Virus record (IMG/VR): IMGVR_UViG_3300020433_000038
Coordinates: 1 to 26,862 of that record
Strand: one strand, 5' to 3'
Source of the DNA: a virus
DNA: 26,862 nucleotides
Each line of letters begins with the position of its first letter. Positions within the stretch are counted from its first letter, which is position 1. The notes under the pieces are model-generated. The model was not told where the DNA came from. It ran no database searches and saw only the letters and a program-made list of their open reading frames with translations. The position numbers were made by a program, and so were the translations under genes. Shown in pieces: positions 1 through 26,862 of the stretch.

Positions 1-722
1 ATATCACTGCTAAAGATACTATCGAGGGTGTCATCAATATCAACCAGAACACAAGATGCAAATTGACGAATGGGTGTTCTGACCCCTGCCATGACTGGTG
101 TTGGGATGTTGATTCTGTGTTTGCTGATTGCGTTGTAGTATCGTTTGACATAATCAATTCTTGATTCGATAGAATAGTTTTGGAAAAGAGTAGCAGCAAT
201 TAACATGTACATCTGCTGTGGTGTCTCAAACACCTCACCAGTACTGCGATCTTGTACAAGATATTTATCTACGACCTGTCGTAGACCTGCATATGTGAAC
301 AGATAATCTCTGTCCCAATCAATAAAGTCATGAAGTTCTGACCATTCCTCTTCCGAATATTGTTTGATGAGGTCAGGATCATACACACCCTTAGCAATAC
401 ACTCCTTAACATGCTCTATAAGAGGTGGAGGATTGTCTGGATGTCCTTTATATACAGATTTTCTATAAGAGAATAGAAGTAAACGAGCAGCAACGTACTG
501 ATAGTTAGGTTGCTCTAATGAAATGAGATCATTCGCTGACCTGATTAGAATCTCTTGGATGTCAGAAGTCTCGATGTTCTCATAGAACTGCAAGTTAGAG
601 TTCATCTCTATTGCTGATTCAGATACACCTGCGAGTCCATCACATGCGAACTCCACCATGCGGTGAAGTTTGTCGAGGTTAAGGGGTTCGACTACACCGT
701 TACGCTTTACTACGCTGATCAT
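1..722 (-). CDS. nrdA: Ribonucleotide reductase class Ia alpha subunit, N-terminal part (runs off window)
   Basis: Reduces ribonucleoside diphosphates to deoxynucleotides for phage DNA synthesis, working with an NrdB subunit not in the window. I translated 240 residues from the ATG at 722; the frame is open to the window edge, so the C-terminal two thirds are missing. The start MISVVKRNGVVEPLN is the usual NrdA N-terminus. The segment FASCVLVDIDDTLDS near residue 221 matches the region around the redox-active cysteine of class I enzymes (Cys224 here, corresponding to the Cys225 region of E. coli NrdA). The start overlaps the primase stop as ATGA. A consensus-like sigma70 promoter lies about 60 bases upstream inside the primase gene. 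The family call is firm. Confidence 0.93.
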   Translation of the reverse strand, partial: MISVVKRNGVVEPLNLDKLHRMVEFACDGLAGVSESAIEMNSNLQFYENIETSDIQEILIRSANDLISLEQPNYQYVAARLLLFSYRKSVYKGHPDNPPPLIEHVKECIAKGVYDPDLIKQYSEEEWSELHDFIDWDRDYLFTYAGLRQVVDKYLVQDRSTGEVFETPQQMYMLIAATLFQNYSIESRIDYVKRYYNAISKHRINIPTPVMAGVRTPIRQFASCVLVDIDDTLDSIFSSD

Positions 723-1705
723 ACTCGTTTCCAGTCTGTGAATTTTAGTTTTGCTTCCAAACCATTATATGTATTGGATAATATTATAGCAGAAGGGTCA
801 AGTCCTGCCAACACCATATCATTGATGTCTTTCTCTTTGATATTTTTTGGCCAGATCACTATATTATCCTGCTTGCTAATGGATTTTTCCATTCGCTCAA
901 TGATCTGTTTGTTTCTTGGTTCGTTGTCATATACATAGACAAACTCATAATCCCAAGAACTAAGGTCAACATCGGCACCGCACATAGCGATAGCATTGTC
1001 CACAAAGAGGGAGTCCAAGGGTCCTTCTGTAACATAAACTTTCTCATTTTGATTGATAGTATCAAGTCCAAAGACCTTTTGGTGGTCATCGAACATTATT
1101 GTAATGTATCGTAACGTTGTATGCTTTGCCATAGATCTACCCTGAATGCCAAACCATGTACCATCTGCACGAACGAGTGGGATAATAATTCTGGGTTGAT
1201 CATTGTGGAGACTATCAAACGTTTTCTTCTGTGTGTTGACCCAAGTCTTAAACTTCTCAGCATAGAATAGTCTTGAGAGTTGACTCTCTGGAACCTTCCT
1301 ATCGAGAAGATATTTCTTTGCAGGGTGTTCTTTATTTAGATCAGAAATACATTTGAGATCGTGTGGTTTTTTAAACTTTGGTGTACTGTCAGGGATAGTA
1401 AATTTCTCTACCGTTGTACCCTTACCAGTAGAGTTCATACGATACTTTTCTAACTGATATTCACTATACAAATCAGGAGCAAAGTCTTTTAAAAAGTTCG
1501 CAGTAGTCTTTCCAACACCACAGTTGTGGCATTTATATACCATACGTCCTTTAACCAGAAAAAAATACCCCCGAGCCTTGTTCTTATTCTTCTTGGAATC
1601 TCCACAGAAGGGGCAACGGAAGTTGTATAGTGAGTTCTTAACTCGTTTAAATTTTTCTAATCGAATGGATAACCTATTAATATAGAGGTCATCGACTGTA
1701 CTCAT
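719..1705 (-). CDS. gp61: DNA primase, T4 gp61-like
   Basis: Makes RNA primers for lagging-strand synthesis together with the gp41 helicase. The 328-residue protein has an N-terminal zinc ribbon (C31-PF-C34 and C59-HN-C62) that would contact template DNA, a linker, and a Toprim-like catalytic region: VYVTEGPLDSLF supplies the acidic glutamate and YVYDNEPRN the acidic D-x-E-type motif. Length is close to T4 gp61 (about 340 residues). The start is ATG at 1705, inside the last 17 bases of the upstream gene. Its stop shares four bases with the nrdA start, so nrdA is probably translationally coupled. A consensus-like sigma70 promoter lies just upstream, giving a short leader. Confidence 0.9.
   Translation of the reverse strand: MSTVDDLYINRLSIRLEKFKRVKNSLYNFRCPFCGDSKKNKNKARGYFFLVKGRMVYKCHNCGVGKTTANFLKDFAPDLYSEYQLEKYRMNSTGKGTTVEKFTIPDSTPKFKKPHDLKCISDLNKEHPAKKYLLDRKVPESQLSRLFYAEKFKTWVNTQKKTFDSLHNDQPRIIIPLVRADGTWFGIQGRSMAKHTTLRYITIMFDDHQKVFGLDTINQNEKVYVTEGPLDSLFVDNAIAMCGADVDLSSWDYEFVYVYDNEPRNKQIIERMEKSISKQDNIVIWPKNIKEKDINDMVLAGLDPSAIILSNTYNGLEAKLKFTDWKRV
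783..811 (-). promoter_or_regulatory. Sigma70-type early promoter for nrdA
   Basis: Minus-strand TTGGCA (811-806), exactly 17 bases, then TATAAT (788-783). The -10 box is perfect and the -35 box matches 5 of 6. It lies inside the 3' end of the primase gene and would start transcription near 776, about 54 bases before the nrdA ATG. A second TATAAT at 769-764 has no good -35. Inferred from sequence only. Confidence 0.55.
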
Positions 1706-2096
1706 TCATTGTGTTAGTGGGTACTGATATCATAGTACTTTCTACTCCACTTGTCAAGAGTGGACGGATTATTCTCTGTCCGACTGGACTAACGAGGAAA
1801 GATAGAAGAGAAAGAGCACCAAAGATACTCCACATTTTCTTTTCCATCGTCCTAAGACGGTCATCGACTTTACGGATGTCTCTTTCACAACCACGTTTGA
1901 TTGAGTCTGTTTCTCTGTTGAGGTCTGCATGTAACCTATCTACCTTCTCAAATAATACTTGATCTATTCTATCTTGCTTTTCTAACTTCTCATTATGCAC
2001 AGCAAGGAGTTGACCCATCTTTACAGAGTTCTCCTGTAGGGAATCAACGACACGTTCTAACCTCTCTATTATTGCTGTGTTAATATTCTGTTCCAT
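1689..2096 (-). CDS. Coiled-coil protein with C-terminal membrane segment
   Basis: Hypothetical protein of 135 residues. Residues 1-90 are charged with heptad-like spacing (ERLERVVDSLQEN, KLEKQDRIDQVLFEKVDRL), predicting a long coiled coil. A single hydrophobic segment follows at about 90-112 (MWSIFGALSLLSFLVSPVG), then a polar tail. The architecture resembles small phage membrane-tethered proteins such as the haemolysin XhlA/holin-accessory type, but no specific family motif was recognised. It starts at ATG 2096, two bases after the upstream stop, with a weak ribosome site. Its last 17 bases overlap the primase start and its 3' end carries the primase promoter. Confidence 0.72.
   Translation of the reverse strand: MEQNINTAIIERLERVVDSLQENSVKMGQLLAVHNEKLEKQDRIDQVLFEKVDRLHADLNRETDSIKRGCERDIRKVDDRLRTMEKKMWSIFGALSLLSFLVSPVGQRIIRPLLTSGVESTMISVPTNTMNEYSR
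1729..1757 (-). promoter_or_regulatory. Sigma70-type early promoter for primase
   Basis: Minus-strand TTGACA (1757-1752), 17-base spacer, TATGAT (1734-1729). The -35 is perfect and the -10 matches 5 of 6. It is embedded in the 3' coding end of the upstream 135-residue gene; the predicted start near 1722 leaves a leader of roughly 17 bases before the primase ATG. This fits an early, host-polymerase promoter. Confidence 0.6.
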
Positions 2097-2097
2097 C

Positions 2098-2691
2098 CTA
2101 CTGGTTCTTTAACGCTTTCATCCTCAGGTCGTAGTAAAATTTGATCACCTGATTGGGATACAAACGTTTCACATATATCTTTTTATGATTCTCAGGTCTA
2201 TAGATCTTCCTGAGTTGTATCTTAATGTCTGCTTCGGACTTACCATAGAGTACATACTCCTGTGCACCGTCATAACATACTTTAAAAGGCAGGTACCTGT
2301 CATTCTCCTTCTCAGATTTAGGAGTGACGTGTCCTACCACAAGTCCTTCTTTAACATTCTTATTCTTAACGTGAGCAATGTAAGTAGGACTCTTTACCTT
2401 TACCTTACCACCTGCTCTTCTAGTTGCCTTGTTACCTGCACCTCTGTCTGAGTCTTCCCAGTCACCACCACCTTTAGTGGCTTTCTTAGAGTAACCTTTA
2501 CCTCCCAGTCTTTCATCAAGAACTTCTTCTTTACAATTCTTTCTCTTATACTTACGCTTTGTCAGCTTAGGTTTCTTCTCATTATTAGAACCTAGCATTG
2601 GATCAAAACCTGCCACAGGACCACTGGCATTAGCAGATCCAGAGAATCCACCAGTACCTGCACTCATTGTTGGGGCATCTTCGTTAATCAC
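2098..2691 (-). CDS. Conserved phage protein, Gly/Lys-rich N-terminus
   Basis: Hypothetical protein of 197 residues. The first 100 residues are low complexity (Gly, Ser, Lys, Arg; for example GGFSGSANASGPVAG) and probably disordered. The C-terminal half, from about residue 103 (YIAHVKNKNVKEGLVVGH) to the end, looks folded and basic. The start MINEDAPTMSAG resembles N-termini common among structural proteins of marine T4-like phages, so a virion or core role is possible but unproven. Translation begins at a GTG; AAGGA sits about six bases upstream, and the GTGA overlap with the preceding stop supports this start and translational coupling. Confidence 0.72.
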   Translation of the reverse strand: MINEDAPTMSAGTGGFSGSANASGPVAGFDPMLGSNNEKKPKLTKRKYKRKNCKEEVLDERLGGKGYSKKATKGGGDWEDSDRGAGNKATRRAGGKVKVKSPTYIAHVKNKNVKEGLVVGHVTPKSEKENDRYLPFKVCYDGAQEYVLYGKSEADIKIQLRKIYRPENHKKIYVKRLYPNQVIKFYYDLRMKALKNQ

Positions 2692-3062
2692 AATTTCCTT
2701 AGGGTGTCGTAGATAGTTTCATCAAGTGGTACATTCTCTAGGACTCCTTCATTACCATCTTCGGGATACCTGCTGAGGTATATCAAAAATGTTTTAACAG
2801 AGGAGTAATATTCCCTCTCAAGTTTGTACATTAATAAAGGTAGGGTACCTTCACCAAATACATTAAACAAAACTATTAAGTGATTCAGAATCAATGTGGT
2901 ACGCAGTACTCCTGTCTTTAGATAACGCTTAAGTAACCTCTTAAGGTACTTAAACTTTTTCATATCTTCTAGAAAGTCATCCACAGTCACAGACTGTGGA
3001 TTCTCGTAGTACTTGATTGCGAACATCAAATGATTCTTCTCATCTAGATGATCAAATCGCAT
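2688..3062 (-). CDS. Conserved hypothetical phage protein (124 aa)
   Basis: Function unknown. The 124-residue sequence starts MRFDHLDEKNHLMFAIKYYE and resembles a family I associate with T4-like marine phages. It appears all-helical, with a basic stretch (FKYLKRLLKRYLKTG, about residues 37-51) and a hydrophobic helix (about 54-72) that is likely part of a globular fold rather than a membrane anchor. A late-type TAAATA motif lies 23-30 bases upstream, over the stop of the preceding gene. Its stop overlaps the GTG of the next gene. Confidence 0.75.
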   Translation of the reverse strand: MRFDHLDEKNHLMFAIKYYENPQSVTVDDFLEDMKKFKYLKRLLKRYLKTGVLRTTLILNHLIVLFNVFGEGTLPLLMYKLEREYYSSVKTFLIYLSRYPEDGNEGVLENVPLDETIYDTLRKL

Positions 3063-3084
3063 TACTTATAATATGGTTCGGTTT

Positions 3085-3092
3085 TATTTAGC
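3085..3092 (-). promoter_or_regulatory. Late-promoter-like motif (GCTAAATA)
   Basis: Minus-strand GCTAAATA keeps the TAAATA core of the T4 late promoter TATAAATA. Its TAA is the stop codon of the 3088-3912 gene. It is positioned to transcribe the 124-residue gene starting at 3062. Confidence 0.4.
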
Positions 3093-3912
3093 TACCGAAG
3101 GTTAGAGTAGCAGCTCCGTTGGTGTACTTCTGTTCAGCACCTTTACTTGTGTTTAGAACACAACGATACTTGTAACCGTTAAGTGTAGTACCTGCTAGTC
3201 CACTATAAGCAAGTGTTGCTGTAGTGAAGTCAGCATATGTGATACCAGTGTCAAGGTTTGCAGTGATATCAACCCAACGTGTAGTAGCTGTAGCTGTCTG
3301 TCTTTGCCACTTGTACTGCTTTGTACCAGACTGATCGACTGTGAAGGCAGCAACGAATGTTCCTGCACCAGAAGATGAGGTGGAGTTAGCAGGTTGTGTA
3401 CCAACTGTGATAGTTTCTAGTACATCTGCTGCGATTGTATCGTCATCAAGATCACCAGAAGTTCCAGCTGCAACTTTAAGAGGTACGATGCACTCAGCTT
3501 TATGCTTGGTGTCACCATTGTGTGTTTGGTATGTACGATACTGCCACCATCCTGGACCTGAGATACCACGAGTCTTGTTAGATGCGATGCTATCTTCAGT
3601 TGTATCTACAAATACCAATTCGTAGGAGTTAGAGTCTCCTCCAAGTATAACGTACTCAGCCACTGCCTTTGGCGGTGTCCTTTTGATTACACTAGCAGCA
3701 GCAACAGTTGCTGTACTACCTGCATAGTTCTTATGTAGTTCTATGCTAGTTGTACTTGTTACTTGCTTAACGATATAAGCAACGCTACTAATCTCTAGCA
3801 CGTCACCCACGGTAACGCTATCTCCCGCATTCTTAGACACAGTAGCATCACCATTAGTGACTCCAATTGTGTTAGAGAATGCAGCTGCGTCAATTTTTCC
3901 TACGACAGACAT
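3088..3912 (-). CDS. Virion-type protein with C-terminal Ig-like domain
   Basis: Probable structural or decoration protein of 274 residues. Residues 1-80 are Ala/Thr/Val-rich beta sequence with a repeated-strand look (VTVGDVLEISSVAYIVKQV). Residues about 80-165 hold a middle domain with GPGWWQYRTYQT. Residues about 170-274 resemble an Ig-like fold: YKWQRQTATATTRWVDI in the Trp-containing strand and YKYRCVLNTSKG around the second Cys strand. Ig-like domains are common on phage capsid and tail surfaces, as in T4 Hoc. The ATG at 3912 follows a good ribosome site (AGAGGA), and an exact late promoter TATAAATA lies 37-44 bases upstream, supporting a late structural product. Which virion part it belongs to cannot be told here. 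Confidence 0.72.
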   Translation of the reverse strand: MSVVGKIDAAAFSNTIGVTNGDATVSKNAGDSVTVGDVLEISSVAYIVKQVTSTTSIELHKNYAGSTATVAAASVIKRTPPKAVAEYVILGGDSNSYELVFVDTTEDSIASNKTRGISGPGWWQYRTYQTHNGDTKHKAECIVPLKVAAGTSGDLDDDTIAADVLETITVGTQPANSTSSSGAGTFVAAFTVDQSGTKQYKWQRQTATATTRWVDITANLDTGITYADFTTATLAYSGLAGTTLNGYKYRCVLNTSKGAEQKYTNGAATLTFGS

Positions 3913-3948
3913 TGTAATTCCTCTTAAAGTTGTTGGTATCCTATTATT

Positions 3949-3956
3949 TATTTATA
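3949..3956 (-). promoter_or_regulatory. Late promoter TATAAATA
   Basis: An exact match to the T4 late promoter consensus on the minus strand, about 37 bases upstream of the Ig-like protein start at 3912 and in the gap after the 64-residue gene. Confidence 0.65.
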
Positions 3957-3958
3957 AT

Positions 3959-4153
3959 TTAGCGAGCCTTAATTGCTTTCTCAACTTGAGCAAACAACTT
4001 GTCATCAGCATCAGTCTTAGTAAGTTTGACTGCTTTGCCTATGATCTTAAGGCAGATATCTATTAATTTTTCTCCGAGCTCTGCGTCATCGGGGATCTTA
4101 TCTACTGCATCTGATATGATTTTTGATGCGATTGGAAGTAAAAAACCTAACAT
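3959..4153 (-). CDS. Small amphipathic helical protein (64 aa)
   Basis: Function unknown. The N-terminus MLGFLLPIASKIISDAVDKI is hydrophobic to amphipathic and the rest alternates acidic and basic residues in helical register. The N-terminal pattern is loosely similar to small phage holin-like proteins, but there is only one weak hydrophobic segment, so a holin call is not supported. The ATG at 4153 has no strong ribosome site. It lies between the 61-residue gene and the late promoter of the Ig-like gene. Confidence 0.6.
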   Translation of the reverse strand: MLGFLLPIASKIISDAVDKIPDDAELGEKLIDICLKIIGKAVKLTKTDADDKLFAQVEKAIKAR

Positions 4154-4170
4154 GATAATAACTTAGTTAA

Positions 4171-4356
4171 CTAATCTATATAGGCTTCCGACCCCATCAT
4201 TTTATCTCGTGTGGCAATACTTAACTGATACATCTTCTCATGTAAGGTTGCTACTGGCCAAGAATCATACGGATGCTTAGTCTTTCCTGGTATGTACTTA
4301 TAGTTTAGGTCAAACCATTCATCGTATGGTACTTTGTCTGGTGCCTTGTATGTCAT
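4171..4356 (-). CDS. Small hypothetical protein (61 aa)
   Basis: Function unknown. Tyr/Trp/Pro-rich 61-residue protein (VPYDEWFDLNYKYIPGK, HPYDSWPV) with no recognised domain or membrane segment. Its ATG overlaps the stop of the upstream 84-residue gene by one base (TAATG), so it is the last member of a translationally coupled run with 4356-4610, 4607-5110 and 5110-6603. Confidence 0.65.
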   Translation of the reverse strand: MTYKAPDKVPYDEWFDLNYKYIPGKTKHPYDSWPVATLHEKMYQLSIATRDKMMGSEAYID

Positions 4357-4610
4357 TACTTATCTGCTGTAAATTTACGGTTCTTCATGTAACCCCACTT
4401 GCCTTTGTGTAATGCTCTTACACCTTTGGGGTTCCTGATAGCATTCTTCTGTTTCTCTTTGGCATCAGCATCCTTAGCCATAAATTCCTTGTACCTTTTC
4501 TTACCGTACTTGGATTTATACTTGGTTTCTTTTGCCTTTTCTTTTTCTATTGCGTAGGATTTAAGCCTATCTGCAGCAGCATCGTTATCCCACTCTAGGA
4601 GCGATGTCAT
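4356..4610 (-). CDS. Small lysine-rich protein (84 aa)
   Basis: Function unknown. Highly charged and basic: KEKAKETKYKSKYGKKRYKE near residues 23-42 and HKGKWGYMKNRKF near the end. Probably helical or disordered and able to bind nucleic acid or acidic proteins by charge alone. The ATGA overlap with the preceding gene and TAATG junction with the next show a coupled operon with 4607-5110 and 5110-6603. Confidence 0.65.
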   Translation of the reverse strand: MTSLLEWDNDAAADRLKSYAIEKEKAKETKYKSKYGKKRYKEFMAKDADAKEKQKNAIRNPKGVRALHKGKWGYMKNRKFTADK

Positions 4611-5110
4611 CTTCTTGCCTCTTTCTTTTTCTTATCATACTCAGCAGTTGCTTGGAGCATCTTCTTCTTAAGATTCTCCTTTGCTTTGCTAGTCTTACTG
4701 TGAGCAGTAGCACCTACAGATGCAGGTAGAGCAGCACCTGTTACTGCAACCTCTTCGATTGGTTCGATGCTTTCGATATCAACTCTAGCATCATATCCAT
4801 CAGGGACACGAGACTTTGCTAGTGCGAGTGCTTCTTTCTGTAACTTATCTCTTCTCTTGATGACTGAAGAGCGTACCTTTCTTCTATACTTAAGATACTT
4901 GTCATCTTTTTGATTGTGTTTACCGTCGTTGTTGATGTCAGAATCTTCTTTACCGACGGGATCTAATTTTTCTTGCATAAGATCCTCCTTCTTAGGATTA
5001 ATAGTGATACCTTTTTTGACTTTGGTCCCGCCCTTCATAGCAGGATGTTGACTGTCCTTGTCACGACGATCATTCTTATTTAATAGTGTTTGTTGAGCTT
5101 TGGATGTCAT
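4607..5110 (-). CDS. Charged protein with EF-hand/dockerin-like Ca2+ loop
   Basis: Hypothetical 167-residue protein, rich in Lys and Asp. Residues 58-69 read DINNDGKHNQKD, matching the DxNxDGxxNxxD calcium-coordinating loop of EF-hand/dockerin motifs; the following helix is basic (KYLKYRRKVRSSVIKRR). A hydrophobic-acidic section around residues 108-135 precedes a Lys-rich coiled C-terminus. Marine T4-like phages often carry such loops in virion-associated proteins, but the role here is unknown. Start ATG 5110 overlaps the upstream stop (TAATG). Confidence 0.68.
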   Translation of the reverse strand: MTSKAQQTLLNKNDRRDKDSQHPAMKGGTKVKKGITINPKKEDLMQEKLDPVGKEDSDINNDGKHNQKDDKYLKYRRKVRSSVIKRRDKLQKEALALAKSRVPDGYDARVDIESIEPIEEVAVTGAALPASVGATAHSKTSKAKENLKKKMLQATAEYDKKKKEARR

Positions 5111-6603
5111 TACTGAACCCCCATTTCTTTACGCCAATCATAACTCTCTCCCATACGTCTTGCAACATTACGGGAACCACGAGAAACACTACGGGCAATC
5201 TTGCCAACGACTTTCTTGATACCAGCTTTTAAACCACCACCTGAGGAACCAGATGATGAACTACTAGAACTAGATGAACTAGAGGAACTAGAACCTCCAC
5301 TACGACCTGAACCTGAGACATAACTGTTACCAGTTACACTAGGTTTTCCGTCTGTACTAGAACTAGATGATGTAGAAACACTGGACTTCTTCTTAGTAGC
5401 AGATGCACGAGCATCTTTATATCCAGACTTAAAGTCTGATCCAGCTTTCTTAGCAGCACTACCCACCTTACTAGCAACGTTAACTGCTGTACCTGCAGCT
5501 TTACCTGCTTGATATGGTACTTTCTTTAACCCCTTCTTAACAGCTGAACCTGCACTCTTAAGTGCTGACTTCACTTTCTCTGCACGAGAAGGACCAGAGT
5601 TGTTGCTGCTAGGTTTCTTGTCTTGTAATGTCTTACGAGCAATGGCACCTGCATCTCTTGGTTTTTCTTTCTTTGGTGCTTGTACTGCAACATTAGGGAA
5701 TGCTGAATGCTTTGATGGTGCTTCTGTTAACAACTCTATGCCATCTATAGCTTCGAGTGCTTCGTTAAGTGAACCTTCATCCAACTCTTCTAATGCTTCT
5801 ACAAATAATGTTTCGAGTTCTTCGAAACTAATCTCATCGATGTATGCATCATCTAGGTCGATGTATCTTTCGATAAGATCATCGATAGTCTCTTCACCAA
5901 GCCTTTTCTTTTTCTGAGCAGAGTATAAACGAGCAGACTGTTGTAGTTTCTTCTTAGCCTTCTCTTTATCACCTGCTACTGCTGCCTTACCTCTTTCCAC
6001 TTCAGCCTTCTTGGATGCTTTTAGTGCGAGGTCAGCAGAGATTTCTGTGATTGTGTCTTCTTTCATATGATCGGCAGCCTTATACATTGGGGTGCCATCT
6101 TTCTTCTTCATACCTTTCTTATAATTCTGGTATGCTTTGGTGTTGCCTTTCTTATCAGCGTTAGTAACTGTCATAGCTTCTAACATAGATCTATGTAAGT
6201 CATCTATATCAACAGACTCCTTAGGACCTTGTACACCTATGTCTTCTGCATACTTAGCAGTCTTCTCTCCTTTCTTACCTACTACAATGTAACGACCATC
6301 AGATTTACGACCAGTGATAACCATTGATTGTCCACCAGGTGAGATAACTCTACCGATGTTACGATCATCAGGTGAGATACGCTTGTTCTTATCGATCAAT
6401 TCTTTCTCGATAGGAAATCCACCATACCCTTCGAAGGTATCTTGGAGAGGTGCCTCATCTATAATCTTGATGATCTTATCAACTGTTTCCTGCATACGTT
6501 TTGAGGGAGCTTGTGACTCTCTATCAACGTGCTTTAGGATTGTCATCTGTTCATCAAGGGTATACCCCATGAGTTCAGCAGATACTTTAATGTCAGTTGC
6601 CAT
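5110..6603 (-). CDS. Large disordered, Ser-rich virion/core-type protein
   Basis: 497 residues with no enzyme signature. The N-terminal 150 residues look folded, including GRVISPGGQSMVITGRKSDG. Lys-rich helical sequence follows, then a strongly acidic block around 235-290 (IDDLIERYIDLDDAYIDEIS). The C-terminal third is basic and disordered with a run of serines interrupted only by glycines, ending in an Arg-rich tail. Several (L/I)xE tripeptides (ITE, LNE, LTE) match the cleavage rule of the T4 prohead protease gp21. Low complexity, charge segregation and these sites suggest a prohead-core or internal virion protein; this is inference. A TAAATA late motif lies 25-32 bases upstream of the ATG at 6603. 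Confidence 0.7.
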   Translation of the reverse strand: MATDIKVSAELMGYTLDEQMTILKHVDRESQAPSKRMQETVDKIIKIIDEAPLQDTFEGYGGFPIEKELIDKNKRISPDDRNIGRVISPGGQSMVITGRKSDGRYIVVGKKGEKTAKYAEDIGVQGPKESVDIDDLHRSMLEAMTVTNADKKGNTKAYQNYKKGMKKKDGTPMYKAADHMKEDTITEISADLALKASKKAEVERGKAAVAGDKEKAKKKLQQSARLYSAQKKKRLGEETIDDLIERYIDLDDAYIDEISFEELETLFVEALEELDEGSLNEALEAIDGIELLTEAPSKHSAFPNVAVQAPKKEKPRDAGAIARKTLQDKKPSSNNSGPSRAEKVKSALKSAGSAVKKGLKKVPYQAGKAAGTAVNVASKVGSAAKKAGSDFKSGYKDARASATKKKSSVSTSSSSSTDGKPSVTGNSYVSGSGRSGGSSSSSSSSSSSSSSGSSGGGLKAGIKKVVGKIARSVSRGSRNVARRMGESYDWRKEMGVQ

Positions 6604-6626
6604 TGTTTTATTGTAGTCCGTAACTA

Positions 6627-7724
6627 TTATTTAGGTGTTGCAACCTTTCTAAAGTCGGAAAACTTAACTCCGAACTTAGTTGTTGCTTGTCCAGGAGTCA
6701 TATCCTGTACTGCTTGACGATATTTATCTGTACCAACTTTCCAATCATTTCCTGATCCATCATCAGCAGAGAAGTTTGATTGATCCTTCCTGTTCTTACT
6801 AGCATCTGTAACTTCTGTTACATGATGCAGCCATGTGCGGAATTCATCACCATGCTCATCCTTAAGGATGACATAGTTACTACCACGATGAACAATAGTA
6901 CCACGAATACCAGTGTCATCATACTCTACTAATGTACCTACCTCAAAGATCTCTTCTTCGATGTAGTGTTCTCTCAATTCTTCTTGGTTAAGTTTAGGTG
7001 CAAACAACCATGACTCTGTTTTTGCTTTCTCTTGCTTGGCTTTTGCCTTCTTGAGTTTCTCAGGTGGTGTCATACCTGCTTTAACATCTGCCATCAATTT
7101 TAGAGAGTGTGCCTTACTAAAACCTTTAGGCATACCTAGATGGAAATTATCATGGTCATCACCTGACGCATGTTTCCTCTGATCTGATGCTGAAAGTCTT
7201 TCTACAGGGTCTTCGGAGTCTTTGTTTCTTGCTCCTCCAGACTTTATATTAATACTCTTAAAGTTATAGTGCTTACCGTTATACTTGTCAGTTAACTTCT
7301 GAAATTCTTTTACACGGTCATCACCTACTACCATAGTGACATGCTCATGCCCCTCATCATTGAGGTCACGAAGGATATCAAATATATTTCTATGCTGTTC
7401 AGAATTTTGGATCTTATCCTTATGATTCTTAAACATCTTACGCATGTGATCAACCTTTTGATCAGCACTTAGAGGGTTCTTCTTATGATCCTGTGTCCTA
7501 CTAGGATAGATCCTGTAGTTACCAGAGTCACCACCTGCTTTCTGCACAGCATCAAGCATCTTACCATGACCTGCGTGTGGTGGATTAAATCTACCGAAGG
7601 TTATAGCAACGTGTTTGTCTGCAGCCATCCTATCCGCTTTACCATTACCTGCAGGTTTGGCTTTCGGATTGGTTTTCTTGGTAGCATCGTATGCTTCAGT
7701 TATAAAGACGTGAAATGTTAACAT
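6627..7724 (-). CDS. HxGH nucleotidylyltransferase with KOW/SH3-like C-terminus and capsid-targeting-like N-terminus
   Basis: Probable enzyme that transfers NMP from an NTP (cytidylyl/adenylyl type); substrate unknown. Of 365 residues, 39-53 read VAITFGRFNPPHAGH, containing the HxGH motif (H50-A-G-H53). LSASDQRKHA (177-186) resembles the second conserved (I/L)S(x)TxxR motif. The domain ends near residue 215. A C-terminal segment from about 247 (VGTLVEYDDTGIRGTIVHRG) looks like a KOW/SH3-type beta fold. The N-terminus MLTFHVFITEAYD resembles T4 capsid-targeting sequences, and ITE fits the gp21 cleavage rule. The ATG follows the upstream stop directly (TAAATG) with GGGG as ribosome site, coupling it to the ligase-like gene. 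Confidence 0.82.
   Translation of the reverse strand: MLTFHVFITEAYDATKKTNPKAKPAGNGKADRMAADKHVAITFGRFNPPHAGHGKMLDAVQKAGGDSGNYRIYPSRTQDHKKNPLSADQKVDHMRKMFKNHKDKIQNSEQHRNIFDILRDLNDEGHEHVTMVVGDDRVKEFQKLTDKYNGKHYNFKSINIKSGGARNKDSEDPVERLSASDQRKHASGDDHDNFHLGMPKGFSKAHSLKLMADVKAGMTPPEKLKKAKAKQEKAKTESWLFAPKLNQEELREHYIEEEIFEVGTLVEYDDTGIRGTIVHRGSNYVILKDEHGDEFRTWLHHVTEVTDASKNRKDQSNFSADDGSGNDWKVGTDKYRQAVQDMTPGQATTKFGVKFSDFRKVATPK
6628..6635 (-). promoter_or_regulatory. Late-promoter-like motif (CCTAAATA)
   Basis: Minus-strand CCTAAATA covers the last sense codons and stop of the nucleotidylyltransferase gene, 25-32 bases before the ATG of the 497-residue gene. It keeps the TAAATA core of T4 late promoters. 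Confidence 0.4.
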
Positions 7725-8903
7725 TTATCCCCAATTTTTTGCAACGGTGAAGTTAGCACGACTGAACTCTAATCTATCGACCAGTTTCATAGCAGTACCG
7801 TTTTTAATAGCAACGAATCCCTCAGGACTTGTTACTCGGTACCCATCTTCATCCTCTATAAACGTACCAATGCCTTTAACCTTTTGTAGTCTGCCGATGA
7901 TGATGTTTTTAGCAGTCATCAATGCAGTAAAGGCATTCATAGCACTATGTATGGCAGTTTTGTTACTATTTAGGTATGAAATAGTTTGTCGTTTCTTTTC
8001 TTGCCATTGTTTCTTTGCTTTCTCGGTCTTTTTCTTCGCTATTTCCATGTCAAAGCGTCCTGACACAAAGTCAACAAACCCCCTAAGCATAACAGCAGAG
8101 GATGATGGAACGTTACCACTACGAACTACTTGGTTAAAGTACATCTTAAACATTGCAGTGTATTCGAATGGTTTCTTACCACCTAAGAGGTCAAGAAAGT
8201 TTCTACCCTTAGTCATGCTAGTCTTAGCAGAATTTATATTCTTATTAACTGCTGCTTTCTCCATAGCAGTTAGAGTAACCTCCTTACCTGTAGTCTGGAA
8301 GTCTGAAGATAATACTGCTACGTCAGGTACACCTTGTAGTCCTGCTACATTTGCACCAAAGGATGCTGACATCTCTCCCATAGTTGCTCCTGCATATGTT
8401 GTATGAAATACTATACCTAACTTAGATGCAGCAACCTTATTACCTAGTTCACTACCTTCTTGTGCAAAGTATGTAATAGTATTAGGTCTAAATTTATATC
8501 CATTAATACCACCCATCTTGGCTAGACCAGGTGTGGATGTGTATAGTAGATCACCTTGTAGTACACCTTGGATAGGTAGTTTCTTAAGTTGCTCTAGACA
8601 TGTCTTTAGGATGCCATTAATAGGACCAGGATAGTGATAGTCAACCTCAGCATCTGATGATGCTATCTTAGGTATCTTATTAAATGCAGACTTAGTTCCT
8701 ACAAAGAATAATCCTGACTCTGGATCAGTACCACATACAATAGCAGGTGCACCGTCCCATTTAGTTGTGATCCTAGTACCTGTAACCTGTGTCCCTAGCA
8801 TGTCACGAAGGGACTCTAAAAATTTTATTGCATTAAGACCACCTGCATACCCATTATTAATAAGTTCATCTTCCAGATGTTCTAAGTGTGTGTTCTTTGC
8901 CAT
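7725..8903 (-). CDS. Conserved phage protein with ligase/nucleotidyltransferase-like motifs
   Basis: 392 residues, conserved-looking but with no certain function. Residues 45-55 (ITTKWDGAPAI) contain K48-W-D-G51, the motif I pattern KxDG of DNA/RNA ligases and capping enzymes, where the lysine takes the nucleotide. GVLQGDLLY (113-121) is in the right place for motif III, GIVFHTTY (163-170) for motif IIIa, EGFVAIKNG (361-369) for motif IV (EGxV) and AMKLVDR (371-377) for motif V. The order and spacing suit a covalent nucleotidyltransferase, although a long Lys-rich helical insert (about 285-310) separates IIIa from IV. It starts by TAATG overlap with the upstream gene and ends one base before the nucleotidylyltransferase ATG. 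The ligase-fold reading is inference. Confidence 0.78.
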   Translation of the reverse strand: MAKNTHLEHLEDELINNGYAGGLNAIKFLESLRDMLGTQVTGTRITTKWDGAPAIVCGTDPESGLFFVGTKSAFNKIPKIASSDAEVDYHYPGPINGILKTCLEQLKKLPIQGVLQGDLLYTSTPGLAKMGGINGYKFRPNTITYFAQEGSELGNKVAASKLGIVFHTTYAGATMGEMSASFGANVAGLQGVPDVAVLSSDFQTTGKEVTLTAMEKAAVNKNINSAKTSMTKGRNFLDLLGGKKPFEYTAMFKMYFNQVVRSGNVPSSSAVMLRGFVDFVSGRFDMEIAKKKTEKAKKQWQEKKRQTISYLNSNKTAIHSAMNAFTALMTAKNIIIGRLQKVKGIGTFIEDEDGYRVTSPEGFVAIKNGTAMKLVDRLEFSRANFTVAKNWG

Positions 8904-9976
8904 TATACTTCTTGATTTCCTCCACGGTTTCTAATAAATGCCCAAGGATATATCCCAAGACGAGCACCATCATATCGTTGACCATCTTCTATGGTAGTAC
9001 CATCTTCATCTACAACATCCGCAGTATCCCATCCACGTCCTGCTCTATATGTAGCACAGAGATATGGTGCGTAGTCTGGGTGTTCCATAAGTGCTTGAGG
9101 GTTAGTCCAGTATGACATGTGACTAGAAAAGGTTAGAGTGTAACATATTTCTTCCCCTTTCCATGTGAGTTCTGGTTCACCTTGTCCAATGATGTGTACA
9201 TTGTCGTCACCAAACGTACCACTATTATAGTCGGGACCAAAGCAGGATTGGGCTGCCAGTGTGACATCTTGTACTTTGGCCCATCGTGGTCCAATAAGTC
9301 TTACACCATTATGATGCTCTGGTTTAGACAACTCTCTCATAAATCTTTGCACCTCTGTGTGATCATAAATCAACCTTCTATTTGCCCTACTACCAGATGT
9401 AGGAGAGACACCACCATACTGCTGATAGTCACTAGCAGATCCTGTCTTCTTATGTGATATGAATAGAACTGGCTTACCATCAGGATCAACAATATTAAAG
9501 TCGGACTTAGCATCCCTACCATTGATACGAGTTGATACCTCCTCCACATCATAACAATTAGGAAACTTATGTCCGTTGTTCAGACATATAGTTATAGGAC
9601 CAGTTGCTCTAACAAATCTCTGTAATAAATTACCAAGTTGTTCCATTGCCAACCTCTGTGAACTCAGAACGTCAGCACCTGCCTGTGGTTTCCTAATCCT
9701 ATTGATAGGAATATACCCAACCTTTCCATCTGCTCTACACTTAAGAACTTCTAATCTACCTACCATATCTAAACGATTTTCCAGTATCCTTAACGTTGTA
9801 TCGGAAGGTAATGGATTCCAAGTATCTGTCTTGTTCTCTTTAAAGAACCTAGACTCGTGGAAAGTAGTTTGTCTATCTATTTTTAATTCTATTTCTGCCC
9901 ACGCAGGATTGTTCTGGATATACTTTTGGTATCCTGTCATCTGCTTGTCAGAAGTTTTAGACTTAAGAGTAGCCAC
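8903..9976 (-). CDS. Conserved phage protein, possible PD-(D/E)XK-like nuclease
   Basis: 357 residues when read from a GTG at 9976; no certain family. Residues 158-180 contain SDFNIVD, a turn (PDGKP), then VLFISHKKTG: an acidic residue on one strand and an SHKK on the next, like the D...(D/E)xK core of restriction-type nucleases with Ser replacing the acidic residue. Aromatic-rich C-terminus. The GTG has no ribosome site and lies next to a terminator T-run; the in-frame ATG 12 codons on (MTGYQKYIQ) is an alternative start, also without a clear site. Its stop overlaps the start of the ligase-like gene (TAATG). Nuclease activity is only a hypothesis. Confidence 0.75.
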   Translation of the reverse strand: MATLKSKTSDKQMTGYQKYIQNNPAWAEIELKIDRQTTFHESRFFKENKTDTWNPLPSDTTLRILENRLDMVGRLEVLKCRADGKVGYIPINRIRKPQAGADVLSSQRLAMEQLGNLLQRFVRATGPITICLNNGHKFPNCYDVEEVSTRINGRDAKSDFNIVDPDGKPVLFISHKKTGSASDYQQYGGVSPTSGSRANRRLIYDHTEVQRFMRELSKPEHHNGVRLIGPRWAKVQDVTLAAQSCFGPDYNSGTFGDDNVHIIGQGEPELTWKGEEICYTLTFSSHMSYWTNPQALMEHPDYAPYLCATYRAGRGWDTADVVDEDGTTIEDGQRYDGARLGIYPWAFIRNRGGNQEV

Positions 9977-9977
9977 G

Positions 9978-10001
9978 AAAAAAGAGGGTATTACCCCTCT
10001 A
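9978..10001 (-). terminator. Rho-independent terminator
   Basis: On the minus strand AGAGGG (10000-9995), a six-base loop, CCCTCT (9988-9983), then a T-run to 9978. It closes the unit ending with the 51-residue gene (stop at 10003) and sits immediately before the GTG of the next gene. It overlaps a late-promoter motif. Confidence 0.7.
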
Positions 10002-10007
10002 TTTATT
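10000..10007 (-). promoter_or_regulatory. Late-promoter-like motif (AATAAATA) over terminator
   Basis: Minus-strand AATAAATA, seven of eight matches to TATAAATA. Its TAA is the stop of the 51-residue gene. Transcription starting six or seven bases downstream would begin inside the terminator hairpin, leaving only its second arm in the late transcript. Confidence 0.45.
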
Positions 10008-10158
10008 GATAATATGATGGTGTGTATGTTGACTCAGGATCCTTCTGCTCAGTTTTCAGTCTATTATATAACTCTTTGGTTTTTCTATCACTCTTACGGT
10101 GCATCCAAAGGTTCATTATAATAGTATCAAACTCTTCATTGGTTACCTTTAAGTCCAT
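10003..10158 (-). CDS. Small hypothetical protein (51 aa)
   Basis: Short frame translated by hand: starts MDLKVTNEEFDTIIMNLW and ends STYTPSYYQ. Charged, helical, no membrane segment, function unknown. Its ATG at 10158 lies within the last 23 bases of the upstream 68-residue gene, in another frame, and it ends directly before a terminator, so it would be the last cistron of the mazG-side unit. The short length keeps confidence moderate. Confidence 0.5.
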   Translation of the reverse strand: MDLKVTNEEFDTIIMNLWMHRKSDRKTKELYNRLKTEQKDPESTYTPSYYQ

Positions 10159-10342
10159 GCCTTACCTCATCTATGTTTTCTACAAGTTCGGTAACCTGTA
10201 CTAGGTTCTCGATCTCTGCAAGAATGTTTGCTATATGCTTATTCACATACGGGGGTTCCGTCCTCGAAGAAAAGGATAGTGCATTCCGAAGGTCTTCCTG
10301 TGCCTCTCTTAATGATTCTTCTACTTGTTGACTCAGTGCCAT
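10136..10342 (-). CDS. Small helical conserved protein (68 aa)
   Basis: Function unknown. The sequence MALSQQVEESLREAQEDLRN continues as a strongly helical, acidic protein with a central SSRTEPPYVNKHIANILAEI segment; it resembles a small protein common in T4-like marine phages. The ATG at 10342 has GGAA-type sequence upstream. It overlaps the 3' part of the upstream membrane-protein frame by 104 bases and the downstream 51-residue gene by 23 bases, unusually long overlaps for this genome. Confidence 0.7.
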   Translation of the reverse strand: MALSQQVEESLREAQEDLRNALSFSSRTEPPYVNKHIANILAEIENLVQVTELVENIDEVRHGLKGNQ

Positions 10343-10514
10343 GATTGTCGTTCCAATGTCGAATGTTACCTGCGATAATAAAACAGTTAGTAATTACTAA
10401 CTGTATAAAAATAAAAGTTCTGATGATGCAGATAATATCATCATACTTCTTTGTGGTTTCATCTTGGAAGGAACCTAAAGCATACTTCCAGACCTTCCAC
10501 GCTTCACTCCTCAT
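10239..10514 (-). CDS. Small membrane protein with unusual C-terminal extension
   Basis: 91 residues. Residues 1-30 (MRSEAWKVWKYALGSFQDET) resemble a small protein frequently found in T4-like marine phages. One membrane helix spans about 29-50 (ICIIRTFIFIQLVITNCFII). After NIRHWN the frame continues for about 35 residues that overlap the 68-residue gene in another frame; this tail is charged and looks unlike the rest. Related proteins, as I recall them, end near the membrane segment, so the tail may be an accidental read-through after loss of a stop. The ATG shares ATGA with the stop of the tiny upstream frame. Confidence 0.65.
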   Translation of the reverse strand: MRSEAWKVWKYALGSFQDETTKKYDDIICIIRTFIFIQLVITNCFIIAGNIRHWNDNHGTESTSRRIIKRGTGRPSECTILFFEDGTPVCE

Positions 10515-10588
10515 ACCCAGTACTTATACATTGTATATATTACGAAGATTAGTACGATGGTAGCGAGTGCACCCATCACATAAATCAA
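10511..10588 (-). CDS. Very small single-pass membrane peptide (21-25 aa)
   Basis: Frame between mazG and the 91-residue membrane gene. From the TTG at 10588 it encodes 25 residues, mostly one hydrophobic helix (ALATIVLIFVIYTMYKYWV). AAGGAG lies eight bases before the TTG, which overlaps the mazG stop; a GTG (10579) and an ATG (10576, 21 residues) are later alternatives with poorer spacing. The stop forms ATGA with the next gene, the same junction seen throughout the operon, which supports a real coupled cistron. Function unknown. Confidence 0.5.
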   Translation of the reverse strand: MIYVMGALATIVLIFVIYTMYKYWV

Positions 10589-11277
10589 ATGTCTCCCTCC
10601 TTACGATTTTCTGATTCTTCGATTGAGAACTCACCACCAGGATATCTAGCAGCAAGTTTAAGTGAGTTAGTATAGAACACTTCATCCAAACGGATGTCAA
10701 GTGCCCTTGCTGCACACGCAGCATACCATAGTACATCACCTAACTCTTTGATAAGATGCTCTTTGTTAGCATCGTTCCAAGGTTTCCCTTGGTACTTTAA
10801 CTTCTTAACGATCTCACAGAACTCACCTGCTTCAGCAGTTAGTCCTTGAGATGCAGTATCTAAACGAGCAATGTCACATCCCTGTTCAGATAGTTGTCTC
10901 AACCTATCAATGTATTGTATCTTATCTTTACTAGCATCAGAACAAGTCTTGTCTTGGAAGTCCATGTACTTGTCTAAGTCTATCTGAAACTTAGTCTTGT
11001 CCTTCTTCTTCTTTTCATCGCTTCTAATTTTCTCTGCTGCTTGCCATGCAGTAAACCCTTTCTGTTTAATAAAATCTTCTGGAGTTTTAGGTGTTTCATC
11101 TGCAATTTTCTTAGCACCTTCTGCCATATCATCTTTGGCATCTTGTGCAGAGTTATTCATTTCCTCTGCTACTTTCTGTGCATTGTCAGTTGATGCAGGG
11201 TCAAAGGGTACAGGACCAGGTACTTCATTTTCGTGGTCGTGGTCATGTCCATGACCGTGGGAGTGCTTCTTGCTCAT
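10585..11277 (-). CDS. mazG: MazG-like nucleoside triphosphate pyrophosphohydrolase with His-rich N-terminus
   Basis: Predicted to hydrolyse (d)NTPs or ppGpp-type nucleotides to monophosphates. Of 230 residues, about 143-215 form the MazG fold: ExxE at E149-E152 in GLTAEAGEF and ExxD at E178-D181 in KELGDVLWYA, the Mg2+ binding pattern. The first 20 residues are extremely His-rich (HSHGHGHDHDH), followed by a Pro/Asp-rich and helical acidic region. T4-like cyanophages often carry mazG, where roles in host nucleotide pools or starvation signalling have been proposed. The start shares ATGA with the gp41 stop, putting it in the replication operon. The C-terminus is followed by the tiny membrane frame. 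Confidence 0.88.
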   Translation of the reverse strand: MSKKHSHGHGHDHDHENEVPGPVPFDPASTDNAQKVAEEMNNSAQDAKDDMAEGAKKIADETPKTPEDFIKQKGFTAWQAAEKIRSDEKKKKDKTKFQIDLDKYMDFQDKTCSDASKDKIQYIDRLRQLSEQGCDIARLDTASQGLTAEAGEFCEIVKKLKYQGKPWNDANKEHLIKELGDVLWYAACAARALDIRLDEVFYTNSLKLAARYPGGEFSIEESENRKEGDI

Positions 11278-12644
11278 ATTTTAAATGAATCGAATTTGGT
11301 TGCGGTCTTGGCAATCTCTAAGACCTCTTCTTCACTACCTGAGTCGGTAAGTTGCTGCTGTTCACAATCATACAGCTTCATCTTTGATCTGTCAATACCT
11401 ATGACAAATCTTTTGTGAACTGTTGGATCATTATAACGGTTCTTTAATTGTTTAACCATTATTTGATTTACTCCCTCGAGCTCCTCTGTACTAATAAGAG
11501 CAAACATGAGGTCAGCAGTAGCAGGGAGACCAAAGGATTCACTGGTGTCAGTAAGATCCACGTCAGAACTACCATATCCAGAACGAGTAGTCTGAGTAGC
11601 TGAGACGATTGGGACATTCGCTTCCACCGCAAGACCCCTAAGTTCCTCAGCAATTGCTTTAACGAACGTGTAAGAATTAACAATTGTATTTTTATAACGA
11701 GATGACGAACATATATTAAGGTAATCTATGAATATAATATCAGGACTAAACCCTTTCTTCATTGCTAACTCATTGATCAGTGACTTAAAGTGACCGACAT
11801 GAGCAGATGCAGTTGGGTATTCCTTAATGATAAGTCTGCCTTGTGTCTTTTTATTTAGCTTGTCTATCTTAGTCCTAAATTGTGCCTTACTAAAGAGTGG
11901 ATCTTGGAGTTGTTGGATAGGTACATTAAGTAAGTTAGCATCTATCCTTTCTGCAATCTTCTCTTCAGCCATCTCCAAAGTAATATAGAGAACGTTCTTA
12001 CCTTGGAGTAAACTAGAGCTAGCACAATGGCACATAAACAAAGACTTACCCACACCAGTACCTGCAAGAGCAATGTTGAGAGTCTTGTTAGGAAGACCAC
12101 CTTTTGTAATCTTGTTGAGGAGTTCCAGATCGAACGGAATCTTTTCCTCAATGGTGTGGTAGAAATCGTATCTTTCGTCTGCGTCTCTAATATAATCGTG
12201 TCCAACTGTGTCATCAAAACTTGTACCTAATGCTTCCGACATGATATGTGGAATAGCATCCTTACTTTGTGTCTTATCCTGACCATCAGCAATCTTAATA
12301 CTATCCATGAGAGCAAGGTAGATAGCACGTTCCTTACACCACTTTTCTGTTGTATCTAATAACCAATCTTTATTATAATGATCTCTATCAATCCTATTAT
12401 CTAGGAAATCTTCGATCTCCTTAATGATTTCTTCACTTATATCTCTCCTCTTTTCTACCTCAATCTTAAGTGCCTGAGGTTCAGGCATTGCAGAGAACTC
12501 CTGTACATACTCCTGTACAGCAGTAAACAAAACCTTATTATTAATGGTGTCAAAATAATCATCCTTAAGAAAAGGCATGACTTGCCTACAATAATTCTCA
12601 TCAAGGATGAGTTTACTGAGGGTGATCTCTTCGATCTTTTGCAT
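11274..12644 (-). CDS. gp41: Replicative DNA helicase, T4 gp41/DnaB-like
   Basis: Hexameric 5'-3' helicase that unwinds the fork and works with primase. 456 residues from the ATG at 12644. The N-terminal 150 residues are helical (primase-interaction type), followed by a RecA-like ATPase core: Walker A GTGVGKS at 195-201, Walker B DIIFIDYLN around 295-303, and SATQTTRSG a little further on. The frame extends 11 codons upstream, but the ATG at 12644 forms TAATG with the oxygenase stop, typical of this operon, so I take that start. Length matches T4 gp41 (475). Confidence 0.93.
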   Translation of the reverse strand: MQKIEEITLSKLILDENYCRQVMPFLKDDYFDTINNKVLFTAVQEYVQEFSAMPEPQALKIEVEKRRDISEEIIKEIEDFLDNRIDRDHYNKDWLLDTTEKWCKERAIYLALMDSIKIADGQDKTQSKDAIPHIMSEALGTSFDDTVGHDYIRDADERYDFYHTIEEKIPFDLELLNKITKGGLPNKTLNIALAGTGVGKSLFMCHCASSSLLQGKNVLYITLEMAEEKIAERIDANLLNVPIQQLQDPLFSKAQFRTKIDKLNKKTQGRLIIKEYPTASAHVGHFKSLINELAMKKGFSPDIIFIDYLNICSSSRYKNTIVNSYTFVKAIAEELRGLAVEANVPIVSATQTTRSGYGSSDVDLTDTSESFGLPATADLMFALISTEELEGVNQIMVKQLKNRYNDPTVHKRFVIGIDRSKMKLYDCEQQQLTDSGSEEEVLEIAKTATKFDSFKI

Positions 12645-13210
12645 TAGAGGTAGTGTAAATAAGTGCTGACCACCCACTTGTCATGAGACAGGGGTGCTTT
12701 TCCTGAGTGAGGGAACATCCATGAAGGAGGGAATACTAAGGCACTACCCTCCTTTGGTTGGACGCTGTAATCTATATTATGAAAGCATGTTTCTCCACCT
12801 TTGTCAACATCATTAAGATAAAAGAACAAGGCAAGGAATCTTCTAGCACTATCATGGTTACCTACATCCACATGTAGATCAAACCTATCATTCTTTTCTT
12901 TATCATAGTGCTTGAGTTTAATTTGCTCAAATGAATTTTCTATTGGCCAGAAGTCCTTACAATTAACCTCTGCCATATAGATCTCAGAGAGACGTTTAAT
13001 GTATTGGATTAATTGTTGATGAATCTTGACCCATTCATCCTTAGGATTTTCTTTCTCTATCTCATGGGTAATGTTAAACATATTCCATTGAGGTCTACCC
13101 TTCTGCTCCCACCTTTCTAGTTCAGTTTTCTTTCCTAGATCAATAATATTACGACAAAGACTAGGATCTAATGCCAGAGGATAGTGTCTGACATAATCTT
13201 TAAGATCCAT
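12644..13210 (-). CDS. 2-oxoglutarate/Fe(II)-dependent oxygenase, prolyl-4-hydroxylase-like
   Basis: Predicted hydroxylase using 2-oxoglutarate and Fe(II); substrate unknown. 188 residues from ATG 13210. H113-V-D115 (RFDLHVDVG) and H168 (MFPHSGKA) form the metal triad, and K178 lies ten residues after the distal His, as in prolyl 4-hydroxylases. A strong AAGGAG eight bases upstream supports this ATG over one nine codons earlier. The gene is inserted between uvsX, whose end it overlaps by 11 bases, and gp41 (TAATG). Such oxygenases are frequent in T4-like cyanophages. Confidence 0.87.
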
Positions 13211-14219
13211 ATCCGAACTCCTTAGCAGCGACTTCATCTAATGCCTGTAGAACTTCGGGTGTAAAATATTTCTCTGGGTTACTCAAGATCTGTTTAGGAT
13301 ATAGATTAGATTCTCCCATCTTATATCTGTTACCTATTCTTGTAAACACTCCGTGTTTCTCTCCTAACTCAAGAAGACCATAATACTTATCAAGTCCTCT
13401 CTCATCATAGAATAGTCTTGATTCTATCTTAGCATTCTCTTTGGTGAACCTAGACTTCTTAGTCTCACATTTGATAATGTTACCGATCACATCCTTACCA
13501 TCTTTCTCTTTAGATTTGCTAAGGTATATGATAGTAGATGCTGCATACTTAAGACCACTACCACCACCCATCTCTTTCATAGGTACATAAGCACCCACTA
13601 CATCATAGGTATGGTTAGTAACAATCATAGGTACGTTTGCTTTACCTAATTTGAGAGTAAGAACTCTGAAGATAGACTTAACAACCTGTGCTCTAGTCAT
13701 GTCACGAGTATCTTTACCTGCTTCAGTATCTTCTACTTCTTTACTGGTAGATAACATACCAAGACTATCCAACACAAACATCAATGGTTTACGTTCTTCT
13801 TCTTTCTGTGCCAGATACTTATCAATAATCTTAATTGCTTGCTGACGAAACTCCTGTACAGTTACAACAGGTACGATCATCATACGATTAGAATCGATAC
13901 CACGACTCTCAATCATTTCTTTACTTATAGCACTCTCAGACTCAAAGTAAATAACCCCACCATCACTATGGTCGTTGAGGAAAGACTGTACAATCCCAAG
14001 ACAAAAATAAGTTTTGCCTGTACTCGACTCACCTGCGAGAGCTGTGATCTTGTTCCCTGGAACACCTCCTTTGATGCTTCCTGAGACAAGAGCGTTAAAG
14101 AGGTAACTGCCCGTGTCGATAAAATTATTTGTGTCACCAGAAGCGACACCATCACTAACGATACTAGCGTATTCATTACCTATCTCTCCTGCAATGTCCT
14201 GCAAAAATGAACTTGTCAT
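13200..14219 (-). CDS. uvsX: UvsX RecA-like recombinase
   Basis: Strand-exchange recombinase for recombination-dependent replication and repair. 339 residues from ATG 14219. Walker A GESSTGKT at 63-70; Walker B-type FVLDSLGML about 150-158; later MIVTNHTYD and [10 protein letters not shown] match the RecA/UvsX loop region. A longer frame begins 14 codons upstream, but the ATG at 14219 gives the ATGA overlap with the DNA polymerase stop and the usual N-terminus ([12 protein letters not shown]). Located between gp43 and gp41, it is part of the replication operon. Confidence 0.93.
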
Positions 14220-16702
14220 CCGAAAATATGCTCCAATGTAACTTGTTTTTCTGGTGCCCAACCTATAGCATCAAGGATAACCTTGACAGGTGACAAGAAA
14301 CTCTTGTCAAATTGTACTTCATAATCCACTGATCCGTCAAGCTCGAATTCCTTAGGCAATGTTTGGAAGAATGAAATAACATTCTCTCCTATGCGGTTGG
14401 GTTTCCTAAGGTATAGATACTTGATCTTCTCACCCTCTTGGATGAATGGAAATTTGTTTTGGATCTTATGCTTCTTTACATAATGATTATAAAGTAGAGA
14501 TCCACGAACATGGATAGGACATCCCTTACCATATATGTCCTTGGTTGATGTGAACTTTTCTAAGTTGTTGCAACTACGAGGGAATGATATATCCTCTAGT
14601 GGCATAGACTCAAACTTCTTTCTGAATTGTGAAATGAATTTCTGTACATCAGATTCATCACTGGTCATAACCAACTCAAGTGCTTTTTTAATAGCACCTC
14701 TGCATGGCATAGGTGTAGAAGACTTAACTGCTTCGATACCCATCATCTTTAGTTTAGGTTCAGCATACTGAACACCCTCACTATTCCATACATTTAAGAT
14801 GTATCGTTTCTTGGCAGTCCATATACCTTTGTTGGCAATGTTCTCCCTCTTCATGACCATCTTCTGAGAGTATGCGTTTACATAGGTGGCCAGTTCTTCG
14901 TAAGAATTCTGAATATACTTCTCAAATTCCACGTCACACACCTTCTCAAGGAACCTAAGTATGCTCTGATCGCTTTTCTCTCTGCTCTGGAATACCTTCT
15001 CCACCAAAGGACCAAGGTGTAAGTAAATGCTATCAGTATCACTAGCAATAACGTAATCGTAATCATCTGTCTTTAATAATTTGTTGAGGTAAGCATTCAT
15101 CTTGTTCTCTATCCATCTGATAGAGACCTGTCCTGATAATGTGATTGCTTCAGCATTAGCAAGATTATAATACCTAAAGTATTGGTTACCAATAGCACCA
15201 TAGGCAGAGTTAAGTTGGATCTTTCTTGCCATCTGGATGTTATTAAACTTAGAAATATCTTTCCTAAGTTTATCGGAAGGAGAACTTTCATAGTCCTTCT
15301 TCGCTTGTATCATCTTCTTCTTATAGATCGTACGTTCATCGTAGATCCTTTGCATTATTTCGGGAAGAAAACCGTGGATGTCCCTTCTATATTGTGCTCC
15401 ATTGGCACACACTGCAAAATCTCCAGAGACTTGTACTTCTCTAGAGAGCAATCCTTCCACAGATGCGGATGGATGTCTTCTATCCACCAAGGTTTCTGGG
15501 CTAATGTTGTACTGCATGATGAGATGAGGGTACAGACTATTGAGATCAAAACTGACGACCCAATCGTACATACCTGGTTTAGGTTCCTTGACGTAGGCAC
15601 CTGCGTATTGTTCATTCTTACGTTCTCCTCTTTTCGGTGGCACAACAACGTTTCTCTTTTTAAGATCGTTGTATATTAATGTGTCCCACATTCGCACCTG
15701 TGAATACACATCAGACAAGTTAACCTTAGCGTCATATGCTAAGGACAATGCTAACTCAATCAGTTTCATCTTGCCTTCCAACTGGTCAACAAGTTCCACG
15801 TCATGAATATTATATTCTACGAACTTCTGCCAATCATTTGTATAGAATGCTTTAAAGTTCTCAAACTCAGAGTGATCTAGTTTGTTCTCTCCCAGTTCTA
15901 CGAATGCAATATGGTCTAGTCTATATGACTCTTGTGCTGAATAAGTAAACTTCTGATACAAATCAAGATAGTCAAGGACCGTAACACCTGCAATATCATA
16001 TGCAAGTTGCTTACGACCCCTGATAACTATCTCTCGATCCAATACTCTGTTCCACGGAGACAGAGACTTCTTCCACTTCTCACCTAACACACGCTCGACC
16101 CTGCGACAAATGTATGGAATATCATACAAGTTGCAGTTCCATCCAGTAATGACATCAGGAGTTTCAGAGACCCACCACTGTAGGAAGTCCTCTAACAACT
16201 CTGATTCCGTATTAAATAACCTGTACTCATGTTCCCCTTGGAACTCACGAGTACCCCAAGTAGTAATCTTCTTGGTGATGAGATTCTTCATCGTAATACA
16301 AAGCATCTCTTCACGACACTCCTCTACAGAAGGGAATCCATTATCACATGCGACCTCGATGTCAATCGTATAGATCTTCATCAGATCCATATCGAAATCA
16401 ATCTCATCAGGAAATTTATCTGCTATGAATTGATATACAAATCTATCATACCCATGCACCTCTAGACCTTCCACATTCTCGTACTTCTCAATAAAAGAAC
16501 GAGCATCCCTAGCTCCATCGAACCTTTTGGGATGAGCATACCGACCATCTAGAGTTTTATATTTTGACTTCTTGGTTTGATCCTGAGGTACAAAATATAA
16601 CAGGGGTCTGATCTTCTCACGATAAGTGATGGCATCACCATCTTCATACCCTCGGTAAAGGATATCATCACCAAGAAGTAATACGTCTGTATAAAAACCC
16701 AT
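14216..16702 (-). CDS. gp43: Family B DNA polymerase, T4 gp43-like
   Basis: Replicative polymerase with 3'-5' proofreading, 828 residues (T4: 898). Exonuclease motifs: Exo[11 protein letters not shown] (D114, E116), Exo[16 protein letters not shown], Exo[14 protein letters not shown]. Polymerase motifs: A in [17 protein letters not shown] in [14 protein letters not shown] in [10 protein letters not shown]. The C-terminal end [12 protein letters not shown] contains a plausible sliding-clamp contact. The start is ATG 16702, overlapping the upstream stop as TAATG. A perfect sigma70 promoter lies about 46-74 bases upstream inside the preceding gene, so expression is probably early and independent of that gene. 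Confidence 0.96.
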
Positions 16703-16890
16703 TAAGTAAGTGCTCTGTACTTCTCCGCTATTTCAGGAGATGGATCAATTATAGTAAAAACATTGTCACTTGTCAAGAACAAGTCACGTTGATCCGTATG
16801 CAAAGGATACTTCTCTACTGCACCTTCCTTAGTGATCATCATGCAATTTTCTATCAGAATAGATGGTTCTTCATCCAACTCTGTCATCAT
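16702..16890 (-). CDS. Small conserved acidic protein (about 62 aa)
   Basis: Function unknown. From ATG 16890 (or the adjacent ATG at 16887) it reads MTELDEEPSILIENC, with a beta-rich middle and DPSPEIAEKYRAL at the end. The frame is open further upstream, but GGGA directly before the ATG pair and the short overlap with the 126-residue gene support the later start. Its stop overlaps the gp43 ATG (TAATG). Part of the sequence encodes the gp43 promoter, which fixes the codons for LTSDNVFTII. Position next to gp43 is typical of this group. Confidence 0.7.
   Translation of the reverse strand: MMTELDEEPSILIENCMMITKEGAVEKYPLHTDQRDLFLTSDNVFTIIDPSPEIAEKYRALT
16748..16776 (-). promoter_or_regulatory. 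Perfect-consensus sigma70 promoter for gp43
   Basis: Minus-strand TTGACA (16776-16771), exactly 17 bases, TATAAT (16753-16748): all twelve positions match consensus with optimal spacing. It lies inside the small upstream gene, and a start near 16741 gives a leader of about 39 bases before the polymerase ATG. Confidence 0.7.
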
Positions 16891-17251
16891 TCCCATCAGG
16901 TGTATCAGGGGGTTTGATTGTAGTATCAGTATCTTTAGCATTTTCTTCTAGTAGTTCATTATATTTGGACAGAAGGTTGTCATGTGGTTCATATATTAAT
17001 GCAACCGAGGGTATCGGTACCATGATATATGAATGTTTAGAAAGTGGCACATAGGTTTGGAACTCAACGTCCAAGTTATCCATGGACATGGACTCACCTT
17101 CTTCTAATAGCATTGATTTGTTAGGTTGTAGCGTAAGTGCATAGGCAAAGTCTAACTTGTAAGCAAGAGGTGTACCATCTTGATTACGCATCTCCTTAAC
17201 GTCAGCTATAACGTCCTCTCCGTTTTGCATTCTTACGACCCTTACGCTCAT
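16871..17251 (-). CDS. Conserved phage protein, possible Sm-like beta-barrel N-terminus
   Basis: 126 residues. The start MSVRVVRMQNGEDVIADVKE has the short-strand, NGxD-type pattern seen in Sm/LSm-like proteins of phages, followed by a hydrophobic strand region (AYKLDFAYALTLQP), PLSKHSYIMVPIPSVALIYE, and a disordered acidic C-terminus. RNA binding is a guess from this resemblance. The ATG at 17251 has a good ribosome site (GGAG about six bases upstream). It overlaps the previous gene by 50 bases and the next by 20. Confidence 0.72.
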   Translation of the reverse strand: MSVRVVRMQNGEDVIADVKEMRNQDGTPLAYKLDFAYALTLQPNKSMLLEEGESMSMDNLDVEFQTYVPLSKHSYIMVPIPSVALIYEPHDNLLSKYNELLEENAKDTDTTIKPPDTPDGNDDRVG

Positions 17252-17444
17252 AGTCTTTCTCCATTAGTTGATTAAATGTTGTCTTTACTAAGTCAGTAAA
17301 GGATCTTCTTGCAGAGATATTCTTTTCCTCTGCGAGGATGTGTACCATCTGCATAAACTCTTCAGTATACTCAGGTGGTATGTCCACAGTTAGGGTTTCT
17401 GCCTTCTCATTGTACCGATGGCACAGGTTTACATACATGTTCAT
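17202..17444 (-). CDS. Conserved small protein, basic C-terminus (80 aa)
   Basis: Function unknown. From ATG 17444 it reads MNMYVNLCHRYNEKAETLTV, with a helical middle (EEFMQMVHILAEEKNISARR) and a very basic tail (ERKGRKNAKRRGRY). The pattern resembles small regulators or RNA-binding proteins but no family was recognised. A TTG six codons upstream keeps the frame open but lies in the terminator T-run; GGGA before the ATG makes 17444 the better start. It follows a terminator, so it needs its own promoter or read-through; none was found. Confidence 0.7.
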   Translation of the reverse strand: MNMYVNLCHRYNEKAETLTVDIPPEYTEEFMQMVHILAEEKNISARRSFTDLVKTTFNQLMEKDYERKGRKNAKRRGRYS

Positions 17445-17460
17445 AGTGTTATTCCCAAAC

Positions 17461-17483
17461 AAAAAGAGACCTCTGGGGTCTCT
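17461..17483 (-). terminator. Rho-independent terminator
   Basis: Minus strand AGAGACC (17483-17477), five-base loop, GGTCTCT (17471-17465), then a T-run. Seven-base perfect stem. It ends the 17508-17819 gene unit. Confidence 0.78.
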
Positions 17484-17507
17484 TCAGTTGTTATATTATA
17501 TAGTACC

Positions 17508-17819
17508 TTAGATTCCTACTTCTTTCTCAAGAGCAGTTAATCTATCCTCATTCCTCTGCTGAGTTGCCCCAGTAGGTTTTGGATGTGCCATTGATTCTAT
17601 TGTATGGAGATGTTCTAGAACATGATCCAGTTTAGTATTCAGTTCAGTAACAGCATCAATAATCTGAACGTGCTGTGGATCTGAGTACTCAATATTAAAT
17701 GTGCTTCCATCACTTCCCTCTGGATATAATCCAGGAGTCAGATGAACTTCCGACCCAACAGGGTTAGGTACAGGAGTAGGTTTAGGATCTATTTGTAGAT
17801 CGATATCTGAAGCTCTCAT
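17508..17819 (-). CDS. Small hypothetical protein with coiled-coil region (103 aa)
   Basis: Function unknown. Read from ATG 17819 (MRASDIDLQIDPKPTPVPN): Pro-rich N-terminus, a middle with NIEYSDPQHVQIIDAVTEL, helical segment LNTKLDHVLEHLHTIESM, and C-terminal NEDRLTALEKEVGI. The frame is open upstream to a TTG at 17870, but those bases are the -35 box of a strong promoter, so the internal ATG, preceded by AGAGAAG, is the likely start. It has its own promoter and terminator, forming a single-gene unit. Confidence 0.72.
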   Translation of the reverse strand: MRASDIDLQIDPKPTPVPNPVGSEVHLTPGLYPEGSDGSTFNIEYSDPQHVQIIDAVTELNTKLDHVLEHLHTIESMAHPKPTGATQQRNEDRLTALEKEVGI

Positions 17820-17841
17820 TTGTTCTTCTCTGCTAGGGTTT

Positions 17842-17870
17842 ATAGTAACATAATAGTATGTATATGTCAA
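17842..17870 (-). promoter_or_regulatory. Sigma70-type promoter
   Basis: Minus-strand TTGACA (17870-17865), 17-base spacer, TACTAT (17847-17842). Perfect -35, four of six at -10. Predicted start near 17835 leaves about 16 bases, including AGAGAAG, before the ATG at 17819. Confidence 0.6.
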
Positions 17871-18043
17871 TAATCATCAACAGATGTATTTGATTCTACC
17901 CATTCAGCGTTGTTTCTACAGTATGCATCAGCATCTATTTTCATGTGCAGGTGTGCACCTGTATGAATACCCTCTATCATTGCTAGACTGCCAAGAACTA
18001 TGACTGGTAGCATCCATAGAGGGTGACTCATTATCTTACCCAT
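17867..18043 (-). CDS. Small single-pass membrane protein (58 aa)
   Basis: Translated by hand: MGKIMSHPLWMLPVIVLGSL, then AMIEGIHTGAHLHMKI and a polar end with one Cys (DAYCRNNAEW...DDY). One membrane helix at about residues 8-26. The ATG at 18043 has no strong ribosome site; an in-frame ATG at 18031 is an alternative. It fills an otherwise empty stretch between hsp20 and the 103-residue gene, preceded by a TAAATA late motif at the hsp20 stop, and its TGA sits within the next gene's -35 box. Function unknown. Confidence 0.6.
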   Translation of the reverse strand: MGKIMSHPLWMLPVIVLGSLAMIEGIHTGAHLHMKIDADAYCRNNAEWVESNTSVDDY

Positions 18044-18064
18044 AGGGAAGATTGTAACTGTTTC

Positions 18065-18072
18065 TATTTAGA
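18065..18072 (-). promoter_or_regulatory. Late-promoter-like motif (TCTAAATA)
   Basis: TAAATA core overlapping the TAA stop of hsp20 on the minus strand, 22-29 bases before the 58-residue membrane protein start. Confidence 0.35.
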
Positions 18073-18499
18073 GGTAATCTTTACGAGCATGGTGTTCTGG
18101 AACGATCTTTCCTAACAATACGTTAAGTAATCCGTTATCAAAGTCAACATGTTTGATCTCTACATCTTCAGACATCTGCCACATTCTAGTGAAAGATCTC
18201 TTGGCAAGACCACGATGCATGAATTCTCCCTCTTCCTTCTTATCTTCTACCTCTGCTGACACATAGAGTTTACCATACTCTGTGTAGACTTTAACTTCTT
18301 CCTTTTTAAATCCTGCTAGTGCTACTTCTAATCTACTTTCGTGATTATTCAGATGGATTAGGTTATAGGGTGGGTAGTTACTGTTCTCATTGTAGGAAAA
18401 GAACTGATCGAAGTAACTGTCGAGTCCTATACCATACTTGTTGATCTTATCCATCAAGGCAGGTAGATCAGCTGCACGATATCTTGCTAAATTTGTCAT
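18068..18499 (-). CDS. hsp20: Small heat-shock protein, Hsp20/alpha-crystallin family
   Basis: ATP-independent chaperone that holds unfolding proteins; common in T4-like cyanophages. 143 residues from ATG 18499. The alpha-crystallin domain runs from about 45 to 130: SRLEVALAGFKKEEVKVY (55-72), KLYVSAEV, RSFTRMWQMSEDVEI, and the GLLNVLL motif (123-129). The tail has KIVPEH, close to the I-x-I/V oligomerisation motif. The frame is open 18 codons further, but AGGAG seven bases before ATG 18499 sets the start. An exact late promoter (TATAAATA) lies about 58-65 bases upstream. Confidence 0.92.
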   Translation of the reverse strand: MTNLARYRAADLPALMDKINKYGIGLDSYFDQFFSYNENSNYPPYNLIHLNNHESRLEVALAGFKKEEVKVYTEYGKLYVSAEVEDKKEEGEFMHRGLAKRSFTRMWQMSEDVEIKHVDFDNGLLNVLLGKIVPEHHARKDYL

Positions 18500-18556
18500 A
18501 ATAGTCTCCTTTGTAAGCGAGTTTGTTTGATTGTGGATCCTTTCGGCATCCACATA

Positions 18557-18564
18557 TATTTATA
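18557..18564 (-). promoter_or_regulatory. Late promoter TATAAATA for hsp20
   Basis: Exact consensus on the minus strand; predicted transcript start about 50 bases before the hsp20 ATG. It diverges from the plus-strand late motif at 18651. The stretch between the two holds no gene; the only other feature seen is a small inverted repeat around 18606-18622 (TACGG/CCGTA). Confidence 0.65.
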
Positions 18565-18650
18565 GCAGGGTTCCCAAACGCTGTATATGGTATAAACCGC
18601 AACGTTACGGGGGGTATCCGTATATGTACCTGGTGAACAGTTATTTTTTT

Positions 18651-18658
18651 GATAAATA
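18651..18658 (+). promoter_or_regulatory. Late promoter motif GATAAATA for plus-strand genes
   Basis: Seven of eight matches to TATAAATA, preceded by a T-run and 28 bases upstream of the ATG at 18686. It is the only promoter-like signal seen for the exported-protein island. Confidence 0.55.
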
Positions 18659-18685
18659 GAGCTAGGATATTTCCAATGGAGAACA

Positions 18686-19198
18686 ATGAAGAAATTAGTT
18701 TTACTTCTTGGTATGGGAATGTTGTTGCCTACGGCTGCGAATGCCGATCTAGTTCATAGATTGACAACCAGTACACAGTTAACTGTAGATGGGGCAGCAA
18801 CACAGAGTACAAGAATAGGTAGTACTTACAGTGTAAGTGGTAACAATATCAAAGTGGCATCAGCAGACGATCACTTCGGTAAGCTAACTGCACCAAGTGG
18901 TACAGCAGCAGCGACACTTGACGCAGGTACATACGATATTAATACTACAGGGGCAGCTTTCAGCTTTACGGAAAGTTTCACAGCAGGTGATTCTGTAAAT
19001 ACTATCGGTAGTGGTGTAGACGTGACCTCAGGTGTTGTCGCAGACATGCCAGCTTTCGGTATCACAACTACGCAAAGTGGCGGTGTCGCAGGAACCCTTG
19101 CAGGAACTATAACCTCAGCAGGTGTAATGACAATAACAGCTGGTGGAGCTGGAACTACAGCTACAGGTCAATTCGTATCTGAACTCACCATAAATTAG
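18686..19198 (+). CDS. Exported protein with signal peptide (170 aa)
   Basis: Begins MKKLVLLLGMGMLLPTAANA, a signal peptide with an AxA cleavage site after residue 20. The mature part (DLVHRLTTSTQLTVDGAA) is Gly/Ala/Thr/Ser-rich with alternating strand pattern, like secreted or surface beta proteins. TYDINTTGAAFSFTESFTAG (82-101) aligns with a segment of the next gene. The ribosome site GGAGAA is five bases before the ATG. The family seems familiar from marine T4-like phages, but its role (envelope modification or virion association) is unknown. Confidence 0.78.
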   Translation: MKKLVLLLGMGMLLPTAANADLVHRLTTSTQLTVDGAATQSTRIGSTYSVSGNNIKVASADDHFGKLTAPSGTAAATLDAGTYDINTTGAAFSFTESFTAGDSVNTIGSGVDVTSGVVADMPAFGITTTQSGGVAGTLAGTITSAGVMTITAGGAGTTATGQFVSELTIN

Positions 19199-19209
19199 GG
19201 ATATATATA

Positions 19210-19662
19210 ATGAAGAAGGTAGTAGTAGCTAGTCTTACTATCATGTCACTAGGTACCCCAGTGATGGCGGTGCCCGTGGTCCCCAATTTCACCCAAGGCT
19301 CCATGACTAGCCACACCGAGACTACTTCTACGGTGACGGAGACCATAAATTCTATAGATTATAATACAGGATGGCAATATTCAGTGACAGGGACAGGGGT
19401 TTCCCACAATGGCGAAAGCATCTTACCAGATGGAGTGACGACATCAGGAAGCATAGACCTTCTTGGAACGTCGGGAACTACACCCCAAACTACGCATGGT
19501 CTAGATCTCTCAACACTAGGGAACTACACCATAACGACACCAGGAGCTGCCTTCCAACTCACAAATACATATCAAGGACCAGGGATCTCCAACCAGACCG
19601 TGATCCAGAGACAAACCACCGTAACAAGCGTCACAGATACAACAAGTATCTTCTCCCAGTAA
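19210..19662 (+). CDS. Exported protein with signal peptide (150 aa), paralogue-like to its neighbour
   Basis: MKKVVVASLTIMSLGTPVMA is a signal peptide (cleavage near residue 20). The mature protein is Thr/Ser-rich (MTSHTETTSTVTETIN, WQYSVTGTGVSHNGE) and ends TTVTSVTDTTSIFSQ. NYTITTPGAAFQLTNTYQGP (105-124) aligns with residues 82-101 of the upstream protein, suggesting a shared fold. It lies 11 bases after the upstream stop. Its 3' end overlaps the open frame of the third exported protein. Base usage is richer in GC than its neighbours over the first 150 codons. Confidence 0.75.
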   Translation: MKKVVVASLTIMSLGTPVMAVPVVPNFTQGSMTSHTETTSTVTETINSIDYNTGWQYSVTGTGVSHNGESILPDGVTTSGSIDLLGTSGTTPQTTHGLDLSTLGNYTITTPGAAFQLTNTYQGPGISNQTVIQRQTTVTSVTDTTSIFSQ

Positions 19663-19691
19663 TAGCAGCACTTACATGTTCTCCTGCTGCT

Positions 19692-20516
19692 ATGGCTACA
19701 GACGTAGGTGGTGTTTCTGCGACTGCCAATCCAATCGCCAACTCTTCAGGCTCAGTAACCAACCAGGCAATACAAGTTTTACAAGGTCCATATATAAACA
19801 ACCAGTATGGTGGTGGTATATCATGTCAAGGACCTACCCTCAATATTACTCCATTCGTCACTGGGGCGTTATCTGAACAGCATCCTTATGAATCGTACTA
19901 TAATGACCCTGTTTATAATAACGCAGATAATGATGATGACGGTATTCCCGATAATCCAGGTGAGGTTCTTTACTATATTCCAACAAGAACTGGTCAGAAA
20001 AATAATACCAACCTATCCGTAGGTATCAGTGCTACTGTTTCTATACCCCTAGACAGACAACTACAACAGGGTTGTAAGAACGCCTTTAATACACAGATAG
20101 CCTTACAACAACAAGTATTGGCTAACAAGCGGTTAGACTTTGAGATCGCAAGGCTAAAGAATTGTGGAGAATTGATTCAGAAAGGCATATCCTTCGCTCC
20201 AGGTACACAATATGCTAAGGTATGTGCTGATGTAGTTGTAGCTAACCATACTATAGTAGGTAACGAACATAAGGATGGTCACACCCACTCCATACCACAG
20301 CAGTTCCTCAACTGGGAACCTAAGCAAACATCTGTAGTGGAGATAGATAAGGACGGTAACAAACAATTAAAGCAAGTTACATTTGAGATCAAGACTAATG
20401 GTACTGAAGTATCTACATTCTCATACGATGAGAACGGGAACGCTACGTTGATCAAACGGGAGAACCTCGGACCAAACGAGAACTTCGAACTAGAGACTAA
20501 AGACAAACCGAAATAA
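19692..20516 (+). CDS. Exported/surface protein, start unresolved
   Basis: 274 residues from the first plausible ATG (19692, MATDVGGVSATANPIANSSG). Upstream in the same open frame, codons from about 19641 read NKYLLPVIAALTCSPAAMA, a good signal peptide that ends just at this ATG; however no ATG, GTG or TTG precedes it within about 90 codons, the nearest being an implausible ATG at 19371. The mature part has a DNDDDGIPDNPGE calcium-loop-like stretch and LDFEIARLKNCGELI, and a His-rich EHKDGHTHSIPQQF segment. Either an unusual start, a frameshift from the overlapping 150-residue gene, or a sequence error could explain the N-terminus. A terminator follows directly. Confidence 0.72.
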   Translation: MATDVGGVSATANPIANSSGSVTNQAIQVLQGPYINNQYGGGISCQGPTLNITPFVTGALSEQHPYESYYNDPVYNNADNDDDGIPDNPGEVLYYIPTRTGQKNNTNLSVGISATVSIPLDRQLQQGCKNAFNTQIALQQQVLANKRLDFEIARLKNCGELIQKGISFAPGTQYAKVCADVVVANHTIVGNEHKDGHTHSIPQQFLNWEPKQTSVVEIDKDGNKQLKQVTFEIKTNGTEVSTFSYDENGNATLIKRENLGPNENFELETKDKPK

Positions 20517-20517
20517 A

Positions 20518-20543
20518 AAAAGACCCCCTAGGGGGTCTTTGTT
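20518..20543. terminator. Bidirectional rho-independent terminator
   Basis: AAAGACCCCC (20518-20527), TA-centred turn, GGGGGTCTTT (20531-20540): a near-perfect palindrome with a T-run on both strands (A-run before it on the plus strand). It lies between the plus-strand exported-protein island and the convergent 53-residue minus-strand gene and can serve both. Confidence 0.88.
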
Positions 20544-20552
20544 ATTTTAAAT

Positions 20553-20714
20553 CTATCTCAGGAGATCGGAACATATTTTCCTACAACTGTTCGTTGTGCT
20601 ATCGCAATCAATTAGACATTCGAAGTAGTCGTCTATTAGGTCGTCTGTAGCATTGTACAGGGGTAGCGTCTCAACATGATTCCATTGTGCTAACTGATTA
20701 TGAGATATTTTCAT
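20553..20714 (-). CDS. Small Cys-containing protein (53 aa)
   Basis: Translated by hand: MKISHNQLAQWNHVETLPLY, then NATDDLIDDYFECLIDCDST and a C-terminal part with two more Cys (NSCRKICSDLLR). Four Cys in the pattern C-x3-C ... C-x3-C suggest metal binding or disulphides, as in CHCH-like helical hairpins. GGAG lies at proper spacing before ATG 20714. It converges on the bidirectional terminator. Function unknown. Confidence 0.6.
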   Translation of the reverse strand: MKISHNQLAQWNHVETLPLYNATDDLIDDYFECLIDCDSTTNSCRKICSDLLR

Positions 20715-20781
20715 GGTCTTACTCCTATCTTTAAACCCATAATATAGAGGGGTTTCAGTGCATCTTGTTGCTCCGTGTGTA

Positions 20782-20816
20782 GGTTTCCCTGACTGCCATT
20801 ATTTAGTCAGGAAACC
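20782..20816 (-). promoter_or_regulatory. Hairpin with late-promoter motif in its loop
   Basis: GGTTTCC-TGAC (20816-20806) pairs with GTCAGGGAAACC (20793-20782), with one bulge; the loop contains ACTAAATAATGG, a TAAATA late-type motif. It lies 68 bases upstream of the 53-residue gene in the gap 20715-20841. No T-run follows, so it is not a standard terminator. Confidence 0.4.
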
Positions 20817-20841
20817 ACCATTTTGTCACAAAAATTTATGC

Positions 20842-21648
20842 CTAGTCCTTCTTCTTCTTTTTCTGTTTCTTAAGGGGAGGTAAACCTTTCTTTTCTCTAT
20901 ACTCATTTGCTTTGATCTCCCACCTATTAATATGAGGAGGAGTCCTTCCTAGTATTGCATTGACCTTAGCAACTCCTTTCTTAGCCAGTGGTTTAAATAC
21001 TTTCATCAAAGCATCGGCAAGAGGTTTTGCTAACAACGCTGACGCTGCTGCAGTAGTAGCAATCGCTGCTGTAGTTGTGACCACAGAGAGTTCTGGAATA
21101 TACTCACTGATGACAATTGGTTCTGCAGGTTGTTCTATGACTTGTTCTGTTGGTGGTTCTACTTTATCTACACATTGATTAGTGATAGGGTCTCTAACCT
21201 TAGGTCTAACACAAGGGGTCTCTGGTACCTCTGGTGGAGGTGGCATTGGTGGAGGTTCTATCTTAAAGTCTGGTTTATATTCTTCTTGCTGAAATTCTAA
21301 GTCATCTGAAACATAATCTATAGGATTAAATGACGGTGTACCTGCGTCACAGAATGTTTGTACACCTTTAGGATCATCATCTACTAGATTCTCATTCTTT
21401 CCTGTATTATCTTTGTGTGCTTCCACACAACCAGGTATATTAACAATAGGTTTACCTAGTTCAGTAACAACTGGAACTGTAACCTGATTGACAATAGGTG
21501 CCTCATTACGCTGTACCTGTATCTCTCCATTAAAAGACCCCCTGATCTCTATCACTGGGATATCGACCTGTACATTGGGTACATTAGGGGGTTGTATTGT
21601 ATTAATCTCCTGTACCCTTACAAATATATCATGTATAGGGTCAGACAT
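20842..21648 (-). CDS. Pro-rich protein with membrane segment and basic tail (268 aa)
   Basis: Function unknown. N-terminal 75 residues are beta-rich (VDIPVIEIRGSFNGEIQVQ). The middle is strongly Pro/Glu-rich (EPPPMPPPPEVPETP) with spaced Cys (CVEAH, FCDAG, PCVRP, QCVDK). A hydrophobic Ala/Thr-rich segment at about 192-215 (TTTAAIATTAAASALLA) may cross the membrane; the tail ends in a Lys run. The layout suggests a periplasm-spanning anchor or virion protein. ATG 21648 is preceded directly by the stop of the 79-residue gene (TAAATG). Confidence 0.7.
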   Translation of the reverse strand: MSDPIHDIFVRVQEINTIQPPNVPNVQVDIPVIEIRGSFNGEIQVQRNEAPIVNQVTVPVVTELGKPIVNIPGCVEAHKDNTGKNENLVDDDPKGVQTFCDAGTPSFNPIDYVSDDLEFQQEEYKPDFKIEPPPMPPPPEVPETPCVRPKVRDPITNQCVDKVEPPTEQVIEQPAEPIVISEYIPELSVVTTTAAIATTAAASALLAKPLADALMKVFKPLAKKGVAKVNAILGRTPPHINRWEIKANEYREKKGLPPLKKQKKKKKD

Positions 21649-21888
21649 TTATGGTATAGGGTTACTAGGTGCAGGTAATGCAGGTCCAGTTTGTGTAGGA
21701 ACTGAAGGTACAGCAGGTAATGCTGTCTTAACTAAACCAGGTAATGCCTTTTGTAATTCTTCGGCAACTCTTACTTTAGTTGATTCTATAATAGCATCCT
21801 TTCTGATGAATACATATCCACCAAGACCAACTACACCAAGTGCTACAGCACCTGAGAAGATGGCAATTCCATTAATAATTTTTTGCAT
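21649..21888 (-). CDS. Membrane-anchored protein with Pro-rich tail (79 aa)
   Basis: From ATG 21888: MQKIINGIAIFSGAVALGVV, a membrane helix at residues 6-28, then a charged helix (KVRVAEELQKALPGLVK) and a Pro-rich tail ending PSNPIP. Single N-terminal anchor, soluble part outside or inside unknown. GAGGA nine bases before ATG 21888 supports that start over a TTG two codons earlier. It lies directly upstream of, and abuts, the 268-residue membrane gene. Confidence 0.7.
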   Translation of the reverse strand: MQKIINGIAIFSGAVALGVVGLGGYVFIRKDAIIESTKVRVAEELQKALPGLVKTALPAVPSVPTQTGPALPAPSNPIP

Positions 21889-21890
21889 GA

Positions 21891-22112
21891 TCAATAATCC
21901 TCGTTGTCGTGTTCTGGAAACCCTAGAGTTTTATACTCTAGTTGCTTCCTTAGAAATTTAATTTCTTCTTTTAAATCGTCAATCTCCTTGACTCTTAGTT
22001 CGATCTCCTCTTGGTAGATGTGAATCATACTTTCCAGTTGTTCGTTTTCAGTAATCAATTCGTAATATGATTTAATATCATCGTAGTCCATGGACAATGA
22101 TAACATGTCCAT
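21891..22112 (-). CDS. Small coiled-coil protein (66-73 aa)
   Basis: Acidic, heptad-patterned sequence (ELITENEQLESMIHIYQEEI, VKEIDDLKEEIKFLRKQLEY) predicting a coiled-coil dimer; no membrane segment. Three in-frame ATGs (22112, 22106, 22091) compete; the first overlaps a late-type promoter motif, so a transcript from it would probably use 22091. A 7-base inverted repeat covers the first and third ATG. It sits among membrane proteins and could be a spanin- or scaffold-like partner, but this is not shown. Confidence 0.65.
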   Translation of the reverse strand: MDMLSLSMDYDDIKSYYELITENEQLESMIHIYQEEIELRVKEIDDLKEEIKFLRKQLEYKTLGFPEHDNEDY

Positions 22113-22113
22113 T

Positions 22114-22121
22114 TATTTATT
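22114..22121 (-). promoter_or_regulatory. Late-promoter-like motif (AATAAATA)
   Basis: Seven of eight matches to TATAAATA, with its TAA being the stop of the 203-residue gene, immediately before the first ATG of the coiled-coil gene. Confidence 0.4.
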
Positions 22122-22728
22122 GCAAGGGTTCCTCGCAAGCATCGTTAAGTTCTGAAACCATGTTACCACCGATCTCAGCACCTTGGTTGCCACCAAACAT
22201 TGCAACCCAACCTGCAGCTAACCATCCTACGAATGGTATTCCACTTACAGAAGGAGCAACAGCAGTACCAACGCTAGTTCCGACAAGTCTTCCTGTCTGT
22301 TTTCCACCACCTACCGCCTCGATGCACTCGACGGTCTTGGCAGTTAACTTTCCCACAGCACCACCTGCAGCACCTTCTACGATAGTAGATGGATCTTGCC
22401 ATGATCTATGGTTAGAAACTGGACCTCCCTGATTGGTCTGTCCATCCATGACATACTCCTCAACAGTCTGAATTGTATTGTTTGCTAGTCCTAAGAAACC
22501 ACCCTTCTTCTTGATGTCCTTAGTGATATGCATTGTCTTAGGATCGTTAGCAGTGTAACTGATCTTATATCCATCTTCTGATGCTGAGACAACATAGGAA
22601 GTATAGTCACCCACTGGTGGGTTGATATATGGTACCTTACTATTTTGTCTAGTTGCTAGTAAACCTATCATTCCGATATGTGATATACCAAAGACGGTTC
22701 CTAGACTAATTCCAATCCACTTGTTCAT
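22117..22728 (-). CDS. Membrane/exported protein with glycine-zipper-like C-terminus (203 aa)
   Basis: N-terminal hydrophobic segment (WIGISLGTVFGISHIGMIGLL, residues 4-24) acts as an anchor or uncleaved signal. The middle is polar beta (YTSYVVSASEDGYKISYT). The C-terminal 90 residues are Gly/Ala-rich with small-xxx-small spacing (VEGAAGGAVGKL, GRLVGTSVGTAVAPS, GWLAAGWVAMFGG), like glycine-zipper membrane-associating proteins. Two Cys near the end. Function unknown. It lies four bases after the 132-residue membrane gene in transcription order. Confidence 0.7.
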   Translation of the reverse strand: MNKWIGISLGTVFGISHIGMIGLLATRQNSKVPYINPPVGDYTSYVVSASEDGYKISYTANDPKTMHITKDIKKKGGFLGLANNTIQTVEEYVMDGQTNQGGPVSNHRSWQDPSTIVEGAAGGAVGKLTAKTVECIEAVGGGKQTGRLVGTSVGTAVAPSVSGIPFVGWLAAGWVAMFGGNQGAEIGGNMVSELNDACEEPLQ

Positions 22729-22732
22729 TGTC

Positions 22733-23131
22733 TTACTTTGTATCTGGGACGATCTTCACAGGACCTTGCTCTATTCTAATGGTCTGTGCAGGTGCTGTTT
22801 CTGATGCTTTAGCTATAAGAAACTCCATATCCTTCTTAGATATGTTAGCTCCACCACCATTGTCACCGTTCTTTTTCTTACCCCCAGCCTGTACGCCAAA
22901 AGTAGCTAAAGTTCCAGTGAACACCGAAGCTATGAAGGTTGGATCAATTCTTTCTCCTCGTTCGTAACCTGGTATTTTAACGTAGTTTAAAGTTAAAATT
23001 CCTGCGGACCAAACAAGAACGATCACTCTTATAAGTGTCGCTAAGTATAGGAGTTGTTCCTCCTTATCGTCAACCTTCTCTTTTATTTTACCGAGGATAC
23101 CTTTCTTCTCCTCTTTCTTTATTTCAGCCAT
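22733..23131 (-). CDS. Two-segment membrane protein (132 aa)
   Basis: Lys/Glu-rich start (MAEIKKEEKKGILGKIKEKV), a membrane helix at about 28-48 (YLATLIRVIVLVWSAGILTL), a short GYERGERID loop, a second hydrophobic segment (FIASVFTGTLATFGVQ), then a Gly/Lys linker and a soluble C-terminus. Two membrane segments with charged ends are compatible with a holin or an inner-membrane virion protein, but no family motif decides this. A late-type GATAAATA lies 23-30 bases upstream over the carbamoyltransferase stop. Confidence 0.7.
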   Translation of the reverse strand: MAEIKKEEKKGILGKIKEKVDDKEEQLLYLATLIRVIVLVWSAGILTLNYVKIPGYERGERIDPTFIASVFTGTLATFGVQAGGKKKNGDNGGGANISKKDMEFLIAKASETAPAQTIRIEQGPVKIVPDTK

Positions 23132-23152
23132 AGATCATCACAACCTCTGAGC

Positions 23153-24607
23153 CTATTTATCAAATAAATTATTACCAATTACTAAATCGTCTATACCCTT
23201 CTTAGAAAACATCTCCTTTGCCTCCCAAATCCTAGACGCTATGGGCGATCCCCCGATATTTAAGGAAGTATTAAGAAGAACAGAATCACCTGTGATCTCT
23301 TTATATTTCCTTAAGAGTCTAGCAAAACTATCATCACCATCAACTGTCTGAATCCTACAAGATCCATCTACATGTGTGACTGATGTGAGTTCTTTATCTA
23401 ATACGGGTACTGATGTGTTCATGTACGGGGAGTCACCATCGTAATCAAAATACTTAGAGGTATCTTCCTTCAGTACAGCAGCACCAAATGGTCTGAATCC
23501 TTCTCTATGCTTGACTCTTTCGTTAAGAAACTGCTTGGCCCTGCGGTTCCTTGCTTGCATCAAAATACTTCTATGCCCTAGAGCACGGGGACCAATCTCA
23601 CCATGTCCCTGATACCAAGCTACTATCCTACCAAGACTTAACTGTAGTGCTGCCTTCTCTATAGTCCTATCGTCTGGTTCATCCTCTGGTGCTTCATCAT
23701 CTTGCCAGAATGGGAACCCTTCATTACTAAATGGTTCTTCATGGAACCTTCTTCTTAAAAATTCTACTGCTCCTAAGGATAAACCACAGTCATTTGCATG
23801 AGGTGGTATCAGGACTTGCTGACCTGTTTTCCTGATCTTACCATTAAAGTTGCAATTCTGTGCAACACCACCGCTATACCCAATGATGTCATCACCACCA
23901 ACGGGATGGCTGAGATATAAAGCAAGCTGGTCTCCAGTGTATTCATGAACTGTCCTTAACCAATTGATATCAAAGTCTTTATCCCACTTTCTATGCCACG
24001 ATTTGTAATTCCATATACCTTTTATGTTAGTAAAACCGTAGTGAGATATTTTATCATAGTACTCTTTATCTATAAGACCATAGGCAGCAAGTCCCATGAC
24101 TTTACCTGCTAAATCTAATCCTTGTGGGTCTGCTTTTAGTCCTACTCGTATACCTACGTTAGCCATCTCCTTACCGATGGATCCATATTCCTCTGCAGTA
24201 TGAGTCAGTGACACTTTCTCACCTTGTATCAGGGAGAATGAGTGGTCATCATTACCAAACCCATCATAAACATAACCAGTATGAGGTACTTCCCCAACTG
24301 GCCAGATGCTTAGGTGATGTGCATAGTGGTGGTCTACTGCAAACGTCCTGCAGGGAAACCCCATCTCTAATTCTCTATATGATTCTCCTTGTTCGAAATT
24401 GATATCATCTGTGATGATAGCAATGGCATCAAGATCTTCTACCTTGATATCCCATTTGTTTAGGACATCTTCCCATTGCCATATGTTATCCCAACCATGA
24501 TGTTTTATACCGTATAACCTTTCCGTTGCACAATACTTAACCTTCTTACCGTCGGTGTAAGTGACATTGGAATCGTGGTCATCGATTCTCAATCCAAGAA
24601 ACTTCAT
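23153..24607 (-). CDS. Carbamoyltransferase, NodU/TobZ family
   Basis: Transfers a carbamoyl group from carbamoyl phosphate through carbamoyladenylate to a hydroxyl of an unknown acceptor. 484 residues. N-terminal Kae1-like domain: FLGLRIDDHDSNVTY start, VDHHYAHHLS (91-100) metal-binding His cluster, VYDGFGNDDHS, and SGGVAQNCNFNGKI. C-terminal domain: GEIGPRALGHRSIL and GFRPFGAAVLKED, both typical of the family. Phage versions are known in T4-like cyanophages; proposed targets include modified nucleobases or surface sugars. The ATG overlaps the regA stop (ATGA), so it is coupled to the regA-gp62-dam run. Confidence 0.92.
   Translation of the reverse strand: MKFLGLRIDDHDSNVTYTDGKKVKYCATERLYGIKHHGWDNIWQWEDVLNKWDIKVEDLDAIAIITDDINFEQGESYRELEMGFPCRTFAVDHHYAHHLSIWPVGEVPHTGYVYDGFGNDDHSFSLIQGEKVSLTHTAEEYGSIGKEMANVGIRVGLKADPQGLDLAGKVMGLAAYGLIDKEYYDKISHYGFTNIKGIWNYKSWHRKWDKDFDINWLRTVHEYTGDQLALYLSHPVGGDDIIGYSGGVAQNCNFNGKIRKTGQQVLIPPHANDCGLSLGAVEFLRRRFHEEPFSNEGFPFWQDDEAPEDEPDDRTIEKAALQLSLGRIVAWYQGHGEIGPRALGHRSILMQARNRRAKQFLNERVKHREGFRPFGAAVLKEDTSKYFDYDGDSPYMNTSVPVLDKELTSVTHVDGSCRIQTVDGDDSFARLLRKYKEITGDSVLLNTSLNIGGSPIASRIWEAKEMFSKKGIDDLVIGNNLFDK
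23154..23161 (-). promoter_or_regulatory. Late-promoter motif GATAAATA
   Basis: Seven of eight matches to TATAAATA; the last codons and stop of the carbamoyltransferase (GAT AAA TAG) are the motif. Positioned for the 132-residue membrane gene at 23131 and the cassette behind it. Confidence 0.5.
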
Positions 24608-25017
24608 TCAGCAGCGACCTTCTTCTTCCCAATATTATATTTGGATTCTAGAGTCCAGTCTCCTTTGTCTTTATAACTAAGTACCTTAATCTGATTCAGA
24701 GGTGCTATCTCTGTGGGTTGAGTTGCTAGTTCTACTAGACCCCAATCAAATAGTAGTTTTGTAATTCTGTTCCTACGTTCTACATCGTTCTTAGTTATGT
24801 TTGCAGGTTTACCATCTAGTGCAAACAGTTCCTTAAAATGAACTATGTAATACTTGCCCTTCTTGTGTAGGATATGGCAAGATTGATAGAGTTTCTTCTC
24901 TTTCCTTGATGCTACACCTATTCTAGTAAGTGTCTCTCTTATTTTGAGAAAGTCATCAGGTTCTTTTAATGAAACCTCAAGCATCATATCTTGAGACCAG
25001 TTGATCTCGTCACTCAT
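24604..25017 (-). CDS. regA: RegA translational repressor
   Basis: Binds the initiation region of early mRNAs and represses translation. 137 residues; ISLAND of strong similarity to T4 RegA: EPDDFLKIRETLTRIGVA, KEKKLYQSCHILHKKGKYYI, VHFKELFALDGKPA, RRNRITKLLFDWGLV and WTLESKYNIGKKK. Slightly longer than T4 RegA (122) owing to the N- and C-terminal ends. A strong GGAGG seven bases before the ATG; the start overlaps the gp62 stop (ATGA), as expected for the clamp-loader/regA operon. Confidence 0.94.
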   Translation of the reverse strand: MSDEINWSQDMMLEVSLKEPDDFLKIRETLTRIGVASRKEKKLYQSCHILHKKGKYYIVHFKELFALDGKPANITKNDVERRNRITKLLFDWGLVELATQPTEIAPLNQIKVLSYKDKGDWTLESKYNIGKKKVAAE

Positions 25018-25406
25018 TTTATTCCTCCAGTATCAAGTTTCGCTTTGATGACTTCTAATTCTTCTTTTGAGAGTATAGAAAGAGCAGTTCTAGCTTTCTC
25101 ATTACTATATCCATAAAACTCTTTCACGAGTTCCAAATCATTATCAGTCGATTGTTTTTGCCAAGGAGAAAATCTCTTTGATTTCCTAATACTATATAGA
25201 AAATAATGATATTGGAGAGTGTTGTCTAAGTTATAATATCGATTCATTTCATTGACATGAATGATACAGTCCATGTGACTAGATAACATCTTGTTAACCA
25301 CATACTTAGGATACTTCTTCATAGCACGTTCATTGTCCTCAAGTTTTCCCATCTTAAGGTTGATGCCATTTAGATAATCTTTTAGGGGAAACTCAAACTC
25401 TGCCAT
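25014..25406 (-). CDS. gp62: Sliding-clamp loader small subunit, gp62-like
   Basis: Partner of the gp44 ATPase in loading the gp45 clamp. 130 residues from ATG 25406 (MAEFEFPLKDYLNGINLKMG); the marine-phage form is shorter than T4 gp62 (187). Typical segments are HVNEMNRYYNLDNTLQYHYF, KRFSPWQ and EFYGYSNEKARTALSILS. The call rests on these resemblances and on its place directly before regA. The frame is open five codons further, but GAGG spacing favours 25406. It overlaps the dam gene end by 14 bases. gp44 is not in the window. Confidence 0.87.
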   Translation of the reverse strand: MAEFEFPLKDYLNGINLKMGKLEDNERAMKKYPKYVVNKMLSSHMDCIIHVNEMNRYYNLDNTLQYHYFLYSIRKSKRFSPWQKQSTDNDLELVKEFYGYSNEKARTALSILSKEELEVIKAKLDTGGIK

Positions 25407-26253
25407 AAAGTAATGCCTCAAGTGGATTTGGTGGTTGTATATCGTAGTTTGATATCAGCAGTTCTTGCTTCTTATTATTAGCACGATGCTGCATACCATA
25501 CGTTAGTGTAAAATATTTCTGGTTATAGTTACTATATAATTTTTCTATCTCATCGTCAACGTTGTATGTAATCATCCATCTGTATGCACATACACTACAG
25601 TCATCATAGAATCTCTGGTGATCAAAATTCTTATGAAGATCTGCTTTGGTACCATATAAAAACGATTTGATTTTGTATGGTGGATCTAAGAACACAAATG
25701 GATTAGGATGCTGATCGTTATCAAGTTCATCTTCCATCAACTCTTTGTAATCTAAGTTGGTAATAGTCCAGTTCTTTATAATATCTGGATACTTTCTAAG
25801 ATTACCTGCACCTCTAAGAGAAAAGTTCTGATTAGATGCTGATTCAGAGAACGCAGAGTTCTCAGTTAAGCCAGAATAAGAACACTTATTAAGAACCCAA
25901 AAAAGAACAGCTTGGCGAAAAGAGTCTGCGGACTGTATCTCATCTTTTGCTCCATTAAATAGAGACTTTGCTGAGATTGGGTCAGGATGATCCTTTTTGA
26001 TAGCGATGCAAGCATCTGATAAGTCTTTTCCATCTGATTGTAATACTCTCCAAAAATTATAAAGGTAATCATATTTGTCGTTCACCCATACTGGTACGTC
26101 AGGGTGTAACTGACTATAGTATAGTGCCATGGAAGCACCACCTATGAAAGGTTCTCTGTACTCCTCAATTTGAGGAGGAAACCATTTATATAACTGTGCT
26201 GCTGCCCTTGATTTACCACCAGGATAGCGTAGTGGAGTCTTCAGTAGTTTCAT
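25393..26253 (-). CDS. dam: D12-class N6-adenine DNA methyltransferase (Dam-like)
   Basis: Methylates adenine in a short DNA site, with S-adenosylmethionine as donor. 286 residues. N-terminal LRYPGGKSRAA and EPFIGGAS (34-41) form the AdoMet-binding motif I; DPPY (190-193, in FVFLDPPYKIKS) is the catalytic motif IV. NKCSYSGLTENSAFS is typical of the Dam group. Its stop lies 14 bases inside gp62 and its start shares ATGA with the upstream oxygenase, so it is built into the clamp-loader operon. Recognition site not deducible; GATC is the family's common site. Confidence 0.92.
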   Translation of the reverse strand: MKLLKTPLRYPGGKSRAAAQLYKWFPPQIEEYREPFIGGASMALYYSQLHPDVPVWVNDKYDYLYNFWRVLQSDGKDLSDACIAIKKDHPDPISAKSLFNGAKDEIQSADSFRQAVLFWVLNKCSYSGLTENSAFSESASNQNFSLRGAGNLRKYPDIIKNWTITNLDYKELMEDELDNDQHPNPFVFLDPPYKIKSFLYGTKADLHKNFDHQRFYDDCSVCAYRWMITYNVDDEIEKLYSNYNQKYFTLTYGMQHRANNKKQELLISNYDIQPPNPLEALLYGRV

Positions 26254-26862
26254 AATACATGCATTTGTGCCATGGGTACACCCATTGGCCCTGCGTTCAC
26301 TCTACCATGGGGCAAAGTATTAAATGACATGGTGTATCTATCAGTACCTTCTGGATTAGGATTACTAAAGTGACGTAACCAACCAGGAAATACTAATAGT
26401 TTACCACGTTCTGCTTGGAAGTTTTCATAAGGACCACCAAAATCATCACGAATTATTTCGAGTGTGTCGAGGTTCCTTATATCTACTGGGTCTTGGAAAA
26501 CAGTGTCCGAACCTTCTGTAAAATAGAAGACCCCAGAGAGATAGCTATAAGGGTGGCGATGCAAAGGATGACCAGCCCCTGATCCAGAGGGTGAGAAGTT
26601 TGCCCATGCGAGGGAGATTCTGAGTTCTTCGACTTGGAGGAAAAGTTCTGATCTGACATCATCTACAGCATCTAAAAAGAAATTAATTAAAGGTTCCATT
26701 TCTGGTTCCTTATGTATGTCACCTCTGCTAGTGCGAACACCTGCAGGGTAATTATACATTTGCATATCAAGAGTCTTAATAAACTCAAGTGCTTGATCTA
26801 TCGCTTGATCATCATCTAAACGATACTCATACACTCTAGTAGGAAATATGTCATGGTGTGTC
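26250..26862 (-). CDS. Putative 2-oxoglutarate/Fe(II) oxygenase, N-terminus beyond window
   Basis: Matches the group of phage and marine bacterial putative 2OG-Fe(II) oxygenases with a C-terminal SFN motif (TIGR02466-like). Counting from a GTG at 26834: HPLHRHPYSYLSGVFYF (89-105) with candidate iron-binding His, GKLLVFPGWLRHFSNPN (144-160) with the distal His155, and RYTMSFN (166-172). The frame stays open to the window edge and the extra residues (HDIFPTRVYEYRL) fit the family N-terminus, so the true start is probably outside. Coupled to dam by ATGA. Substrate unknown. Confidence 0.83.
   Translation of the reverse strand, partial: THHDIFPTRVYEYRLDDDQAIDQALEFIKTLDMQMYNYPAGVRTSRGDIHKEPEMEPLINFFLDAVDDVRSELFLQVEELRISLAWANFSPSGSGAGHPLHRHPYSYLSGVFYFTEGSDTVFQDPVDIRNLDTLEIIRDDFGGPYENFQAERGKLLVFPGWLRHFSNPNPEGTDRYTMSFNTLPHGRVNAGPMGVPMAQMHVL

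What the first reader, a model, noticed from the sequence alone, without database searches (positions are those of the whole stretch)
6627..9976. Coupled trio: nuclease-like, ligase-like and nucleotidylyltransferase genes
Three genes follow each other with TAATG and TAAATG junctions. One carries a D...SHKK core like PD-(D/E)XK nucleases, one has ligase-type motifs (KWDG, EGFV, MKLV) and one has an HxGH nucleotidylyltransferase motif. Seen directly: motifs and junctions. Known: these motif types activate or join nucleic acid ends or activate small molecules by NMP transfer. Inferred: a cut/activate/join or end-repair system, perhaps acting on RNA, tRNA or incoming genome ends. It stands among late, virion-type genes, not with replication genes.
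Basis: partly seen in the sequence, partly recalled or inferred. Interest (0 to 1): 0.75.

Follow-up and report, generated by a model that had tools for sequence, protein, structure and literature searches.

The report
Head-packaged enzyme cassette of marine phage
Three neighbouring genes of a marine T4-like virus look like an enzyme set, a swappable DNA cutter next to a fixed ligase-like and nucleotide-transfer pair, and at least one of them carries an address tag for being loaded into the virus head, so the set may be injected into the host with the viral DNA.

Summary
On the minus strand the window encodes, in transcription order, an HhaI/HinP1I-like endonuclease (NUC, 8903-9976), a DUF6267 protein with invariant ligase motifs and an RNA-ligase-like predicted fold (7725-8903), and a HIGH-type nucleotidylyltransferase (CYT, 6627-7724). 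CYT follows DUF6267 in 84 of 84 loci of one set and 51 of 54 of another; in one S-PM2 record they are a single ORF. NUC is not constant: its position holds NUC in 18 of 140 loci and, by motif, twelve other nuclease-like families in 95. New here: CYT begins like the T4 capsid targeting sequence. In 71 of 71 distinct homologues the positions that matter in T4 are kept while neighbouring residues vary. The CYT orthologue was found in purified S-SM1 virions (Sullivan 2010); in a sister clade DUF6267 and some slot proteins carry such tags. Best reading: capsid cargo injected with DNA, a variable nuclease arm plus a conserved end-joining/NMP-transfer pair. Capsid targeting of CYT is well supported; injection, substrates and cooperation are inferred.

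The parts
8903..9976 (-). NUC, 357 aa, GTG start: SH3-like domain (residues 22-99) plus HhaI/HinP1I-like endonuclease domain (about 101-346), core D159...S174-H175-K176; occupies the variable slot upstream of DUF6267
7725..8903 (-). DUF6267 protein, 392 aa: ligase-like covalent nucleotidyltransferase core (K48WDG, QGD116-118, E361GFV, K373LV) with a helical insertion about 213-340
6627..7724 (-). CYT, 365 aa: HIGH-superfamily nucleotidylyltransferase (H50xGH53, S178AS180..R183); T4-GC190 orthologue
7695..7724 (-). capsid-targeting-like N-terminus of CYT (residues 1-10, ending F-I-T-E); predicted prohead protease cleavage E10|A11
5110..6603 (-). 497-aa protein downstream of CYT, unknown function, same orientation, homologues follow CYT in many related loci; not tested further
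4607..5110 (-). 167-aa protein next in line, unknown function, same orientation

Best explanation
The locus is a capsid-cargo cassette of marine T4-like phages. CYT carries an N-terminal capsid targeting sequence of the T4 IPII/IPIII type; it is taken into the prohead core, trimmed by the gp21-type prohead protease after ...F-I-T-E, and leaves the head with the DNA at infection. DUF6267, a ligase-like covalent nucleotidyltransferase, works with CYT and reaches the head either with its own tag (the Melnitz-like clade) or by association with CYT (the window's clade). The gene just upstream is an exchangeable effector, usually nuclease-like; here it is an HhaI/HinP1I-like endonuclease. On entry the nuclease arm would attack host or rival nucleic acid, and the conserved pair would seal or activate ends (RNA/tRNA or nicked DNA). 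Shown by computation: families, motifs, synteny, fusion, tag conservation, slot diversity. Shown in the literature: the CYT orthologue T4-GC190 is present in S-SM1 virions. Inferred: injection, activity, substrates, cooperation of the parts, and packaging of NUC and DUF6267 in this phage.
For: Tag: 64 of 64 window-like and 6 of 6 S-SSM2-like distinct CYTs with complete N-termini match a strict motif built on the T4 sequence. In 71 of 71 N-termini (these 70 plus L003; none was lost to the pattern) P7 is F/Y, P4 is F, P3 is I/L and P1 is E, and P1' is A in 70, while P6, P5 and P2 vary; pairwise identity is 0.67 in these 8 residues against 0.21 in the next 16. These positions correspond to residues 4, 7, 8 and 10 of the T4 sequence, reported as targeting (4, 7) and processing (8, 10) in PMC9026906 (passages). 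Specificity: the motif hits 1 of 33 window ORFs and 1 of 170 P-RSM6 ORFs, CYT both times, and 2 of 130 T4 ORFs, ipII and ipIII. P-RSM6 gp23 has an LNE|A sequence at residue 52. Virion: T4-GC190 detected in S-SM1 virions (PMC3037559, passages); S-SM1 CYT is T4-GC190 and starts MKKFSAFLNEA. Sister clade: of 127 Melnitz-3 ORFs of 120 aa or more, the extended motif hits 2, the adjacent slot protein and DUF6267; 37 of 68 Melnitz-like DUF6267s match the strict motif. Synteny: 84 of 84, 51 of 54; S-PM2 fusion. Slot: 113 of 140 loci carry one of 13 families read as nuclease-like; several pairs of otherwise different slot proteins share only about 30 N-terminal residues.
Against: NUC (0 of 15) and DUF6267 (0 of 57) of the window's own clade and DUF6267 of the S-SSM2-like clade (0 of 5) lack the tag, and Melnitz-like CYTs miss the strict motif (0 of 59; variant MKKFSEIxEA). 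HTVC008M has no strict match in 170 ORFs although it has DUF6267 and CYT. S-CAM9 and S-8S56 CYTs begin differently. The extended motif is found in only 15 of 37 complete Melnitz-like slot proteins. The closest named relative, P-RSM6, lacks NUC. Three Melnitz-like loci lack CYT after DUF6267. In some jumbo cyanophages the genes are apart: in S-CAM7 the hits lie near 46, 139 and 147 kb. DUF6267 fold matches have Z 7.6 at best and plain Foldseek gave no significant hit. Twelve of the 13 slot families rest on motif alone; the largest, F0 (30 loci), has a sub-threshold Pfam match to InPase instead. The motif was written after seeing some of these N-termini. T4-GC190 was not detected in the earlier S-PM2 virion study cited by Sullivan.
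Confidence: 0.55

Rival explanations
1. Intracellular nucleic-acid repair cluster (T4 Rnl1/Pnkp-like) expressed after infection; the CYT tag is incidental or serves head assembly only.
For: DUF6267 motifs IV-V align with T4 Rnl1 (EGFVAIKNGTAMKL / EGYVAVMKDGSHFKI) in hhalign, E 0.093; HTVC008M has a Zeta_toxin/AAA_33 P-loop kinase, with a weaker match to a polynucleotide kinase PHROG, between DUF6267 and CYT; the replication block lies just upstream.
Against: Tag conservation at exactly the T4-critical positions, virion detection of the orthologue, variable slot.
Confidence: 0.17
2. Head-core structural proteins of enzyme ancestry: the tag brings CYT into the prohead scaffold for assembly, and enzyme activity is dispensable.
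For: Tag and virion detection; head-type genes downstream.
Against: Catalytic motifs are invariant in DUF6267 (64 of 64) and largely so in CYT (24 of 24), unlikely for vestigial enzymes.
Confidence: 0.1
3. CYT is a metabolic enzyme (NMN-, phosphosugar- or lipid-activating) and the three genes are independent neighbours.
For: HIGH-fold enzymes have many small-molecule substrates, and HIGH nucleotidyltransferases of jumbo cyanophages have been read as NMP-sugar enzymes (PMC7824862, passages); most annotated homologues listed are called cytidyltransferase or similar (40 of 529 listed); jumbo cyanophages can place the genes apart.
Against: Fusion with DUF6267 in S-PM2 and adjacency in nearly all loci read.
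Confidence: 0.1
4. Slot nucleases are superinfection-exclusion or homing-type nucleases made in the cell and unrelated to the pair.
For: Window-type NUC has no tag (0 of 15) and can sit away from DUF6267 in S-CAM7; phiM12 has a homologue with no DUF6267 annotated within 5 kb.
Against: In the Melnitz-like clade some slot proteins share N-terminal tags across families; a nuclease-like slot protein is directly upstream of DUF6267 in 113 of 140 loci.
Confidence: 0.08

Closest known systems
T4 internal head proteins IPI, IPII, IPIII and Alt (capsid targeting sequence, gp21 processing)
   Same: Same spacing and residue types of the N-terminal tag on CYT; E|A context; variable cargo on a conserved tag, as described for T-even phages (PMC3012670, PMC9026906, passages).
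   Different: T4 cargo includes a restriction inhibitor and an ADP-ribosyltransferase; here it is a nucleotidylyltransferase and, in a sister clade, a DUF6267 protein and nuclease-like proteins, arranged as one cassette.
ATP-dependent RNA ligases (T4 Rnl1, Rnl2, Naegleria RNA ligase)
   Same: KxDG, EGxV, K motifs in order; these are the best structural neighbours of the DUF6267 model.
   Different: About 130-residue helical insertion before motif IV, little after motif V, D rather than E in the motif-III-like QGD (motif III recalled), weak fold scores.
HhaI / HinP1I type II restriction endonucleases
   Same: Predicted fold of NUC residues 101-346; REase_II profile match; D...SxK core (the HinP1I D...QxK core is recalled, not tested).
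   Different: N-terminal SH3-like domain, S instead of an acidic residue, no cognate methyltransferase shown, no GCGC specificity supported.
Polyvalent proteins of phages (PMC5512222, passages)
   Same: Injected multi-effector concept with exchangeable domains; one slot here holds an ART-PolyVal-like protein.
   Different: Separate polypeptides in a T4-like locus rather than one giant protein.

Membership tests
T4-type capsid-targeted internal head protein (CYT) | N-terminal tag with the targeting and processing residues at positions 4, 7, 8, 10 | tested here: met
   71 of 71 N-termini; T4 positive control
T4-type capsid-targeted internal head protein (CYT) | presence in the virion | not testable with these tools
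   orthologue T4-GC190 reported in S-SM1 virions, PMC3037559 passages
T4-type capsid-targeted internal head protein (CYT) | cleavage by prohead protease and injection | not testable with these tools
   only inferred; a gp21-like protein and a gp23 LNE|A sequence exist in P-RSM6
T4-type capsid-targeted internal head protein (NUC and DUF6267 of the window) | N-terminal tag | tested here: not met
   0 of 15 NUC and 0 of 57 DUF6267 in the window-like clade
Covalent nucleotidyltransferase / ATP-dependent ligase superfamily (DUF6267) | motif I KxDG, motif IV EGxV, motif V lysine | tested here: met
   invariant in 64 of 64
Covalent nucleotidyltransferase / ATP-dependent ligase superfamily (DUF6267) | fold of the superfamily | tested here: inconclusive
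   VIA-align rows 1-18 are RNA ligases, best Z 7.6, 181 aligned, rmsd 4.0; Foldseek E at best 0.36
Covalent nucleotidyltransferase / ATP-dependent ligase superfamily (DUF6267) | lysyl-NMP formation and ligation | not testable with these tools
   bench assay needed
HIGH-superfamily nucleotidylyltransferase (CYT) | (H/T)xGH and SxSxxR-type motifs, Pfam model above cut-off | tested here: met
Type II restriction endonuclease, HhaI/HinP1I-like (NUC) | sequence profile of REases | tested here: met
   PADLOC REase_II E 3.5e-10, residues 155-348; no Pfam family above cut-off
Type II restriction endonuclease, HhaI/HinP1I-like (NUC) | fold | tested here: inconclusive
   6uke Z 7.6 (153 aligned) and 1ynm Z 6.2 (167 aligned) are the best non-SH3 rows; Foldseek nothing under E 0.001
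Type II restriction endonuclease, HhaI/HinP1I-like (NUC) | literal PD-(D/E)XK acidic residue before the lysine | tested here: not met
   S174-H-K176, S invariant in 29 of 29
Type II restriction endonuclease, HhaI/HinP1I-like (NUC) | cleavage at GCGC with protection of own genome | tested here: inconclusive
   GCGC depletion does not follow NUC presence

The most novel reading that the evidence does not exclude
Marine T4-like phages carry a polymorphic, head-packaged weapon locus: a slot in which many unrelated nuclease families (once an ADP-ribosyltransferase-like protein) are swapped behind a capsid-targeting N-terminus, delivered together with a conserved ligase-like DUF6267 and a capsid-targeted HIGH nucleotidylyltransferase that repair or protect the phage's own nucleic acids: an ocean-wide counterpart of the T-even internal-protein arms race, with enzymes as cargo.
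Probability: 0.4. Interest if true: 0.85.

Novelty: new variant of a known kind. Interest (0 to 1): 0.72.

Why it matters
DUF6267 and CYT are widespread in marine T4-like phages (matches in 467 and 529 of 50,697 phage records), and I found no paper that gives DUF6267 a role. If they are head cargo injected with the DNA, the first minutes of cyanophage and pelagiphage infection involve pre-made enzymes, and a variable nuclease slot would record the arms race with hosts and rival phages. The prediction is directly testable by virion proteomics with N-terminal peptides.

Tried and rejected
GCGC specificity of NUC: the window and P-RSM6 contain no GCGC, CCGG or CGCG (0 against 63, 77 and 41 expected in P-RSM6), which looked like self-protection from an HhaI-like cutter, but P-RSM6 has no NUC and S-CAM7-like NUC carriers have normal GCGC (67 against 66.6 expected), so the link was dropped.

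One shared slot family: a NUC profile against 65 upstream ORFs found only the known homologue; the rest had E above 0.4. Pfam found nothing convincing for ten slot representatives. PDB profile searches of A4 and A5 gave only chance-level hits. A first clustering of slot proteins joined families partly through the N-terminal tag; it was redone with stricter rules. The extended tag motif missed 22 of 37 complete Melnitz-like slot proteins; before that count I dropped the gp41 group, sequences cut at the contig start, L168, and slot proteins of other clades and of HTVC008M.

Sequence link of DUF6267 to T4 ligases: phmmer none; hhalign weak. DUF6267 alone or as a profile had no meaningful PDB sequence match. 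CYT profile: best PDB hit UPF0348 MJ0951, E 0.039, only generic motifs. Late-promoter-like CTAAATA (motif recalled): 7 matches, chance gives 6.0. T4 nrdC.11, annotated nucleotidyltransferase, showed no match to CYT or DUF6267.

Literature: no paper in the held library contains DUF6267. 'capsid targeting' with 'cyanophage' gave one review, which names cyanophages only in a reference title. The other searches return capped listings; in those listings I saw no title or abstract start that describes this locus. They cover open-access PMC only. Supplementary files could not be read, so whether DUF6267 (T4-GC71) was seen in S-SM1 virions is unknown.
Full report
What is there. The window (26,862 bases, a virus record of IMG/VR) is from a T4-like marine phage; the nearest named relative is cyanophage P-RSM6 (CYT 97%, DUF6267 87% identical). 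All three genes are on the minus strand and read 9976 to 6627: NUC, DUF6267, CYT. Upstream are DNA polymerase, UvsX, a 2OG oxygenase, gp41 helicase and MazG; downstream are a 497-aa and a 167-aa protein of unknown function, head-type proteins and a primase.

NUC. No Pfam family above cut-off. PADLOC's REase_II profile matches residues 155-348 with E 3.5e-10. The AlphaFold model (29 sequences, mean pLDDT 86.6, pTM 0.68) has two parts: residues 22-99 match SH3-like domains, and residues 101-346 match HhaI endonuclease (6uke, Z 7.6, 153 aligned, rmsd 3.8) and HinP1I (1ynm, Z 6.2, 167 aligned, rmsd 4.3), the best non-SH3 rows. Plain Foldseek gave no hit with E under 0.001. D159, S174, H175, K176, Q185, Q186 and G188-G189 are invariant in 29 of 29. 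One S-CAM7 record annotates its homologue as a type-2 restriction enzyme; homologues are found in only 20 of 50,697 phage records.

DUF6267. Pfam DUF6267, E 6.7e-131. Invariant in 64 of 64: K48-W-D-G, Q116-G-D118, H167-T, E361-G, V364, K373, V375. The AlphaFold model (pLDDT 80.5, pTM 0.71), aligned by VIA-align to the chains Foldseek ranks highest, gives RNA ligases in its first 18 rows (Naegleria RNA ligase Z 7.6, T4 Rnl2 6.8, REL1 6.7, T4 Rnl1 6.3), then mostly DNA and RNA ligases. Foldseek alone was not significant, and Z under 8 can be unspecific, so the fold is supportive, not proven. hhalign against the T4 ligases placed only motifs IV-V against T4 Rnl1, E 0.093. A helical insertion (about 213-340) precedes motif IV, and little follows motif V.

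CYT. CTP_transf_like, E 1.7e-8; PHROG cytidyltransferase family. GRFNPPxxGH and SAS..R are kept in 24 of 24; the first H of the window's HxGH is H or T among them. The substrate is unknown.

Pair and fusion. The loci come from capped lists: the best 80 of 346 relatives of the window's DUF6267, the best 80 of at least 600 relatives of Melnitz-3 DUF6267, six of an S-SSM2 query, and named phage records. All 84 loci of the first set (phage records, contigs and window) with at least 200 nt after DUF6267 have CYT; its start lies 0 to 14 nt before or at the end of DUF6267 except in L002 (fused) and L004 (385 nt after). In Melnitz-like contigs with at least 1500 nt downstream it is 51 of 54 within 1.2 kb; L158, L161 and L168 lack it. 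In the S-PM2 record LN828717 both domains are one 1776-nt ORF; in NC_006820 the same region is split by a frame change. A PHROG (455) also spans both domains. Exceptions: S-CAM7 has hits to the three genes at about 46, 139 and 147 kb, and ACG-2014f record KJ019101 has DUF6267 and CYT hits about 95 kb apart.

The capsid tag. CYT of the window begins MLTFHVFITEA. In T4 the first ten residues of IPIII suffice for targeting, residues 4 and 7 matter for targeting and 8 and 10 for processing, and gp21 cleaves after L/I-x-E (PMC9026906, passages). Read from the T4 record, ipII and ipIII both begin MKTYQEFIAEA. I wrote a strict pattern, ^M.{1,8}[FY]..[FYH][ILM].E, after seeing several CYT N-termini, so the pattern is not blind; the counts elsewhere are the control. 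It matches 64 of 64 window-like and 6 of 6 S-SSM2-like distinct CYTs (any in-frame ATG in the first 60 codons allowed); 1 of 33 window ORFs and 1 of 170 P-RSM6 ORFs, both CYT; 4 of 178 Melnitz-3 ORFs, two being the slot protein and DUF6267; 0 of 170 HTVC008M ORFs; and 2 of 130 T4 ORFs in 96 kb, ipII and ipIII (ipI and Alt are missed, so it is not sensitive). In 71 N-termini (the 70 above plus L003) the T4-critical positions are F/Y (71), F (71), I/L (71), E (71) and then A (70), with variable residues between; identity is 0.67 over these eight residues and 0.21 over the next sixteen. S-CAM9 and S-8S56 CYTs begin differently and were not in that set. P-RSM6 gp23 has an LNE|A sequence where its N-terminal region ends.

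Virion evidence. Sullivan et al. 2010 (PMC3037559, passages only) report the cyanophage-core putative citidylyltransferase T4-GC190 in purified S-SM1 virions; it had not been detected in the earlier S-PM2 study. S-SM1's CYT is annotated T4-GC190, next to its DUF6267 (T4-GC71), and begins MKKFSAFLNEA. Whether T4-GC71 was seen I could not check.

The sister clade. In Melnitz-like contigs DUF6267 itself often begins like M-I-x-F-S-x-F-L-x-E-D (37 of 68 strict matches) and CYT begins like MKKFSEIxEA (0 of 59 strict). The extended pattern hits 2 of 127 Melnitz-3 ORFs of at least 120 aa, exactly the slot protein (MQGFKTFLSEA) and DUF6267; 3 of 138 in HTVC008M, one being DUF6267; 3 of 135 in P-RSM6, one being CYT. 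In the window's clade neither NUC (0 of 15) nor DUF6267 (0 of 57) has the strict tag, nor does DUF6267 of the S-SSM2-like clade (0 of 5).

The variable slot. I read the ORF just upstream of DUF6267 in 140 loci, window included (31 more were cut or had under 1300 nt upstream, two had no ORF; L002 and L175 were left out beforehand) and clustered by matches of 100 residues or more. By loci: F0 30, F1 (NUC) 18, F2 18, F3 12, F6 8, F7 8, F8 5, F9 4, F10 4, F11 3, and F14, F16, F17 one each: 113 loci with a D...(S/E)xK-type core by my reading of the consensus (for F2 the D lies about 40 residues before SLK). Some of these families are distantly related to each other (F3 with F16, F2 with F9). The other 27: gp41 helicase with the slot empty 10, a 111-aa ORF 9, P-RSM6-type small ORFs 5, and one each of an ART-like protein, a virion-like protein and a probably spurious ORF. 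Only F1 has profile or fold support; F0 has a sub-threshold Pfam InPase match (E 7.9e-5), and the other representatives scanned had no Pfam family above cut-off. In several pairs from different families the shared stretch is only about the first 30 residues (L149 with L124, L149 with L126, L124 with L126, E 2e-13 to 5e-13); in some pairs it reaches 70-110 residues. That tag ends like V-Q-S-F-L-S-E. DLP_6, a Stenotrophomonas phage, has NUC, DUF6267 and CYT in order with one ORF between the last two. HTVC008M has two ORFs between DUF6267 and CYT, one a zeta-toxin/polynucleotide-kinase-like P-loop protein.

Interpretation. The T-even internal proteins are described as a diverse set on a conserved capsid targeting sequence, countering restriction (PMC3012670, passages). 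The present locus has the same logic with other cargo. Most likely CYT is packaged and processed like IPIII (about 0.85 for capsid targeting), DUF6267 is its partner (about 0.7), and the slot gene is an effector whose type changes between phages (about 0.6), with delivery at infection and attack/repair roles inferred (about 0.5). The set could seal or activate RNA, tRNA or nicked DNA ends, but no result here distinguishes these.

Novelty. Capsid-targeted internal proteins, HIGH nucleotidyltransferases, RNA ligases and HhaI-like nucleases are each known; the virion presence of T4-GC190 is published. The link between its N-terminus and the T4 capsid targeting sequence, the ligase-like reading of DUF6267 and the variable slot did not appear in the (capped) listings of my searches of the open-access library. 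I file it as a new variant of a known kind.

Noticed in passing
whole window; P-RSM6 pieces L212-L215: GCGC, CCGG and CGCG are completely absent from the window and from 192 kb of P-RSM6 (0 against 63, 77 and 41 expected in P-RSM6); CCGG is absent (0 against 227 expected) in 52 further related loci. Looks like strong restriction avoidance.
   Followed up: partly
L154:3558-4004: The slot upstream of DUF6267 holds an ADP-ribosyltransferase-like protein (Pfam ART-PolyVal E 0.0011, below cut-off) starting (V/M)KTLKQLYEA, reminiscent of T4 Alt as capsid cargo.
   Followed up: partly
L206:7742-8404 (HTVC008M gp129): Zeta-toxin/polynucleotide-kinase-like P-loop protein between DUF6267 and CYT, starting MIPFILKEG.
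   Followed up: partly
L002 versus L204: Two S-PM2 records differ by a frame change inside DUF6267: NC_006820 has it split, LN828717 has one DUF6267-CYT ORF.
   Followed up: yes
L004:7592-9544: The Melnitz-3 CYT is longer (650 aa) and carries a DUF5824 match after the nucleotidyltransferase domain.
   Followed up: no
window 5110-6603: The 497-aa protein downstream of CYT is Lys/Ser-rich and shows several L/I-x-E-A sequences, as prohead core proteins do; CTAAATA lies about 25 nt before it (not significant window-wide).
   Followed up: no
L216:4010-5227: Melnitz-3 encodes an annotated HhaI-type methyltransferase about 7 kb before its slot gene.
   Followed up: no
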